Source of the DNA: Flavobacterium fragile
GTDB lineage: Bacteria; Bacteroidota; Bacteroidia; Flavobacteriales; Flavobacteriaceae
Length of the DNA stretch: 64,000 bases
Direction of reading: 5' to 3'
Assembly: GCF_023634865.1 (NCBI RefSeq)
Contig: NZ_JAMLJN010000004.1
Span: 62,001 to 126,000 of the forward strand
Part shown: positions 1-64,000 of the stretch, one piece after another
Position numbering within the stretch: the stretch's first letter is position 1
Layout of the letters: every line of letters starts with the position of its first letter
The notes under the pieces: generated by a model
The model's input: the letters and a program-made list of their open reading frames with translations, nothing else
The model's database searches: none
Told to the model about the DNA's origin: nothing
Translations under genes and position numbers: made by a program

Positions 1-2
1 CT

Positions 3-665
3 TATACGATGGATGGAAGTCAAATTGGAGAATTAGAATACGAAAATTTCAATGCGGCTGGAGCTAAAATTACGTTCAAAGGAAAAAGTGTTCACCCAGG
101 ATATGCTAAAGGAAAAATGATCAACTCGATGCTTTTAGCTTCAAAATTCATTTCAAAATTACCTAAGAAAGAAATTCCAGAAAAAACAAAAGGGTACGAA
201 GGCTTCTTTCACGTAGTGGGAATTAACGGAAGTATTGAAGAAACTGTGGTGGAATTAATCATCAGAGATCATTCCGCTAAAAAATTTATGAAAAGAAAAG
301 AATTCATACACAAATTGGCGAATAAATTCAACAAAAAATGGAAAGACCAATTTGGTGATGAAATTGTAATTGCTGAGGTTAAAGACCAATACTATAACAT
401 GAAAGAAAAGGTAGAACCTGTTTTCCATATTGTGGAAATTGCCGAAAAAGCCATGAAAGAATTAGGTATAAAACCAATCATTAAACCCATACGTGGTGGA
501 ACGGATGGTTGTCAATTATCTTATAAAGGTCTACCTTGTCCAAATATATTCGCCGGCGGTCATAACTTCCATGGAAAATACGAATATGTTCCGGTTGAAA
601 GTATGGTAAAAGCCACTGAAGTAATTGTAAAAATTGCTGAAATTACAGCTACAAGAAAAAATTAA
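3..665 (+). CDS. pepT: Peptidase T (tripeptidase), C-terminal half, 5' cut by window
   Basis: M20-family aminotripeptidase that removes the N-terminal residue from tripeptides in the cytoplasm, using two zinc ions. The reading frame is already open at the first bases (codons Tyr-Thr-Met-Asp-Gly), so the start lies outside the window; about 220 of the usual 405-415 residues are visible. Family motifs seen are [11 protein letters not shown] at the start of the dimerisation domain, [18 protein letters not shown], and [18 protein letters not shown] near the C-terminus, which carries a metal-binding His. A strong stem-loop terminator follows about 30 bases after the stop. PepT is more specific than general M20 here because the RGGTDG and GG-NFHG-YE-VP block is characteristic of it. 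Confidence 0.95.
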
Positions 666-692
666 ATCTATTCCTACATAGAAAACTATTAT

Positions 693-725
693 AAAGACAA
701 GCGTTTTTAAGCTTGTCTTTTTTTG
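693..725 (+). terminator. Rho-independent terminator after pepT
   Basis: A perfect 10-base stem (AAAGACAAGC at 693-702 with GCTTGTCTTT at 711-720) with an 8-base loop is followed by a run of T. It ends pepT transcription before the next gene. Confidence 0.9.
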
Positions 726-764
726 TATATTCGTAATTGTTTTAACAAAATTTGATAAAAAACT

Positions 765-3005
765 ATGATTCCAAAAATAAATCTTAAGAAAGGAATAGTT
801 ACTATAATTATTTCTTCATTTTCGTTATTTTCTTTAGCACAAGAGAAACATCTTAAAAATATCAAACAATTGACTTTCGGTGGTGACAATGCAGAGGCCT
901 ATTTTAGTCCGAAAGGCGATAAATTAACGCTTCAAGTTACCAATAAAGCCTTTGGTGTTTCTTGTGACCAAATCTTCATGTTAGATTTACAAGCAGAAGA
1001 ATTCAATGAAAAAAGTTTACAATTAGTTTCAACCGGAAAAGGAAGAACCACTTGTTCGTTTTATATGCCTGATGGTAAACATATAATCTATGCTTCCACT
1101 CACGCTGCTGATCATGCTTGTCCAGCTCCACCAAAACCGATTGATGGAAAATATTTATGGGCCATTTATCCAGAATTTGACATTTACATTGCTGATTTAA
1201 ACGGAAAAATTGTAAAACAAGTTACAGATACCCCGGGTTATGATGCCGAAGCAGTTGTTTCTCCTGACGGAATGAAAATTGCTTTTACGAGTATTAGAAG
1301 TGGTGATTTAGAAATCTATGTAATGGATATCGATGGAAGCAATTTAAAACAAATCACGTCCGGATTAGGATATGACGGTGGTTGTTTCTTTTCGCATGAT
1401 AGTAAAAAAATCGTATTTCGTTCGTCTCGTCCAAAAACTCCTGAAGCTATAAAAGAATACAAAGATTTATTAGCGCAAAACTTGGTAGCTCCATCGGAAA
1501 TGGAAATCTACACTTGCAACATCGATGGTTCTGATTTAAAACAAATTACAAATCTTGGAAAAGCCAATTGGGCACCTTACTTCCACCCTTCTGATAAAAA
1601 AATCATTTTCTCTTCGAATCATCATTCGACTCGAGGTTACGATTTCCAATTATACATGATTGATACCAATGGTGAGAACTTACAACAAATTACATGGGAA
1701 AGCGAATTTAATGCGTTTCCAATGTTTTCTCCAGATGGAAAAAAATTGGTTTTCTCAAGTAACAGAATGCAAAGCAAGCCAAGAGAAACCAATGTTTTCA
1801 TCGCGGATTGGGTTGAAGGTGATGCTGCCGAAATTGCACAACCAAAATCACTAAAAAAACACATAACTTATTTAGCTTCAGACGAATTACAAGGACGTTT
1901 AACAGGTTCTGTAGGAGAGAAAAAAGCAGCAGACTACATTGCAAAAGAATTTAAAGCATTGGGATTAAAACCTTATGCTAATAATAGTTACTTTCAAAAA
2001 TTCAATTACAAAGTAAAATTAAATCCACATGCTAAGGATGGTTCGGGTGATAAAACTAATCATGGCACTAATGTTATTGCCTTTTTAGACAACCAAGCTT
2101 CTAAAACTATTGTGATTGGTGCACATTATGATCATTTAGGTTTAAACGAACATAATCAATCTACAAAACCAAATTCTCATGGTGAAATTCATAACGGAGC
2201 AGATGATAATTCTTCAGGTGTAGCAGGAGTTTTAGAATTAGCTCATATGTTATCGAAAAATAAAACGAAAGAAAATGCGAATTATATTTTTGCCTTATTC
2301 TCAGGTGAAGAAGATGGATTAATTGGTTCTAAACACATGACGGAAACTCTTAAATCTTTGTATCCAAATGTAGTGACAATGATCAACATGGATATGATAG
2401 GTCGTTTAGATAAAGACAAAAGTTTAACAGTTGGAGGTGTAGGAACTTCTCCAGAATTTTCAAAAATTGTAACTAAAAATAAACCAGCAGGTTTCAACGT
2501 CACTTTAGATAATTCAGGACACGGTCCTTCTGATCATACTTCATTTTATTTGAAAGATATTCCAGTGTTGTTTTTCTTTACAGGAACTCATATGGATTAT
2601 CACAAACCAAGTGATGACGAAGATAAAATCAATTATTACGGAGTAAGAAATATTACGGATTATGTATTCCGAGTATGCTCAGAAATTGAAAAATTAGACA
2701 AAATTGAGTTCACTAAAACAGCTATGAATTCAGAAAAAGTGGTTCCAAAATACAAAGTAACTTTAGGAATCATGCCAGATTATACAGACCATGGTGATGG
2801 TTTACATATTGATGGTGTTACTGATAATCGTCCAGCTCATGCAGCAGGAATTTTGGCAGGTGATATTTTGGTAAAAATTGGAGATTGCGAAATTAAAGAA
2901 GTATATACTTATATGGATTGTTTAGCCAAGTTAAATGTAGGCGATGAAAAAGATGTAACTGTAATGCGAAACGGTAAACCAATTACAGTAAAAGTAAAAT
3001 TCTAA
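765..3005 (+). CDS. Secreted TolB-propeller / M28 zinc peptidase / PDZ fusion
   Basis: 746-residue exported protein with three parts. A signal peptide (about residues 1-25, ending FSLFSLAQ) is followed by PD40/TolB-like propeller repeats (about 30-350, seen as repeated FSPDGKKL/FSSNR blocks). Next comes an M28 aminopeptidase domain (about 365-650) with all metal-site motifs: GAHYDHLG (His about 454), NGADDNSSG (Asp about 480), SGEEDG (Glu about 515), NMDMIGR and THMDYHKPSDD. A C-terminal PDZ-like domain (about 665-746) contains HAAGILAGDILVKIGD. The likely role is periplasmic or extracellular peptide degradation, with the propeller gating access or binding substrate. Substrate specificity cannot be read from the sequence. 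It stands between two terminators, so it is probably monocistronic. Confidence 0.9.
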   Translation: MIPKINLKKGIVTIIISSFSLFSLAQEKHLKNIKQLTFGGDNAEAYFSPKGDKLTLQVTNKAFGVSCDQIFMLDLQAEEFNEKSLQLVSTGKGRTTCSFYMPDGKHIIYASTHAADHACPAPPKPIDGKYLWAIYPEFDIYIADLNGKIVKQVTDTPGYDAEAVVSPDGMKIAFTSIRSGDLEIYVMDIDGSNLKQITSGLGYDGGCFFSHDSKKIVFRSSRPKTPEAIKEYKDLLAQNLVAPSEMEIYTCNIDGSDLKQITNLGKANWAPYFHPSDKKIIFSSNHHSTRGYDFQLYMIDTNGENLQQITWESEFNAFPMFSPDGKKLVFSSNRMQSKPRETNVFIADWVEGDAAEIAQPKSLKKHITYLASDELQGRLTGSVGEKKAADYIAKEFKALGLKPYANNSYFQKFNYKVKLNPHAKDGSGDKTNHGTNVIAFLDNQASKTIVIGAHYDHLGLNEHNQSTKPNSHGEIHNGADDNSSGVAGVLELAHMLSKNKTKENANYIFALFSGEEDGLIGSKHMTETLKSLYPNVVTMINMDMIGRLDKDKSLTVGGVGTSPEFSKIVTKNKPAGFNVTLDNSGHGPSDHTSFYLKDIPVLFFFTGTHMDYHKPSDDEDKINYYGVRNITDYVFRVCSEIEKLDKIEFTKTAMNSEKVVPKYKVTLGIMPDYTDHGDGLHIDGVTDNRPAHAAGILAGDILVKIGDCEIKEVYTYMDCLAKLNVGDEKDVTVMRNGKPITVKVKF

Positions 3006-3014
3006 AATAAAATT

Positions 3015-3040
3015 AAAGAGGACATTGTTCCTCTTTTTTT
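3015..3040 (+). terminator. Rho-independent terminator after the M28 peptidase
   Basis: Stem AAAGAGGA (3015-3022) pairs with TCCTCTTT (3029-3036) and T residues follow. An in-frame ATG for the next gene (3025) lies inside this loop, so it is not a credible start. Confidence 0.85.
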
Positions 3041-3052
3041 ATGAAGATTTTT

Positions 3053-3060
3053 TATATTTG
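3053..3060 (+). promoter_or_regulatory. -7 promoter box TATATTTG upstream of the DUF1801 gene
   Basis: TATATTTG fits the Bacteroidota TAnnTTTG element. Transcription would begin near 3066, which places the start of the next gene downstream of it. No clear TTG element was found at the proper distance upstream. Confidence 0.5.
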
Positions 3061-3081
3061 ATAAACACAAAAACCAATATT

Positions 3082-3657
3082 TTGGAAAAAGAAAACAAAT
3101 GGAATAAAACCAATCAATGGGAATACGAAATAGAGCAATTACATGCTATCATTCGAAAAACACCTTTAATTGAAACTACTAAATGGGGCGGCCCTGTTTA
3201 TACTTATAAAAACAAGAATGTATTGGGAATTGGTGGTTTTAAATCCTATTTTGGAATTTGGTTTTACAACGGTGTTTTTCTGAAAGATGAAAAGAAATTG
3301 CTCATAAATGCGAATGAAGAAAATACAAAATCATTACGTCAAATGCGATTTAATTCAGCAAATGAAATTGATGAAAAATTAATTTTAGCCTATATTAAAG
3401 AAGCTATTGAAATTGAAGAAAAAGGAGTGGCTATTCCAAAAGAAAAAAAGGAAACCATAATTCCAGAAATTTTACAAAACGAATTGGATAAAAATTCGGA
3501 ACTTAAAAACAAATTCAATGCATTTTCTCCTTATAAACAAAGAGAATTTATTGAACACATAACTTCTGCAAAACAAGAAAAAACACAATTGGTTCGTTTA
3601 GAAAAAATTATTCTAATGATATTAGAAGAAAAAGGTTTAAACGATAAATACAGATAA
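3082..3657 (+). CDS. DUF1801 / YdeI-OmpD-associated family protein
   Basis: About 191-residue cytoplasmic protein. The N-terminal half carries a YdhG/DUF1801-type fold signature (ETTKWGGPVYTYKNKNVLG, then GFKSYFGIWFYNGVFLKD). The C-terminal part (FSPYKQREFIEHITSAKQEKT) is the helix typical of YdeI/OmpD-associated proteins. The biochemical function of the family is not established. I place the start at TTG 3082 (LEKENKWN), because the upstream ATG at 3025 sits inside the terminator of the preceding gene and upstream of the TATATTTG promoter box. If TTG is not used, the next candidates would shorten the conserved domain. A shared bidirectional terminator separates it from yajC. Confidence 0.8.
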   Translation: MEKENKWNKTNQWEYEIEQLHAIIRKTPLIETTKWGGPVYTYKNKNVLGIGGFKSYFGIWFYNGVFLKDEKKLLINANEENTKSLRQMRFNSANEIDEKLILAYIKEAIEIEEKGVAIPKEKKETIIPEILQNELDKNSELKNKFNAFSPYKQREFIEHITSAKQEKTQLVRLEKIILMILEEKGLNDKYR

Positions 3658-3659
3658 AA

Positions 3660-3691
3660 AAAGCCGAATTTCTGAATTGAAATTCGGCTTT
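3660..3691. terminator. Bidirectional terminator between DUF1801 gene and yajC
   Basis: A 13-base perfect stem (AAAGCCGAATTTC at 3660-3672 with GAAATTCGGCTTT at 3679-3691) is flanked by A on the left and T on the right. It can serve both the plus-strand gene ending at 3657 and the minus-strand yajC operon. Confidence 0.9.
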
Positions 3692-3708
3692 AATATTTAT
3701 TGAAAAAT

Positions 3709-3978
3709 CTATTTAGATGCTAATTTAGCACTTAATTCCATTGAAATAGCAGATTTTTCCATTTTAATTTTACCTGCCATAGTTTCAACTACGATAGTGT
3801 CATCATTCATTTCAGCAATTTTACCGTGAATACCTGCTTTAGTGATAATTCTATCTCCTACTTTTAATCCGCCTTCAAAGGCTTTTTCTTTTTTTACTCT
3901 TTGTTGTTGCGGTCTTATTAGTAAGAAATAAAAAACTGCAATCATTAATACTAGTTGAATTCCTAATTCTGGAGTCAT
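3709..3978 (-). CDS. yajC: Preprotein translocase subunit YajC
   Basis: 89-residue inner-membrane protein with one N-terminal transmembrane helix (about residues 6-22), followed by the family motif FLLIRPQQQRVKKEK and a small basic cytoplasmic domain with DRIITKAGIHGKI. YajC associates with SecDF and the Sec translocon. It is the last gene of a minus-strand run nusB - DUF1573 lipoprotein - yajC with 11- and 23-base gaps, so co-transcription is likely. This order is common in Bacteroidota. Confidence 0.96.
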   Translation of the reverse strand: MTPELGIQLVLMIAVFYFLLIRPQQQRVKKEKAFEGGLKVGDRIITKAGIHGKIAEMNDDTIVVETMAGKIKMEKSAISMELSAKLASK

Positions 3979-4001
3979 AATTTATGTATTTAAATAATAA
4001 T

Positions 4002-4460
4002 TTATTTTTTTGATGGGGTTACATTAGCTTTAATTTTGAACATTTCGTGTCCATTAGCTGTATTGGTTACAATAGTAACAGACTTTTCTTGAAGTCCTGG
4101 CTTGCCTTTTGAATCAAAGGAAACTTTAATAGGTGCTGAATCACCCGGCTTAATTGGTTCTTTAGGTGGAAGCGGAACAGTACATCCACAACTACCTTTT
4201 GCGTCATGAATTAATAAATCTGAATCTCCAACATTCTTAACAATAAATTCAGTTTCAACAATATCACCCTCATTAATAGTTCCAAAATCATGAACTTCTT
4301 TATCTAATTCAACCTTTGCTAATTTTCCGGCGATGGCATTTTGCTCTTGAAGAGCTTTCATATCCGAATCTGTAATCTTATCTGCTGCGCTCTCTTTTTT
4401 ACAAGAAGCTACTACAAAAACAAATGAAATAGCTAATAAACTAAGTGATTTTCTTATCAT
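4002..4460 (-). CDS. DUF1573 lipoprotein
   Basis: 152-residue exported lipoprotein: the signal peptide ends in VVASC, with the lipid-accepting Cys at about residue 20. The mature part is a DUF1573 immunoglobulin-like domain with the hallmark DFGTINEGDIVETEF and SCGCTVPLPPKEPIKPGDSAPI. The function is unknown; the fold suggests a periplasmic or surface protein-interaction module. It lies in the middle of the nusB-yajC operon, a conserved neighbourhood in this phylum, which hints at a link with envelope export but does not show it. Confidence 0.93.
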   Translation of the reverse strand: MIRKSLSLLAISFVFVVASCKKESAADKITDSDMKALQEQNAIAGKLAKVELDKEVHDFGTINEGDIVETEFIVKNVGDSDLLIHDAKGSCGCTVPLPPKEPIKPGDSAPIKVSFDSKGKPGLQEKSVTIVTNTANGHEMFKIKANVTPSKK

Positions 4461-4471
4461 AATATATAATT

Positions 4472-5413
4472 TTATAATAAACCTCTACCTGACTTTTTTA
4501 ATTTTCCGTTTTGTGTAAATTCTTTAACTAAATTGTCTAGAATTCCGTTTATAAAAATACTACTTTTTGGTGTAGAATACTCTTTTGCAATCTCTAAATA
4601 TTCGTTAATTGTTACTTTTGTTGGAATAGATGGAAATTTCAATAACTCACAAATCGCCATTTTTAGAATTATAGTATCAATTTCAGCTATTCGTTCTACA
4701 TCCCAATTTGGGGTTTTATCGATATATTCTTTTGATAATTCCAATTCATTTAAAACGGTTTTTCTGAATAAATTTTTGACGAATTCTTTATCATCTTCGT
4801 CCTTATAAACTCTCGGAATTATCAATGTATCATTTGCATTTTTAAGTTGCTTGATTTGCTTCACAATTAAAGTATTTATTGAAGGTAAATCATCTAACCA
4901 GGTTAATTTATGATCTTCTAAATAATCATATAAACGTTCACTTGGAGCAATTACTTCTGTATATAAATCAACAATAAAGTTTTTATCTTCTTCAAAACTT
5001 GAACTTGATTTTTCCATGTATTGATGATACAATTTGCTTTCTTTAATAGTATCAATCAAAGACAAAATTATATCATCATTTAATTTCCAATTATTGATGT
5101 TGTTTTCATCTAAAGCTGTGTCTAACGCATCAGATTCTGCCAACAAGACCAATACTTTATTGTTAACAAATTTTAAGTTAGGATTGCGTTCTTCTTTAGT
5201 TGCTAAATATTTCTTTGAAGCTAATTCCAAATAATTTTCTTCTTTCTTTTTGATTTCTATGAGAGCTGAAAGCAATAAAAGATATAAGTTTTGGGTATTT
5301 TCTATACTTTGAAAAAGGAATTTTTCTTCTTTATCCAAATTATCAGATTGGTGTTGGTGCATCGCATAAATACTTTGCATTACTTTTACTCGGATATGTC
5401 TTCTGTTTAACAT
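4472..5413 (-). CDS. nusB: Transcription antitermination factor NusB (long form)
   Basis: NusB binds boxA RNA with NusE (S10) and supports antitermination in rRNA operons. This protein has 313 residues against about 140 for the E. coli form. The start MLNRRHIRVKVMQSIYAMHQ is the usual NusB N-terminus. The C-terminal part (about 195-305, with NWDVERIAEIDTIILKMAICEL and VTINEYLEIAKEYS) completes the fold. The long helical insertion between them is the usual Bacteroidota form. It heads the operon with DUF1573 and yajC. Confidence 0.95.
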   Translation of the reverse strand: MLNRRHIRVKVMQSIYAMHQHQSDNLDKEEKFLFQSIENTQNLYLLLLSALIEIKKKEENYLELASKKYLATKEERNPNLKFVNNKVLVLLAESDALDTALDENNINNWKLNDDIILSLIDTIKESKLYHQYMEKSSSSFEEDKNFIVDLYTEVIAPSERLYDYLEDHKLTWLDDLPSINTLIVKQIKQLKNANDTLIIPRVYKDEDDKEFVKNLFRKTVLNELELSKEYIDKTPNWDVERIAEIDTIILKMAICELLKFPSIPTKVTINEYLEIAKEYSTPKSSIFINGILDNLVKEFTQNGKLKKSGRGLL

Positions 5414-5496
5414 ACTAATTAAGAACTTTATAAAATTAAGAGAGCGAAAAAGTTTCCTCTTTCGCTCTGCAAAAATACAATTTTATTTAAAACGAA

Positions 5497-6600
5497 TTAC
5501 TTGTTTTGTTCGTTTTTTGCATCATCAATTCGTTTTTGAGCCATAGAAAAGGCTGCTTGATGCGTTGTAATATTGTTATCGTCTGCATATTTGAATATTT
5601 CCAACGCAGTATTATAGATGTTTTCTGTTTTTTCCATCACCTGAGCATTCGTCCATTTTACTAATTCAGAATACACATTGATTACGCCACCTGCATTGAT
5701 TAAAAAATCAGGAGCATATAAAACACCTTTATCTTTTAGGATTTTTCCATGAACCGCTTCGTTCGCTAATTGGTTATTAGCTGCACCTGCAATTACAGAA
5801 GCCTTAATTTTATTGATAGTTTCATCATTAATAGTAGCTCCTAATGCACATGGTGCGTAAATATCAACATCAGCGCTGTATAAATCAGCACCAGTGAAAA
5901 TTTTAGCTCCATACTTCGCTCCTACCTGATTCACTCTTTCTTCATTAATATCTGTAATAGTTACTAATGCACCACTTTCTGTTAAGTGTTTCACTAGTGA
6001 TTCTCCAACATGACCAATACCTTGAACTAAAACACTTTTTCCTTCTAAATTATCAGAACCAAATTTGTATTTAGCAGCCGCTTTCATTCCCATAAAAACT
6101 CCGTAAGCTGTAACAGGAGAAGGATTTCCAGAACCACCTCTTTCAACAGAAATACCAGCTACGTGTTTCGTAACTTCGTTTACTGTATCCATATCTTTAG
6201 TTTCCATTCCTACGTCTTCAGCCGTAATATATTTTCCTGATAATGAATCTACAAATTGTCCAAAACGACGCATTAATTCAGGAGTTTTCTGAGTTTTAGC
6301 ATCGCCAATAATTACTGCTTTTCCTCCACCTAAATTTAATCCGGAAATTGAGTTTTTGAAAGTCATTCCACGAGATAAACGTAAAACGTCGTTCAACGCT
6401 TCCCATTCGTTTGTATAATTCCACATTCTAGTACCACCTAATGCAGGACCTAAAACTGTGTTATGAATTCCAATAATTGCTTTTAAACCTGTATCTTTGT
6501 CGTGACAAAATACAACTTGTTCATGACCATCAAAAGAAACCTGACCGAAAACTGGGTCTACTTTATGAAGCTCATTTGCTTTTAATAATTCTGCTGTCAT
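5497..6600 (-). CDS. ldh: Glu/Leu/Phe/Val dehydrogenase, probably leucine dehydrogenase
   Basis: 367-residue NAD-dependent amino-acid dehydrogenase that interconverts branched-chain amino acids and 2-oxo acids. Visible motifs: ALGGTRMW, the glycine-rich catalytic block LNLGGGKAVIIGD with the active-site Lys, SPVTAYGVFMGMKAA, and the Rossmann segment VLVQGIGHVGESL. Length and the GGTRMW/GGGKAVI forms favour leucine over glutamate dehydrogenase. An ATG at 6630 would add ten residues (MNNFQINSIY), but it falls almost at the transcription start predicted from the promoter at 6641-6671, so the MTAELLKAN start at 6600 is preferred. A divergent ABC exporter gene lies across a 190-base regulatory region. 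Confidence 0.9.
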   Translation of the reverse strand: MTAELLKANELHKVDPVFGQVSFDGHEQVVFCHDKDTGLKAIIGIHNTVLGPALGGTRMWNYTNEWEALNDVLRLSRGMTFKNSISGLNLGGGKAVIIGDAKTQKTPELMRRFGQFVDSLSGKYITAEDVGMETKDMDTVNEVTKHVAGISVERGGSGNPSPVTAYGVFMGMKAAAKYKFGSDNLEGKSVLVQGIGHVGESLVKHLTESGALVTITDINEERVNQVGAKYGAKIFTGADLYSADVDIYAPCALGATINDETINKIKASVIAGAANNQLANEAVHGKILKDKGVLYAPDFLINAGGVINVYSELVKWTNAQVMEKTENIYNTALEIFKYADDNNITTHQAAFSMAQKRIDDAKNEQNK

Positions 6601-6640
6601 GTAAATTGAGTTGATTTGAAAATTATTCAATATTTAATTA

Positions 6641-6671
6641 CAATATTACGAATTATTTTAAATTGATTCAA
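6641..6671 (-). promoter_or_regulatory. Promoter of the leucine dehydrogenase gene
   Basis: On the minus strand a TTG (6669-6671) is followed after 20 bases by TAATATTG (6641-6648), seven of eight matches to TAnnTTTG. The predicted start of transcription near 6635 gives a leader of about 35 bases to the ATG at 6600. Confidence 0.55.
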
Positions 6672-6693
6672 AAAATTATATTTATTTTAATAA

Positions 6694-6713
6694 TTTAGCA
6701 ATGAAATGCTAAA
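6694..6713. promoter_or_regulatory. Inverted repeat in the ldh / ABC exporter divergent region
   Basis: TTTAGCA (6694-6700), six bases, then TGCTAAA (6707-6713): a perfect 7-base inverted repeat about 60 bases upstream of the predicted ldh transcription start and 80 bases before the ABC gene. It could be an operator. No regulator is assigned. Confidence 0.35.
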
Positions 6714-6793
6714 AAAACAGATAATCATTAATTATCAATTCACTAACTTTTTAATGAAATTGATAAATTAATGGTGTCAAACTAAAAAGAATT

Positions 6794-8560
6794 ATGAAAG
6801 AATTACAATATTTAAACAAATACTTTGTAAAATATAAATATCGATTCTTGCTTGGAATCGTCATAACAGTTGTAGCGCAAATCTTCTCTTTATTTACTCC
6901 TGAATTGATTGGAAACTCAATAAAGGTTATTGAAGATTACGTAAAAAACTCTAATGGAGATGTTTTGAGTTTTCAAAAGTCGTTATTTCACAATATTTTA
7001 TTAATATTAGGTACAACCATAATAGCAGGTTTCTTTACTTTTTTGATGAGACAAACCTTAATTGTTATGTCTCGCCATGTAGAATTTGATTTGAAAAATG
7101 AAATTTTTAATCATTATCAAGCACTTAGTCAAAGTTTTTACAAACGAAATCGTACAGGTGATTTAATGAACCGAATTAGTGAAGATGTAGGTAAAGTAAG
7201 AATGTATGTTGGTCCAGCTGTTATGTACACGCTCAACACGATAATGCGATTCACAATTGTGGTAATTTACATGTACAATATTTCACCTAAACTTACTATT
7301 TACTCGTTACTTCCTCTACCACTTTTATCGTATAGCATATTCAAAATCAGTTCAATGATACATAAAAAAAGTGGTGATTTTCAACAAAATTTATCTACTC
7401 TTTCCTCATTTACACAAGAAATTTTTTCTGGAATTCGTGTCATAAAAGCATATGCCATTGAAGGTAAAAAACAAGAAGATTTTACAAAATTAAGTGATGA
7501 AAGTAAAACAAAAGCTTTGGATTTAGCACGAGTAAACTCGCTATTTGGTCCTTTAATGATTTTGCTTATTGGATTAAGTAACTTGGTTGTGGTTTATGTG
7601 GGTGGTTCAATGTACATTAATAATGATCCAGAGATTGAAAGTATTGGAGTTATTGCCCAATTCATTTTATATATCAACATGTTGACTTGGCCTGTTGCGT
7701 CTTTAGGTTGGGTTTCTTCATTGGTTCAAGAAGCAGAAGCTTCCCAAAAACGTATTAATGAATTTCTGAAAGAGGAACCTGAGATTAAAAATACAGTTAG
7801 TGGACCTACAAAAATTGAAGGTTCAATCAAATTTGACAATGTTTCGTTTGAGTACGAGGACACAAAAATTAAAGCTCTTAACCAAATTACATTTGAAGTT
7901 AAAAAAGGAAAAACTTTAGCCATTTTGGGGAAAACAGGTTCGGGAAAATCTACACTTTTAACTTTAATTAGTCGTTTGTACGATACTACTTCCGGAACTG
8001 TTTTCATAGACAATAAAAACATCAAAGACTTAAATTTGTTTGATTTACGTAATCAGATTAGTGTGGTACCGCAAGATGCTTTCTTATTTTCAGATAGTAT
8101 TAAAAATAATATCAAATTTGGTAATGAAAATGCTACTGATGAAGAAGTTATGGAAGCTGCAAAAAAAGCAGTTGTTCATGATAATATCATGAATTTTAAT
8201 CAACAATATGAAACCGTTTTAGGAGAACGAGGTATTACTTTATCTGGTGGACAAAAACAACGAGTTTCCATAGCACGCGCATTGATAAAAAATGCTCCAA
8301 TACTTCTTTTAGACGATTGTTTAAGCGCTGTAGATACAGAAACCGAAGAAACTATTTTAAATAATTTACTAGAATATTGTAAAGATAAAACTACGATAAT
8401 TGTAAGTCATCGTGTTTCTTCTGCTAAAAATGCAGATTGGATCATCATTTTAGACGAAGGTAAGATTTTAGAGCAAGGTACTCATTCTCAATTATTAGAA
8501 CTTGATGGTTACTACAAAGAACTCTATTTAAAACAACTTTCAGAAAAAGAAATTCAATAA
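6794..8560 (+). CDS. ABC exporter, fused membrane and ATPase domains
   Basis: 588-residue half-transporter of the MsbA/MdlA type: six transmembrane helices (about residues 15-310), then an ATPase domain (about 345-580). Walker A is GKTGSGKST, the signature is LSGGQKQR, and the H-loop is IIVSHRVSS. The Walker B segment reads LLLDDCLSAVD, so the usual catalytic Glu is Asp. This is a feature of the MdlA/YheI-like branch, whose members often act as heterodimers with a second half-transporter. No partner gene is adjacent. The substrate is not predictable; drugs or lipids are typical for the family. Confidence 0.9.
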   Translation: MKELQYLNKYFVKYKYRFLLGIVITVVAQIFSLFTPELIGNSIKVIEDYVKNSNGDVLSFQKSLFHNILLILGTTIIAGFFTFLMRQTLIVMSRHVEFDLKNEIFNHYQALSQSFYKRNRTGDLMNRISEDVGKVRMYVGPAVMYTLNTIMRFTIVVIYMYNISPKLTIYSLLPLPLLSYSIFKISSMIHKKSGDFQQNLSTLSSFTQEIFSGIRVIKAYAIEGKKQEDFTKLSDESKTKALDLARVNSLFGPLMILLIGLSNLVVVYVGGSMYINNDPEIESIGVIAQFILYINMLTWPVASLGWVSSLVQEAEASQKRINEFLKEEPEIKNTVSGPTKIEGSIKFDNVSFEYEDTKIKALNQITFEVKKGKTLAILGKTGSGKSTLLTLISRLYDTTSGTVFIDNKNIKDLNLFDLRNQISVVPQDAFLFSDSIKNNIKFGNENATDEEVMEAAKKAVVHDNIMNFNQQYETVLGERGITLSGGQKQRVSIARALIKNAPILLLDDCLSAVDTETEETILNNLLEYCKDKTTIIVSHRVSSAKNADWIIILDEGKILEQGTHSQLLELDGYYKELYLKQLSEKEIQ

Positions 8561-8630
8561 ACTTTTGCTTAATCCATTTTTTTTTTAGATTTTTGAGACG
8601 CTATAACACTAATTAATTGAAAGTAGGATT

Positions 8631-9005
8631 ATGAGAGAAAATGAAATGTTAGAAAAAGAAGATATTTTTTCTAAAGTATTGCGTGCAGGAAGAAGAACGT
8701 ATTTCTTTGATGTAAGAGCAACAAAAGCAGACGATTACTACATTACTATTACAGAAAGTAAAAAATTTACAGAAGAAGATGGTTCTTTTCATTTTAAAAA
8801 ACACAAAATTTACTTATACAAAGAAGACTTTGCTGCTTTTAAAGAAATTCTTGACGAAATGACGGATTTTGTATTGGATCAAAAAGGAGAAGAAGTAATT
8901 TCGGAAAGACACCAGAAAGATTTTAAAAGAGAAAGTTTTACTGAATCTTCTGATGAAGTAAAATCTGCAGAAAGTTTTACCAATATTGATTTTGACGATA
9001 TTTAA
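8631..9005 (+). CDS. DUF3276 (PUR-alpha-like) protein
   Basis: 124-residue cytoplasmic protein of the Bacteroidota DUF3276 family, related to the PUR single-stranded nucleic-acid-binding fold. The conserved core is IFSKVLRAGRRTYFFDVRATK, YYITITESKK and HKIYLYKEDFAAF. The C-terminal 30 residues are acidic and probably disordered. The role in the cell is unknown; nucleic-acid binding is inferred from the fold. The start has an AGGA-like sequence just upstream, uncommon in this window. A second Met five codons later is possible. Confidence 0.88.
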   Translation: MRENEMLEKEDIFSKVLRAGRRTYFFDVRATKADDYYITITESKKFTEEDGSFHFKKHKIYLYKEDFAAFKEILDEMTDFVLDQKGEEVISERHQKDFKRESFTESSDEVKSAESFTNIDFDDI

Positions 9006-9024
9006 TCTTCCGATTTAAAATATT

Positions 9025-9060
9025 AATCCCAAACTCTTAATTGAATTTGGGATTTTTTTA
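9025..9060 (+). terminator. Terminator after the DUF3276 gene
   Basis: AATCCCAAA (9025-9033) pairs with TTTGGGATT (9046-9054) and is followed by seven T. The stem is identical in sequence to the one after the lpd gene at 54409-54436. Confidence 0.85.
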
Positions 9061-9097
9061 TCGCATTTGTGAATCGTTTTGAACTGATAAAATACAA

Positions 9098-9487
9098 TTA
9101 TTTAACAACTGGCTTATTTTCACTTTTCCAATTGGTAATTCCACCTTCTAAGTCGGAAATAGTTTTGAAACCTAATTCTTTTAATCTCGCAGAAGCTTTT
9201 GCACTTCTTCCACCCGATTTGCAATACACCATAACGGGTTTTTCTTTATCCAAACCAGCTACTTTAGCATCAAAATCTTCTGCCGTAACGTCAATGTTAA
9301 TCGCATTTTCTAAATGACCTTCTGAAAATTCTTCAGGTGTACGAACATCTAACAATTGTACATTTGGTTGTTTCAATTTCGTTTCGTATTTGGAAACTTC
9401 TAAAACTTGAACTCCTTCAGTTTGTGTTTTCATACACGATGTCATTCCAAACATAAGTACGACTAAACTTAATACTTTTAATTTCAT
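9098..9487 (-). CDS. Rhodanese-like lipoprotein
   Basis: 129-residue exported single-domain rhodanese. The signal peptide ends LMFGMTSC (lipidated Cys at about residue 18), followed by a rhodanese domain with VQLLDVRTPEEFSEGHLENAINID and the active-site loop YCKSGGRS, including the catalytic Cys. It could transfer sulfane sulfur or act in thiol chemistry in the periplasm. The next minus-strand gene upstream is thioredoxin, 35 bases away, so a shared redox or sulfur role and co-transcription are plausible. Confidence 0.9.
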   Translation of the reverse strand: MKLKVLSLVVLMFGMTSCMKTQTEGVQVLEVSKYETKLKQPNVQLLDVRTPEEFSEGHLENAINIDVTAEDFDAKVAGLDKEKPVMVYCKSGGRSAKASARLKELGFKTISDLEGGITNWKSENKPVVK

Positions 9488-9522
9488 TATTTTTACTTTT
9501 TAGATTTATAAACTTACGAAAA

Positions 9523-9825
9523 CTAATTCAAATGTTGGTTCACAATTGAGGTTAAATCTCTTGCACTTAAAACACCAGATTGTCTCCACAGCATCTTACC
9601 CGTTTTAAAAAGCATCAAAGTAGGAACACCACGAACCATAAAATGACTCGCTAAATCTTGATGCTGGTCTACATTTACTTTAATTATTTTAACAGAATCT
9701 TTCAAATCCGCTTTTACTTCTTGTAAAATTGGAGACATCATTTTACATGGTCCACACCAATCTGCATAAAAATCAACTAATACCAAAACATTTCCGTTGA
9801 TAATATCATTAAATTTTGCATTCAT
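9523..9825 (-). CDS. trxA: Thioredoxin
   Basis: 100-residue cytoplasmic thioredoxin with the WCGPCK active site (DFYADWCGPCKMMSP) and the cis-proline region VRGVPTLMLF. A longer frame reaching 9912 exists, but its extra 29 residues (Cys- and Tyr-rich) resemble no thioredoxin and overlap the palindrome at 9899-9912 in front of hemN. MNAKFNDII at 9825 is the natural start. It lies just upstream of, and probably with, the rhodanese lipoprotein gene and is divergent from hemN. Confidence 0.94.
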   Translation of the reverse strand: MNAKFNDIINGNVLVLVDFYADWCGPCKMMSPILQEVKADLKDSVKIIKVNVDQHQDLASHFMVRGVPTLMLFKTGKMLWRQSGVLSARDLTSIVNQHLN

Positions 9826-9898
9826 AACATTTAATTTACTACGCAAAGATAAAATACAACTGTAACGTTTACTGTAATATTTGTTACATAATTCTGAT

Positions 9899-9912
9899 AT
9901 GATAATTATCAT
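9899..9912. promoter_or_regulatory. FNR/CRP-type palindrome in front of hemN
   Basis: A perfect 14-base palindrome, ATGATAATTATCAT, contains the TGATnnnnATCA core of FNR/CRP-family sites. Its centre (9905.5) lies about 42 bases before the start of transcription expected from the TAAGTTTG box at 9935-9942. That is the class II activator position, and no TTG -33 element is present there. Oxygen-dependent control of hemN by a CRP/FNR-family protein is therefore an inference from sequence and position. Confidence 0.6.
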
Positions 9913-9934
9913 TTTTTATAATGGTGAAGCCTCT

Positions 9935-9942
9935 TAAGTTTG
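9935..9942 (+). promoter_or_regulatory. -7 box TAAGTTTG of hemN
   Basis: Matches TAnnTTTG. It lies downstream of an in-frame ATG at 9921, which rules out that ATG as the hemN start and supports ATG 9966. Confidence 0.6.
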
Positions 9943-9965
9943 TAGAGTGCAAAAATTATATCATC

Positions 9966-11330
9966 ATGTCGGTTTCTTTAGTTCAAAAGTATAACGTTCC
10001 AGGCCCAAGATACACTAGTTATCCCACTGTTCCTTATTGGGAAGAAGACAAATTCCACTTAGAAGATTGGAAACAAACCTTATTACAATCCTTCAAAGAA
10101 TCGAATGCTAAAGAAGGAATTAGCTTGTATATTCACCTGCCATTTTGTGAGAGCTTGTGTACTTTTTGTGGTTGTAACAAAAGAATTACAAAACGACATG
10201 AAGTAGAAGACCCTTACATCACAGCCGTAATCAAAGAATGGAAATTATATTGCGATTTATTTCCAAGAAAACCTATAATTAAAGAAATTCACTTAGGTGG
10301 TGGAACTCCTACTTTTTTCTCTACGGAAAACTTGGAACGTTTGATCAATGGAATATTTCAATACGCAACGAAAGCTGAGGAACATGAATTCAGTTTTGAA
10401 GGACATCCAAACAATACTACAAAACACCATTTACAAAAATTATATGATTTGGGCTTTAGAAGAGTAAGTTTTGGGGTGCAAGATTATTCGCCTAAAGTTC
10501 AAGAAGCTATTCATAGAGTCCAACCTTTTCACAATGTTGCAAAAGTTACCTTTTGGGCAAAAGAAATTGGATATACTTCCATTGGTCACGATTTAATTTT
10601 TGGGCTTCCATTCCAAACTTTAGCAGACGTAAAAGACACGATTGATAAAACAAAATCATTACAACCAGACCGATTAGCCTTCTATAGCTATGCTCATGTG
10701 CCTTGGATTAAAGGAAATGGACAACGTGGTTTTAAAGATGAAGATTTACCTAAAGACGATGAAAAACGAATGCTATATGAAGAAGGTAAAAAACAATTAG
10801 CCCAAAATGGGTATCATGAAATCGGAATGGACCACTTTGCTTTAGAAAATGATAGCATGTACAATTCTTTTAAAAACGGAACTTTGCATCGCAATTTCAT
10901 GGGTTACACGGCTTCAAAAACGAAATTGATGATAGGTTTAGGCGTTTCTTCAATTAGTGATAGTTGGTACAGTTTTGCTCAAAACGAAAAAACTATTGAA
11001 GATTACTACACCCATTTAGAAGAAGACCAATTGCCAATTTTCAGAGGTCATGTCTTAAATTCTGAAGACTTAATAATTAGAAAACACATCTTAAATTTGA
11101 TGTGCCAATTCACTACTTCTTGGAAAGACGAAGCATTGGATTTTCCTGAATTACCTTCAGTATTAGCTAGTTTAGAAGAAATGCAAGACGATGGCTTATT
11201 GACTATTAAAGATAAAACGATTACCGTAACCGAAAAAGGAAAACCTTTCGTTAGAAATATTTGTATGGCATTCGATTTACGTTTAATCAGAAAAGCACCA
11301 GAGACAAAATTGTTTTCAATGACAATCTAA
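9966..11330 (+). CDS. hemN: Oxygen-independent coproporphyrinogen III dehydrogenase
   Basis: 454-residue radical SAM enzyme that converts coproporphyrinogen III to protoporphyrinogen IX without oxygen in haem synthesis. It starts MSVSLVQKYNVPGPRYTSYPT, the canonical HemN N-terminus. The cluster-binding motif is FCESLCTFCGCNKR (CxxxCxxC plus the extra Cys typical of true HemN). Further blocks are EIHLGGGTPTFF, FEGHPNNTT, RVSFGVQDY and the C-terminal HemN domain with FMGYTASKT. This separates it from HemW-type proteins, which lack the extra Cys. An FNR-like box upstream suggests induction at low oxygen. Confidence 0.96.
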   Translation: MSVSLVQKYNVPGPRYTSYPTVPYWEEDKFHLEDWKQTLLQSFKESNAKEGISLYIHLPFCESLCTFCGCNKRITKRHEVEDPYITAVIKEWKLYCDLFPRKPIIKEIHLGGGTPTFFSTENLERLINGIFQYATKAEEHEFSFEGHPNNTTKHHLQKLYDLGFRRVSFGVQDYSPKVQEAIHRVQPFHNVAKVTFWAKEIGYTSIGHDLIFGLPFQTLADVKDTIDKTKSLQPDRLAFYSYAHVPWIKGNGQRGFKDEDLPKDDEKRMLYEEGKKQLAQNGYHEIGMDHFALENDSMYNSFKNGTLHRNFMGYTASKTKLMIGLGVSSISDSWYSFAQNEKTIEDYYTHLEEDQLPIFRGHVLNSEDLIIRKHILNLMCQFTTSWKDEALDFPELPSVLASLEEMQDDGLLTIKDKTITVTEKGKPFVRNICMAFDLRLIRKAPETKLFSMTI

Positions 11331-11349
11331 AATCGCTATTTTTTCTTGA

Positions 11350-13176
11350 TTACTCATACTTTACATAAGCAGGTTTAGATAATTGGAAATCATAGAGTGT
11401 TAAACTGGTATTTTCAAAAGAATTAAATTTCATAATATTATCGCCTTCAAATGGAATTGTTGGATAATACGAAAATGAAATCTGAAAGCTGTTAAAAACC
11501 AAGAAGTCATTGTTAATTAAAGCTCCAATGCTAAATTTGGGATAAACCTTGCTTGAAAACAAAGCCTTTTCATCAGCTAAAGAACCTAAAGTAATATTGA
11601 AATACGGACTAAATCGAAATCCGTACCAATTTCCTGGAATGTAGGATTGTGTTTGAAAAGATAAGGTCCACTTTTGTGTACCATTCAATCGGTTATTAAA
11701 ACCAGACAAACCTTCTTCTTCTAAAAGTGTTAATCTGTCTTTGAAAGAAACATCGCGATTGTTCCCCCAAACATAAGTAGGTTTAAAAAATTGTCTAAAT
11801 CGCCAGGAACCTAAAGAAAATAAGGGACTGAAATAATTAAAGCCTAACTTAAAAGTTGTTTGCTCAGTAAATTTAGAATCATAAAAACTTCCCCACTCTG
11901 CAAAACCACTTGCATATCCAAAAGTGAATTTTTTCCCGTAAGAAAGGGTCAAACCAGTATACAGTCTAGAGTTATTATTTTTATCTTGATGTCCAATTAT
12001 CAAAGCAATATTTTCTCCGTAAGGAATGTCTTCAACGATATCATAATTGAAAATAAATTTATCTTGATAGAATTTTTGTCTCGAAATACCTAACATTCCG
12101 ATCCAATTCTTTTCGTTAGAAAAATAATTTGATGGATCTAAAATAACATCTGGTGATCGACCAAATCGCTTTTCATTATAAGTCAGAGCAACAATTAAAT
12201 TCCTGTAATACCGCTCAGAATTAGATTTTGAATTAATTTTGATAGCTCTTCCATACCAATATTCTTGAAAATCAAAGGAAAAACTAGATGATTGAATTGT
12301 ATCATTTACTGGAAAAATTTCTGTCAATAATTGATTTTCAAAATAAAATCCACCAGCATTTTGAGTAATAACAGAATAAAAAGGTCGATTAATATTGATA
12401 CTTCTTCTGCTATCATTATCAAACTCTTTCGCATAATTCAAATCCAATCTCGTGAAAGTATTTTTTATATTATTTATTGTATACTGACCATAAACGGCTT
12501 TTTCCTTGGTGTCAAATCGTCTTTTAAAATTTCCACTTATCAAATGTCCGTATCCTAAGATATTTCGTTCCGTTAATTTTATACTTCCATCTGTAGATGA
12601 CAGACTTCCAGTAGGAATTAAAGACCAAGAGTCTAAAACCCTTACTTTTAAATCTATAGAATCTTTATTATTAGATATTTCTACAGGAACAATTGCTACT
12701 TCTCTAATGTAGCGCTGACTTCTAATTAAACGTTCAGATTCATACAATAACTTTGCATCCAAACTATCATGTTTTTTCAATAGCATGATATTGCGAATCG
12801 TAATTTCTTTTGTTTTTATGTGTGCTGAATTTCCGATTTTCTCATATTTTTTCTTAGGAATCTTTTTCTCATCTGAAACCGAAAATCCAAAAGGATCAAG
12901 AGTTTCTATGGTTATATTCCGAATTATTTTTCCTTCCTGATGTTTTTTTACCACTTTAAGTTCTTTCTTAGGCTTAAAGGGTATTAATTCATCAACTTTA
13001 AGTGCAGATTCCCTGAAAATTAATTTGTAAACAAAACGAGAAAATTTATTTTTTTTTGAAAAATCATTAATTCCTTGATAAACCGATATACTATCGCCTT
13101 TTCTGTCGATAGTCTGTGCATTTCCTTTCGAGGAAATTACAAGTACCAGAAAAAGAAGTGCGTAATATTTAAACAT
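11350..13176 (-). CDS. Outer-membrane beta-barrel protein with POTRA-like N-terminus
   Basis: 608-residue exported protein: signal peptide ends ISSKGNAQ (about residue 21). Residues about 80-185 look POTRA-like (IIRNITIETLDPFG and RYIREVAIVPVEISNNKDSIDLKVRVLDSWS). The remainder alternates in the pattern of beta strands of a barrel, with many aromatic belt residues, ending in a C-terminal aromatic-rich strand. It resembles the BamA/TamA/D15 class at low similarity. A role in outer-membrane protein or lipid handling is possible, but the specific function is not known. It converges on hemN with only 19 bases between. Confidence 0.75.
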   Translation of the reverse strand: MFKYYALLFLVLVISSKGNAQTIDRKGDSISVYQGINDFSKKNKFSRFVYKLIFRESALKVDELIPFKPKKELKVVKKHQEGKIIRNITIETLDPFGFSVSDEKKIPKKKYEKIGNSAHIKTKEITIRNIMLLKKHDSLDAKLLYESERLIRSQRYIREVAIVPVEISNNKDSIDLKVRVLDSWSLIPTGSLSSTDGSIKLTERNILGYGHLISGNFKRRFDTKEKAVYGQYTINNIKNTFTRLDLNYAKEFDNDSRRSININRPFYSVITQNAGGFYFENQLLTEIFPVNDTIQSSSFSFDFQEYWYGRAIKINSKSNSERYYRNLIVALTYNEKRFGRSPDVILDPSNYFSNEKNWIGMLGISRQKFYQDKFIFNYDIVEDIPYGENIALIIGHQDKNNNSRLYTGLTLSYGKKFTFGYASGFAEWGSFYDSKFTEQTTFKLGFNYFSPLFSLGSWRFRQFFKPTYVWGNNRDVSFKDRLTLLEEEGLSGFNNRLNGTQKWTLSFQTQSYIPGNWYGFRFSPYFNITLGSLADEKALFSSKVYPKFSIGALINNDFLVFNSFQISFSYYPTIPFEGDNIMKFNSFENTSLTLYDFQLSKPAYVKYE

Positions 13177-13298
13177 TACAATGATAAACTAGTCTTTTAC
13201 AAAAATATTGTACAAAAGTCTAAAGTACTAATAAATTAACCAAAAACTAGCAATTTGGTGTTAGATAAGGTAGCAAATACGATTCAAAAAACTTTCCT

Positions 13299-13306
13299 TA
13301 CCTTTG
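13299..13306 (+). promoter_or_regulatory. -7 box TACCTTTG of the DEAD-box helicase gene
   Basis: Matches TAnnTTTG; the ATG at 13328 is 21 bases downstream. An alternative TTG start overlapping the box (13304) is thereby excluded. Confidence 0.5.
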
Positions 13307-13327
13307 CGAACAATTTTATTTACACAT

Positions 13328-14674
13328 ATGAAAACTTTCTTAGAATTCGATTTACCAAAATCATTACAAAAAGCATTAGACGAATTAGGTTTTGTGCACG
13401 CTACACCTATTCAAGAAAAATCGCATGCTGTAATTCTATCAGGAAGAGACGTAATGGGAATTGCACAAACGGGAACAGGCAAAACTTTCGCCTACTTATT
13501 ACCTATTTTAAAACAATGGAAATTTCAAAATAATGAATCACCAAGAGTGGTTATCTTGGTTCCAACACGTGAATTAGTAGTGCAAGTTGCAGAAGAAGTG
13601 GAAAAACTAACCAAATACATGAGTGTGCGAACACTTGGAATTTATGGTGGTGTAAACATTAATACACAACGAAAAGCACTAGCTGAAGGAGTGGATATTT
13701 TAGTAGGAACGCCAGGTCGTGTAATGGATTTAGCGCTTGACGGTGTTTTACGTTTTGATGCCTTGCAAAAATTAGTCATTGACGAGTTTGACGAAATCTT
13801 AAACTTAGGGTTCCGTGCTCAATTAACGTCAATATTGACCATGATGCGTGGCAAAAAACAAAACATATTATTCTCGGCAACCATGACCGAAGAAGTAGAT
13901 GAAATGTTAGACGAATATTTCGATTTTCCAGAAGAAGTTTCCTTAGCTCCAAGTGGAACTCCGTTAGAACAAATCGAACAAATTGTATACCAAGTTCCGA
14001 ATTTCTTAACCAAATTAAATTTACTAAAACACCTAATTCGCGAAACTGAGGGAATGGACCGTGTGTTGATTTTCGTAAACAACAAACGTATTGTAGAATT
14101 GGTTTCCGAAACCTTAGAAAGCGAATTTCCAGAGCAATTTGGAGTTATTCACTCGAATAAATCACAAAACTATCGTTTGAATACGATGGCAGCTTTTCAA
14201 GCGGGCGAATTAAGAGGTTTAGTAACTACCGATATTATGGCGCGAGGTTTAGATATTTCCGATATCACCCATGTTATTAACTTACAATTTACCGAAGAAC
14301 CTGAAAAATACATGCACCGTATCGGTAGAACAGGTCGAGCTGATAAAACCGGTGTTGCCATAAGTTTGATTTCGCCAAGTGAAGTAGAACCAAAAATTGA
14401 GGTAGAATTATTAATGAATACCGAAATCAAAGAACTTCCTATTCCAGAAGATTTAAAAATAGAAGAACGCTATTTAGACTTCGAAAAGGAAAAGAAAAAA
14501 ATGAAGTTCTTACTAAAAACCCCTAAAAAAGAAGGTGGCGATGCTTTCCATCAAAAGAAAGACAAAAACAAAAAAGTCAACCTAGGCGGTCCAGGAAAAC
14601 GTACTCCAAGAAAAACAGAATCCAGAAACCGAGCTGTGGAAAGAAAACGCGCGGAGAAGAAAAAGAAAAGGTAA
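13328..14674 (+). CDS. DEAD-box RNA helicase
   Basis: 448-residue ATP-dependent RNA helicase. Motifs in order: Q-motif (FVHATPIQEKS), motif I AQTGTGKT, Ia PTRELVVQV, GG, Ib TPGRVMD, motif II DEFD (in place of DEAD), motif III SAT, motif IV IFVNNK, motif V TDIMARGLDI, and motif VI HRIGRTGR. A Lys/Arg-rich tail (about 390-448) probably adds RNA affinity. Members act in ribosome assembly, mRNA decay or cold adaptation; which applies is not visible. DEFD at motif II is a minor variant also seen in other bacterial homologues. Confidence 0.94.
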   Translation: MKTFLEFDLPKSLQKALDELGFVHATPIQEKSHAVILSGRDVMGIAQTGTGKTFAYLLPILKQWKFQNNESPRVVILVPTRELVVQVAEEVEKLTKYMSVRTLGIYGGVNINTQRKALAEGVDILVGTPGRVMDLALDGVLRFDALQKLVIDEFDEILNLGFRAQLTSILTMMRGKKQNILFSATMTEEVDEMLDEYFDFPEEVSLAPSGTPLEQIEQIVYQVPNFLTKLNLLKHLIRETEGMDRVLIFVNNKRIVELVSETLESEFPEQFGVIHSNKSQNYRLNTMAAFQAGELRGLVTTDIMARGLDISDITHVINLQFTEEPEKYMHRIGRTGRADKTGVAISLISPSEVEPKIEVELLMNTEIKELPIPEDLKIEERYLDFEKEKKKMKFLLKTPKKEGGDAFHQKKDKNKKVNLGGPGKRTPRKTESRNRAVERKRAEKKKKR

Positions 14675-14689
14675 TATTTTAATGGTCAG

Positions 14690-14806
14690 TAGTCAGTTTT
14701 AGGTTGTCAGCAAAAATCCGCATAAATTTCACAAATCCTTGTCATCCGCGTTCCAAAAAACCACCACCCTACATTTTCTGAATTCTAAATTCTAAATTCT
14801 AAATTG
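14690..14806. repeat. Spacer with four TTCTAAA heptamers
   Basis: The gap between the helicase and the BatA-like gene ends with four tandem 7-base units at 14776-14803 (TTCTGAA once, TTCTAAA three times). It is preceded by an imperfect repeat-like stretch with two ATCCGC motifs (from about 14717). No coding capacity. It looks like a scattered intergenic repeat, but other copies are not in this window. Confidence 0.5.
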
Positions 14807-14838
14807 AATTTCGTACTTTTGACAAATTCTAATTATAA

Positions 14839-16764
14839 ATGCAGTTCAAACATCCAGAAATTCTCTATTTCCTTTTTCTGTTGGTTATACCAATTTTGGT
14901 GCATTTATTTCAATTACGACGTTTTAAGAAAGAATATTTTACCAACGTAAAGCTGCTTAAAGAACTTCAAATTCAAACTAGAAAAAGTTCTAAAATCAAG
15001 AAATGGTTGTTGTTAGCTACTCGCCTATTGTTGTTAACTTGTTTAATTTTAGCGTTTGCCCAACCTTTTTTTGACGCCAAAGACACTACAAACAAAGGAA
15101 ATGAACTTATCATTTTATTAGACAACTCGTTTTCGATGCAAGCCAAAGGGGCTAAAGGCGAATTGCTAAAAAGAAGCATTCAAGATTTATTAGAAGAATT
15201 ACCCGAAAACCAACAATTCTCATTACTTACGAATTCCGAAGTTTTTTGGGACATCGATATCAAATCGATTCAAAAAGAATTACAGAATTTAAAATATTCC
15301 GCAATGCCGTTTCAATTGGATTATTTGATTAATCAAGTCGAAACCAAAAAGAAAAATACCAAGAAAGACTACGTTATCATTACTGATGCCATTCAATCCG
15401 AAAGTAAAAAAGCATTGGATTTAGCAGAAAATAATGTAGTGTATTTCATCCAACCCGAAGCACAAAACAAAACCAACTTCAGTATTGATAAAGTTGCCAT
15501 TTCACAAGTTTTGGATCAGTTTTACGAATTGAAAATCACGCTTCAAGCTTTTGGTAAAACCGAAAATGAAGTGCCTCTTTCTGTATTCAGCAATAACAAA
15601 GCGATTGCAAAAACCATTGCAAAATTTGAAAATCAAAAAACAGAAATTGCAATCACCATTCCAAAAAACGACTTCCACGGAAATATCAGTATCGAAGATA
15701 ATAGCTTAAGCTACGACAACGATTACTATTTGAGCATTTCAAAACCAGAAAAAGCAAATGTAATTGCTATCGGAAATTCAGATAAAAACAATTTCTTAAG
15801 TCGCATTTTCACGGCTGACGAATTCAATTTCCAAAGCACGGAATTGACTACCTTAGATTATAATCAAATTGAAAATCAAGATGCGATTGTATTGAACGAA
15901 TTAGAAGATTTGCCAGTGGCTTTAGTAACGACACTAAAATCCTTCTACGAAAAAGGCGGTAATATTGTTTTGATTCCGAATGCGAAAAACACGCCAAGTC
16001 TATTAAATGCTTTCGCAAAAAACTTTGGTGGATTGAGTTATTCCCAACTTTCTACTTCTAGAAAACAAATCACTAAAATCAACTTTAATCATCCGTTATA
16101 TCAAACGGTTTTTGAGAAAAAAGTGAGTAATTTCCAATATCCAAATGTAAAAGAAAGTTTCACTTTATCAGGAATTACGAATATTTTACAATACGAAGAC
16201 AACTCGGTTTTTGTAGGTTCAACTACCAATCGATTAGGATCATTTTACGCTTTTTCGGCTCCGATTAATAAACAGAATAGCAACTTCCAAAATGCGCCAT
16301 TGATTGTTCCTACCTTTTACAACATGGGACAAAATCAAGGAAAAACGGGAATTAACGCTTATACTATTGGTGAAAACGAAAACCTAATTTTAGAAACAAT
16401 TTTAGCAAAAGACGAAGTGGTTTCAATACAAAAAGATGGTTATAGTTTCATTCCAATGCAACAAATTTTAAATACCAAATGTAAATTATCGTTTGGTGAC
16501 TATCCAGAAGAAGCAGGAAATTTTGATGTTATCAAAACCAACAATCCGTTAAAGAAAATCAGCTTTAACTATCCAAGAACTGAAAGCGATTTAACTCAAG
16601 TTTCGACTGCCAATTTTGAAAATTTCACCAAAGTTAACAACATAGCCACCGTTCTAAATGACATTGCTTCGGAACGCACAAGCAACGAAATTTGGAAATG
16701 GTTTATCATCGCAACACTACTATTTTTAATAACAGAACTACTAATCCAAAAATTTGTAAAATGA
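14839..16764 (+). CDS. BatA-like membrane protein with von Willebrand A domain
   Basis: 641-residue inner-membrane protein. The N-terminal BatA module has two transmembrane helices (about residues 8-25 and 58-78, FKHPEILYFLFLLVIPILVHL and LLATRLLLLTCLILAFAQPFF pattern). A vWA-like domain follows with the metal-ion-dependent adhesion motif LLDNSFSMQ at about residue 95. A long extracytoplasmic region ends in a C-terminal helix (WKWFIIATLLFLITELLIQKF). The function of these proteins is not known in detail; Bat proteins are linked to stress tolerance in Bacteroidota. The stop overlaps the start of the dihydroorotase-like gene (ATGA), so translation is coupled. Confidence 0.88.
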   Translation: MQFKHPEILYFLFLLVIPILVHLFQLRRFKKEYFTNVKLLKELQIQTRKSSKIKKWLLLATRLLLLTCLILAFAQPFFDAKDTTNKGNELIILLDNSFSMQAKGAKGELLKRSIQDLLEELPENQQFSLLTNSEVFWDIDIKSIQKELQNLKYSAMPFQLDYLINQVETKKKNTKKDYVIITDAIQSESKKALDLAENNVVYFIQPEAQNKTNFSIDKVAISQVLDQFYELKITLQAFGKTENEVPLSVFSNNKAIAKTIAKFENQKTEIAITIPKNDFHGNISIEDNSLSYDNDYYLSISKPEKANVIAIGNSDKNNFLSRIFTADEFNFQSTELTTLDYNQIENQDAIVLNELEDLPVALVTTLKSFYEKGGNIVLIPNAKNTPSLLNAFAKNFGGLSYSQLSTSRKQITKINFNHPLYQTVFEKKVSNFQYPNVKESFTLSGITNILQYEDNSVFVGSTTNRLGSFYAFSAPINKQNSNFQNAPLIVPTFYNMGQNQGKTGINAYTIGENENLILETILAKDEVVSIQKDGYSFIPMQQILNTKCKLSFGDYPEEAGNFDVIKTNNPLKKISFNYPRTESDLTQVSTANFENFTKVNNIATVLNDIASERTSNEIWKWFIIATLLFLITELLIQKFVK

Positions 16765-18020
16765 CGCAAGTTATTCTAAAACAAGCTAAAATTATCGACG
16801 CTTCAAGTCCGTTTCACAACCAAGTAATGGACATTAAAATTGAAAACGGAACGATAACTCAAATAGAAAAAGAAATCACAACTACTTCAGGCTTTGAAGT
16901 AATAAATATTCCAAATTTACATGTTTCTAAAGGTTGGATGGACAGTTCGGTTTCTTTTGGAGAGCCAGGCTACGAAGACCGCGAAACTATTGAAAACGGA
17001 TTAAAAGTCGCAGCCAAAAGCGGATTTACTGCTGTAGCGTTACAACCCAATTCTAATCCAACCATCGATAATCAAGCGCAAGTGCGATTTGTGTTAGACA
17101 GAGCTAAAAATCAAGCGACAACTTTATATCCCATCGGAGCCTTAACCAAAGGAAGCGAAGGAACGGATTTAGCGGAATTATTCGATATGAAAAACGCTGG
17201 CGCAATCGCTTTTGGCGATTATAATAAAGCGTTACAAAATGCTAACTTGCAAAAAATCGCTTTACAATATGTACAAGATTTCGATGGCATGCTGATTGCT
17301 TTTTGTCAAGATAGCACTTTAAAAGGAATTGGAATTGCAAATGAAGGAGTTATTAGTACGAAGCTAGGTATGAAAGGAATTCCCGCTTTAGCCGAAGAAT
17401 TACAAGTCGCTCGTAACTTATTTTTACTAGAATACACAGGAGGAAAATTACACATCCCAACGATTTCTACTAAAGGAAGTATTAAATTAATTAAAGAAGC
17501 AAAAGCAAAAGGATTACAAGTAACTTGTAGCGTTGCCGTTCACAATTTAGTTTTAAATGACGAAGTGTTAATGGGATTTGATACCCGATACAAAGTATTA
17601 CCTCCATTACGCGAAGAAGCAACCAGAAAAGCATTAGTTGAAGCGGTTTTAGATGGTACAATCGATTGCATCACTTCTGACCATAATCCGTTAGATATTG
17701 AACATAAGAAATTAGAATTCGATTTAGCTAAAGATGGAACCATTGGTTTAGAAAGTGCTTTTGGTGCTTTACTAACCATTTTACCACTTGAAGTTGTAGT
17801 TGAAAAATTAAATGCTAATAAACTGGTTTTCAATGTGGAAAATTCATCAATAATAAGTAACAACAAAGCCGATATTTCACTATTCACAACAGAAGAAAAT
17901 TGGACATTTGGAAAAGAAAACATCTTATCAAAATCTAAAAATTCGGCTTTCTTAGGACAAAAAATGAAAGGAAAAGCTATTGGAATTTTTAATAATGGTC
18001 AACTTATTTTAAACTCATAA
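16761..18020 (+). CDS. Dihydroorotase homologue lacking metal ligands
   Basis: 419-residue amidohydrolase-superfamily protein similar over its whole length to type I dihydroorotase (FGEPGYEDRETIENGLKVAAKSGFTAVALQPNSNPTIDN and TSDHNPLD). The metal-binding HxH that normally precedes the REPG-like motif is replaced by Ser-Val-Ser (MDSSVSFGEPG), and a second conserved His is Thr (LHIPTISTKGS). It keeps the Asp of SDHNP. It is therefore probably not an active zinc dihydroorotase, but a pseudo-enzyme such as the PyrC-prime subunits that support aspartate transcarbamoylase. The start ATG 16761 overlaps the stop of the BatA-like gene; a longer upstream frame has no similarity. Confidence 0.85.
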   Translation: MTQVILKQAKIIDASSPFHNQVMDIKIENGTITQIEKEITTTSGFEVINIPNLHVSKGWMDSSVSFGEPGYEDRETIENGLKVAAKSGFTAVALQPNSNPTIDNQAQVRFVLDRAKNQATTLYPIGALTKGSEGTDLAELFDMKNAGAIAFGDYNKALQNANLQKIALQYVQDFDGMLIAFCQDSTLKGIGIANEGVISTKLGMKGIPALAEELQVARNLFLLEYTGGKLHIPTISTKGSIKLIKEAKAKGLQVTCSVAVHNLVLNDEVLMGFDTRYKVLPPLREEATRKALVEAVLDGTIDCITSDHNPLDIEHKKLEFDLAKDGTIGLESAFGALLTILPLEVVVEKLNANKLVFNVENSSIISNNKADISLFTTEENWTFGKENILSKSKNSAFLGQKMKGKAIGIFNNGQLILNS

Positions 18021-18029
18021 TAATAAAAA

Positions 18030-18350
18030 ATGAACGAAATTGAACAAGGAAAACAAACCGCTTGGATAAGCTACATAACTATTATTGGAACCATAATAGC
18101 TATTTTCATGAATAGCGAAAATAAAAATGTATTTGCTAGTTTTCATATTCGGCAAGCATTAGGAATTTTTCTAACTTTCTTTTTATTAGGTTATCCAGTA
18201 GGTTTTTTTGACAGTTGGATGATAACGGCTTCTTTTTGGACGTTTATTTTTATTTTATGGCTATTTGGTTTTATGAGTGCTTTAAATGGTGAACAAAAAC
18301 CTGTACCTTTTTTAGGTGAATTCTATCAAAACATTTTCAAAAACTTTTAA
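18030..18350 (+). CDS. Small integral membrane protein, DUF4870-like
   Basis: 106 residues with three hydrophobic segments (about residues 12-28, 42-58 and 64-84) and a conserved-looking FASFHIRQALGIFLTFF segment that fits the DUF4870/Tic20-like family. Function unknown. It begins 9 bases after the dihydroorotase homologue and ends 10 bases before the esterase, so the four genes from 14839 to 18999 probably form one operon. Confidence 0.75.
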   Translation: MNEIEQGKQTAWISYITIIGTIIAIFMNSENKNVFASFHIRQALGIFLTFFLLGYPVGFFDSWMITASFWTFIFILWLFGFMSALNGEQKPVPFLGEFYQNIFKNF

Positions 18351-18360
18351 TAAAATAAAT

Positions 18361-18999
18361 ATGAACTTACATTATTTGATTCAAGAACCTAAAATTAAAC
18401 ACGATAAAAATCCACTAATACTATTACTACATGGTTATGGAAGTAATGAAGAAGATTTATTTTCTTTTGCTTCCGAATTATCGGATGATTGTTACATTAT
18501 TTCAGTTAGAGCGCCTTATAATTTACAACCTTACGGATACGCTTGGTATGCGATTCATTTTGATGCAGATGAAAATAAGTTTTCGGATAATGTTCAAGCC
18601 AAACAATCGGTAGAACTAATTGCTGGTTTTATTGAGGAAGTAGTTAAACAATATCCAATTGATACTAAAAATGTAACTTTGATTGGTTTTAGTCAAGGTG
18701 CTATTTTAAGTTATGCTACTGCCCTAACCTATCCTGAAAAAGTGGCTAAAGTAGTCGCTTTGAGCGGTTATTTCAATCAAGAAATTATGCCAGAAGTTAT
18801 CGATACAAAAGTAATTTCTCATTTAAAATTCTTCATTTCTCATGGTTCGGTTGACCAAGTTATCCCAGTAGAATGGGCTCGAAAAGCAAAACCAGCTTTA
18901 GAAAATTTAGGGTTAGAAGTGGAATATCAGGAATATCCTGTGGGACATGGTGTAGCGCCTCAGAATTTCTTTGATTTTAAGAATTGGCTGCAACGATAA
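18361..18999 (+). CDS. Alpha/beta hydrolase, phospholipase/carboxylesterase family
   Basis: 212-residue cytoplasmic esterase. HGYGSNEEDL marks the oxyanion region, GFSQGAILS is the nucleophile elbow (Ser in GxSxG), HGSVDQVIPVEWA carries the acid and YPVGHGVAP the catalytic His. Substrates of this family are short-chain carboxylic esters. ATG 18361 (MNLHYLIQEPK) is chosen. A start at 18316 would overlap the previous gene and adds no conserved sequence. Ends with a clear terminator. Confidence 0.9.
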   Translation: MNLHYLIQEPKIKHDKNPLILLLHGYGSNEEDLFSFASELSDDCYIISVRAPYNLQPYGYAWYAIHFDADENKFSDNVQAKQSVELIAGFIEEVVKQYPIDTKNVTLIGFSQGAILSYATALTYPEKVAKVVALSGYFNQEIMPEVIDTKVISHLKFFISHGSVDQVIPVEWARKAKPALENLGLEVEYQEYPVGHGVAPQNFFDFKNWLQR

Positions 19000-19004
19000 A
19001 ATAA

Positions 19005-19040
19005 AAAAGCTCTGAACTAAAATTCAGAGCTTTTCTTTTA
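19005..19040. terminator. Bidirectional terminator, esterase / fasciclin genes
   Basis: AAAAGCTCTGAA (19005-19016) pairs perfectly with TTCAGAGCTTTT (19023-19034). A and T runs on the two sides allow use from both strands. Confidence 0.88.
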
Positions 19041-19066
19041 ACAAACTAAACTAAACATTTTAAGCA

Positions 19067-19636
19067 TTATGATTTAGGTGTTACCACAGTATCCACTACA
19101 TGAATTACACCATTTTTTTGGTTTACATCGGCAATAGTAACTTTCGCACTATTCCCGTTTTCATCGGTAATATATAAGTCTTTACCTTTCATCCAAGCTG
19201 TTAATGTACCACCGCTAACTGTTTTTAAAGTAGCTTTTCCATTTCCTTTTTTGATTGCTGCATCAATGTCTTTAGCATTCATTTTTCCAGCTACAACATG
19301 ATACGTCAAAATCGTTTGTAACATTTTTAAATTTTCTGGTTTTAATAGTGTTTCAACTGTTTCAGCAGGTAATTTAGCAAACGCTGCATTTGTTGGGGCA
19401 AAAACAGTGAATGGTCCTTCTAACATTAAAACATCAACTAATCCAGCAGCTTTAACAGCAGCAACTAATGTAGTGTGATCTTTAGAATTAACCGCATTTT
19501 CTACAATATTTTTACTTGGATACATGGGTGCACCTCCTACTTCAACCGTTTTTTCTTTCATTTGAGCAAAAGAAGTTGTTCCAACTAAAAATCCGAAAGC
19601 TACAACTGCTGTAGCAAAAAATTTGTTCGTTTTCAT
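19067..19636 (-). CDS. Secreted fasciclin-domain protein
   Basis: 189 residues: signal peptide ending GTTSFAQ (about residue 25), then one fasciclin (FAS1/beta-Ig-H3) domain with TLVAAVKAAGLVDVL, GPFTVFAPTNAAFAKLP, LTYHVVAGKM and NGVIHVVDTVV. Such proteins take part in surface adhesion or polymer binding; the partner is unknown. Length and full motif set indicate an intact gene. Divergent from tpx. Confidence 0.93.
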   Translation of the reverse strand: MKTNKFFATAVVAFGFLVGTTSFAQMKEKTVEVGGAPMYPSKNIVENAVNSKDHTTLVAAVKAAGLVDVLMLEGPFTVFAPTNAAFAKLPAETVETLLKPENLKMLQTILTYHVVAGKMNAKDIDAAIKKGNGKATLKTVSGGTLTAWMKGKDLYITDENGNSAKVTIADVNQKNGVIHVVDTVVTPKS

Positions 19637-19782
19637 ATTTTATTTTTTAAAGTTTTATAATTGCATTTACGCTAAAAATAAAATCTTAGTTTTAAAAATA
19701 AAAAAAATAATCTTAAGTAAAGGATAAGTATAACTTTAACCAATTATTCTTTACTTTTGTTATTCAAAAAAAAAAAATAGGT

Positions 19783-20280
19783 ATGGCATCAATTACATTA
19801 GGAGGAAATCCTGTACACACAAATGGCGATTTGCCAGCAGTAGGTTCTAAAGCTATTGATTTTAATTTAGTAAAAACCGATTTAGGAACAGCAACTTTAT
19901 CTGATTTTGCTGGTTCTAAAGTAGTATTAAACATTTTTCCAAGTGTTGATACAGGAACTTGTGCAGCTTCGGTTAGAAAGTTTAATGAAAAAGCAAGTGC
20001 TTTAGCAAATACGAAAGTATTGTGTATTTCTAGAGATTTACCTTTTGCTCAAAAACGTTTTTGCGGCTCAGAGGGATTAGAAAACGTTATCAACCTATCT
20101 GATTTTAAAGACGGAAGTTTTGGAAAAAACTTCGGTTTAGAAATTACTGATGGTCCTTTAGCAGGGTTACATTCTCGTGTAGTAATAGTTTTAGATGAAA
20201 ACGGAACAATTTTACACACAGAACAAGTACAAGAGATTGCTGACGAGCCAAATTATGATGCAGCTTTGGCTGTATTGTAA
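19783..20280 (+). CDS. tpx: Thiol peroxidase (Tpx)
   Basis: 165-residue peroxiredoxin that reduces hydroperoxides with thioredoxin as donor. The peroxidatic Cys lies in [15 protein letters not shown], the resolving Cys in [11 protein letters not shown] about 34 residues later, as in atypical 2-Cys Tpx. The N-terminus [15 protein letters not shown] is standard. A TACTTTTG -7 box at 19752-19759 lies 24 bases before the ATG, after a stretch of 13 A. A weak terminator follows. Confidence 0.97.
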
Positions 20281-20286
20281 GATTTT

Positions 20287-20320
20287 AACAGTCTTAAATT
20301 GATTATTTTAGGACTGTTTT
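20287..20320 (+). terminator. Terminator after tpx
   Basis: AACAGTC (20287-20293) pairs with GACTGTT (20312-20318), stem extended inward by TTAAA/TTTA pairs, with T residues at the end. The next gene starts only 20 bases later. Confidence 0.65.
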
Positions 20321-20339
20321 AAACATTTAAATAATAAAA

Positions 20340-20714
20340 ATGAAATTCGAAAAAGACGAAACCCTTTTTACAGGAAGATTAAAAAGCATTGGATTTGCGT
20401 TTAAAGGCGCAATAAAATTGATAACAACAGAGCATAGTGTAATGGTGCAATCATCTTTGGCCGTCATAATGACATTTGCTGGGCTTTATTTTGGCATAAA
20501 TCGCTTTGAATGGATGATGCAAATATTAGTTTTCGGATTAGTTCTTGGAATTGAAGGTTTAAACACAGCCGTAGAAAAAATAGCCGATTTCGTACATCCA
20601 GACTTTCATGAACGTATTGGTTTTATTAAAGATATTGCTGCTGGAGCTGTTTTTTTTGCTGCCTTGACTGCTATTGCTATCGGATGCATTATTTATTTTC
20701 CGTATTTGTTTTAA
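20340..20714 (+). CDS. dgkA: Diacylglycerol/undecaprenol kinase family protein
   Basis: 124-residue integral membrane kinase with three transmembrane helices. It carries the family signature EGLNTAVEKIADF and the amphipathic start TGRLKSIGFAFKGAIKLI with TEHSVMVQ. It phosphorylates a lipid alcohol (diacylglycerol or undecaprenol) at the inner membrane; Bacteroidota members are often undecaprenol kinases, and sequence alone does not decide. First of a same-strand run with ftsK, lolA, lptG and ribBA. Confidence 0.92.
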   Translation: MKFEKDETLFTGRLKSIGFAFKGAIKLITTEHSVMVQSSLAVIMTFAGLYFGINRFEWMMQILVFGLVLGIEGLNTAVEKIADFVHPDFHERIGFIKDIAAGAVFFAALTAIAIGCIIYFPYLF

Positions 20715-20747
20715 TTTAGCTACTTTTGTAAAAATTGTTCCGTTTAC

Positions 20748-23270
20748 ATGGCCAAAAAAACAAGTAAAGATTCCGTAAATTCTCCCACTGAAACCAAAGA
20801 AAAATTCTCTTGGCGAATTAGTCGTAAGCAGAAATTTATTTTCGGTATTTTGTTGATTTTCTTTTCTATAGCTTTGTTGCTATCTTTTATTTCTTACTTC
20901 ATAACAGGAAATAACGATCAAAACATCGTATCTGAATTAGCCAATAGAAGTGCTAAAGCTGAAAACTGGTTGGGTAAATTTGGAGCCTATTTAGCTGACT
21001 TCTTCCTTTATAAAGGTTTTGGAGTAGCGTCTTTCATTTTTGTGAGAATCCTTTTCTTAATGGGAGCTTACTTGGTATTAGATATGGCTTTATCAAAACT
21101 AAAAAGAAGTTTCTTTTGGGATTTTTATCTCATCATTTTCATTTCTATCATTCTAGGTTTTTTCTGGGAATATATACCACAATTAGGAGGAACTGTTGGA
21201 TTCGAAATGAATTTATATATTCAAGATTATATTGGAAAAACAGGTGCCTTCTTAGTGCTTTTATTTGGAATTATTTTATTTTTAGTTTTCAAAATTAAAT
21301 TATCACCAGACAATTTTACTAAAGTTTTTGAAAAACCACAAGCCGAATTAAATGATGATATTGCTGCTGCAAATACAATAGTTCCAGTAACAGAAGAAGC
21401 AAACGAGGAAATAGAAGATGAAATCAATACCGATCTACCTTTAACCTCTCCTTCTAATTCTAAAGACGATTTTATCTTAACAGAAGACGAAGAGGAAATG
21501 GGGAATTTCGAATTGAAAACCTATCCTTCGAATTTCGAAATCAACAAAGAGGCTTTAAAACCAACAATTGCTTCGGCATCGGAATTAACTTTAGATCCAA
21601 AACCAAAAGTTGAAACTCCAGAAGTAACTAATTTTTCAATCGAAGACAGAAGCATTCCGAAAGAAGATTTCGTAAACGAAGACGCTTTTGTAATTGAAAA
21701 AGTGGCGGAAGAGGAAGTGGTTGAAGAAAACTTAGCCGCTAAATTGGTTCAAGATTTTGGATTATTCGACCCAACATTAGAATTATCCAATTACCAATTC
21801 CCTCCTATTGATTTATTAAAAGAATATTCTTCTGGCGGAATTACCATTAACCAAGCCGAATTAGAAGAAAACAAAAATAAAATTGTTGATACGCTTAAAA
21901 ATTACAGTATCGGAATTTCACAAATCAAAGCTACGGTTGGACCAACGGTAACCTTGTACGAAATTGTGCCTGATGCCGGTATTCGTATCTCTAAAATCAA
22001 AAACTTAGAGGACGATATTGCCTTGTCTTTGGCGGCATTAGGAATTCGTATTATTGCGCCAATTCCAGGTAAAGGAACTATTGGTATTGAAGTGCCTAAC
22101 AACAATCCAACAATGGTTTCAATGAAGAGTGTTATTGCTTCACCGAAATTCCAAACTGCTGAAATGGAATTACCTATCGCTTTGGGAAAAACCATTTCTA
22201 ATGAAACCTTTGTGGTGGATTTAGCCAAAATGCCACACTTATTGATGGCGGGTGCTACGGGTCAAGGAAAATCGGTAGGATTGAATGCTGTGTTGACTTC
22301 TCTACTTTACAAAAAGCATCCAGCGGAAGTAAAATTCGTATTGGTTGACCCGAAAAAGGTAGAATTAACATTATTCAATAAAATTGAACGTCATTATTTA
22401 GCTAAACTTCCAGATGGTGGTGATGCTATTATTACTGATAACACCAAAGTAATCAACACGTTGAACTCGTTGTGTATTGAAATGGACAATCGTTATTCTT
22501 TATTAAAAGATGCGATGGTTCGTAACATTAAAGAATATAATGAAAAATTCAGAAACCGCAAATTAAATCCAGAAAACGGACACCGTTTTTTACCTTATAT
22601 TGTATTAGTAGTAGACGAGTTTGCTGATTTAATTATGACTGCTGGTAAAGAAGTTGAAACACCTATTGCTCGTTTAGCTCAATTAGCTCGTGCTATTGGA
22701 ATCCACTTAATTATAGCTACGCAACGTCCTTCGGTAAACGTAATTACGGGTATTATTAAAGCCAATTTCCCTGCTAGAATTGCGTTTCGTGTAACTTCAA
22801 AAATTGACTCCAGAACTATATTAGACAGTCAAGGGGCAGATCAGTTGATTGGTCGAGGTGATTTACTATATACACAAGGAAATGATATTACTCGTGTTCA
22901 ATGTGCCTTTGTAGACACACCAGAGGTTGATAAGATTTGTGATTTCATCGGTTCGCAAAAAGCATATCCAGAAGCTTATTTACTTCCAGAGTATGTGGGA
23001 GAAGAAAGTGGCATAAAACTTGATATAGATATTTCGGAAAGAGACTCTTTGTTTAGAGAAGCAGCAGAAGTTATTGTTACAGCTCAACAAGGAAGTGCTT
23101 CTTTAATCCAACGAAAATTAAAATTAGGTTACAATAGAGCGGGTCGTTTAATTGATCAATTAGAAGCCGCTGGTATTGTTGGACCTTTTGAAGGTAGTAA
23201 AGCCCGTTCCGTTTTAATACCTGATTTAATAGCTTTGGAACACTTTTTAAATAATGAACACAACAAATAA
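20748..23270 (+). CDS. ftsK: DNA translocase FtsK
   Basis: 840-residue septal DNA pump that clears chromosome ends at division and activates XerCD. The four N-terminal membrane helices (about residues 27-175) are followed by an acidic linker (about 185-340). The motor has alpha/beta domains with Walker A GATGQGKSVGLN, Walker B VLVVDEFADLIM and the arginine-rich ARLAQLARAIGIHLIIATQRPSVNVITG. The C-terminal winged-helix gamma domain (about 770-835, QGSASLIQRKLKLGYNRAGR) reads polar motifs on DNA. A TACTTTTG box at 20721-20728, just after dgkA, suggests it also has its own promoter. Confidence 0.97.
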   Translation: MAKKTSKDSVNSPTETKEKFSWRISRKQKFIFGILLIFFSIALLLSFISYFITGNNDQNIVSELANRSAKAENWLGKFGAYLADFFLYKGFGVASFIFVRILFLMGAYLVLDMALSKLKRSFFWDFYLIIFISIILGFFWEYIPQLGGTVGFEMNLYIQDYIGKTGAFLVLLFGIILFLVFKIKLSPDNFTKVFEKPQAELNDDIAAANTIVPVTEEANEEIEDEINTDLPLTSPSNSKDDFILTEDEEEMGNFELKTYPSNFEINKEALKPTIASASELTLDPKPKVETPEVTNFSIEDRSIPKEDFVNEDAFVIEKVAEEEVVEENLAAKLVQDFGLFDPTLELSNYQFPPIDLLKEYSSGGITINQAELEENKNKIVDTLKNYSIGISQIKATVGPTVTLYEIVPDAGIRISKIKNLEDDIALSLAALGIRIIAPIPGKGTIGIEVPNNNPTMVSMKSVIASPKFQTAEMELPIALGKTISNETFVVDLAKMPHLLMAGATGQGKSVGLNAVLTSLLYKKHPAEVKFVLVDPKKVELTLFNKIERHYLAKLPDGGDAIITDNTKVINTLNSLCIEMDNRYSLLKDAMVRNIKEYNEKFRNRKLNPENGHRFLPYIVLVVDEFADLIMTAGKEVETPIARLAQLARAIGIHLIIATQRPSVNVITGIIKANFPARIAFRVTSKIDSRTILDSQGADQLIGRGDLLYTQGNDITRVQCAFVDTPEVDKICDFIGSQKAYPEAYLLPEYVGEESGIKLDIDISERDSLFREAAEVIVTAQQGSASLIQRKLKLGYNRAGRLIDQLEAAGIVGPFEGSKARSVLIPDLIALEHFLNNEHNK

Positions 23271-23277
23271 TTTTAAA

Positions 23278-23922
23278 ATGAGACGTTTTTTACAAGTTGC
23301 AATCACATTACTTATTGGTTTTTTTGTACAAGCTCAAGATGCTAAAAAGGCAAAAGAATTGTTAGATGAAGTTTCGGCTAAAGTAAAATCGTACAACAAC
23401 ATTGTGATTGACTTTAAATATACTTTAAATAATCCAAAAGAAAATATCAACCAAGAAAGTAAAGGAAATGTTGCTTTACAAGGCAATTTATACAACCTAA
23501 ATTTTATGGGTGTAACCAAAATTTTCGATGGAAAAAAAGTCTACACAATTGTACCAGAAGATGAGGAAATTACCATCGCTGACTTTGATGCGAATGATGA
23601 AAATGCCATAACGCCTAATAAGATGTTGACTTTCTTTAATACAGGGTACAAATACAGTTGGGATATACCTCAAAATTTAAAAGGAAGAAAAATTCAGTAC
23701 GTTAAATTAACTCCAAACAATAGTAAGGATCAAAGAAAAGAAATCTTAGTCGGTATTGATGTTCAAACTAAACACATCTACACTGTAATTGAAGTTGGAA
23801 AAAATGGAACAAAAACAACTTTGACTGTTAATTCTTTTAAAACAAATCAGCCATTATCGAAAAATCATTTTACCTTTACCAAATCAAAATATCCTAATTA
23901 TTACATCAATAAATTAGACTAA
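23278..23922 (+). CDS. lolA: Outer-membrane lipoprotein carrier LolA-like protein
   Basis: 214-residue periplasmic protein: signal peptide ending GFFVQAQ (about residue 19) and a LolA/LolB-fold domain (AKELLDEVSAKVKSYNNIVIDFKYTLNNP, KGNVALQGNLYNLNFMGVTKIFDGK). It is expected to shuttle lipoproteins to the outer membrane. The MRRFLQVAI start at 23278 is used; an ATG at 23254 overlaps the end of ftsK and would put eight polar residues before the signal peptide. Lies 7 bases after ftsK and 10 bases before the LptG-like gene. Confidence 0.92.
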   Translation: MRRFLQVAITLLIGFFVQAQDAKKAKELLDEVSAKVKSYNNIVIDFKYTLNNPKENINQESKGNVALQGNLYNLNFMGVTKIFDGKKVYTIVPEDEEITIADFDANDENAITPNKMLTFFNTGYKYSWDIPQNLKGRKIQYVKLTPNNSKDQRKEILVGIDVQTKHIYTVIEVGKNGTKTTLTVNSFKTNQPLSKNHFTFTKSKYPNYYINKLD

Positions 23923-23932
23923 TTTCGTACGG

Positions 23933-25399
23933 GTGAAAATCTTAGATAAATACATTATTAAATCCTTCATGATTACATTTACTTCGGTATTTGTAATCTT
24001 GTTTTTTATATTCGTTTTACAAGGAATTTGGTTATTCATTGCTGAATTGGCGGGTAAAGATTTAGATTTCTTTACTATCATCAAATTCTTATCTTTTTAT
24101 GCTCCTACGATTGTTCCGCTAGTGTTACCACTTTCAGTGCTATTAGCTTCTATCATGACCTTTGGAAGTTTTGCCGAAAATTATGAGTTTGCCGCAATGA
24201 AATCGTCAGGTATTTCATTACAACGCGCTATGAAAATGTTAACCATTACCATTGGGATTTTAGCTTTTGTATCGTTCTTTTTTGCCAATAATGTAATTCC
24301 AGATGCCCAATTTCGATTTATAAACCTTCGCAAAAATATTGTACAACAAAAACCCGCAATGGCTATTGCTGAGGGACAATTTAATACCATTGGTACATCA
24401 AATATTAAAGTAGATAAAAAATCAGGTGACAATGGTGAATTTTTGGAAGGTGTTACTATGCATATTAAAAATACCAATATGGGCTTAGGTGCCAACACCA
24501 TAATTAAAGCAAAAAAGGGAGTACTTACTAGTGAAGATGATTCTAATTATTTACAATTAGAACTTTACGATGGTTACTATTACGAAGACATTCATCCTAA
24601 AAAGTTTGAAGAACGTAATCGTGTTCCTTTTGCCAAAAGTAGTTTTAAAAAATATACCATCAATATCGATTTAACAAAACTCAATCAAACTGAGATTGAT
24701 GAAGGTGATATTACCTCTGAAAAAATGTTAACATCTTTAGAACTGAAATACACAATTGATTCTCTCGAAAGTAGTTATGTAAAAGATATTAAATCATATG
24801 CTAATAACATTGTATCTCGTAACGATAATATCTTCAACAATTCTAAAGTATCACCTAATTCTGTTAATAAAACATCTTCAGAAAAAGACAAAACGAGTCA
24901 AAATTTACTTTCAGTTCTAAAACCAAATGAAGTAAATATGATTTTAGAATTTGCAAAAAACAATGTAACAAGCACTGAGTTTTATATACAAAGCAATAAA
25001 ACCGACTTAGAAAATAAATCCAAGAATATTAACAATCATTGGTTAGCTATTCACGAAAAATTTGTAATTGCCTATTCTTGTTTGCTTATGTTTTTCATAG
25101 GTGCACCTTTAGGAGCAATCATTCGTAAAGGTGGATTAGGATTACCTATTGTATTTGCTGTTTTAATTTTTATCACTTTTCATTTTATTAATACGTTTGG
25201 ACGAAAAGTAGCACAACAAGATAGTATTCCTCCCTTTTTAGGAGCTTGGATGGCTTCGATACTCATGACTCCATTTGCTATAATTTTAACTTATCGAGCT
25301 ACTAATGACATTGGTATCATGATCAATTTTGATTGGATAACTGATCCTTTCAAAAAACTTTTTAATAAAATAACCCAAAATAACGACAACAACAACTAA
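23933..25399 (+). CDS. lptG: LptF/LptG family permease (YjgP/YjgQ)
   Basis: 488-residue inner-membrane permease of the lipopolysaccharide-export ABC system (LptB2FG). N-terminal helices start at [24 protein letters not shown], a large periplasmic domain spans about 115-375, and the C-terminal helices contain [20 protein letters not shown]. The start codon is GTG at 23933, directly after lolA; no in-frame ATG fits better. Only one of the two permeases is encoded here. Whether it is LptF or LptG cannot be settled without comparison. The context with lolA points to envelope biogenesis. Confidence 0.9.
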
Positions 25400-25403
25400 C
25401 GAA

Positions 25404-26537
25404 ATGTCAAATAACATACAACTTAACACAATTGAAGAAGCTATAGAAGACATCCGCCAAGGAAAAGTAATTATAGTAGTAGATGATGAAGATAGAGAAA
25501 ATGAAGGTGATTTTCTTGCTGCCGCTGAAAAAGTAACACCTGAAATGATTAATTTCATGGCTACTCACGGAAGAGGTCTAATTTGTGCTCCACTAACAGA
25601 ATCTAGATGCAAAGAATTAGAACTTCATGCTATGGTTAGAAATAATACCGATCATATGGAAACTGCTTTTACAGTTTCTGTTGATTTAAAGGGAAATGGT
25701 GTTACAACTGGTATTTCTGCTTCAGATAGAGCTAAAACAATACAAGCTTTAATAGACACTGAAACTAAACCTTTTGACTTAGCACGACCAGGACATATTT
25801 TTCCTTTAATAGCAAAACAAGGTGGAGTCTTAAGAAGAACTGGACATACTGAAGCAGCCATAGATTTTGCTAGACTAGCTGGTTTTAAACCTGCAGGAGT
25901 TATTGTAGAAATCATGAATGAAGATGGAACAATGGCACGCTTACCCGAACTAATAGAAGTAGCAAAGAAATTTAATCTGAAGTTAGTTTCTATTGAAGCT
26001 TTGGTAGCCTATCGAATGCAACATGATAGTTTAATTCAAAAGAAAGAAGACTTTGATGTTCAAACCCGCTTTGGAACCTTTAGAATGCGTGCTTATTTAC
26101 AAACAACAAACAAACAAGTACATATAGCACTGACAAAAGGTACCTGGAATGCTGGCGATCCAGTATTAACTCGTATAAACACAACACAAGTCAACAATGA
26201 CATATTAGGAACTCTAACCGATACTAATGATAAAAAACTAGACGATATTTTCCGTAAAATAAACGAAGTTGAAAAAGGAGCTATAGTTTTTATAAATCAA
26301 GAAGTAAAATCTTTAGAATTACTTGATCGTATTACAGAACTTAGAGTTTTACAAAGCCAAGGTGAATTAAAGGCTCCACAAATTAAAATGGATTCAAAAG
26401 ACTTTGGAATTGGTGCACAAATTTTACACGATTTAGATATTACAAAAATTGATTTATTATCTAATAGTAATGCACCAACAAAAAGAGTGGGAATGATAGG
26501 TTATGGTTTAGAGATTAATAGCTATGTAAATTATTAA
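25404..26537 (+). CDS. ribBA: DHBP synthase with degenerate GTP cyclohydrolase II domain
   Basis: 377 residues. The N-terminal domain (about 1-210) is an intact 3,4-dihydroxy-2-butanone-4-phosphate synthase of riboflavin synthesis, with [22 protein letters not shown] and RRTGHTEAA. The C-terminal domain (about 215-375) aligns to GTP cyclohydrolase II ([33 protein letters not shown]) but lacks the three zinc-binding cysteines (the stretch is normally HSECLTGD...RCDCG) and the catalytic RxxGxGL region. It is therefore likely to supply only RibB activity, with a separate RibA elsewhere. It starts 4 bases after the LptG-like gene, so it is co-transcribed with the envelope genes. Confidence 0.93.
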
Positions 26538-26550
26538 TACTATTAAACAA

Positions 26551-26650
26551 AAAATGGCAAGCGACCTACATCGCACCGCTACAACCACATACCTTTGCTG
26601 TGTTCCCACCCTGGAGGAGTCTGCAGGAGCTGGTCGTGTAGGACTTGCCG
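26551..26650 (-). ncRNA. ffs: Signal recognition particle RNA, small bacterial type
   Basis: About 100-base RNA. The two ends pair: GGCAAG (minus strand, from 26649 downward) with CTTGCC (ending at 26556), and CCTACA with TGTAGG further in. The conserved apical domain CCAGGGTGGGAACACAGCAAAGG has the GGAA tetraloop and the AGCA side of the symmetric loop that binds Ffh. A short T-run follows the stem and serves as terminator, and a two-element promoter precedes it. The RNA forms the signal recognition particle with Ffh for membrane-protein targeting. Confidence 0.93.
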
Positions 26651-26653
26651 GTG

Positions 26654-26683
26654 CAAATATACAACCTTTTTATATTTTTGCAA
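26654..26683 (-). promoter_or_regulatory. Promoter of the SRP RNA gene
   Basis: On the minus strand TTG (26681-26683), 19 bases, then TATATTTG (26654-26661): the cleanest match to the Bacteroidota TTG-N19-TAnnTTTG promoter in the window. The predicted start of transcription coincides with the 5' end of the SRP RNA stem near 26650. Confidence 0.8.
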
Positions 26684-26737
26684 GTCTATTAGAGGTATAA
26701 AAATAACATACATTTGATTTATCTAAATATTTTAAAC

Positions 26738-27781
26738 ATGTTCAAAGTTAAACTACTTGCTTTCATCTCTTTAGGGATACTATCAACTTCATGTAAAGAA
26801 GACGAAAATGCATTAAAAAATTTATTTTCTCTAGAAAATTCTGGTATTAAACCTATTCTAAAATTAGAAAATAGTATTGATCTAATTGTACAGAACAAAG
26901 AAAACAAAGTAATAGATTCTGTAGTATATTATTTAAACGATACTAAAATTGGTTCTGTAAAAGGGAACGAAAAATTACCTTTTGCATTGAACAATCAAAA
27001 ATTAGGTAATCAAATCATAAAAGCATTAGTCTATTTTGAAGGAAAAAATATCGATATAACTTCAGGTTTTTCAATTTATGCAAGTTCGGAAGCTAAGATT
27101 TTAAATTATAAAATCGTGAATACATATCCACATGATATCAATGCTTATACACAAGGTTTTGAATTTTACAATGGTGTTTTATTAGAAGGAACTGGACAAT
27201 ACAAAGAATCTACTTTACGAAAAACCGATTATAAAACTGGTAAAGTCACTGAACAAATTAAATTAGAAGACAAATATTTTGGTGAAGGAATAACAGTTTT
27301 AAAAGATAAAATCTACCAATTAACGTGGCAAGAAAAAACAGGTTTTGTGTACGATGCTAAATCACTTAAATTAGAAAAAACATTTTCATTTGAAACCGAA
27401 GGTTGGGGAATCACCAACGATGGTGAGAAATTATATATGAGTGATGGATCTGAAAAAATCTACATTTTAAATCCAGAAACTTTAAAAGTTGAAGATTATA
27501 TAGGTGTTTATACCAATAGTTCTAAAATTGAACAAGTAAATGAATTAGAATGGGTTAATGGAAAAATTTGGGCAAACATTTATCAGAAAGATGCTATTGC
27601 TATTATTAATCCTAAAAATGGTTCCATAGAAGCAATTATCAATCTAAGCGAGTTAAAAACAAAAGTTACAAAACACGCCGAACTTGATGTATTAAATGGA
27701 ATTGCATACAACCCAGCTACAAAAACATATTTTGTTACTGGTAAAAATTGGGATAAAACTTTTGAAATAGCAATCGAATAA
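26738..27781 (+). CDS. Glutaminyl-peptide cyclotransferase, lipoprotein
   Basis: 347-residue lipoprotein (signal peptide ends GILSTSC). After an N-terminal immunoglobulin-like part, a five-bladed propeller of the plant-type glutamine cyclotransferase family follows (PHDINAYTQGFEFYNGVLLEGTGQY, FGEGITVLKDKIYQLTWQEKTGFVYD, ELEWVNGKIWANIY, LNGIAYNP). The enzyme makes N-terminal pyroglutamate on exported proteins, which is common in Bacteroidota envelopes. ATG 26738 is used, since a TTG at 26714 overlaps the TACATTTG promoter box at 26709-26716. Divergent from the SRP RNA. Confidence 0.93.
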   Translation: MFKVKLLAFISLGILSTSCKEDENALKNLFSLENSGIKPILKLENSIDLIVQNKENKVIDSVVYYLNDTKIGSVKGNEKLPFALNNQKLGNQIIKALVYFEGKNIDITSGFSIYASSEAKILNYKIVNTYPHDINAYTQGFEFYNGVLLEGTGQYKESTLRKTDYKTGKVTEQIKLEDKYFGEGITVLKDKIYQLTWQEKTGFVYDAKSLKLEKTFSFETEGWGITNDGEKLYMSDGSEKIYILNPETLKVEDYIGVYTNSSKIEQVNELEWVNGKIWANIYQKDAIAIINPKNGSIEAIINLSELKTKVTKHAELDVLNGIAYNPATKTYFVTGKNWDKTFEIAIE

Positions 27782-27793
27782 ACTAACTAAAAG

Positions 27794-27828
27794 GAAATTG
27801 GTTTCATAATTATGAAACCAATTTCTTT
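27794..27828. terminator. Bidirectional terminator overlapping the end of the nitronate monooxygenase gene
   Basis: A 15-base perfect stem, GAAATTGGTTTCATA (27794-27808) with TATGAAACCAATTTC (27811-27825), and a 2-base loop. The right arm contains the last codons of the minus-strand gene, so the hairpin is partly coding. Confidence 0.75.
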
Positions 27829-28760
27829 ACTATATCCTTAACAGGTAAAATTGCTTTCGTATCTTCTATACTTGGTCCAGCTACCCAAACCGTTTTATAT
27901 GTCACTTGTGTAGCCGCTTTTTCAGTAGCCTTCATTCCAATGTAAAAACGAATCATTTTGACCCATTTTTTCAGACTTTTGTTTTTATTTAATAAAGTTT
28001 CTAACCAAGTCTGTTTAGTTCCTACTTTTTGAACATAAGGTGTATTAATAACTGTACAAGGCGTTCCTGAAATTCGTTCTGTCATAACAATATCTTTTGC
28101 ACCATAATCCACACAAGCTTGTTTATATTCTTCAGAAACGCCTGATTCATTTGATGCAATAAACGGACTACCTACTGAAACTCCAACCGCTCCATAACTC
28201 AACATTTTATCTAAATCAGCCTTACTTCCTACTCCACCAGCAGAAATAACTGGTAAAGAAGTATTTTCATTCAATAACTCAATCAAAGTTTTAGGATCAA
28301 TATTTCCTCTGTGTCCACCCGCCTGATTGTTAACTGCAATTAAAGCATCTGCTCCTAAACTTTCAACCTTTTTTGCAAAAGCTAAATCGGTAACGTCACA
28401 AAACACTTTAATTCCAACTTTATGAGCCTCTCTAATGGTTTCCTCGGGAGATCCAAGAGAAGTCAAAATGAAGTCAACACCTTCCTCACATAAAACTCTT
28501 AATTGCTCCTTATATTTTACGTTTGACTTATTTACTATTAAATTAAAACCGAAACTACCTCCAGAAACTTTCGCAGCTTTCAATTCATGAATAGCCGCTT
28601 TTAATTCATCTAAAGTTCTGTAATTTAAAGCTGGAATACATCCTGCAACACCACTTTTCATTCCTTCAATAACCATTTTTGTATTGGAAACTAAAAACAT
28701 AGGTGCCATAATAACAGGGTAAGTTATATTTAATAGCGAAGTCAAAGATTGTTTTCCCAT
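27810..28760 (-). CDS. Nitronate monooxygenase (2-nitropropane dioxygenase family)
   Basis: 316-residue FMN-dependent TIM-barrel enzyme. Seen: MAPMFLVSNTKMVIEGMKSG at the N-terminus, ALIAVNNQAGGHRG with the active-site His region, and VISAGGVGSKADLDKMLSYGAVGVSVGSPFIA (phosphate-binding). It oxidises alkyl nitronates. Related proteins also include FabK-type enoyl reductases, but the NQAGGHRG block fits nitronate monooxygenase. A TATATTTG box on the minus strand (28778-28785) lies 17 bases before the ATG. Confidence 0.88.
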   Translation of the reverse strand: MGKQSLTSLLNITYPVIMAPMFLVSNTKMVIEGMKSGVAGCIPALNYRTLDELKAAIHELKAAKVSGGSFGFNLIVNKSNVKYKEQLRVLCEEGVDFILTSLGSPEETIREAHKVGIKVFCDVTDLAFAKKVESLGADALIAVNNQAGGHRGNIDPKTLIELLNENTSLPVISAGGVGSKADLDKMLSYGAVGVSVGSPFIASNESGVSEEYKQACVDYGAKDIVMTERISGTPCTVINTPYVQKVGTKQTWLETLLNKNKSLKKWVKMIRFYIGMKATEKAATQVTYKTVWVAGPSIEDTKAILPVKDIVKKLVS

Positions 28761-28932
28761 AAAATAAAAATTTAAGTCAAATATAAGAAATTAAAATATT
28801 ATGCACGCATATAAAAAACAATTCTTTACATACTATCAAAAAGAAAACAAATGTTAAAATTCTTAATAAAAACATAATATGAAAGGTAAAATATTAAGAT
28901 TAGAATAAATTTGAAAACTAAAACTTATCAAA

Positions 28933-31470
28933 ATGAATAAAAAACTAACACTTTTAGGTTGTCTTTTCATTTTCTTTCTATCGGCTGAAACTTTTGCCCA
29001 AAAGAAAAAAGACAAAAAAAAACCTACTACTGAAACGGTTGCACCCGATTTAAAAAAAACAGATGCAAAAAAAGAACCTAAACCTTACAAAAAAGTAATT
29101 GATTCTACTGCAGTTACTCAAAAAGGATTAATTGATGTCCATAAAGTTGGAGATAAATATCTTTTTGAAGTAGCTGATTCCTTAATAGGAAAAGAAATCA
29201 TGACCATTACAAGATATTCAAAAACACCTGCTGGTGGTGGAATTTTTGGTGGTGAAGAAGTAAACAGACAAGTGATTAAGTTTGAAAAAGGACTGAGCCA
29301 TAATATTTTGGTACGTTCTATAACTTATGTGATTTCAACACCAGATGAAGACAAACCAATAACAAAGGCAGTAAAAAATTCAAGTGCTGACCCAATTATT
29401 GGAAATTATGAAATATTAGCATACAAAAAAGATGCTAAAGGGAAAGAAAATATTGGTTATGTTATTGACATGACAGCTGCTTTTGATTCTGATTTACAGA
29501 CTTTTTCTTTAAGTCCTATGAACAAACAAATGCTAAAAATTCAAGCTTTTCAAAAGGATCGCTCTTTCATTCAAAGCATTAAAAGTTTTCCCATTAACAC
29601 TGAAATTAGAACTGTTAAAACCTTCACAACTGTTCCTAGACAAATTTCTATGACACCTGCTCCAAGAATTGGGACCGACTTACCAGCAGCATTAGACGCA
29701 GGAGTTTTAACGTTTGAGTTTAACACTTCTATGATTTTGTTACCGCAAAAGCCTATGCGCAAAAGAGCTTTTGATAAGCGTGTAGGATATTTCGCAAATG
29801 ACTATGATGTATTTGAAGAAGATTCTCAAAAAGCGGATAAAGAAATTTTTGCGGTGAGATGGAGATTAGAACCTAAAAACGAAGAAGACGCAGAAAGACA
29901 AAAAAGAGGTGAATTAATTGAACCTAAAAAACCTATTGTTTATTACTTAGATCCTGCTACACCAGACAAATGGAAACCATATATCAAGCAAGGTATTGAT
30001 GATTGGCAAGAAGCATTCGAATTTGCTGGTTGGAAAAACGCTATTCGTGGTGAATACTGGCCAGAAAACAATTCCGATATGAGTTTAGAGGATGCTCGTT
30101 TTTCTGTGTTACGTTATTTTGCTGCTGATATTCAAAATGCTTATGGCCCTAATGTACATGATCCTAGAACAGGAGAGATTTTGGAAAGTCACATTGGTTG
30201 GTATCATAACATTATGAGTTTATTACGTGATTGGTATTTAATCCAAACAGCCGCTGTTGATCCTGCTGCAAGAAACATTAAATATGATGATAAATTAATG
30301 GGGGAATTAATCCGTTTCGTTTCAGCTCATGAAGTGGGGCATACTTTAGGATTACGTCACAATATGGGAGCCAGTTTTGCTACTCCAGTAGAAATGTTAA
30401 GAGATCCTGAATTCCAAAAGAAAAATGGTCACACCTCCTCTATCATGGATTATGCTCGTTTCAACTACGTGGCACAACCAGAAGATGGTGTAAAAGATTT
30501 ATTCCCAAGAATTGGTGACTACGACAAATGGGCAATTAAATGGGGTTATTCTTATTTCAAAGACGCTAAAGACGAAGATGCTGAAAAAGCACTATTAAAT
30601 GAAATGACTAAAGATGCTTATAAAAATCGTCGTTTGTGGTTTGGTACTGAAACAAATCCTTATGACCCGCGTTATCAAACAGAAGATTTGGGTGATAATG
30701 CCATGAAAGCTTCTGAATATGGAATCAAAAACTTAAAAAGAATTTTACCAAATTTAATTGAGTGGAGTAAAGAAAATGGTGAAGATTATGATGAATTAAA
30801 CGGATTGTACAACTCATTAACAGGCCAGTACAGACGTTATATGGGTCATGTTACTAAAAATGTTGGTGGTATTTATGAAACTCCAAAAACCTATGACATG
30901 GAAGGAAACAAATATGAAGTAGTTCCTTCATCAATTCAAAACGAAGCGGTTGCTTTCTTAAATGAGCAATTATTTAAAACTCCAAAATGGTTATTAGATC
31001 AAAATGTATTATCTAAAATTAAACCTGAAAACGGAGTTGAAGCGATTAAATCTATTCAAGATGGTACATTATCAAGTTTATTAGCTGGAGATCGATTAGT
31101 GCGCTTATTAGAAACATCTTCTCAAAGTAAGGCAAATTACTCTGTAGATGAATTAATGAGTGATTTAAGAAGAGGAATCTTCTCTGAATTAAGAACAAAG
31201 GCTCCAATTGATATCTACAGAAGAAATCTTCAAAAATTGTATGTTTCCAAATTAATTGAAACCATGTCTAGCGATAAAACTAATGTGGCTTTCTTCAACG
31301 GAAGAAGAATTGTTTTAGCAGATACTGATATTCCATCAATTGCTCGTGGTCAATTAAACGAATTGAAAAATCAATTAAAAGCAGCAGCAGCTGTTTCTAC
31401 TGATCGATTAACTAAATTCCATTTGAATGATTTAGTAGCAAGAATTGAAAATGCAATGAAACCAAAATAA
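28933..31470 (+). CDS. Large secreted zinc metalloprotease, DUF5117/DUF5118 type
   Basis: 845 residues with a signal peptide ending SAETFAQ and a Lys-rich stretch right after it. A DUF5118/DUF5117 region (about 50-400) precedes the catalytic helix HEVGHTLGLRHNMGASF (about residues 470-486), the extended HExxHxxGxxH metzincin motif, and a DUF4953-like C-terminal part. It is a predicted periplasmic or outer-membrane zincin. Substrates are unknown. Length is normal for the family, and no truncation is seen. Followed by a strong terminator. Confidence 0.9.
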   Translation: MNKKLTLLGCLFIFFLSAETFAQKKKDKKKPTTETVAPDLKKTDAKKEPKPYKKVIDSTAVTQKGLIDVHKVGDKYLFEVADSLIGKEIMTITRYSKTPAGGGIFGGEEVNRQVIKFEKGLSHNILVRSITYVISTPDEDKPITKAVKNSSADPIIGNYEILAYKKDAKGKENIGYVIDMTAAFDSDLQTFSLSPMNKQMLKIQAFQKDRSFIQSIKSFPINTEIRTVKTFTTVPRQISMTPAPRIGTDLPAALDAGVLTFEFNTSMILLPQKPMRKRAFDKRVGYFANDYDVFEEDSQKADKEIFAVRWRLEPKNEEDAERQKRGELIEPKKPIVYYLDPATPDKWKPYIKQGIDDWQEAFEFAGWKNAIRGEYWPENNSDMSLEDARFSVLRYFAADIQNAYGPNVHDPRTGEILESHIGWYHNIMSLLRDWYLIQTAAVDPAARNIKYDDKLMGELIRFVSAHEVGHTLGLRHNMGASFATPVEMLRDPEFQKKNGHTSSIMDYARFNYVAQPEDGVKDLFPRIGDYDKWAIKWGYSYFKDAKDEDAEKALLNEMTKDAYKNRRLWFGTETNPYDPRYQTEDLGDNAMKASEYGIKNLKRILPNLIEWSKENGEDYDELNGLYNSLTGQYRRYMGHVTKNVGGIYETPKTYDMEGNKYEVVPSSIQNEAVAFLNEQLFKTPKWLLDQNVLSKIKPENGVEAIKSIQDGTLSSLLAGDRLVRLLETSSQSKANYSVDELMSDLRRGIFSELRTKAPIDIYRRNLQKLYVSKLIETMSSDKTNVAFFNGRRIVLADTDIPSIARGQLNELKNQLKAAAAVSTDRLTKFHLNDLVARIENAMKPK

Positions 31471-31491
31471 GAAATAATTGGTTTTCAAAAT

Positions 31492-31525
31492 AAAGGGGAA
31501 AGTGAAACAACTCTCCCCTTTTTTT
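31492..31525 (+). terminator. Terminator after the metalloprotease gene
   Basis: AAAGGGGA (31492-31499) pairs with TCCCCTTT (31514-31521) and is followed by a T-run. Confidence 0.85.
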
Positions 31526-31692
31526 ATTTCTACATGAATCAAAAAAAATTTAATTCTTGAATCACAAAGATGTGTAATTGATTGCCAATTCTTTTGAGCC
31601 AAATATTCTATCAAAAAAAAAAAGGATATTTTGTGATGTTTATTTTGGTTTTCCCAATATAAAAAAAATCAACTGCAACTTTAATAAAATAA

Positions 31693-31720
31693 AAAACCGA
31701 ATCATTTCTGATTCGGTTTT
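31693..31720 (-). terminator. Terminator of dnaK
   Basis: Perfect 12-base stem AAAACCGAATCA / TGATTCGGTTTT with a TTTC loop. Read on the minus strand it is followed by further T (plus-strand A run 31691-31696). Between it and 31525 lies A/T-rich sequence in which I see no gene. Confidence 0.88.
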
Positions 31721-31742
31721 ATATCTATTTTCGATTAGAAAA

Positions 31743-33629
31743 TTATTTTACTTCTTCAAAATCTACGTCTTGAGTTTGATCTCCAGAAGCATTTGCTTGA
31801 GGTTCTGCTTGTGCAGCACCACCTTCAGCTTGTGCTTTGTACATTTCTTCAGATGCATTTTTCCAAGCTTCATTGATTTTATCTAAAGCTGGAGTAATAG
31901 TAGCTACATCTTTAGTTTCGTAAGCTGCTTTTAATTCTGTTAATGCACTTTCGATAGCCGTTTTGTTAGCTTCTGATAATTTATCACCAAACTCACCTAA
32001 TTGTTTTTCTGTTTGGAAAATCATTGAATCTGCCTCGTTTAATTTATCTGCTTTTTCTTTTGCTAAACGGTCAGCTTCTGCATTCATTTCAGCATCTTTT
32101 TTCATTCTTTCGATTTCTTCTGGAGTTAATCCTGAAGAAGCTTCGATACGAATATCATGCGATTTTCCTGTTCCTTTATCTGTAGCTGAAACTTTGATGA
32201 TACCATTTGCATCGATGTCGAAAGTTACTTCAATTTGAGGAACTCCTCTTGGTGCTGGTGGAATACCATCCAAGTGGAAACGACCGATTGTTTTATTATC
32301 ACTAGCCATTGGTCTTTCTCCCTGTAATACATGGATTTCTACCGATGGTTGATTATCTGCTGCTGTAGAGAAAACTTGAGATTTTCTTGTTGGGATAGTT
32401 GTATTTGCTTCAATTAATTTTGTCATTACACTTCCCATAGTTTCGATACCTAACGAAAGTGGTGTAACATCTAATAATAATACATCTTTAACATCTCCCG
32501 TTAAAACTCCACCTTGAATAGCAGCTCCAATAGCTACCACTTCATCAGGATTAACTCCTTTTGATGGTTTTTTACCAAAAAATTTCTCTACTTGCTCTTG
32601 AATAACTGGGATACGAGTAGAACCTCCTACTAAGATTACCTCATCAATATCAGAAACTGATAAACCAGCATCTTTTAAAGCTTTAGCAACTGGCTCCATA
32701 GAACGTTTTACTAAAGATTCTGCTAATTGCTCAAATTTAGCTCTTGTTAATGTTTGAACTAAGTGTTTTGGCCCTGTAGCTGTAGCTGTAACGTAAGGTA
32801 AGTTAATTTCAGTTTGAGTAGAGGCTGATAATTCAATTTTAGCTTTCTCAGCTGCTTCTTTTAAACGTTGTAATGCCATTGGATCTTTACGTAAATCAAC
32901 ACCTTCTGCAGTGTTAAAATCGTTAGCTAACCAATCGATAATTACTTGGTCGAAATCATCTCCACCCAAGTGTGTATCTCCGTTTGTAGATAATACCTCG
33001 AAAACTCCATCTCCTAATTCTAGGATCGAAATATCAAAAGTACCTCCACCTAAATCGTAAACTGCGATTTTTTGGTCTTTTCCTTGTTTGTCTAATCCAT
33101 AAGCTAAAGCTGCTGCTGTAGGCTCATTGATGATACGCATTACTTTTAAACCTGCAATTTCACCCGCTTCTTTTGTAGCTTGACGTTGCGCATCGTTAAA
33201 GTAAGCTGGAACAGTAATAACTGCTTCAGAAACTGAATGACCTAAATAATCTTCAGCTGTTTTTTTCATTTTTTGAAGAGTCATTGCAGACAATTCTTGT
33301 GGTGTGTATAAACGACCATCGATATCAACACGTGGTGTATCGTTATCACCTTTAACCACTTTGTAAGCTACAGTAGAAGCTTCTTTTGTACTTTCAGAAT
33401 ACTTATTCCCCATGAAACGTTTTACAGATGCAATCGTTTTTGTAGGGTTAGTTACTGCTTGTCTTTTTGCCGGATCTCCAACTTTAATTTCGCCACCTTC
33501 TACAAAAGCAATTACAGATGGTGTTGTTCTTTTACCTTCAGCATTTGCAATTACAACAGGTTCTCCACCTTCCATAACAGCCACACATGAGTTGGTTGTT
33601 CCTAAGTCGATTCCAATAATTTTACTCAT
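31743..33629 (-). CDS. dnaK: Chaperone DnaK (Hsp70)
   Basis: 628-residue ATP-dependent chaperone. The nucleotide-binding domain (about 1-380) begins [20 protein letters not shown] and has [16 protein letters not shown] and [11 protein letters not shown]. The substrate domain holds [15 protein letters not shown] and the helical lid, and the tail ends DVDFEEVK, the conserved acidic C-terminus. No grpE or dnaJ is adjacent. Bacteroidota lack sigma-32, so control probably uses the upstream inverted repeat or a group-specific mechanism. Confidence 0.98.
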
Positions 33630-33729
33630 TTTTATAATTGTTAAATTTTAAATTCAATTTTAAACTCGATTTGGTTATTTCAATGATTGTGCCATTACAA
33701 AAAAATAGGAAAATTGACAGAAAACAGCT

Positions 33730-33755
33730 TTTGTCAGCCTAAATGAACTGACAAA
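33730..33755. promoter_or_regulatory. Inverted repeat upstream of dnaK
   Basis: TTTGTCAG (33730-33737), 10 bases, CTGACAAA (33748-33755): a perfect 8-base inverted repeat, overlapped on its right by an 11-base palindrome GACAAATTGTC (33750-33760). It lies about 100-130 bases before the dnaK start and upstream of a T-rich -7-like TATTTTTTTG (33698-33707, minus strand). It could be a heat-shock operator or the transcription end of the rarD-like gene, though no T-run follows. Confidence 0.4.
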
Positions 33756-33772
33756 TTGTCGTTTATTGGTAA

Positions 33773-34672
33773 TTATTTCACTCTATTCTGTTTTAGATTT
33801 TTAAAAGTCGTCAGGTTAAAAACTACAATCGAGATTACAATTAAAGCATATGAAATGATTTGGGCCACTGAAACTGTTTCATTAAAATAAAAAATCGCCA
33901 AAAAGAAATGAATTAGAGGATTGGTATACATCAAAATTCCAACAGTAGAGGAATTTAGGCCTTTTAAAGCAAATAAATTCAAAAACAATGGAAGAATCGT
34001 GAAAACTATTACAATGATTAAAAGTAGAAAATAAAACTGAAATTCAGTTGGCAAAACACCGCCATAGAGAGGATAAAATGGTAATAATATTAGCGAAGAA
34101 ATAACCATTTGGATTGTTAAAATCAAGAATTTGTCAAAATAACTATTCTTTCTTTGAGAAACTAAATAAAAACCAAAACTCAATGCAATAATAACACTGT
34201 AAATTAAATCTTGTAAATTTCCATAAGATAAAATTCCACAACTTACAGCACATAATCCAACGGCTATCCATTGCCAAACATCAATTTTTTCTTTTAATAA
34301 CACAAATCCTAAAACTGTTGTTAAAATAGGACAAATGATATAAGCAAAAGAAGCAGATTGTAAACTGACATGATTAACGGCATAAATAAATAAAAACCAA
34401 TTTAATACCAGTAAAAGACCACCAACAACAGTCATTATAACAGCGGATTTTTGTTTTTTCTTTGAAAGTTGATTAAAGGTTTTCTGCGCATTCACAACAA
34501 CTGATTTTCTGAAAAACAAATTGATGACTAATAAAAATGCAGTAGCAATGAAAACTCGGAAAAATAGAATATCTAGTGAAGGATAATCCACTAATGGCTT
34601 CAGAGCTAAACTAAAAAATCCCCAGATGATGAAGGCGCTTAAAGCAGCCAAAAAATATTTGTTTATTAGCAT
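33773..34672 (-). CDS. EamA/RarD-like DMT-family transporter
   Basis: 299-residue inner-membrane protein with ten hydrophobic segments and the EamA pattern. The N-terminus LINKYFLAALSAFIIWGFFSLALKPL, WFLFIYAVNHVSLQSASFAYIICPI and LKEKIDVWQW resemble RarD. Substrate unknown. The start at 34672 (MLINKYF) is preferred over an ATG at 34717 that adds 15 residues (MIFIFHFFVLLHKKQ) outside the normal family length. Ends 143 bases before dnaK. Confidence 0.88.
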   Translation of the reverse strand: MLINKYFLAALSAFIIWGFFSLALKPLVDYPSLDILFFRVFIATAFLLVINLFFRKSVVVNAQKTFNQLSKKKQKSAVIMTVVGGLLLVLNWFLFIYAVNHVSLQSASFAYIICPILTTVLGFVLLKEKIDVWQWIAVGLCAVSCGILSYGNLQDLIYSVIIALSFGFYLVSQRKNSYFDKFLILTIQMVISSLILLPFYPLYGGVLPTEFQFYFLLLIIVIVFTILPLFLNLFALKGLNSSTVGILMYTNPLIHFFLAIFYFNETVSVAQIISYALIVISIVVFNLTTFKNLKQNRVK

Positions 34673-34768
34673 TTGTTTTTTGTGCAAAAGAACAAAAAAA
34701 TGAAATATGAAAATCAAATTTTATGTCATCAATTTAAGTAAAATATAACAGTTGAACACGTTTATATA

Positions 34769-34800
34769 TTGGATAATTCAAATTTTAAAAAGTATATTTG
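34769..34800 (+). promoter_or_regulatory. Promoter of the serine dehydratase gene
   Basis: TTG (34769-34771), 21 bases, TATATTTG (34793-34800), followed 21 bases later by the ATG. Confidence 0.6.
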
Positions 34801-34821
34801 CCATAACAAACTAAAAAATTT

Positions 34822-36237
34822 ATGGAGTGTATTTCTGTTTTTGATATGTTAAAAATTGGTGTAGGACCTTCAAGTTCTCACACTCTTGGACCATGGCGAG
34901 CTGCTGAACAATTTTTAAAAGAATTGCGTGAACGCAATCTAATTGACAATGTAATAAGCGTTAAAGTTGATTTATATGGTTCATTATCATTAACAGGAAA
35001 AGGTCATGCTACAGATTTAGCAGTTATGCTAGGATTAAGTGGTGCTGACCCAGAATATATTCCAGTAGAAAGTATTGATGTGATCATTTCTGCCATCAAA
35101 AACAAAAAGGAGATATTCTTAGGAAATGAAATTATTATACCATTTTGTTTTGAAACTGATATCATTTTTAATCGAAACTTTTTACCATTCCATGCCAATG
35201 GGCTAAGTTTCACTGCCAAAACAGATACCGAAACTTATTCGGAAACTTACTATTCCATTGGTGGTGGATTTGTAGTAAAAGAAAAAGAAGACAATCATAA
35301 AGACGAAATTTTACACACTTTCCCTTTTCCAATTGAAAAAGCAGATGAACTTTTGGCTTATTGTGAAAAGGAAAATAAAAAGATCTCAGAAATCGTTTAC
35401 GAAAACGAAAAAACCATGAGAAGTGAAGAAGAAATTCACAACGAATTACTTCGAATTTGGGATACGATGTTGGAATGTATGTACATAGGCTGTCATTCCG
35501 AAGGGATTCTTCCCGGTGGTTTGAATGTAAAGAGAAGAGCTTATGATATGCACAAAAACTTAATAGGAGTTTTACCTTATGATAATCCGTATTCTTGGTT
35601 GCAAATCATTAGACAAACCGAAGTTAAATTCCGTCAGATTTTAAAATGGGTAAGTTGTTTTGCTTTAGCAGTAAATGAAGTTAATGCCTCATTAGGTCGT
35701 GTGGTAACTGCACCTACTAATGGAAGTGCTGGTGTTATTCCTGCAGTTTTAATGTATTATTTGGTAATAGAAAATCACAACGCTGGCGAAAAAGAAATAA
35801 AGCAATTTTTAATGGTCGCAGGTGAAATTGGTTCTATCTTCAAAAAAGGAGCAACGATTTCAGCCGCTATGGGTGGATGTCAGGCAGAAATTGGAGTATC
35901 TAGTGCTATGGCCGCAGCCGCCTTATGTGAATTAATGGGCGGTACTCCAGCTCAAGTTACAATGGCAGCCGAAATTGCAATGGAACATCACTTAGGTTTA
36001 ACATGTGACCCGATTGGTGGTTTAGTTCAAATTCCTTGCATTGAAAGAAATACTATGGGAGCAATTAAAGCAATAAATGCAGCCGAATTAGCATTAGAGA
36101 CAGATGCAAAAAATGCTAAAGTTCCATTAGACAAAGTAGTAAATACCATGTGGCAGACTGCTAAAGACATGAATTCTAAATACAAAGAAACTTCAGAAGG
36201 TGGCTTAGCAGTAGCCGTTAATATGGCAGATTGCTAA
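34822..36237 (+). CDS. sdaA: L-serine dehydratase, single-chain iron-sulfur type
   Basis: 471-residue enzyme that deaminates L-serine to pyruvate. The N-terminal beta domain has [22 protein letters not shown] and the C-terminal alpha domain carries [16 protein letters not shown] and the cluster cysteines ([28 protein letters not shown]). Both domains are present in one chain, the order known from E. coli SdaA. The stop lies 3 bases from the stop of the converging kup gene, and I see no clear terminator between them. Confidence 0.96.
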
Positions 36238-36240
36238 GAT

Positions 36241-38196
36241 TTAGTGATTCTTGATATGTAATTTTCTTTTCAGAACTAAATCAGTAACTGGATTAAAAAT
36301 TAGTGGAATTTCTTCTACAACAACATCACTTTTATCTAAACCAAAGGCTTTTTCATCAGAAACTCCTAATCCTTTTAAATTAAAGTAAGCGTTTAGTAAG
36401 AAACCTTCTTTAAAAGAAAACTCATTCTCAAAAGAAATAAATTTCTCTAAAACCACAAATTTGAAATCAGGTTCTGCATTGTACTTAGAAGATCCATCAG
36501 GTCTAATGTGTAAATCTAGCTCTTTATTATCAACCAATTCTTTGATAATATGTTTGAAATACAATTCCACCTTAGGTTGTATTCTGAAGCCTGCATTGAT
36601 ATTTACTTTGATTACTTTATCATTTATCAACTCAATCACTTCATAATCTAAAGTAAATGGTTCCTCAGTTCTATTAATGTGTAAAAACCAATATACATCC
36701 GCTCGTTTTGGTTTTTTTGCAAAAATAGACTTCATAATCTTTTCTTCAATTTCAGAAGTTTTATCCGCTTTTGTTAAATAAACTAAATGTGTTGCATATT
36801 TGGTGTAGGTATTATCAGATGATAATTCGACTAATAAATCTCTGTAATTACTTAAAGGAACATATTTAGTAAACTTATTATTTAATCGTCTACCAAAAAA
36901 TATAATATACATTACAGCAAAAAAGATTCCAGATATAACGATTGTTACAAATCCTCCTTCAGGAAATTTCTTCATATTCGCTATGAAAAAGGAAACTTCG
37001 ATAAATGAAAAAAGTAAAAAAATAATTAGGATTATATACTTTTTAAAACGCAAACGATAATGTAAGTAATACATCAATAACAAAGTAGTCATCATCATAG
37101 CCATCGTAATAGCTAATCCGTAAGCAGCCTCCATGTGTTCTGAACTTTTAAAGTATAAAATCATAGCCACACAACCTGCCCAAAGAATTAAATTGATCGA
37201 TGGAATGTAAATTTGCCCTTTATTATTAGTTGGATTTTTTAAGGTAACTCTTGGCCAAAAGTTTAAGGAAATAGCCTCATTAATCAATGTAAATGATCCA
37301 CTTATCAAGGCTTGTGACGCAATAATGGCTGCCATCGTAGCTATAGCAATACCAAAGAGTAAAAACCAATCGGGCATGATTTTAAAAAATGGATTTCTAC
37401 CGCTTAAAAAATTATTCTGTTCAGACATCAACCAAGCCCCTTGTCCTAAGTAATTAGTTACCAAACATATTTTTACAAATGCCCAAGTAATTCGAATATT
37501 GTTTTTCCCACAATGTCCTAAATCTGAATACAATGCTTCTGCTCCAGTTGTACATAGGAAAACAGCCCCTAACAACCAAAATCCATGAGGATACTCAACT
37601 AACAAACGATAAGCATACATTGGATTTAAACATTTTAATATTTCAGGATGCTCAATTATTTGTGAAAACCCCAAAATAAACAACATAGAAAACCACACCA
37701 CCATAGCAGGTCCAAAAAAGTAACCTACTTTTTGAGTACCAAATCGTTGAAATAAAAATATTCCAGATAGGATAGCAATGACAATTGGAATTGTTGGAAT
37801 ATCTGGAATTATAACTTGAAGTCCTTCAACGGCTGACGCAACAGAAATTGGTGGTGTAATAATACCATCTGCTAACAATGTTGCTGCACCTAAAATAGTA
37901 GGTATTACAAGTCGACCTTTTCCAAATCGTTTCACTAATGCATATAAAGAAAAAACGCCTCCTTCTCCATGATTGTCAGCGTTCAATGTTAATATAATAT
38001 ACTTAAAAGTAGTTTGAAAAGTTAAGGTCCAAAAAACACAAGAAATTCCACCATAAACTAATAATTCGGATATTGGTCTTTTATCTACAATGGCTTTCAT
38101 TACGTACAATGGACTAGTACCTATGTCTCCATAAATAATACCGAAAGCAACTAGTAATGTAGCTGCTGTAACTTTTTGTTTAGTTGAATGTCCCAT
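36241..38196 (-). CDS. kup: Low-affinity potassium transporter Kup
   Basis: 651-residue inner-membrane potassium/proton symporter with 12 transmembrane helices (about residues 10-440) and a C-terminal cytoplasmic domain (about 445-651). Family motifs: ALGIIYGDIGTSPLYV-like start (FGIIYGDIGTSPLYVMKAI), GEGGVFSLYALV, LADGIITPPISVASAVEG and TTGAEALYSDLGHCG. A TATATTTG box on the minus strand (38332-38339) implies a leader of about 130 bases, long for this genome. No known riboswitch was recognised in it. Confidence 0.96.
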   Translation of the reverse strand: MGHSTKQKVTAATLLVAFGIIYGDIGTSPLYVMKAIVDKRPISELLVYGGISCVFWTLTFQTTFKYIILTLNADNHGEGGVFSLYALVKRFGKGRLVIPTILGAATLLADGIITPPISVASAVEGLQVIIPDIPTIPIVIAILSGIFLFQRFGTQKVGYFFGPAMVVWFSMLFILGFSQIIEHPEILKCLNPMYAYRLLVEYPHGFWLLGAVFLCTTGAEALYSDLGHCGKNNIRITWAFVKICLVTNYLGQGAWLMSEQNNFLSGRNPFFKIMPDWFLLFGIAIATMAAIIASQALISGSFTLINEAISLNFWPRVTLKNPTNNKGQIYIPSINLILWAGCVAMILYFKSSEHMEAAYGLAITMAMMMTTLLLMYYLHYRLRFKKYIILIIFLLFSFIEVSFFIANMKKFPEGGFVTIVISGIFFAVMYIIFFGRRLNNKFTKYVPLSNYRDLLVELSSDNTYTKYATHLVYLTKADKTSEIEEKIMKSIFAKKPKRADVYWFLHINRTEEPFTLDYEVIELINDKVIKVNINAGFRIQPKVELYFKHIIKELVDNKELDLHIRPDGSSKYNAEPDFKFVVLEKFISFENEFSFKEGFLLNAYFNLKGLGVSDEKAFGLDKSDVVVEEIPLIFNPVTDLVLKRKLHIKNH

Positions 38197-38371
38197 AAAA
38201 TTGGAAAATAATTAGCTAACTTTTCTATCAAGAATAAAAATTGTAAAAGTTCATAAAATAAATTAGTAAGGAAACTGTTTTTTAATATTTTTATGGAACT
38301 AGCACTACTATTTATATTCATAATTAGATTGCAAATATACTCAGAGTTGGTTTATTAACACTTTTTTTTGA

Positions 38372-38806
38372 TTATTTTTTTCTTCGAGTATCAATTAAAT
38401 GAATTATGTACCACTGACCATTTTCATTGTATAAGGTAAAAGAATTTACTCCTATATGACTCAGATTATCATTTAGATAAAATTCATAAGGTGTCCATAC
38501 ATGGGCTAAATTTCCATCTATTTCGATTTTATAATCTAACAACTTTTCAAAAAAGTTCATGTCATTTGGTATAGTAGCAATAGATTTTAAAAAATCAGAA
38601 AATAATTCTGTTTTCAATATATTACCTTCTTTAGTGTTAGCAACAGTTTGCATAACAATTTCGGGATGACCTATTTTCTTTAACGTGGTCGTATCTTTTG
38701 AATGAAATGCTATAAAAAAATCATCAATTGTTTTTTTAGGCTGAAAATCTTGTGCATTCATAATCGAAAAAAATAAAAATGTCACTACAAATAGTAATTT
38801 ATTCAA
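38372..38806 (-). CDS. Exported NTF2-like (SnoaL/DUF4440-type) protein
   Basis: 144 residues: signal peptide ending SIMNAQ (about residue 18), then an NTF2-like cone fold pattern (QPKKTIDDFFIAFHSKDTTTLKKIGHPEIVMQT, VWTPYEFYLNDNLSHIGVNSFTLYNENGQWYIIHLIDTRRK). The typical C-terminal WxI-x-I-x-DTR end is clear. Members bind small molecules or act as enzymes, but nothing specific can be said here. Stands alone on the minus strand between kup and panB. Confidence 0.82.
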   Translation of the reverse strand: MNKLLFVVTFLFFSIMNAQDFQPKKTIDDFFIAFHSKDTTTLKKIGHPEIVMQTVANTKEGNILKTELFSDFLKSIATIPNDMNFFEKLLDYKIEIDGNLAHVWTPYEFYLNDNLSHIGVNSFTLYNENGQWYIIHLIDTRRKK

Positions 38807-38866
38807 AATATAGTTTTATTATAAATTTATTAAAGTTAATTTTGTTTAATCAAATATAGCAGAAAA

Positions 38867-39685
38867 ATGTCAGTAGCAAAAAAAGATTACAAGAGAATTA
38901 CAACTAGAACTCTTATTGATATGAAAGAAAATGGAGAAAAAATCTCTATGTTGACAGCATATGATTTCACTATGGCTAAAATTGTAGATAGTGCTGGAGT
39001 TGACGTAATTTTAGTTGGTGATTCTGCTAGTAATGTTATGGCCGGACACGAAACTACACTACCTATAACACTTGACCAAATGATTTATCATGCATCAAGT
39101 GTGGTGAGAGCATGTGAAAGAGCTTTAGTTGTTGTTGATTTGCCTTTTGGAAGTTACCAATCTGACTCAAAAGAAGCCTTACGTTCTGCCATACGAATAA
39201 TGAAAGAAAGTGGTGGTCATGCTGTGAAATTAGAAGGCGGAAGCGAAATAAAAGATTCGATCAAGAAAATTTTAAATGCAGGAATACCTGTCATGGGACA
39301 TTTAGGATTAACTCCTCAGTCAATTTATAAATTTGGAACCTATACTGTTAGAGCAAAAGAAGATGCAGAAGCTGAAAAATTAATTGAAGATGCAAAAATG
39401 TTAGAAAGAATAGGATGTTTCGCATTAGTTTTAGAAAAAATCCCTGCAAAACTTGCTGAAAAAGTAGCAAAAAGTATTTCTATTCCTGTAATCGGAATAG
39501 GTGCTGGTGGTGGTGTTGATGGACAAGTTTTAGTCATTCATGATATGTTAGGAATGAACAATGAATTTAGCCCGAGATTTTTAAGACGCTATTTAAACTT
39601 ATACGAACAAATGACACAAGCTATTGGACAATATGTGACCGATGTTAAATCCAAAGATTTTCCAAACTCAAGCGAGCAATATTAA
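38867..39685 (+). CDS. panB: 3-methyl-2-oxobutanoate hydroxymethyltransferase
   Basis: 272-residue enzyme of pantothenate synthesis that transfers a hydroxymethyl group from methylene-tetrahydrofolate to 2-oxoisovalerate. Seen: [75 protein letters not shown] and [21 protein letters not shown]. Length and metal-site Asp/Glu residues are standard. A TAATTTTG box is at 38837-38844. The RluA-family gene follows after 38 bases. Confidence 0.97.
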
Positions 39686-39723
39686 TTTTGAATTCATTAT
39701 TCGATTTTAAGATACTCAAAAAT

Positions 39724-40422
39724 ATGGCTGAAAAAGTTATTTCTACCAAAGACAACTTGCAAATCCTCCATGAAGACAATCACATTATTGTAATCAATAA
39801 GCGTGTAGGAGATATAGTTCAAGGTGATAAAACAGGTGACAAAGCTTTATCGGAAGTCGTAAAAGAATACCTCAAAGAAAAATACAACAAACCTGGTGAT
39901 GTTTTTCTAGGTGTAGTTCACCGTTTAGATAGACCAACATCGGGAATTATTGTTTTTGCTAAAACTTCAAAAGCACTATCACGATTGAACGAAACTTTCA
40001 AAAATAGAGAAACTCAAAAAACCTATTGGGCAGTAATTAAAAATTGTCCTCCAAAAGAAAAAGACACTTTAGTCCATTTTCTAAAACGAAATTCTAAAAA
40101 TAATACCTCAAAAGCTTATCTGAAAGAAATTCCTGAAAGCAAAAAAGCTAGCTTAACATATCAAATAATAAAAAAATTAGATAATTATTTTGTTTTAGAA
40201 ATAGATTTACACACCGGAAGACATCATCAAATTAGAGCACAACTACAAGCTATCGGTTGTCCAATAAAAGGAGATTTAAAATATGGTTTTGATAGAAGTA
40301 ATTCAGATGGAGGTATTCATTTACATGCCCGAAAAATAATATTACTTCACCCTGTAACTAAAAAAGAACTTTCTTTTACTGCTAATCCTCCCAACGATGT
40401 TATTTGGAATTCATTAATTTAA
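39724..40422 (+). CDS. RluA-family pseudouridine synthase
   Basis: 232-residue RNA-modifying enzyme without an S4 domain. The catalytic motif is GVVHRLDRPTSGIIVFAKTSKA (Asp of HRLD), with the C-terminal LHTGRHHQIRAQL and HARKIILLHPVT. It isomerises uridines in rRNA or tRNA; the site cannot be given. ATG 39724 (MAEKVISTKDNLQILHEDNH) is used. A TTG at 39688 gives twelve unconserved extra residues. Probably co-transcribed with panB. Confidence 0.92.
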   Translation: MAEKVISTKDNLQILHEDNHIIVINKRVGDIVQGDKTGDKALSEVVKEYLKEKYNKPGDVFLGVVHRLDRPTSGIIVFAKTSKALSRLNETFKNRETQKTYWAVIKNCPPKEKDTLVHFLKRNSKNNTSKAYLKEIPESKKASLTYQIIKKLDNYFVLEIDLHTGRHHQIRAQLQAIGCPIKGDLKYGFDRSNSDGGIHLHARKIILLHPVTKKELSFTANPPNDVIWNSLI

Positions 40423-40480
40423 CATAATTTGTATAATAATTGAGATTTTTTATTAAATTTATTATATAAATCACTTTGTA

Positions 40481-42493
40481 ATGAAAAAAATAAAAAAATC
40501 TTCTCTCAATTCTCAAAAAAAAATAGCACAATTAGAACAGGAATTAGAAAATTACAAAAGTAAGGTTGCTCTTTATGAAAATTTTGAATATTTTTTTAAT
40601 GAAACCACTGATTTAATCTGTATTGCCAATTTAGAAGGTTTTTTTCTTAAAATTAATAAGGCATTCACAAATACATTAGGTTATTCTGAATCAGAATTAC
40701 TATCAAAAAAATTCATCAATTATGTTTATCCGGATGACGTTGAAAAAACTCTCATTGAAATAAACAATCTGAAAGAAGGCAATAATTCAATTAATTTTAG
40801 TAATCGCTACATGCTAAAAAATGGTAGTTGTATTTGGTTACAATGGATTTCTACATTGAACCTTAAAACCAAAACAGTTTTTGCTATTGCCAGAGATATA
40901 TCTGAAATAAAAAACACACAAGAAAAATTAATTATCAGTGAAAAATTACTGAATGAATCCCAAAAAATGGCAAAAATCGGAAGTTGGGAATTCAATTTAC
41001 TTACCAATAAATTATATTGGTCTGATGAACTTTATAATATTTTTGAAATTAAAAAAAATGATAAAGACAATTTAATTGAAACATACAGAAGTAAAATTTC
41101 TCCAGATGTTAAAAATCTTTTAGATCAACTTGCAGATAGAGCAGTTAATGAAAAAAAATCATATGAAGTTGAACACCCCTTTTATGTTTCAGAAAATAGA
41201 ACTAAATGGCTTTTAGGTTCAGGTGAACCTGTATTAAATGAAATTGGTGAAGTTGTAAAAATAAGAGGAATTGCTAGAGATATTACAGCTCAAAAAGAGC
41301 GAGATATTGCCGTAAAAGAAAAAGAGTTTGCAGAACTTGCAAATCGAGCTAAATCGGATTTTCTTGCTAATATGAGCCATGAAATAAGAACGCCATTAAA
41401 TGGTGTTATTGGGTTTTCTGATTTACTTCTTAGGACAGATTTAGACGAAAATCAGAAAGTTTACATGAATAACATCAATAATTCAGCAAATTTACTTCTT
41501 GAAATTATAAACGATATTTTAGATTTCTCCAAAATTGAATCAGGCAAATTTGAATTGCATTATGAACCATTAAACATAAGAAAATTATCCCAGCAAGTAA
41601 TTGATTTATTCAAAAGTCAAGCAATTAAAAAGAAAATTGCATTAAACCTCATAGTGGATTCAAAAATTCCAGAATATGTGTTAGCCGATATTGTAAGGTT
41701 AAAACAAGTATTGGTTAATTTGTTGGGAAATGCTATAAAGTTTACTGACTTTGGAGAAATAGTTTTACTAATAGAAGAAGTGAAAATTAAAAAAGAAGTA
41801 AAAAGTCAATTTTCTACAATTCGCTTTTCAGTGATTGATACAGGGATTGGAGTTAAAAAAGAAAACTTAGAGAAAATCTTCAAATCCTTCGTTCAAGAGG
41901 ATGCATCAACAACAAAACGATATGGTGGTACTGGATTAGGATTATCCATTGCTAATAAAATATTAGAAAAATCAAAAAGTAAAATTAATGTAACTAGTGT
42001 ACCCGGTGAAGGTAGTAACTTCAATTTTACAATTACTTTTAAAATTGGAGTTAATCCAAATCAAGACAAAAAACTAAAAGATACTCAAAACGAAAAAAAA
42101 TTAAAAAATCTAAAAAAACTCAACAAAGAAATGAAAATTTTAATTGTTGAAGATAATAAAATAAATATGTTACTTTGCAAAAAAATGATTCATTCTATTA
42201 TTCCTCAAGGAGTTATTCTTGAAGCTTACGATGGTCAAGCAGCTTTAGAAATTTTAGCAATAGAAGATGTAAATATAATTCTCATGGATATTCAAATGCC
42301 TGTTAAAAATGGCTACGAAACAACAGTTGAAATTAGGAAAAATACTAAAAACAAAAAAATTCCAATAATTGCACTAACCGCTGGAATAATGATTGGAGAA
42401 AAAGAAAAATGCTTTGAATGTGGAATGAATGATTTCATCTCAAAACCCTTCAAATTAAATGAATTACAAACTATTATTAACAATCATATCTAA
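40481..42493 (+). CDS. Soluble hybrid sensor histidine kinase (PAS-PAS-HisKA-HATPase-REC)
   Basis: 670 residues with no transmembrane helix, so it senses a cytoplasmic signal. An N-terminal coiled coil (about 8-35) is followed by PAS 1 (about 38-145, YSESELLSKKFINYVYPDD), PAS 2 with PAC (about 155-275), HisKA with SHEIRTPLNG (His about 300), HATPase (N box NLLGNAIKF, G boxes DTGIGV and YGGTGLGLSI) and a receiver domain (about 545-665) with phospho-acceptor Asp about 603 in ILMDIQMP and the conserved Lys in SKPF. No separate response regulator is adjacent. It ends 4 bases before the DUF5723 gene, so the two are likely co-transcribed. Confidence 0.94.
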   Translation: MKKIKKSSLNSQKKIAQLEQELENYKSKVALYENFEYFFNETTDLICIANLEGFFLKINKAFTNTLGYSESELLSKKFINYVYPDDVEKTLIEINNLKEGNNSINFSNRYMLKNGSCIWLQWISTLNLKTKTVFAIARDISEIKNTQEKLIISEKLLNESQKMAKIGSWEFNLLTNKLYWSDELYNIFEIKKNDKDNLIETYRSKISPDVKNLLDQLADRAVNEKKSYEVEHPFYVSENRTKWLLGSGEPVLNEIGEVVKIRGIARDITAQKERDIAVKEKEFAELANRAKSDFLANMSHEIRTPLNGVIGFSDLLLRTDLDENQKVYMNNINNSANLLLEIINDILDFSKIESGKFELHYEPLNIRKLSQQVIDLFKSQAIKKKIALNLIVDSKIPEYVLADIVRLKQVLVNLLGNAIKFTDFGEIVLLIEEVKIKKEVKSQFSTIRFSVIDTGIGVKKENLEKIFKSFVQEDASTTKRYGGTGLGLSIANKILEKSKSKINVTSVPGEGSNFNFTITFKIGVNPNQDKKLKDTQNEKKLKNLKKLNKEMKILIVEDNKINMLLCKKMIHSIIPQGVILEAYDGQAALEILAIEDVNIILMDIQMPVKNGYETTVEIRKNTKNKKIPIIALTAGIMIGEKEKCFECGMNDFISKPFKLNELQTIINNHI

Positions 42494-42497
42494 TTAA

Positions 42498-43856
42498 ATG
42501 AAATTTTCAAACATTTTTGTTGCAGTTGGTCTAATAAGTACCTCAATGTTTTCACAAGAACATTTTAGTGGAATTTCCACATCAAAACGTGTAGGAGTAC
42601 TGAATGCTACTAATAATCCTGCAGAATTAGCCAATCTTAGTTCAAAATTTGAAGCCAATTTATTTAACTTTTCAATGGGTATTGCTAACGATAAACTCAC
42701 ATTTAGCGATCTTGTAAAAGGAGATAATCTTGAAAATAAAATTTTTGAAGGCAACGATGCAGTAAATTTAAGAATAGACGCCCAAATATTTGGTCCTTCA
42801 TTTGCATTTAAATACAACAAATGGGGATTTGGAATATTTTCGTTAGCAAACGTGAAAGCAAATGTGATGAATTTAAATTCAGAACTCGCAGATGCTTTTC
42901 AAAATGGAAGTTTGAGCAATTTAATTTCTCAAACTACGATAGCATCAAATGAAAATCAAAGATTAAATGCCACCACATGGGGAGAACTTGGTTTTACAAT
43001 TGCCAGAAATATCATTGATCTACCAAAACATAAACTTAACGTGGGAACAAATCTAAGATTATTATTTCCTGGGGCTTATGCTAATTTTTCAGCAGATAAA
43101 TTTAATGGTACAATTGTTAATAACATGGGAAATTTATCACTTGTTAACGCCTCTGCTAATATTAATATTGCTTATGCAGGCGTTCTAGCAAATGACTATA
43201 ACGATCAAGGAAATTACAACGAATTTTTCTCTCAAGGAATAAATGGATTTGCAGCTGACATAGCAGTTAATTATCGTTTAAAAGATGAAAATGATGCTAG
43301 TAGTTACAAATTAAATACTGGATTATCATTAAAAAATATAGGTTCAATGACATTTAAATCAGACAACAATCTTAACAAAACCTATACGTTAAATGTTGAA
43401 AATTTTGAAAATTTAGATTTAAATCAATTTGAAAACGCTCAAAGTTTATCAGAGATTGAGGCTATTCTTAATGACCCTGCTAATGCAAATTATTTTCAAT
43501 CAACATCAAGCACAGCAGACTATTCAGTAAAACTACCTACTGTTATTAATGCTTACGCTGATGTAAGATTAGCAAAAAAATGGTTTGTTACCGCAAGTAT
43601 TAATCAAAAAATTAGTGATGATAACAAAAATGATTTTGTAACGACTCAAAATTCTTATACGCTTATTCCACGATTTACAACGAAATGGTTCGAAACTTTT
43701 GTTCCCTTAGCATCAAATGAAATTTCTGGATTTACAAGTGGAATCGGATTTAGAATAGGTGGATTTTTCTTAGGATCAAATAGTGTTTTTTCTGCGCTTG
43801 CTGATAACGGGAAACAAGCTGATTTGTATTTAGGTATCCGTTTTGGAATTAAATAA
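42498..43856 (+). CDS. DUF5723-like outer-membrane protein
   Basis: 452 residues: signal peptide ending TSMFSQ, then a beta-strand-rich barrel-like sequence with alternating aromatic and polar residues (FGPSFAFKYNKWGFGIFSLANVKANVMN, KLNVGTNLRLLFPGAY) and a C-terminal strand LYLGIRFGIK ending in Lys. It matches the Bacteroidota DUF5723/PorV-like exported family in form; function unknown. Its close spacing to the hybrid kinase (4 bases) is the main context clue. Confidence 0.75.
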   Translation: MKFSNIFVAVGLISTSMFSQEHFSGISTSKRVGVLNATNNPAELANLSSKFEANLFNFSMGIANDKLTFSDLVKGDNLENKIFEGNDAVNLRIDAQIFGPSFAFKYNKWGFGIFSLANVKANVMNLNSELADAFQNGSLSNLISQTTIASNENQRLNATTWGELGFTIARNIIDLPKHKLNVGTNLRLLFPGAYANFSADKFNGTIVNNMGNLSLVNASANINIAYAGVLANDYNDQGNYNEFFSQGINGFAADIAVNYRLKDENDASSYKLNTGLSLKNIGSMTFKSDNNLNKTYTLNVENFENLDLNQFENAQSLSEIEAILNDPANANYFQSTSSTADYSVKLPTVINAYADVRLAKKWFVTASINQKISDDNKNDFVTTQNSYTLIPRFTTKWFETFVPLASNEISGFTSGIGFRIGGFFLGSNSVFSALADNGKQADLYLGIRFGIK

Positions 43857-44040
43857 AAGTTTACTTTCATCTAGAGATAATTTATCAAATATTTTTTAAA
43901 CATTTTATAAAATTATCGAAAGAATTGACGTTAATGTACAATTCCTATTTTATTTTTTGTAATTTTGTTTAATATTTTTAAACTTATGTTAAACATAATT
44001 TTTTTTAAATTTTAAAACAAAGACATAAAATCAATAAAAA

Positions 44041-44457
44041 ATGAAAAATAAAATTCCAGATAATGTTGTTTTTAATGAAGAGGAAGGTTACAATGCTAGT
44101 ATGCTTGCCTATCCCACAAATGTTGGAGCTCCCGTAATCAAAATAGATAATATTTTGGATTGGAAAAGTGTCGGAATTAGAAAAGTTAACAAAGAATTTG
44201 AAAGTAAATTTAATGAACTTAAAGCCGAATACGAAAAGTTAATGCAAGAATATGAATGGAACGAAATTATTTACAATTCCAAATACTCTTTTGAACCTAT
44301 AATTGGTGAAACGTATCATTTATATCAATCTAATGATGGTACTCATTTCCTATCTTTGATTGATCCATCTCAATGGAATAAAGAGTATATCGGTTCTTTC
44401 AATTTGAATAGTGATAAAAAATGGATTCAAATTAATTCCAAAAAAGACAATTTTTAA
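44041..44457 (+). CDS. DUF2452 protein
   Basis: 138-residue cytoplasmic protein of the DUF2452 family, with ASMLAYPTNVGAPVIKIDNILDWK, a central coiled segment (KFNELKAEYEKLMQEYEWNEIIYNSKY) and GETYHLYQSNDGTHFLSLIDP. Function unknown. A TAATTTTG box lies at 43960-43967, and an inverted repeat TGTTTAA/TTAAACA (43966-43972, 43989-43995) follows it. Confidence 0.85.
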   Translation: MKNKIPDNVVFNEEEGYNASMLAYPTNVGAPVIKIDNILDWKSVGIRKVNKEFESKFNELKAEYEKLMQEYEWNEIIYNSKYSFEPIIGETYHLYQSNDGTHFLSLIDPSQWNKEYIGSFNLNSDKKWIQINSKKDNF

Positions 44458-44460
44458 AAA

Positions 44461-44498
44461 AAGAATTCTTCTTAAAATAAGAAGAATTCTTTTTTTTA
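44461..44498. terminator. Bidirectional terminator, DUF2452 / comM
   Basis: 13-base perfect stem AAGAATTCTTCTT (44461-44473) with AAGAAGAATTCTT (44479-44491), flanked by A and T runs. Confidence 0.85.
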
Positions 44499-46031
44499 TC
44501 CTAACCAACCTTCCCTATCCAAACTTCTATATTGAATCGCTTCCGCAATATGATGCGATTGAATATTCTCAGAAGCATCTAAATCAGCAATTGTTCTCGA
44601 AACTTTTAAAATTCTATCGTAAGCTCTTGCAGATAAATTTAATCGTTCCATCGCTGTTTTTAGTAATTGTAACGAAACCTCATCTAAAACACAAAATTCA
44701 CGAATTAATTTGCTACTCATTTGCGCATTATAATGAATGTGTTCAAAATTTTCAAAGCGTTGCGATTGAATCTGTCTGGCTTTTGTAACTCGCTCTCTAA
44801 TTGCTACACTACTTTCTGCTTTTCGAGTTTCAGTTAGTTTTTCAAACGGGACAGGTGTTACTTCAATATGGATATCAATTCGATCTAATAATGGTCCTGA
44901 AATCTTGCTCAAATAGCGCTGCATTTCTTGAGGAGTAGAACTCACAGGTGCATTAGGGTCATTAAAATAACCTCCCGGGCTCGGATTCATACTAGCTACC
45001 AACATAAATGATGACGGATAGGTAATCGTAAATTTCGCCCTAGAAATAGTCACTTCCCTATCTTCCAAAGGTTGACGCATAACTTCTAAAACTTCTCTCT
45101 TGAATTCGGGTAATTCATCTAAAAATAAAACACCGTTGTGTGCCAATGAAATTTCGCCTGGTTGCGGATAACTTCCGCCACCAACTAGAGAAACTGAACT
45201 AGCTGTATGATGCGGACTTCTGAAAGGACGTTGTACCATCAAACCTACATCTTTTGTCTTTCCTGCAACAGAATGAATTTTCGTAGTTTCTAACGCTTCA
45301 CGCATCGTCATTGGTGGTAAGATACTAGGTAATCGCTTGGCTAACATCGTTTTTCCTGAACCTGGCGGACCAATTAAAATAATATTATGTCCACCAGCTG
45401 CCGCAATTTCCATACAACGTTTAATTCCTTCTTGACCTTTGACATCAGCAAAATCGTGCTCTGGAAAATTTAAGGTTTTTGAAAATTCTTCGGTTGTGTC
45501 AATTTTTGTGGGTTCTAAATTTCCTTTTCCTTCAAAAAACTCAATTACCTCTGTTACATTAGAAATTCCATAAACATCAATATTTTCAACTATTGCCGCT
45601 TCTTTAACGTTTTGAATGGGAATCATTATCCCTTTAAAACCTTCTTCTTTGGCTTTAATTGCAATAGATAATGCTCCTTTAATGGGTTGCAAAGTTCCAT
45701 CAAGCGATAATTCGCCCATAATGATGTAATTTTCGATTTCTTTAGAGGTAATTTGAGAGGAAGCAGCTAAAATTCCGACTGCAATCGTTAAATCGTAAGC
45801 AGAACCTTCTTTTCGTAAATCGGCAGGTGCCATATTTACAATGATTTTTTTGCCAGGAAATTGATAGGAATTGTTTTTAAGTGCTGCAGCAATACGAAAA
45901 CTGCTTTCTTTTATGGCCGAATCGGGAAGACCTACTAAATGATAACCGATTCCTTTTTCTGTGTTTACTTCTACCGTAATGGTAGTTGCTTCTACGCCAA
46001 ATACGGCGCTTCCGAATACTTTTACTAACAT
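44496..46031 (-). CDS. comM: YifB/ComM-family AAA ATPase
   Basis: 511-residue protein with an N-terminal Lon-protease-like fold ([48 protein letters not shown]) and a Mg-chelatase-like AAA domain with Walker [19 protein letters not shown], Walker [12 protein letters not shown] and the C-terminal helical part ([20 protein letters not shown]). ComM drives branch migration when foreign DNA is integrated during natural transformation; that role is inferred from homologues. Complete at normal length. Divergent from the membrane/XRE pair. Confidence 0.95.
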
Positions 46032-46134
46032 GGCTTATACTATTTTAATGGCTTATATAGATGCAAATATAGAAAAGTTTTTGAAATAAAAAATGTAAAA
46101 CAAAATAATCTTTTTGTAAATTTTATTTGTCTAT

Positions 46135-46157
46135 ATGTAAAATATACTTTACATTTG
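46135..46157 (+). promoter_or_regulatory. Promoter with overlapping operator-like inverted repeat, membrane/XRE operon
   Basis: ATGTAAA (46135-46141), 6 bases, TTTACAT (46148-46154), a perfect inverted repeat that overlaps the -7 box TACATTTG (46150-46157). A further ATGTAAAA copy occurs at 46093-46100. Position over the promoter suggests autoregulation by the XRE protein of this operon. Confidence 0.55.
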
Positions 46158-46182
46158 AATTAAATTTTAAATCACAATTCAT

Positions 46183-46659
46183 ATGAAAACACATTTTCTT
46201 TTTCCTAATCAGTTTAAAATTATTGGATGGTTTTTATTTGTACCATCAGTAATTATTACAATTTTAATCTCCTCATTTGCAGTAAATATTGACGAATATC
46301 TAAATGTTACTGTTTTTGCAGTTTATGCAAATGAATTTATAAGTGATGGTGTATTTTTGAAATTTATAAAAAACGGCATTGTTGATGAATTACTTACACT
46401 AAGCATGATTATTGGTGGAATTCTAATAGGATTCTCAAAATTAAAAGTAGAAGATGAAATGATTTCTAAAATTAGATACGAAAGTTTGGTTTGGGCAACC
46501 TATTTAAACTATGGAATTATATTATTATTCACCATATTTATTTATGGAACTTCTTATTTAAATGTATTGTATCATAATATGTTTACATTACTTCTATTCT
46601 TTATTATCCGATTTCATTACATGATCTATAAACTTAATAAAACAAATCAAGATGACTAA
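46183..46659 (+). CDS. Four-helix membrane protein of unknown family
   Basis: 158 residues with four hydrophobic segments (about 13-35, 67-87, 104-124 and 128-148). No family recognised with confidence. Membrane proteins of this size paired with a small Cro/CI-like regulator are frequent in Bacteroidota and Firmicutes (for example DUF2975-type pairs), and this looks like such a pair. The end overlaps the regulator gene by 8 bases, so translation is coupled. The function is unknown. Confidence 0.8.
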
Positions 46660-46852
46660 TAATTTGAAAGTTTTAAGAGCTATCAAAAATATTTCACAAG
46701 AAGAATTGGCAAAACACATAGAAGTTAGTAGACAGACTATTAATGCTATGGAAAAGGGAAAATATGTTCCATCTACTGTTCTTGCTCTGAAATTAGCTCG
46801 TTTTTTTGAAAAACCCGTTGAAGAAATATTTAGTTTAGAGGCTACAGATTAA
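46652..46852 (+). CDS. Small XRE/Cro-CI-family regulator (YozG-like)
   Basis: 66-residue protein that is almost entirely a helix-turn-helix domain: [59 protein letters not shown]. The recognition helix is [11 protein letters not shown]. It overlaps the membrane-protein gene and probably represses this operon through the inverted repeat at 46135-46154. Dimerisation helices are minimal, as usual for YozG-type regulators. Confidence 0.92.
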
Positions 46853-46853
46853 A

Positions 46854-46888
46854 AAAAATCCCAATCGTTTGATTGGGATTTTTATTTC
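46854..46888. terminator. Bidirectional terminator, XRE gene / dsbD
   Basis: AAAAATCCCAATC (46854-46866), loop GTTT, GATTGGGATTTTT (46871-46883): 13-base perfect stem with A and T runs. Confidence 0.9.
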
Positions 46889-46893
46889 ATAAA

Positions 46894-48924
46894 CTATTTT
46901 TTAAAAGCGGCTACACCATCCTCTAACCATTTTTTATATTCTTCAACATCAGGTGTGTAGCCTACTGGTTGATTTAAGTTAGTTTCATCATGTGCCATTA
47001 ATATATAATAAGGTTGAATGTTAGCTTTATATTTTGTTATAGCCAAATCGCTCCATTTTTTACCGTAAGTGGTTATTTCTTTCCCAGATTTTGTTGTGTA
47101 AACTTCTTCTTTAGGCAATTCTTTTCTATCATCAACATATAAAGAAACAAGCACAACATCATTTTTTAGAATATTTAAAATTTCAGGTTTTGCCCAAACT
47201 AATTCTTCCATACGTCTACAGTTTACACAAGTAACTCCTGTAAAATCAATTAAAACAGGTTTGTTAACTTTTTTTGCATATGCTAAACCTGCATCATAAT
47301 CATGAAAAGCTATAATTTTATGAGGACCATAATAAGCATGTTCTGGTAATTTTTCACCTGAATTACTATTAGTTTCGATACTAATTTTTGCTCCAACTCC
47401 GTTTGGACTTTCACTATATGACATTGGTGGTGGAAAACCACTAATTACATTTAATGGAGCTCCCCATAAACCTGGGATTAAATAAACCGCAAAGGTTAAA
47501 GACAATAAGCCTAACAATAATCTTCCGACAGAAATATGTGAAAGTGGACTATCGTGAGGTAAAGTTATTTTTCCAAAAAGATACAAAGCTAAACCTATAA
47601 ATAAGGCTACCCAGATGGCAATAAAAGTTTCTCTTTCTAAAATATGCCAATCCATTACTAAGTCAGCCATTGAGAAAAATTTAAAAGCTAAAGCCAATTC
47701 AATAAAACCAAATACAATTTTAACAGTATTAAGCCAACCACCCGATTTTGGTAAATTCCCCATCATACTTGGAAATAAAGCAAAAATCATAAATGGAAAA
47801 GCCAAACCTACACCAAATCCTAACATGGCAATGGTTAATAAAGTAGCGCCTCCATCAGTTGAAAGTGCACCACCAATAACTAGTCCAAGAGCTGGCCCAG
47901 TACATGAAAATGAAACAATGATTAAAGTTAATGCCATAAAGAAGATTCCTATCAAACCTCCTTTATTAGATGCATTATCAACTTTATTGGCTAAACTAGA
48001 TGGGATTGTAATTTCAAAAGCACCTAAAAATGAAATCGCAAATATTGTAAATACAGCAAAAAAGAATAAATTCAAATATGGATTAGTTGATACTTCATAA
48101 AAAATATCCTCACTTATTCCCTCAAAAATATGAAACGGCAAAGAAATTAAAACATAAATTAAAACAATAAAAAATCCATACATTAATGCATTAAATCTTC
48201 CTTTCTTTTTATCACCATGAGCACTTTGTTTTAAGAAAAAACTTACCGTCATTGGAATCATTGGAAAAACACAAGGTGTAAATGTTACTAATATTCCGGC
48301 TAATAACGTTGCCAAAAATAACAACCAACCATTCTTTTTTTCTTCATTCGGGGCCGAAGTTGCTGTAACTTCCTTTGTTGGTTTTTCTGTAACTGATGTA
48401 GCAACTGCTGTGGTATCAGAATTGACGGTTGTTGTATCTGTTGTAATTACATTTGTTGACGCTACATCTTCTACCTTAATTTCAGGCAATTTAAACGTAA
48501 ACGTTGCATCTTGCTGAATACATTGCTCTTTACAAACTTGGTATTCTACATATACTTTAACTTCTTTTACTTTTGGATTGGTAACTTTTATGATTTGCTT
48601 AAACTGAGCCGTTTTTGCAAAATAATATTCGTCTACTTCAAAAATATCATTATATACTTTTTTATATGGACTTTCTTTGGTTTTCCCAACTAAATCGAAA
48701 TTTCCTTTTGCATTTTTATAATCAAAAACCGTTGGAAGTGGTCCGTTTTCTGGTGTAAATTGCGAATACATATGCCACTCTTTTTCGATAGTAGCATCCA
48801 TAACCAATTCAAATTCGGTAGCTGATTTTTGAACTACTTTAGTTTTCCATTGTACCGGATTTAAAATTTGTGCATTTCCAAAAAATCCAAAAATTAAGGC
48901 GATTAAGACAAAATATTTTCTCAT
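46894..48924 (-). CDS. dsbD: Thiol:disulfide interchange protein DsbD
   Basis: 676-residue protein that carries electrons from cytoplasmic thioredoxin to the periplasm. Signal peptide ending GFFGNAQ, alpha domain with the Cys pair in QVCKEQCIQ (about residues 130-137), a Thr/Val-rich linker, an eight-helix membrane domain with redox cysteines in TPCVFPMIPM and SCTGPALG, and a C-terminal thioredoxin domain with TGVTCVNCRRME. All six redox cysteines are present. Its ATG overlaps the TGA of tilS, so the two are translationally coupled. Confidence 0.94.
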   Translation of the reverse strand: MRKYFVLIALIFGFFGNAQILNPVQWKTKVVQKSATEFELVMDATIEKEWHMYSQFTPENGPLPTVFDYKNAKGNFDLVGKTKESPYKKVYNDIFEVDEYYFAKTAQFKQIIKVTNPKVKEVKVYVEYQVCKEQCIQQDATFTFKLPEIKVEDVASTNVITTDTTTVNSDTTAVATSVTEKPTKEVTATSAPNEEKKNGWLLFLATLLAGILVTFTPCVFPMIPMTVSFFLKQSAHGDKKKGRFNALMYGFFIVLIYVLISLPFHIFEGISEDIFYEVSTNPYLNLFFFAVFTIFAISFLGAFEITIPSSLANKVDNASNKGGLIGIFFMALTLIIVSFSCTGPALGLVIGGALSTDGGATLLTIAMLGFGVGLAFPFMIFALFPSMMGNLPKSGGWLNTVKIVFGFIELALAFKFFSMADLVMDWHILERETFIAIWVALFIGLALYLFGKITLPHDSPLSHISVGRLLLGLLSLTFAVYLIPGLWGAPLNVISGFPPPMSYSESPNGVGAKISIETNSNSGEKLPEHAYYGPHKIIAFHDYDAGLAYAKKVNKPVLIDFTGVTCVNCRRMEELVWAKPEILNILKNDVVLVSLYVDDRKELPKEEVYTTKSGKEITTYGKKWSDLAITKYKANIQPYYILMAHDETNLNQPVGYTPDVEEYKKWLEDGVAAFKK

Positions 48925-50228
48925 TCTTCTAATACGATTTTTATATTGTTTTGTGTTGTTTCTTTACTTGTAAATCGGTTATCTGCTCGTTTTCCAATTA
49001 CCCAAACAATTTGGTCCTCCGAACATAATAACCATTGATTTTCTTTATCTAAAAGCGAGTATTTTTCATCTTTGAAATACTTACTCAATTTCTTTTTTCC
49101 ATTCATTCCTGATGGATAAAAATAATCTCCTTCTTGCCATTTTCTGATGGTTAATGGAAATTTGAGTTTATTTTCATCTACAAATATACAATTCGAATGT
49201 GTTTCAAAAATGTTAACTCCTTTAGAAAACCTAAGTTTTAAGGGAATATTAACTTTACTATCTAAAGATTCGATAATATAAACTGCTGAATTATCTGATG
49301 CCTTTCTTTCGGAAAGGATTAATTTCTCTCGATCTTTCAATAAAACATGAGTTTCAGAAAAAACTTGTTTTCCTGATTGTGCTTCAACCAAATCATAAAT
49401 GTCATTCCAAGCCGAAAATCCGTAATCTTTCAGCCATTGGTACAAATACGCTTTATAATTTTGGAATTCAAGCAACGGTTTTAGATGAATTTCTAATTGA
49501 TTTTCTTTTACTTCAACTACTTTTTCATAAACCAATTTAGAAGCGTCATTGACCAAAGATTCCGCTTGTTGCAAATGATGTAAAGTATTTTGAAACGAAT
49601 CTAAAAATCCTGTATTCAATTCTTTTAAAATGGGAACAATATTGTGACGTAATTTATTTCTAAAATACTTGTCTGAAGCATTACTCAAATCTTCTCGCCA
49701 TTGAATTTTATTTTCATTGGCATAATTTTCAATTTCTTCTCTTGAAAACGGCAACAACGGACGAATAATGTTTCCATTTTGAGCTGGAATTCCGGTTAAA
49801 CCTTCTAAACCCGTTCCTCTTGTAAAATTGATTAAAAACGTTTCTACATTGTCATCCAAATGATGCGCCGTTAAAACATAATCAAATCCAAGTGAAATAA
49901 TTTCTTGAAACCAATCGTAACGCAACTTTCGAGCGGCTAATTGAATGGAAAGTTTGTTTTCTTTAGCAAATTCGAGCGTATCAAACTTCTCAATAAAATA
50001 TGGAATATACCTATCTTGACAAATTTCCTTTACTAACATTTCATCTCCATCACTCTCTTTTCCACGCAGTTGAAAATTGCAATGTGCTACGCAAATATCA
50101 AACCTCAACTTATAAAACAAATCCAACAAAACCATACTATCAATGCCACCACTTACCGCTAAAAGTAATTTCTTGTCTTTTAGTTGAGGAAATTTTGTAG
50201 TAATATGGTTTTGAAATTTTATTAGCAT
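48921..50228 (-). CDS. tilS: tRNA(Ile)-lysidine synthase
   Basis: 435-residue ATP-dependent enzyme that modifies the wobble C of the AUA-reading tRNA-Ile. PP-loop LLAVSGGIDSMVLLDLF, AHCNFQLRGKESDGDE, TAHHLDDNVETFLINFTRGTGLEGL and RPLLPFSREEI are canonical, and a C-terminal TilS domain (about 360-435, FPLTIRKWQEGDYFYPSGMNGKKKLSKYFKDEK) is present. Start at 50228 (MLIKFQNHI) rather than 50267: the longer form overlaps pabB and adds 13 unconserved residues. Operon pabB-tilS-dsbD. Confidence 0.95.
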   Translation of the reverse strand: MLIKFQNHITTKFPQLKDKKLLLAVSGGIDSMVLLDLFYKLRFDICVAHCNFQLRGKESDGDEMLVKEICQDRYIPYFIEKFDTLEFAKENKLSIQLAARKLRYDWFQEIISLGFDYVLTAHHLDDNVETFLINFTRGTGLEGLTGIPAQNGNIIRPLLPFSREEIENYANENKIQWREDLSNASDKYFRNKLRHNIVPILKELNTGFLDSFQNTLHHLQQAESLVNDASKLVYEKVVEVKENQLEIHLKPLLEFQNYKAYLYQWLKDYGFSAWNDIYDLVEAQSGKQVFSETHVLLKDREKLILSERKASDNSAVYIIESLDSKVNIPLKLRFSKGVNIFETHSNCIFVDENKLKFPLTIRKWQEGDYFYPSGMNGKKKLSKYFKDEKYSLLDKENQWLLCSEDQIVWVIGKRADNRFTSKETTQNNIKIVLEE

Positions 50229-50244
50229 GACCAAAAATAAGGAA

Positions 50245-51534
50245 TTATTTGGATTGCAGCACTTCAAACATTGCTTTTGCCTTTAACAAACATTCTTCGT
50301 ACTCATTTTCAGGAATAGCCTGAGAAGTTATAGCACTTCCGACAGAAAAAGATAAATATTGATTTTTTGAATTGTGCAAAATACTTCGAATGACCACATT
50401 AAAATCGAAATCGCCATTTGGAGTAAAATAACCCACTGCTCCACTATATAATCCGCGCTTGGTTTCTTCTAATTCTTCAATGATTTGCATGGCGGAAATC
50501 TTTGGTGCTCCCGTCATGCTTCCCATTGGAAAAGTGGTTCTAAGTATTTCAATTGGTGAAGTTGTATTTTCAACTTCCGAAACAATTGTTGAAATCATTT
50601 GGTGAACTTGCTTAAAAGTGTAAATCTGACACAATTCTTCCACTTGAACGCTTCCTTTTGTGGCGGTGTGCGATAAATCATTTCGAACTAAATCAACAAT
50701 CATGATGTTTTCTGAACGCTCTTTTTCGTTTTGAGCTAAATCTGATTTTAATTGTTCGTCTTGTTTTACATCAAAACTTCTTCTTGCCGTGCCTTTTATG
50801 GGTTGGGAAATAACTTTTAAACCTTCTTTTCGCAAATATCGTTCTGGGGATGCAGAAAGCAAATACTGAAAATTATTCTTGAAATACACCGCAAATGGTG
50901 GTTCCGAAATAGCATTCAGTTTTTGATAGATTTCCAAAGGTTCAATTTGAGCATTTTCGGCATAAAATTCCATACAGAAATTGGCTTCGTAAATGTCGCC
51001 ACGATGAATATGTTCAAGCATTTTGGAAACTTTGGAAAGATAATTTTCTTTTGAGATTCTTTGTTGAATATTGATGGATGATGGGTGATGGATGATGGAT
51101 GCAATGGATTCGATTTCTTCGAAATCGGTTTCTATTTCGTCATCACACATTCGTAAATATTGAATTTCTACTTGATTTTCCTTGATTAAAAACAACTTTT
51201 TAGGTTGGAAGAAAAACAAATCTGGAAAATCTAAACCATCGAAATTGTTGGAATGTAAATCTTCGGTATCGTTTTTTAAATCGTAGGACAAATAACCAAA
51301 CAACCAATCTTTCGTTTGGCTTTGGTACTGATACAAATCTTGAAACGCATTTTCGTAATCGGTTTTAATCGAAGTAAAAGCATCCACCGCCAAAACCGCA
51401 TCGTAACTCGAATACTTTTGATGATATTGATTCGAATCTAAAAAAACAACTTCTCTATGTTGGTTGGCCCAATGCAAAAGTTGGTTTTTAAAGTCGGGAA
51501 ACTGCGAAATATATTTTGTAATTACTGTTCTCAA
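50245..51534 (-). CDS. pabB: Aminodeoxychorismate synthase component I
   Basis: 429-residue chorismate-binding enzyme that makes 4-amino-4-deoxychorismate for folate with PabA. The C-terminal core shows IHRGDIYEANFCMEFYAE, SPERYLRK, QPIKGTARRS, DLVRNDL, PMGSMTGAPKISAMQIIEELE and GLYSGAVGYFTPNGDFDFNVVIRS. PIKGT favours PabB or a related chorismate enzyme over anthranilate synthase, which usually has PIAGT. An Ile/Ser/His-rich tract around residues 140-152 is encoded by a tandem-repeat DNA segment. No pabA lies nearby. Confidence 0.9.
   Translation of the reverse strand: MRTVITKYISQFPDFKNQLLHWANQHREVVFLDSNQYHQKYSSYDAVLAVDAFTSIKTDYENAFQDLYQYQSQTKDWLFGYLSYDLKNDTEDLHSNNFDGLDFPDLFFFQPKKLFLIKENQVEIQYLRMCDDEIETDFEEIESIASIIHHPSSINIQQRISKENYLSKVSKMLEHIHRGDIYEANFCMEFYAENAQIEPLEIYQKLNAISEPPFAVYFKNNFQYLLSASPERYLRKEGLKVISQPIKGTARRSFDVKQDEQLKSDLAQNEKERSENIMIVDLVRNDLSHTATKGSVQVEELCQIYTFKQVHQMISTIVSEVENTTSPIEILRTTFPMGSMTGAPKISAMQIIEELEETKRGLYSGAVGYFTPNGDFDFNVVIRSILHNSKNQYLSFSVGSAITSQAIPENEYEECLLKAKAMFEVLQSK
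51072..51101. repeat. GATGGATGATGG-type tandem repeat inside pabB
   Basis: A run of GATGGATG/GATGGGTG units of about 30 bases sits in frame within pabB and codes on the minus strand for a short IIHHPSS-like stretch between conserved blocks. It looks like a simple-sequence insertion tolerated in a loop. Confidence 0.6.
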
Positions 51535-51718
51535 ATTGGAAAATTTACTTCGTAAAAGTACAACAAAAAAATAGTTGTTGGAAAATGGTTCAAATGTTAA
51601 AATTTGGCACGGTTTTTATTCTTGCCTTATTAACTAACCCATTAAAAATTCATTTGTATTGATTCTAAAACTACACGTATTAAAAACAATTAATCAATAA
51701 CTTAAAAAATGAATTTTT

Positions 51719-52612
51719 ATGAACAAAAACACCAAAATCGTACTGACTTTGCTTGCACTTGGCTTAGTCTTGTCTTGTAAAGAAAGAGTTGCAGAAGAAT
51801 CAGCAGATTATTCAGAAAATGTTGCAACCGATAGCACAAGTGTTGTTTCTTCTTCCGCAGCCGTTGAAAACAAAAACAGCAATCGGAAATTTGTTCGAAC
51901 GGCTGATGTAAAATTTAAAGTCAAGAATGTCGCCAAATCGACTTATGCTATTGAAGATGCAACTACGAAATTTGGTGGATTTGTAACCTATACCAATCTT
52001 CAAAGCAACATTCACAGCGAAGACCGAACCAAAGTGAGTCAGGATAGTACTTTAGTGACAACAAAATATAAAGTAGATAACAACATCACGATTCGCGTTC
52101 CGAATACGAAAATGGATACAGTGATTAAAACCATTGCAAAACAAATTCATTTTTTGGATTATCGAATCATTAAAGCAGATGATGTTACCTTACAAATGTT
52201 ATCCAATGAATTAGCACAAAAAAGAAGTAATTCTTCTGAAAAACGATTGGAAAATGCAATTGATTCGAAAGGAAAGAAACTAAATCAAGTTGTTGATGCC
52301 GAATCAACCTTAGATGCAAAAAAAGAGCAAAATGACGCTTCAAAATTGCAGAATTTATCGTTACAAGACCAAGTGAACTTTAGTACTTTAACGCTAAACA
52401 TTTACCAAGACGAAAGCATCAAACAAGAAATGGTGGCTAATGAAAAAAGCATCAACGCTTACCGCCCTAATATTGGCTTACAAATTTGGGATAGTGTAAA
52501 AACGGGTTGGTTTATGTTAGAGAATATTATTTCGTTTGTAGTGGTGCTCTGGCCTTTTGCCTTAGTTGGGTTTTTAGGATTTTTGGGATATAAAAAGTTT
52601 TTGAAAAAGTAA
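51719..52612 (+). CDS. DUF4349 lipoprotein with C-terminal membrane helix
   Basis: 297 residues: lipoprotein signal peptide ending GLVLSC, a DUF4349 domain (KFVRTADVKFKVKNVAKSTYAIEDATTKFGGFVTYTNL, NITIRVPNTKMDTVIKTI), a coiled-coil segment (about 155-215) and a C-terminal transmembrane helix (about 262-290, IISFVVVLWPFALVGFLGFLG). It is anchored at both ends to membranes. Function unknown; DUF4349 proteins are putative envelope proteins. Followed by a terminator with a GAAA tetraloop. Confidence 0.9.
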   Translation: MNKNTKIVLTLLALGLVLSCKERVAEESADYSENVATDSTSVVSSSAAVENKNSNRKFVRTADVKFKVKNVAKSTYAIEDATTKFGGFVTYTNLQSNIHSEDRTKVSQDSTLVTTKYKVDNNITIRVPNTKMDTVIKTIAKQIHFLDYRIIKADDVTLQMLSNELAQKRSNSSEKRLENAIDSKGKKLNQVVDAESTLDAKKEQNDASKLQNLSLQDQVNFSTLTLNIYQDESIKQEMVANEKSINAYRPNIGLQIWDSVKTGWFMLENIISFVVVLWPFALVGFLGFLGYKKFLKK

Positions 52613-52617
52613 ACAAT

Positions 52618-52647
52618 AAGCCATCGGGAAACCGGTGGTTTTTTGTT
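52618..52647 (+). terminator. Terminator after the DUF4349 gene
   Basis: AAGCCATCGG pairs (two wobbles) with CCGGTGGTTT around a GAAA loop, then T residues. It marks the left limit of the housekeeping genes before the cassette-like array. Confidence 0.75.
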
Positions 52648-52819
52648 TAAAAGATTGTATTAATACTAATATTGTGTTTGATTTTTTTATTATTTTTGAA
52701 AAAGACAAAATAGACATCTATCTGACATATACACCCAAAATTGGGTAGCTAAGTATGATTTTGTCAGACATATAAACAAGTTATAAGCAAGCCGTCGGCA
52801 ATACGTTAAAATAGAACAT

Positions 52820-53146
52820 ATGAATACAATAGACTACAATTCTATATCTGAAGCCATAACCGAATTATCAAAGATTGGACAAAAAGAAATTGTTACCAAG
52901 CTTGAAAATATTTTGGAGAATAATGAACTTGAAAAGCCAGAGTTTCATAACAGAAAGGACGATAAAACAACAAGTTATTACAGATTAAATTTAACAGAAG
53001 AAGATTTGGAAGTGATTACAGATCTTTTTTTAGATTTAGAAGTTGGAAGCTTAACTGAAGACGGAGAAGCTGGACACTCAACAGAAAGATATGTAGCGCT
53101 ATTAAATAATTGGTCAAATATTAGTGGAGAAACGGCCAGCTTATAA
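52820..53146 (+). CDS. Cassette gene 1: 108-residue protein of unknown function
   Basis: Acidic cytoplasmic protein without signal peptide or membrane helix; helical N-terminal half (ISEAITELSKIGQKEIVTKLENILENNE), then a part rich in Asp and Glu (LNLTEEDLEVITDLFLDLEVGSLTEDGEAGHST). I do not recognise the family. An immunity-like or small regulatory protein would fit, but there is no direct evidence. The ATG lies 40 bases inside unit 1. The stop codon TAA is part of the TTATAAC end of the unit, so the gene fills its cassette. It has the same orientation as the other two cassette genes. Confidence 0.7.
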   Translation: MNTIDYNSISEAITELSKIGQKEIVTKLENILENNELEKPEFHNRKDDKTTSYYRLNLTEEDLEVITDLFLDLEVGSLTEDGEAGHSTERYVALLNNWSNISGETASL

Positions 53147-53266
53147 CAGCGGTTTCGCGCAATTGTTGGTTTCTATTTTTACGTGTTCACGAAAAACGTT
53201 TATCTTTAACAGAAAATAATTCGTTCGCTGGCTTCACAACTGCCGCGAAGCCGCGGAACGTTATGT
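53139..53266 (+). repeat. attC-like site A, between units 1 and 2
   Basis: Left arm GCTTATAAC-AGCGG-T-TTCGCG-CA..GTTG (53139-53168), right arm CAAC-TG-C-CGCGAA-G-CCGC-GGAAC-GTTATGT (53237-53266). Pairs: GCGG/CCGC, TTCGCG/CGCGAA, GTTG/CAAC, with unpaired single bases (T53153, G53250) on one arm, as in folded attC sites. A variable middle of about 65 bases lies between. Expected exchange point: between G53260 and T53261. Confidence 0.72.
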
Positions 53267-53299
53267 GTAACCGTAATCTGCTTTTCAATAGAACCATTA

Positions 53300-53752
53300 A
53301 TGAATAAAACTTTATACATATTTATCATCGTCATTGCATTTTTGAGTTGTTCAAAGACAAACTCGATAGAAGATACATTTGTTACTGCCCAAAATGAGTA
53401 TTGGACATATTACAGTCAAGGTCAATCTGGATATATGTATTTTAAGTTTCATAAAAATGGAACTTACGATAAATATGAAAGAGACTTGGGTTTATTTAAT
53501 AATGATGGTGATTTGGTTAGTGGTAAACGCAATTGGTCAATTTCAAAAGATAGTATTTTTACTTGGGGAGCGCACAAATATGATTTAGTAAGTTGTAACG
53601 AAAAAGCGATTGTTATAATGTACTTTGAAAAAAATGGAATTCCAGGCTATATTTTCTTCATTAAAGAAAAAGTAGGTGAAAAAAGAAAAGGTGATTATTA
53701 TTACGAACAGAAGCGGTTAAAGAATGTGGAAAAATATAAAAGTGCTTGGTAA
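53300..53752 (+). CDS. Cassette gene 2: 150-residue lipoprotein of unknown function
   Basis: Signal peptide of a lipoprotein (FIIVIAFLSCSKTNS, Cys about residue 17). The mature part is about 130 residues, Tyr/Trp-rich, with a pattern GTYDKYERDLG, KRNWSISKDSIFTWGAHKYDLVS and NGIPGYIFFIKEK that suggests a lipocalin-like or META-like small beta-sheet protein. No family is assigned. The stop lies 8 bases before the end-repeat of the unit. Being exported and lipidated, it probably acts at the envelope; cassettes of other integrons often carry such secreted proteins. Confidence 0.75.
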   Translation: MNKTLYIFIIVIAFLSCSKTNSIEDTFVTAQNEYWTYYSQGQSGYMYFKFHKNGTYDKYERDLGLFNNDGDLVSGKRNWSISKDSIFTWGAHKYDLVSCNEKAIVIMYFEKNGIPGYIFFIKEKVGEKRKGDYYYEQKRLKNVEKYKSAW

Positions 53753-53760
53753 AAGTGTCA

Positions 53761-53901
53761 CGGCTACACATAACAGCCGTTTGGCAAGATTGGGGTTTTA
53801 GGCTTAATTTAAAGTTGGTCTTGTATTTGGAAATTTTGTGCTTAACCGAAAAATAAATCTTAATTTAGTCCCCAACCTCGCCAAGCGGCGGGACGTTAGC
53901 G
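53761..53901 (+). repeat. attC-like site B, between units 2 and 3
   Basis: Left arm ..TACACATAAC-A-GCCG-T-TTGGC-AAGA-TTGGGG (53765-53795), right arm CCCCAA-CCTC-GCCAA-G-CGGC-GGGAC-GTTAGCG (53870-53901). Pairs GCCG/CGGC, TTGGC/GCCAA and TTGGGG/CCCCAA give a strong imperfect hairpin with bulged bases at the same places as in site A. The ends TAACAGCsGTTT and AAGCsGCGGrACGTTA are shared with site A, while the middle (about 74 bases) is unrelated. Exchange point expected between G53895 and T53896. Confidence 0.75.
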
Positions 53902-53923
53902 ATAATGTTAAAAACCGAAATTC

Positions 53924-54325
53924 ATGAAAAATCTTTTAATAATAATTTTCACTTTGATTTCTTTTCTCTCATATGCGCAGGAAAGTTCGATACAAAATGA
54001 TTCAATTTCATTAGGAACTTGTAGAGAAGGAATTGAAAACGCAGAGTCTGACTTCAAAAAAAATATTTACAATTTATATTCTTATGGATTGTCTGTCGAA
54101 ATTATTAAAAAAGGCGAAGAAGATTTCAACGAATTTTACAGAGATTATATGTTTAAAAATTATTCGATTAATATTGAAAATAGAGGTTGTGTTATTTTAC
54201 CAAAGTCTAAATGTTATGCTGAAACTGCAAAAAAATTAATTTTTCAAAAGTTTGGAGAGGACATATTTGAGCGAACTAGAAAAGAAGCAAAAAAAGCATT
54301 TTTAAAAAATAAACACTATCGCTAA
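53924..54325 (+). CDS. Cassette gene 3: 133-residue secreted protein of unknown function
   Basis: Signal peptide ending FLSYAQ (about residue 18), then about 115 residues, Lys/Glu-rich and helical, with three or four Cys (GTCREGIENAESDFKKNIYN, NRGCVILPKSKCYAETAKKLI). No family is recognised. The stop TAA is within the CGCTAAC end repeat of the unit, as in gene 1. The ATG is 28 bases into the unit. Same strand as the other cassette genes. Confidence 0.72.
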   Translation: MKNLLIIIFTLISFLSYAQESSIQNDSISLGTCREGIENAESDFKKNIYNLYSYGLSVEIIKKGEEDFNEFYRDYMFKNYSINIENRGCVILPKSKCYAETAKKLIFQKFGEDIFERTRKEAKKAFLKNKHYR

Positions 54326-54349
54326 CAGCGGTTTACTTCAATGGCTACT
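54314..54349 (+). repeat. attC-like site C, left half only
   Basis: CACTATCGCTAAC-AGCGG-TTTACTTCAATGGC repeats the left arm of sites A and B (TAACAGCGGTTT), but no right arm ending GCGGrACGTTA follows. The next bases are A-rich, then a short palindrome CGGATT/AATCCG (54381-54395). The array seems to have lost its right end here. Confidence 0.6.
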
Positions 54350-54405
54350 TCCGTATTTTACTACAAAAAAACCGATAACGCGGATTTACAATCCGTGCTA
54401 ACAAA

Positions 54406-54440
54406 AAAAATCCCAAACTCAATTGAATTTGGGATTTTTG
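54406..54440 (-). terminator. Terminator of lpd
   Basis: AATCCCAAA (54409-54417) pairs with TTTGGGATT (54428-54436); the A run 54403-54410 gives the T tail on the minus strand. Confidence 0.85.
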
Positions 54441-54458
54441 ATATAATGACTTTTCTAT

Positions 54459-55862
54459 TTACACGTGTAATGCTCTGTTATCAGTTGCTGCTAATGCTGC
54501 TTCTTTGATAGCTTCTGCAAACGTTGGGTGTGCGTGTGACATTCTTGAAATATCTTCTGCACTTGCTCTAAATTCCATTGCTGTAACTGCTTCTGCAATT
54601 AAATCGGCACATCTTGCACCAATCATGTGAACGCCTAAAACTTCATCTGTTTTTGCGTCTGCTAAGATTTTTACAAATCCGTCAGTGTCTCCTCCTGCTC
54701 TAGCTCTACCTAATGCTTTGAATGGAAAACTTCCTGCTTTGTAAGCTACACCTTCAGCTTTTAATTGCTCTTCTGTTTTACCTACAGCTGCAACTTCTGG
54801 CCAAGTGTAAACTACACCCGGAATTAAGTTATAATCGATATGAGGTTTTTGACCTGCTAAAATTTCAGCAACTAAAACACCTTCTTCTTCTGCTTTGTGT
54901 GCTAACATCGCTCCACGAACCACATCACCAATTGCATAAATATTAGAAGCCGAAGTTTGTAAATGATCGTTTACTTCGATTTGACCTCTTTCTGTAACTT
55001 TTACTCCTGCTTTTTCAGCGTTTAATCCATCTGTATAAGGACGACGACCTACAGAAACTAATGAATAATCACCTTCTAATGTGATGATTTCTCCTTTAGC
55101 ATTTTCTGCTTTTACCGTTACTACATCTCCTGCTCTTTCTACTGATTGAACTTTGTGAGACGTGTAGAATTTCATTCCTTGTTTTTTTAATACTTTAGTC
55201 AATTCTTTTGATAAAGCAGCGTCCATTCCTGGAATAATTCTGTCCATGAATTCTACTACAGAAACTTGTGCTCCTAAACGTAAATATACTTGACCTAATT
55301 CGATTCCGATTACACCACCACCAATAATTACTAAGTGTTTTGGAACTTCTTTCAGTTTCAAAGCTTCAGTAGAAGTGATGATTCTTTCTTTATCTAATTT
55401 GATAAATGGTAAGCTAGATGGTTTAGAACCTGTAGCAATGATAATATTTTTAGATTCGATGATTTCCGAAGAACCATCTTCTTTAGTCACTTTTACAGAA
55501 GTAGCGCTTTCAAACGAACCTACTCCATTGAAAACGGTAATGTTGTTTTTATCCATTAAGAATTTTACACCACCCGAAGTTTGATCCACAACTGCTTGTT
55601 TACGAGCAATCATTTTTTCAAGATTCACTTTTACATCTCCCGAAACTTCAATTCCGTGGTCAGCAAAGTGTTGTAACTCTTCGTAATGATGAGAAGATGC
55701 TAATAACGCTTTCGATGGAATACATCCCACGTTTAAACAAGTTCCTCCAAGAGTTGAATATTTTTCAATAATAGCTGTTTTAAAACCTAATTGGGCACAA
55801 CGGATAGCTGAAACATATCCTCCAGGGCCAGAACCAATAATGGTTACATCAAATTGACTCAT
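54459..55862 (-). CDS. lpd: Dihydrolipoyl dehydrogenase (E3)
   Basis: 467-residue FAD enzyme that reoxidises dihydrolipoamide in 2-oxo-acid dehydrogenase complexes and the glycine-cleavage system. FAD-binding VTIIGSGPGGYVSAIRCAQLG, redox-active disulfide GGTCLNVGCIPSKALL, NAD-binding IIGGGVIGIELGQVYLRLG, and the C-terminal HAHPTFAEAIKEAAL with the His/Glu pair. Complete. No E1 or E2 gene adjacent. Separated from the Lrp-type gene upstream by about 100 bases. Confidence 0.97.
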   Translation of the reverse strand: MSQFDVTIIGSGPGGYVSAIRCAQLGFKTAIIEKYSTLGGTCLNVGCIPSKALLASSHHYEELQHFADHGIEVSGDVKVNLEKMIARKQAVVDQTSGGVKFLMDKNNITVFNGVGSFESATSVKVTKEDGSSEIIESKNIIIATGSKPSSLPFIKLDKERIITSTEALKLKEVPKHLVIIGGGVIGIELGQVYLRLGAQVSVVEFMDRIIPGMDAALSKELTKVLKKQGMKFYTSHKVQSVERAGDVVTVKAENAKGEIITLEGDYSLVSVGRRPYTDGLNAEKAGVKVTERGQIEVNDHLQTSASNIYAIGDVVRGAMLAHKAEEEGVLVAEILAGQKPHIDYNLIPGVVYTWPEVAAVGKTEEQLKAEGVAYKAGSFPFKALGRARAGGDTDGFVKILADAKTDEVLGVHMIGARCADLIAEAVTAMEFRASAEDISRMSHAHPTFAEAIKEAALAATDNRALHV

Positions 55863-55959
55863 GATTGTATATAAAGTTTGTTGTTTGACTTAAATTCGGA
55901 TACAAAAGTAACGCTTTTTGAATTAATTCTTTGTTACTTTTTTGGTAAATTATTATAGC

Positions 55960-56415
55960 TTAGTTTAAAGTAAAAGCTGTTGTATATTTTACTTCACCAA
56001 TCATAAAAGAACTGTGCGTACTTCCGATATGTTGCAAACCAGTAAGTTTCGTTACCATGAACTCGCGGTATTCTTCCATATCTTTTACATTTACTTTTAA
56101 AATGTAGTCGTAATCCCCACTTACGTGATAACATTCTGAAACTTCGGTTAATTTTACTACTTCACTTTCAAAAGTAGTTATGAAATCTTTTGTATGCTGA
56201 TTTAATTTGATGTGACAAAAAACTACAAATGATTTATTAAGTTTTGTTCGGTCTAAAAGCGCTACATATTTGGTAATAACTCCTTCTCGTTCTAGTTTTT
56301 TAATACGTTCGTAAACAGCCGTTACGGAAAGATTTAGTAATAAGGAAAGCTCCTTAGTCGTCCTTTTAGTGTCTTCTTGCAGAAAACCTAAAAGTTTTTT
56401 GTCGATTGCGTCCAT
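55960..56415 (-). CDS. Lrp/AsnC-family transcriptional regulator
   Basis: 151 residues: N-terminal helix-turn-helix (about 4-55, LLGFLQEDTKRTTKELSLLLNLSVTAVYERIKKLEREGVI) and C-terminal RAM ligand-binding domain (about 65-145, VSECYHVSGDYDYILKVNVKDMEEYREF). A minus-strand TACATTTG box at 56450-56457 lies 35 bases upstream. It is transcribed divergently from the Cys/Met PLP enzyme, which it likely controls in response to an amino acid. Confidence 0.92.
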   Translation of the reverse strand: MDAIDKKLLGFLQEDTKRTTKELSLLLNLSVTAVYERIKKLEREGVITKYVALLDRTKLNKSFVVFCHIKLNQHTKDFITTFESEVVKLTEVSECYHVSGDYDYILKVNVKDMEEYREFMVTKLTGLQHIGSTHSSFMIGEVKYTTAFTLN

Positions 56416-56537
56416 TGGTTAGTTGTGTTGTTTGTTTTTTAGTTGTCAGCAAATGTAACTAAAACGAATAAATAACCGAAATAAAAACTACATCTTTAAC
56501 TAAATTTAGAATAAAAATCTAATTTTAATTTCAAGTA

Positions 56538-56568
56538 TTGAATAATAATTTGCCGAATCATATTTTTG
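56538..56568 (+). promoter_or_regulatory. Promoter of the Cys/Met PLP enzyme gene
   Basis: TTG (56538-56540), 20 bases, TATTTTTG (56561-56568): good match to the two-part Bacteroidota promoter, 30 bases before the ATG. Confidence 0.7.
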
Positions 56569-56598
56569 ATTTAAAATAAACAACTAAACTTTAAAATT

Positions 56599-57801
56599 AT
56601 GGAAAAATTTAATCCGGCAGATCGTATTCAAGATTTACAATATTTCGGAGAATTTGGTGGTGTAAATCCATCGATTTCAGATAGTTCAACCTACACATTT
56701 CTTTCAGCAAAAACGATGTTTGATACCTTTGAAGGTAATGCTGAAGGTTGTTATTTATACTCGCGTCATTCATCGCCAAGTAATTTATATTTAGACAAAG
56801 CATTGGCAGCAATGGAAGGAACAGAATCGGCAAATGTAGCTGCTTCTGGAATGGGAGCTATCACTCCTACTCTTTTGCAATTGTGTGGAAATGGTGACCA
56901 TATCGTTTCAAGTAGAACTATTTACGGTGGAACGTATGCTTTCTTGAAAAATTTCGTTCCTAGAATGGGCATCAAAACTACTTTTGTTGACATTACAAAA
57001 TTAGACATAGTTGAAGCGGCTATCACTCCAAATACGAAAGTTTTATACTGCGAAACTGTAAGTAATCCTTTATTAGAGGTTGCGGATATTGCTTCATTGG
57101 CTAAAATTGCTAAAAAACACAATATCAAATTAGTAGTTGACAATACATTTTCTCCATTATCTGTAGCTCCTGCGAAATTAGGTGCTGATATTGTAATTCA
57201 CTCGTTAACGAAATACATAAACGGAAGTAGTGATACTGTTGGAGGTGTGGTTTGTGCGTCTCAAGAATTCATCAACAGTTTAAAAAATGTAAACGACGGA
57301 GCAAGTATGCTTTTAGGTCCAACAATGGATAGTTTGCGTTCGGCTTCTGTGATGAAAAACTTAAGAACGCTACACATCAGAATGAAACAACACAGCCACA
57401 ATGCAATGTATTTAGCTAACAAATTTGAAGCAGACGGAATTAAAACAGTTTACCCAGGTTTAGCAAGTCACCCAAGTCATGAAATTTACAAAACCATGAT
57501 TAATCCAGAATATGGTTTTGGAGGAATGATGACGATTGACGTTGGAAGTTTAGATAAAGCAAACGCGTTGATGGAATTAATGCAAGAAAGAAATTTAGGT
57601 TATTTAGCGGTAAGTTTAGGATTCTACAAAACGTTATTCAGTGCTCCTGGAACTTCAACTTCATCCGAAATTCCATTAGACGAACAAGCTGAAATGGGCT
57701 TAACTGATGGTTTAATTCGTTTTTCAATTGGTTTAGACAATGATATCGAAAGAACCTATCAAATGATGAGACAATGTATGTTAGAATTAGGAGTTTTATA
57801 A
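56599..57801 (+). CDS. Cys/Met-metabolism PLP-dependent enzyme (methionine gamma-lyase-like)
   Basis: 400-residue fold-type I PLP enzyme. Motifs: YSRHSSPSNLYLDKALAAMEGTESANVAASGMGAI, YGGTYAFLKNF, DNTFSPLSVAPAKLGADIVIHSLTKYINGSSDTVGG (PLP Lys in SLTKY) and APGTSTSSEIP. Related enzymes are methionine gamma-lyase and cystathionine gamma-synthase/lyase. The position that is Cys in characterised methionine gamma-lyases (YGCT) is Gly here (YGGT), so the exact reaction stays open. The divergent Lrp/AsnC regulator supports an amino-acid-degrading role. Confidence 0.88.
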   Translation: MEKFNPADRIQDLQYFGEFGGVNPSISDSSTYTFLSAKTMFDTFEGNAEGCYLYSRHSSPSNLYLDKALAAMEGTESANVAASGMGAITPTLLQLCGNGDHIVSSRTIYGGTYAFLKNFVPRMGIKTTFVDITKLDIVEAAITPNTKVLYCETVSNPLLEVADIASLAKIAKKHNIKLVVDNTFSPLSVAPAKLGADIVIHSLTKYINGSSDTVGGVVCASQEFINSLKNVNDGASMLLGPTMDSLRSASVMKNLRTLHIRMKQHSHNAMYLANKFEADGIKTVYPGLASHPSHEIYKTMINPEYGFGGMMTIDVGSLDKANALMELMQERNLGYLAVSLGFYKTLFSAPGTSTSSEIPLDEQAEMGLTDGLIRFSIGLDNDIERTYQMMRQCMLELGVL

Positions 57802-57822
57802 TTCCGTCTAAATAAATTTTCA

Positions 57823-57857
57823 AAAATCCGATTTAAAATTGAATCGGATTTTTTTTG
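57823..57857 (+). terminator. Terminator after the PLP enzyme gene
   Basis: AAAATCCGATT (57823-57833) pairs with AATCGGATTTT (57842-57852), then a T run. A TAACTTTG -7 box for the next gene follows at 57869-57876. Confidence 0.85.
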
Positions 57858-57905
57858 TAACAAATATGTAACTTTGAACTCTAATTCAAAATCAATTTAC
57901 CTATA

Positions 57906-60077
57906 ATGAAAAACTATATTTTAAGTTTTCTATTGGTTGGAAGCTTTGCCGTTGCGCAAAATTTAACCATTGAAGAAACCGTTTTAGGACCAAGAAAATA
58001 TGCTCCAACAACACAAAATGCGCAACAATGGCGTAAAGATTCAAAATCCATCACCTATTTAAGTACTGACTTTTCTTCTTTAATTGAAAAAAGCGCTGCT
58101 AACGGTTGGACAGCCTCTACTTTAGCTACAAAAGCTGAATTTGAAACCGCTTTGAAATCGAAAATCTCAAATGATGAATTTACAATAAGAACGTTTCCGT
58201 TTGCAATCAATTGGAAAACAGTAAATACATTTGAAACGGAAGTTGCAGGCAAGAAAAACAATTACAAAGTAACGTATGATGTAGTTTCAAAGCAAATTAC
58301 TTCTGTGATTAGTTATGCCGTTGAAGGTACTCAGGCAAAATTCGCTTCTAATAACAATGTAGCTTGGTTACAAGAAAATAATATTCGAATTACGACTCCA
58401 TCTGGGCAGGTAATTGAAGTTACTAACGACGAAAACAAAGCAATCGTAAACGGTTCTGATTATGTACACCGTCAAGAATTTGGCATTGATAGAGGTATGT
58501 GGTGGAATGAAAAAGGAACGCAATTAGCTTACTATCGCAAAGATGAAACTATGGTAGCCAATTATCCGCTTACCAATTGGAATGAACGCGAAGCAACGAA
58601 CAAAGATATCAAATATCCAATGGCTGGAATGACTAGCGAGAATGTAACTTTGGTAATTTACGATGTTGCTTCAGGAAAAAAAGTAACAATTCAAACAGGC
58701 GAACCAAAAGACCAATATTTAACTATGGTGTCTTGGGAATCGACAGGAAAACATATTTTTATTGGGATATTAAATCGCGAACAAAATCATTTGAAATTCA
58801 ATAAATATGATGTAGCTACAGGTGCTTTTGTAAAAACATTATTCGAAGAAAAAACAACAACTTGGGTAGAGCCACAACATCCTTTGACTTTTGTTCCAAA
58901 TAACCCAACTCAATTTATTTACCAAACGGATTTCTTTGGTTTCAACCAAATGTATTTGTACAATACTGATGGGAAATTATTGAAAAACTTAGGGCATAAA
59001 GATGTGGTTGTTAAAGATATGCTTGGTTTTGATGCTACTAACACAAAAATAAACTATATTGGAACAACAAATAATGGATTAGACCGTCAACTGTTTCAAG
59101 TGGATTTAAAATCGGGAAAAACCATTCAGATAACAACTGTTCCTGGAACTCATACGGCTTCCGTTTCTTCAGATGGAACCATGATTTTAGACCAATACAG
59201 CAATTTAACCACTCCAAACGAAATTTCGATTTTAAACATCAAAAATAAAATGGCGAATACTACTTTAGTAAAAGCCGAAAATCCATTTACAGGAAAAATT
59301 GATTTACCTAAAATCGAATTCGTAACCTTAACTTCTCCTGATGGAAAAACACCATTAAACGGAAGATTAATTTACCCAAGCAACTTTGATGCTACTAAAA
59401 AATATCCAGTAATGGTTTATGTTTACGGAGGTTCTCATGCTCAATTAGTAAACAATCGTTGGTTAGGTGGTGCTGGATTCTTCGATATTTATATGGCTCA
59501 AAAAGGATACGTAGTATTTACGTTAGACAATAGAGGAAGTGATTCTCGTGGTAAAAAATTCTGTGAAGTTACTCATAGAAATTTGGGCGTAAACGAAATG
59601 GCAGATCAAATGAAAGGAATTGAATACTTAAAATCAAAATCTTTTGTTGATGCTGATAAAATTGGGGTTTTTGGATGGAGTTTTGGAGGATTTATGACGA
59701 CTTCTTTAATGACTAATTATGCTGATACATTTAAGGTGGGTGTTGCTGGTGGACCAGTTATCGATTGGAAATACTACGAAATCATGTACGGGGAACGCTA
59801 TATGGATACACCACAAGAAAATCCAGAAGGCTATGAAAAAACGTCTTTATTAAACAAAGCAAAAGATTTAAAAGGAAGATTGTTGATTATTCACGGAGCT
59901 CAAGACCCTGTAGTGGTGCAACAACACAGCATGAATTTTATTGAAGCTTGTATCAAAGCAGGAAAACAAGTAGATTATTTCTTATATCCAAATCATGAAC
60001 ATAACGTAGGTGGAAGAGATCGAATTCACATGTATGCAAAAATTGCAGATTACTTTGATTTACACTTAAAGAAATAA
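57906..60077 (+). CDS. Dipeptidyl-peptidase IV-like S9 peptidase
   Basis: 723-residue exported serine peptidase: signal peptide ending SFAVAQ (about residue 18), an eight-bladed propeller domain (about 90-470, YVHRQEFGIDRGMWWNEKGTQLAYYRKDE) and an alpha/beta-hydrolase domain with nucleophile Ser in FGWSFGGFM, Asp in HGAQDPVV and His in YPNHEHNVGGRDRIH. It releases X-Pro dipeptides from peptides in the periplasm. The short Glu-containing motif expected in the propeller of DPP-IV was not searched exhaustively, so acyl-peptide specificity is not excluded. Confidence 0.93.
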   Translation: MKNYILSFLLVGSFAVAQNLTIEETVLGPRKYAPTTQNAQQWRKDSKSITYLSTDFSSLIEKSAANGWTASTLATKAEFETALKSKISNDEFTIRTFPFAINWKTVNTFETEVAGKKNNYKVTYDVVSKQITSVISYAVEGTQAKFASNNNVAWLQENNIRITTPSGQVIEVTNDENKAIVNGSDYVHRQEFGIDRGMWWNEKGTQLAYYRKDETMVANYPLTNWNEREATNKDIKYPMAGMTSENVTLVIYDVASGKKVTIQTGEPKDQYLTMVSWESTGKHIFIGILNREQNHLKFNKYDVATGAFVKTLFEEKTTTWVEPQHPLTFVPNNPTQFIYQTDFFGFNQMYLYNTDGKLLKNLGHKDVVVKDMLGFDATNTKINYIGTTNNGLDRQLFQVDLKSGKTIQITTVPGTHTASVSSDGTMILDQYSNLTTPNEISILNIKNKMANTTLVKAENPFTGKIDLPKIEFVTLTSPDGKTPLNGRLIYPSNFDATKKYPVMVYVYGGSHAQLVNNRWLGGAGFFDIYMAQKGYVVFTLDNRGSDSRGKKFCEVTHRNLGVNEMADQMKGIEYLKSKSFVDADKIGVFGWSFGGFMTTSLMTNYADTFKVGVAGGPVIDWKYYEIMYGERYMDTPQENPEGYEKTSLLNKAKDLKGRLLIIHGAQDPVVVQQHSMNFIEACIKAGKQVDYFLYPNHEHNVGGRDRIHMYAKIADYFDLHLKK

Positions 60078-60112
60078 AAAAAGATCCCGATTAAATCGGG
60101 ATCTTTTTTTAA
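60078..60112. terminator. Bidirectional terminator, DPP-IV-like gene / amino-acid permease
   Basis: GATCCCGAT (60083-60091), loop TAA, ATCGGGATC (60095-60103), extended by A/T pairs on both sides. Confidence 0.9.
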
Positions 60113-62037
60113 TTATAATTTTTAGTATTTAGTTTGCTGTTTTTTCTACTAAATCCAAAATAAATTAATAAACCTATTAAAAGCCATATTCCAAAATAAA
60201 TCCAATTCCAAACACTTAATTCAGCCATCATATATAAACAACTAACCAATCCAAGCAATGGAATTAAAGAAAGATTTTGCTTCCAAGACCAAACTGCAAA
60301 AAACAATAAAGAAATCAAAAATATCCACATTGGGATTTTATGTTTAAAAAGATCTAGACCTGTTTCATATTTTAATTTTTGATCAATAGGCAAAGAGTCT
60401 ACTATGTTTTTGTATGCCACTTCATCCTGTGAAATCTTACTAAAAACATCTTCCAAGTCTGTGCTATCATCTGTAACATAACCATTATTTTTCAAAAATA
60501 GGAATACTTCTTTTGTTTGATTTTCTTCTAGAGAAGTTACAATTGTAGCTGGATTATTAATTTGTTTTTCATTTGTTATAAAATCCATTGTAGCAGTTTT
60601 ATTAACTGTAAAAGCAATTATAATCCCAGTTAAAATGATAAGTGGAAATACATATTTAGAATTAACATAAGGAGTTTTAAATTTTCCTCTTGGAATATCT
60701 TTTTTATTTTGAAGTACTAAAACTCCCGCACAAACTAATACAAAAGCAAATAATGTTCCAATGCTACATAGGTCAGTAACCATTGTTAAATTTAAAAATA
60801 AAGCAGGAACCGCTACTACAAAACCAGTAACCACTGTAGCAAAAGAAGGTGTTTTAAATTTAGGATGTACTCGAGAAAAACGTTCAGGTAATAAACCATC
60901 ACGACTCATACTCATCCAAATTCGAGGTTGTCCCATTTGAAAAACTAATAATACCCCAGCCATTGCAACAACAGCACTAATAGCAATAATTCCCGACATC
61001 CATTTTAAGTCTAATTTATCAAAAACATATGCTAGCGGATCACCAACATTTAAATCAGAGTAATTAACCATTCCCGTCAAAACAAGAGCGATAATGATAT
61101 ATAAAAGCGTACAAATAATTATGGCCCACATCATTCCCCTTGGTAAATCACGTTGAGGATCTTTACATTCTTCTGCAGTGGTTGAAATAGCATCAAATCC
61201 AATGTAAGCAAAAAAGACAGCTGAAACTCCTTTCAAAACACCTCCAACACCATTTGGAGCAAATGGATCCCAATTAGCAGTATCTACATAAAAAATACCA
61301 ACTGCTATAACTAGTAATATTACGCATAATTTTACAACCACCATTAAATTACTTGCATTACGAGATTCTTTCATTCCTCTGTAAACCAACCACGTTATAA
61401 TGACAATTATCAATAATGCAGGTAAATCAGCCACTATATGAAAGTTTCCGATAGTTGGTGATGTAGTCCAAGCAGTATAAGATGCTTGTAAAGCTTCTGA
61501 CAAATTTTCAAATGATTTTCCTCCATTCATTAATGCAGTAGCTTCTTCAAATCCTTTAGATGCTGTTAGATAATCCATTTGCATCCATTGTGGCAAATGC
61601 ATACCACCACTTTCGAGTAATCCCGTAAAATAATCACTCCATGAAATAGCTACGGTTATATTACCAACAGCATATTCCATAATTAATGCCCAACCTATAA
61701 TCCATGCTATGATTTCACCAAATGCAACGTAAGAATAGGTATAAGCGCTACCAGAAACTGGTACCATCGAAGCAAATTCTGCATAAGCAAAAGCAGCAAA
61801 ACTACAAGCAATAGCTGTAAAAATAAATAAGAAAATTACTGCGGGACCTCCATCTGCACTAGCTTTTCCAATTGTACTAAAAATACCCGCTCCAATAATA
61901 GCTGCAATACCAAAAGCGGTTAAATCTCTAACTGTCAAATGTTTACCTAATGAATTATGGCCTTCAGCTTCATTTTTGGCTACCTGACTTAAAATATCTT
62001 CAACTTTTTTTCTTCTGAATAAACTGGAAAAATTCAT
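60109..62037 (-). CDS. APC-family amino-acid permease with an extra soluble insert
   Basis: 642-residue inner-membrane permease of the cationic-amino-acid (YfnA/CAT) type, with at least 12 helices; LTAFGIAAIIGAGIFSTIGKA, FAAFAYAEFASMVPVSGSAYTYSYV and FFAYIGFDAISTTAEECKDPQRDLPRGM are family motifs. An unusual polar stretch of about 70-80 residues (near 530-605, NEKQINNPATIVTSLEENQT and later) lies between late helices and looks like a small soluble domain. Start 62037 (MNFSSLFRRKKVEDIL) is used. The frame can extend to 62124, but the TATATTTG box on the minus strand (62071-62078) lies inside that extension. Confidence 0.92.
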   Translation of the reverse strand: MNFSSLFRRKKVEDILSQVAKNEAEGHNSLGKHLTVRDLTAFGIAAIIGAGIFSTIGKASADGGPAVIFLFIFTAIACSFAAFAYAEFASMVPVSGSAYTYSYVAFGEIIAWIIGWALIMEYAVGNITVAISWSDYFTGLLESGGMHLPQWMQMDYLTASKGFEEATALMNGGKSFENLSEALQASYTAWTTSPTIGNFHIVADLPALLIIVIITWLVYRGMKESRNASNLMVVVKLCVILLVIAVGIFYVDTANWDPFAPNGVGGVLKGVSAVFFAYIGFDAISTTAEECKDPQRDLPRGMMWAIIICTLLYIIIALVLTGMVNYSDLNVGDPLAYVFDKLDLKWMSGIIAISAVVAMAGVLLVFQMGQPRIWMSMSRDGLLPERFSRVHPKFKTPSFATVVTGFVVAVPALFLNLTMVTDLCSIGTLFAFVLVCAGVLVLQNKKDIPRGKFKTPYVNSKYVFPLIILTGIIIAFTVNKTATMDFITNEKQINNPATIVTSLEENQTKEVFLFLKNNGYVTDDSTDLEDVFSKISQDEVAYKNIVDSLPIDQKLKYETGLDLFKHKIPMWIFLISLLFFAVWSWKQNLSLIPLLGLVSCLYMMAELSVWNWIYFGIWLLIGLLIYFGFSRKNSKLNTKNYN

Positions 62038-62268
62038 ATTTTTAAGGTTGTTTTTAATTTTTTTGAAAAACAAATATAGGATTTTATTGCTTAGTTCATA
62101 CAAACAAAAACCAACCTTTATCAAATAAGTAAAAATTTTAATTTTAAAAATAATAATAAGTTTTATCTATTGTTTTATCTAAAAATATAATAAATATCAT
62201 ATTATATTCGGGTTGCAATTCGTAATTTAGCGGTGTGAAAATTATTAATAACTTTTAAATAAATAATC

Positions 62269-62904
62269 ATGGCTTTAGTAGGAAAAAAATTCCCAAACAT
62301 TACAGTTGACGCAATCTCTCATATGGGGGACAACTTAAGAATTAACGTTTTAGAAGAAGCGGTAAACAATAAGAAAAAAGTAGTTTTATTCTGGTATCCA
62401 AAAGATTTTACTTTTGTTTGTCCAACAGAATTACATGCTTTTCAAGCTGCTTTAGGTGAGTTCGAAAAAAGAAACACCATGGTAATTGGTGCTTCTTGTG
62501 ACACAAATGAAGTTCACTTTGCTTGGTTAAATACACCAAAAAATAATGGAGGTATCGAAGGTGTTACTTACCCACTTTTAGCTGATACAACAAGAAACTT
62601 AGCAGCTGCTTTAGATATTTTAGATGCAGAATGGGTTTATAACGAAGATTTAAATGATGAAATCTTAGAAGGTTCTAACGTTACTTTCAGAGCTACGTAC
62701 TTAATTGACGAAGATGGAAAAGTATTCCACGAAAGCGTAAACGATATGCCATTAGGAAGAAACGTAAATGAGTACATAAGATTAATTGATGCTTATACTC
62801 ACGTTCAAACTAAAGGTGAAGTTTGTCCAGCTAACTGGGAAGAAGGAAAAGATGCTATGAGTGCTGATAGAAATTCTACTGCTGCTTATTTAGCTTCTCA
62901 CTAA
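62269..62904 (+). CDS. ahpC: 2-Cys peroxiredoxin (AhpC/Prx1 family)
   Basis: 211-residue cytoplasmic peroxiredoxin. Peroxidatic Cys in YPKDFTFVCPTELHAF, conserved Arg region FRATYLIDEDGKVFHES, and resolving Cys in GEVCPANWEEGKDAM. It reduces hydrogen peroxide and alkyl hydroperoxides. The thioredoxin-family protein 78 bases downstream is a candidate reductant. The long upstream A/T-rich region (62038-62268) holds divergent promoters; no clear peroxide-sensor box was seen. Confidence 0.95.
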   Translation: MALVGKKFPNITVDAISHMGDNLRINVLEEAVNNKKKVVLFWYPKDFTFVCPTELHAFQAALGEFEKRNTMVIGASCDTNEVHFAWLNTPKNNGGIEGVTYPLLADTTRNLAAALDILDAEWVYNEDLNDEILEGSNVTFRATYLIDEDGKVFHESVNDMPLGRNVNEYIRLIDAYTHVQTKGEVCPANWEEGKDAMSADRNSTAAYLASH

Positions 62905-62910
62905 AATAAT

Positions 62911-62964
62911 ATGTCAATTATCAATGTGTCAATTAAATAAAAATTGGCACATTGACAAATTGTC
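62911..62964. repeat. Palindromic spacer between ahpC and the thioredoxin-like gene
   Basis: TCAATGTGTCAATT (62921-62934) pairs with AATTGGCACATTGA (62942-62955) with one wobble, and the palindrome GACAAATTGTC (62954-62964) follows. It could be an RNA hairpin that lowers read-through or an intergenic repeat. The same 11-base palindrome occurs upstream of dnaK (33750-33760). Confidence 0.55.
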
Positions 62965-62982
62965 TAACTAAAATCAAAGAAA

Positions 62983-63291
62983 ATGTTTACAGAAATTGAA
63001 CAAGATAATTTAGCCGAAATTATTGCCTCTAACGAAACAGTTGTGGTACAATATTCAGCTTCATGGTGTGGAAATTGTCGCATCATGAAACCAAAATTCA
63101 AAATGATGGCTTCTCAAAATGAATCAGTACCTTTTGTAGTTGTAGATGCTGAGAAATTTCCTGAATCTAGAAAGTTAGCTAAAGTGGATAATTTACCTAC
63201 ATTTGCTACTTTTAAAAATGGTATATTAGTGAATCAAACACAAACTAACAAAGCGGAAGTTTTAGCTGAATTAGTAAAAGAAGTAGTGTAA
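62983..63291 (+). CDS. Thioredoxin-family protein with CGNC active site
   Basis: 102 residues, a complete thioredoxin fold with VVVQYSASWCGNCRIMKPKFKMMA and cis-Pro in DNLPTFATFKNG. The active site is CGNC, not the usual CGPC; Asn in this position is expected to change the redox potential. No signal peptide, hence cytoplasmic. Located between a peroxiredoxin and a small conserved protein, it may serve as dedicated reductant of the peroxiredoxin (inference from context). Confidence 0.9.
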   Translation: MFTEIEQDNLAEIIASNETVVVQYSASWCGNCRIMKPKFKMMASQNESVPFVVVDAEKFPESRKLAKVDNLPTFATFKNGILVNQTQTNKAEVLAELVKEVV

Positions 63292-63297
63292 TATTAT

Positions 63298-63426
63298 AGT
63301 TTAAAAGTTTAAGAGTTTAAGTGGTTAAATAGTAATGTTAATAAAATACTTAATATTTTATTCATATTACCTTGAAAACTAAAAGCAAAATACTTTTAAA
63401 CTTTTAACCTTATAAACTTTTAAACT
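63298..63426. repeat. 129-base imperfect palindrome between thioredoxin-like and downstream gene
   Basis: AGTTTAAAAGTTTA (63298-63311) and TAAACTTTTAAACT (63413-63426) are perfectly complementary 14-base ends. Inside there are further partly matching blocks of the same motif (GAGTTTAAG, CTTTTAAACTTTTAACC). The whole gap is non-coding. It resembles a MITE-like or palindromic intergenic element. Confidence 0.6.
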
Positions 63427-63434
63427 CAAAAAAA

Positions 63435-63692
63435 ATGAAATTACCAGTTATAAAACAATTAACTCAATTTATTGAAGATAACGATCAAGACTACATCGTT
63501 GAAACTATAGAAGTTTTAGAAAATCTTTGTGAAGTTTCATCTTTAAAAGATGAAGAATTGGACGTAATTGCCGAACTTATCTCTAATATGTACGGTGCAC
63601 TTGAAGTGAATCAAGCTGTAAAAAATGGTGCAGATAAGAAAACCGCTTTAAATGATTTTATGAAACGAGTTCTAGGCTCAATTGACAAATAA
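63435..63692 (+). CDS. Small conserved protein (DUF6952-like)
   Basis: 85-residue acidic helical protein: KLPVIKQLTQFIEDNDQDYIVETIEVLENLCEVSSLKDEELDVIAELISNMYGALEV, then NGADKKTALNDFMKRVLGS. Known to me as a flavobacterial small protein family found next to AhpC and thioredoxin; the DUF6952 assignment is from memory. A role in the peroxide or thioredoxin system is inferred only from context. Ends with a strong terminator. Confidence 0.75.
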   Translation: MKLPVIKQLTQFIEDNDQDYIVETIEVLENLCEVSSLKDEELDVIAELISNMYGALEVNQAVKNGADKKTALNDFMKRVLGSIDK

Positions 63693-63693
63693 A

Positions 63694-63724
63694 AAAAACT
63701 CTCAATTTCTTGAGAGTTTTTTTA
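63694..63724. terminator. Bidirectional terminator, DUF6952-like gene / arsenite transporter
   Basis: CTCTCAA (63699-63705), loop TTTC, TTGAGAG (63710-63716), extended by A/T runs on both sides. Confidence 0.9.
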
Positions 63725-63727
63725 TTA

Positions 63728-64000
63728 TTAAAACCATCTTCGTTTCAGCCAATAAGCCGCATTAACTAAAATTATCAAAGCGGGAACTTCAACTAAAGGT
63801 CCAATAACACCTGCAAATGCCTGTCCGCTGTGAATTCCAAATACACCTATTGCCACTGCTATAGCTAATTCAAAATTATTTCCTGTTGCAGTGAATGCTA
63901 TTGAAGTCGTTTTGGAATAATCCGCACCAAAATATTTACCTGCGAAAAAACTCACTAAAAACATAACTCCAAAATAAATAAGTAAAGGAATTGCAATCCG
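63728..64000 (-). CDS. ACR3-type arsenite efflux transporter, C-terminal part, cut by window
   Basis: The last about 90 residues of an integral membrane transporter. [47 protein letters not shown] is the conserved C-terminal block of ACR3/ArsB-3 proteins of the BART superfamily, which export arsenite. The reading frame remains open past the window edge (12 codons upstream of an internal Met at 63964), so this is a partial gene, not a short one. Confidence 0.88.

Follow-up and report, generated by a model that had tools for sequence, protein, structure and literature searches.

The window, a stretch of 64,000 nucleotides (positions 62001-126000 of contig C22, in a genome of 2.69 Mb in 27 contigs), carries an array of three cassettes at 52780-54372, in which two whole attC sites and a truncated one were identified (Table 1). 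A sequence-only reading of this stretch had described three small plus-strand genes of unknown family, each enclosed by complementary ends and separated by G+C-rich hairpins with bulged bases. The genes were recovered as open reading frames, and none of the three cassette proteins gave a Pfam match above the cut-off. Additionally, no relative of the cassette 1 protein was found in the plasmid collection at 1e-5. The inverted ends were located at 52780-52795/53132-53147, 53260-53274/53760-53774, and 53895-53909/54312-54326, with a complementarity of 88-93% within each cassette, and the bulged hairpins at 53148-53259 and 53775-53894. The limited pairing between neighbouring units (5/7 and 4/7 core bases) was confirmed by hand. 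The array does comprise three cassettes as proposed, but its third attC breaks off at about 54370. The 5' arm that it keeps resembles the attC type at L024:2363-2501; the AAACCGATAACGCGGATTT repeat that follows has a slightly altered copy in L235 near 2423. An Rfam gathering scan of the window returned a Bacteroidales SRP RNA as its sole match, which is unrelated to the array.

Table 1. Features of the cassette platform in the window (positions are those of the window)
Feature	Position	Strand	Evidence and remarks
attI-type primary site	52680..52783 (104 bp)	+	crossover after G of G^TT at 52780
Cassette 1 (TT...G): gene and attC	52781..53260	+	end pairing GTTATAAGCAAGCCGT / ACGGCCAGCTTATAAC; position 11 A/C
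Cassette 1 ORF, 108 aa, no known family	52820..53146	+	ORF list, Pfam, plasmid search
attC 1	53132..53266	+	attC model R1 match 53140-53266, 94.1 bits; member of R1 training set
Cassette 2	53261..53895	+	end pairing GTTATGTGTAACCGT / ACGGCTACACATAAC
Cassette 2 ORF, 150 aa; start lipoprotein-like by eye	53300..53752	+	
attC 2	53760..53901	+	attC model R1 match 53767-53901, 106 bits; member of R1 training set
Cassette 3, attC incomplete at 3' side	53896..54372	+	end pairing GTTAGCGATAATGTT / AACACTATCGCTAAC
Cassette 3 ORF, 133 aa	53924..54325	+	DUF6705 similarity weak, under cut-off
Truncated attC 3: 5' arm kept, unrelated repeat in place of 3' arm	54312..54372	+	

The array had been classified as a cluster of attC sites lacking an integron integrase (CALIN). 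With two whole attC sites and no integron integrase nearby, the window resembles a CALIN, for which at least two such sites are needed; TIGR02249 has a single listed match on the contig (C22:33252-33455), and this lies outside the window. Unlike a CALIN, it also has an attI, which the sequence-only reading overlooked, and a non-IntI integrase is found elsewhere in the genome. The attI is identical at 96 of 104 positions (92%) to the F. cucumis stretch between the integrase stop and the first cassette (L027:11045-11148), and at 91 of 105 to the site on contig C7 of the same genome. The 3' core CATATAAACAAGTT is common to 13 aligned sites, none of which shows more than one change in it. In general, the attI-type stretch between integrase stop and first cassette measures about 95-125 bp and ends in CATATAaACaAG^TT. 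As the homology begins immediately 3' of the integrase stop codon, no integrase remnant is left in the window. The attI stands beside the first cassette as in a classical integron, and its presence makes the locus an enzyme-less platform, not merely an attC cluster.

A close relative (G449), the nearest one in which this locus is assembled, possesses the same attI at the same locus, between flanks about 84-90% identical to those of the window, followed by a single different cassette with its attC. The two sequences diverge at G^TT in this one comparison, which supports the proposed joining of units at G^TTA, and the three units are not always found together at this locus. Cassette content at one attI therefore differs between close relatives at G^TT. 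A search for the attI motif at the window locus of six other genomes of the genus (G476, G494, G450, G446, G448, and G440) found none; G476 has other sequence there together with a form of the repeat that terminates the window array. In G460, the contig ends 36 bp past the match to the flanking gene.

Across the genus, 156 of 249 genomes matched the array DNA, and the edges of the matches fall at the R box. Among the 149 non-own matches listed, 27 concern attC 1, 121 attC 2, and one gene 2. With 148 of the 149 inside attC sites, these genomes have the recombination sites in common, but not the cargo. Near-copies of attC 2 in other genus genomes reach 98% identity over that site alone.

A search of the genome for an integron-type tyrosine recombinase found no match above the TIGR02249 (IntI) cut-off. 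Contigs C7 and C23 each encode a tyrosine recombinase, and these two gave the best matches, although neither is an IntI. Consequently, the absence of an integrase holds next to the array, but not for the genome. The two integrases are 77% identical to each other, and that of C23 is 99% identical to its counterpart in Flavobacterium sp. UBA6195. On both contigs the order is integrase, own attI, and cassette array, all on the integrase strand, and both integrase frames are open with the usual motifs present by eye. In total, 29 units were measured in the genome (5 on C7, 21 on C23, and 3 in the window). These were chosen by end complementarity, so that their pairing is not independent evidence; position 11, which played no part in the choice, combines A at the cassette start with G in the end complement in 28 of the 29 units.

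To describe the cassette ends beyond this genome, units were defined by a 7-base R-box match and an attC hairpin on both sides, leaving positions 8 onward unused. A looser chaining rule had been dropped, as the chains in shuffled DNA were nearly as long. The strict criterion yielded 98 units in 30 related-genome loci, at least one in 22 of the 30, and none in shuffled copies of the same loci, which argues against chance. Keeping one row per identical start/end pair left 92 distinct units from 16 genomes. In these, the outer stem matched at position 8 in 89 units, at 9 in 82, at 10 in 57, at 12 in 78, at 13 in 81, and at 14 in 75, and the matches collapsed beyond that point (13 at position 15 and 4 at position 16). 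At position 11, the start was A in 91 of 92 units, with G in the end complement of 78 and C in 10, the latter all with a one-base bulge. A start-A/end-C pair leaves the top strand mismatched and forms a G.T wobble on the bottom strand; wobbles elsewhere lean weakly in the same direction (16 bottom, 7 top). A cassette's own ends pair with each other beyond the R box.

Pairing over more than seven bases had been considered unusual, which was overstated: most canonical cassettes pair over 9-11 consecutive nucleotides (PMC2727003, excerpt), and the ends of catB8 in the class 1 array that we measured pair over 12. Pairing length alone is therefore not novel. As the control of twelve canonical IntI loci provided only 2 units, the canonical side of this comparison rests on the same excerpt and two class 1 cassettes. 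The distinctive trait is the fixed position 11 together with pairing that continues to position 14.

The attC sites show the classical anatomy, with AAC...GTT ends, a paired inner stem, and unpaired or bulged bases. The inner hairpin is conserved and covarying: changes on both sides occurred somewhere in 9 of 10 predicted pairs (150 rows), in an alignment fitted to model R1, which biases it towards that structure. Model R1 itself is mostly a sequence model, with 9 base pairs. In modelled circle junctions the bottom strand was predicted to be more stable in 32 of 32 cases (mean -29.25 vs -25.16 kcal/mol), and in array context in 25 of 32. A TANNTTTG motif occurred in the attC loops of 70 non-redundant sites 18 times on the plus and 4 times on the minus strand (shuffled, 4.6). 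In all 150 sites the counts were 37, 33, and 8.4, respectively; as the strand excess fades there, a promoter function of this motif is only a lead.

The proposal that this site type is common across Bacteroidota was borne out by the distribution of R1 sites. They were detected in 127 of 149 own-family genomes, about one per genus, with E up to 0.01, and in 116 of 296 phylum genomes at 1e-6; the recombinase was found at 1e-60 in 95 of the 149. A scan of genome contigs gave 10 named loci, all Flavobacteriia by title. In six of these the distance from the integrase to the start of a paired unit is roughly 90-125 bp, in three the contig stops just past the integrase or within it, and in one no unit was found. 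Two of the six array-heading integrases look interrupted (L030, with only a 237-aa ORF, and L032, with no matching ORF of 180 aa).

Beyond the named loci, the best homologue per genome was retrieved for 60 of the 94 matching non-own genomes, ranked by E-value, with about 9.5 kb on each side or less at contig ends. Of these loci, 34 contained attC matches, 95 altogether: 89 (31 loci) lie downstream on the integrase strand, 6 (3 loci) upstream and divergent, and none otherwise. The divergent arrangement of integrase and cassettes in classical integrons is hence confined to 3 of 34 loci. Integrase, attI, and array co-occur in nearly fixed orientation in many genera. No attC match was found in the remaining 26 loci, 16 of which had less than 2 kb downstream and 7 about 9.5 kb; given the latter, some of the homologues may act on something other than cassettes. 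A contig end lay no more than 2 kb from the integrase on the downstream side in 19 of the 60 loci and on the upstream side in 3, an imbalance expected where repeats break assemblies.

Furthermore, 24 genomes were inspected individually, namely 21 R1-positive genomes outside the genus as well as G449, G460, and G203. A recombinase match at 1e-40 was present in 18 of them. None was found at this threshold in five of the 21 (G270, G411, G266, G280, and G437) or in G449, which has kept the platform, so that the sites also stand alone. Among the sites listed, attC lay at most 12 kb downstream of the XerA-like gene and on its strand in 9 genomes outside the order, of which 3 belong to the same class and 6 to the same phylum only. 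G338 showed a divergent attC at 1.7 kb from the recombinase. The nearest listed attC was 35 kb downstream in G328 and 73 kb upstream in G259, and in G161, G275, G334, and G432 none of the sites listed was on the recombinase contig. In the single contig of G203, a member of the genus, the recombinase (146599-147633, minus strand) heads a same-strand attC run that extends to about 107.7 kb.

Both own integrases exceeded the cut-off of NF040815 (232 and 223 vs 220 bits), an NCBIfam family of the XerA type that bears the name 'site-specific tyrosine recombinase/integron integrase'. Their scores lay below the cut-off of TIGR02249 (215 and 205 vs 265 bits). The best solved relatives by sequence were PDB 5hxy and 4a8e, with IntI4 (2a3v) in third place. 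A tree of 63 rows was calculated from every second fetched integrase with an ORF plus named and control rows, leaving out one over-long IntI ORF, one truncated integrase, and five very distant recombinases. The 21 IntI rows formed one clade (100/100) that excluded all 40 flavobacterial enzymes. The latter were not recovered as a single clade, and row L160 joined IntI at weak support (83/86).

In the alignment, residues 197-227 and 236-245 of IntI1 had no counterpart in any of 12 aligned enzymes. Judged by its place near patch III and by PMC9668308 (excerpt), the missing segment probably corresponds to the IntI additional domain, as named by Messier and Roy. Some 60 aligned columns, by eye mainly N-terminal, are present in most of the 12 enzymes but have no equivalent in IntI. 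An AlphaFold model of the integrase, based on 7 close sequences, was set aside (mean pLDDT 58.7, pTM 0.31). By its place outside the IntI clade and the apparent lack of the additional domain, the recombinase is classified here as not an IntI.

Taken together, the window very probably holds an integron-type platform without its own integrase, belonging to a Bacteroidota-wide system that would be run by a XerA-like tyrosine recombinase and not by IntI. By position, orientation, and spread, this recombinase is the best candidate enzyme. As a whole, the sequence-only reading is partly supported.

The recombinase would fold one strand of the attC of a circular cassette, most likely the bottom strand, and join it to attI or to another attC at G^TT. 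The window platform may be served in trans by the enzyme of C7 or C23. We suggest that the fixed start-A/end-C pair at position 11 helps strand choice, and that the extra N-terminal domain may stand in for the missing IntI domain by contacting the longer outer stem.

The array might instead be an old, inactive cassette island retained as ordinary genes. The platform does lack an adjacent integrase and ends in a truncated attC, the integrase of G127, from the same genus, is a pseudogene, and none was found in G449. A dead relic is nevertheless unlikely considering the two open integrase frames elsewhere in the genome, the intact attI with its variable cassette content in close relatives, and the highly similar attC copies with unshared cargo in other genus genomes.

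Even less probable is that ordinary cassettes are moved in trans by a canonical IntI encoded elsewhere, with the XerA-like enzyme present by chance or for another job. IntI exceeds the cut-off in 84 of 296 phylum genomes, so that canonical integrons do exist in the wider phylum, the attC anatomy is classical, and at least one IntI locus contains attC sites of the R1 type (four in L200; L198 has one weak site). Against this, the 86 phylum genomes that match TIGR02249 at 1e-50 include none of the own family or order, and the own genome has no IntI above the cut-off. Moreover, by hand count, only 24 of the 116 R1-positive phylum genomes are among these 86, compared to 86 of 296 overall, and R1 sites therefore do not follow IntI. 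The XerA-like gene, by comparison, stands at the head of the arrays with the same orientation in 31 of the 34 loci with matches, and the 9 genomes outside the order repeat this arrangement. In G154 and G164, both enzymes are present on different contigs. Finally, REP/MITE-like or terminator repeats around genes that were never mobile hardly come into consideration. The intergenic, G+C-rich hairpins do recur, and the array ends in a further repeat, but such elements do not render the outer ends of a gene complementary beyond a shared core, have no attI in common with an integrase locus, and do not break at G^TT between relatives.

The integron-type platform with a XerA-like enzyme can be compared to known systems. 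With classical integrons (class 1, the Vibrio superintegron) it shares an attI followed by small cassettes, joining at G^TT, and attC sites with AAC/GTT ends and an imperfect hairpin whose bottom strand is predicted to fold better. It differs in the recombinase, which lies outside the IntI clade and appears to lack the additional domain and to have an extra N-terminal one, in the cassettes, which usually follow the integrase on its strand, and in the outer stem of 14 positions with the fixed wobble at 11. A common direction of integrase and cassettes is also known from the spirochaetes (Treponema), whose IntIs are generally in reverse orientation (PMC9668308, excerpt); those integrons use IntI according to the same excerpt, unlike the flavobacterial system. 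XerA and archaeal Xer proteins (NF040815, PDB 5hxy, 4a8e) are the nearest family and solved relatives by sequence. In contrast to these, the flavobacterial enzyme is linked to cassette arrays and has an N-terminal extension of about 70 residues.

Pfam families found among ten cassette proteins were SUKH, an outer-membrane barrel, GmrSD_N, a HEPN protein, DUF6624, and a lincosamide nucleotidyltransferase; no family was found for four of the ten. The first cassette protein of C7 is 97.7% identical to Lnu(I) from a Riemerella anatipestifer plasmid and 74% identical to Lnu(H) from an Empedobacter plasmid. With model R1, five sites were detected on the plasmid stretch of Riemerella, four on that of Empedobacter, and none on a class 1 array. 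On the Riemerella plasmid, complete paired units surround lnu(I) and tet(X); on the Empedobacter plasmid, they surround catB, lnu(H), and an aminoglycoside phosphotransferase gene. The gene blaOXA is flanked by two R1 sites, with no paired unit found for it, and estT comes after the last R1 site. Further pairs from the scan of the plasmids (one in L253, two in L254) were discounted as chance, being located within genes or attC sites or not showing the pattern at position 11. For Riemerella, a dfrA49-catB structure has been reported only as located in variable regions and having a new genetic structure (PMC10100655, excerpt).

No description of this system was found in searches of an open-access library; it may have been published earlier elsewhere. 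Bacteroidota are listed among the phyla with integrons (PMC8618304 and PMC9668308, excerpts). IntegronFinder 2.0 reported one complete integron in Bacteroidetes proper, in Salinibacter ruber, and others in Chlorobi and Ignavibacteriae (PMC9024848, excerpt). The occurrence of R1-type sites in most of the own-family genomes bears on this apparent scarcity of integrons in the group.

We consider it reasonably likely that the Bacteroidota have their own class of integron, with a XerA-like integrase that recognizes folded sites although it lacks the IntI domain, and that selects the strand partly by the fixed A.C mismatch or G.T wobble in the 14-position outer stem. Such integrons would exist in most sampled genera of the flavobacterial family, would have been one source of the lnu, tet(X), and catB genes clustered on the Riemerella and Empedobacter plasmids, and would have been missed by searches keyed to IntI.

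Integrons are a main route of resistance gene acquisition in bacteria, with IntI regarded as the enzyme that defines them. Another enzyme for the same job would separate the general features of attC from those fitted to IntI, and it would permit a direct test of strand choice. The link to resistance is given by lnu(I), lnu(H), catB, and tet(X), which are found in such units on two plasmids of animal-associated Weeksellaceae.

The integrases of the two array loci of the genome itself, C7 (L021) and C23 (L024), match almost completely up to about residue 112 and differ from there on, a pattern that resembles an exchange of the N-terminal part. In a genome of the same genus (G127, locus L117), the integrase at the head of an array with nine attC matches is broken by two TGA codons and one TAA codon.

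Features of the own genome
Feature	Location	Strand
Integrase, C7 locus	L021:3238-4278	-
Integrase, C23 locus	L024:162-1196	
Bacteroidales small SRP RNA	window 26551-26657	-

Integrase and array are divergent at loci of three other genomes (L143, L159, and L175), as they are in classical integrons. Several cassettes carry reversed genes (L024:1311-1727, L024:3104-4332, and L021:1187-1444), among them the cassette with which the C23 array begins.

The array in the window terminates in the repeat AAACCGATAACGCGGATTTACAATCCGTGC (54365-54410), a slightly altered form of which was found near position 2423 of L235, a locus of another genome. In the fetched locus L151 (11882-16634), two cassettes, the GTTGTGCACAATAAGA and GTTAGGTAGCATTTGA units, occur twice in tandem, likely as a result of recent duplication.

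Many Flavobacterium attC loops contain TATATTTG in cassette direction, for example L024:14208-14346 and L029:16042-16180. Among 70 non-redundant attC sites, 18 have it on the plus and four on the minus strand (4.6 in shuffled sequences), while counting all 150 attC sites gave no excess in cassette direction. As a candidate promoter, the loop motif could serve the next cassette; TANNTTTG is a Bacteroidota promoter element.

Resistance genes were found within paired units, that is, cassettes with complementary ends, whose attC sites are of the type described by our attC model R1. Such units enclose lnu(I) and tet(X) on a Riemerella anatipestifer plasmid (L253, 3856-8168), and catB, an aminoglycoside phosphotransferase gene, and lnu(H) on an Empedobacter stercoris plasmid (L254, 693-4722). 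Furthermore, blaOXA and estT adjoin R1-type attC sites on these two plasmid stretches. In the C7 array, the cassette nearest to attI (L021:2222-2989, minus strand) encodes a relative of Lnu(I) with 97.7% identity.
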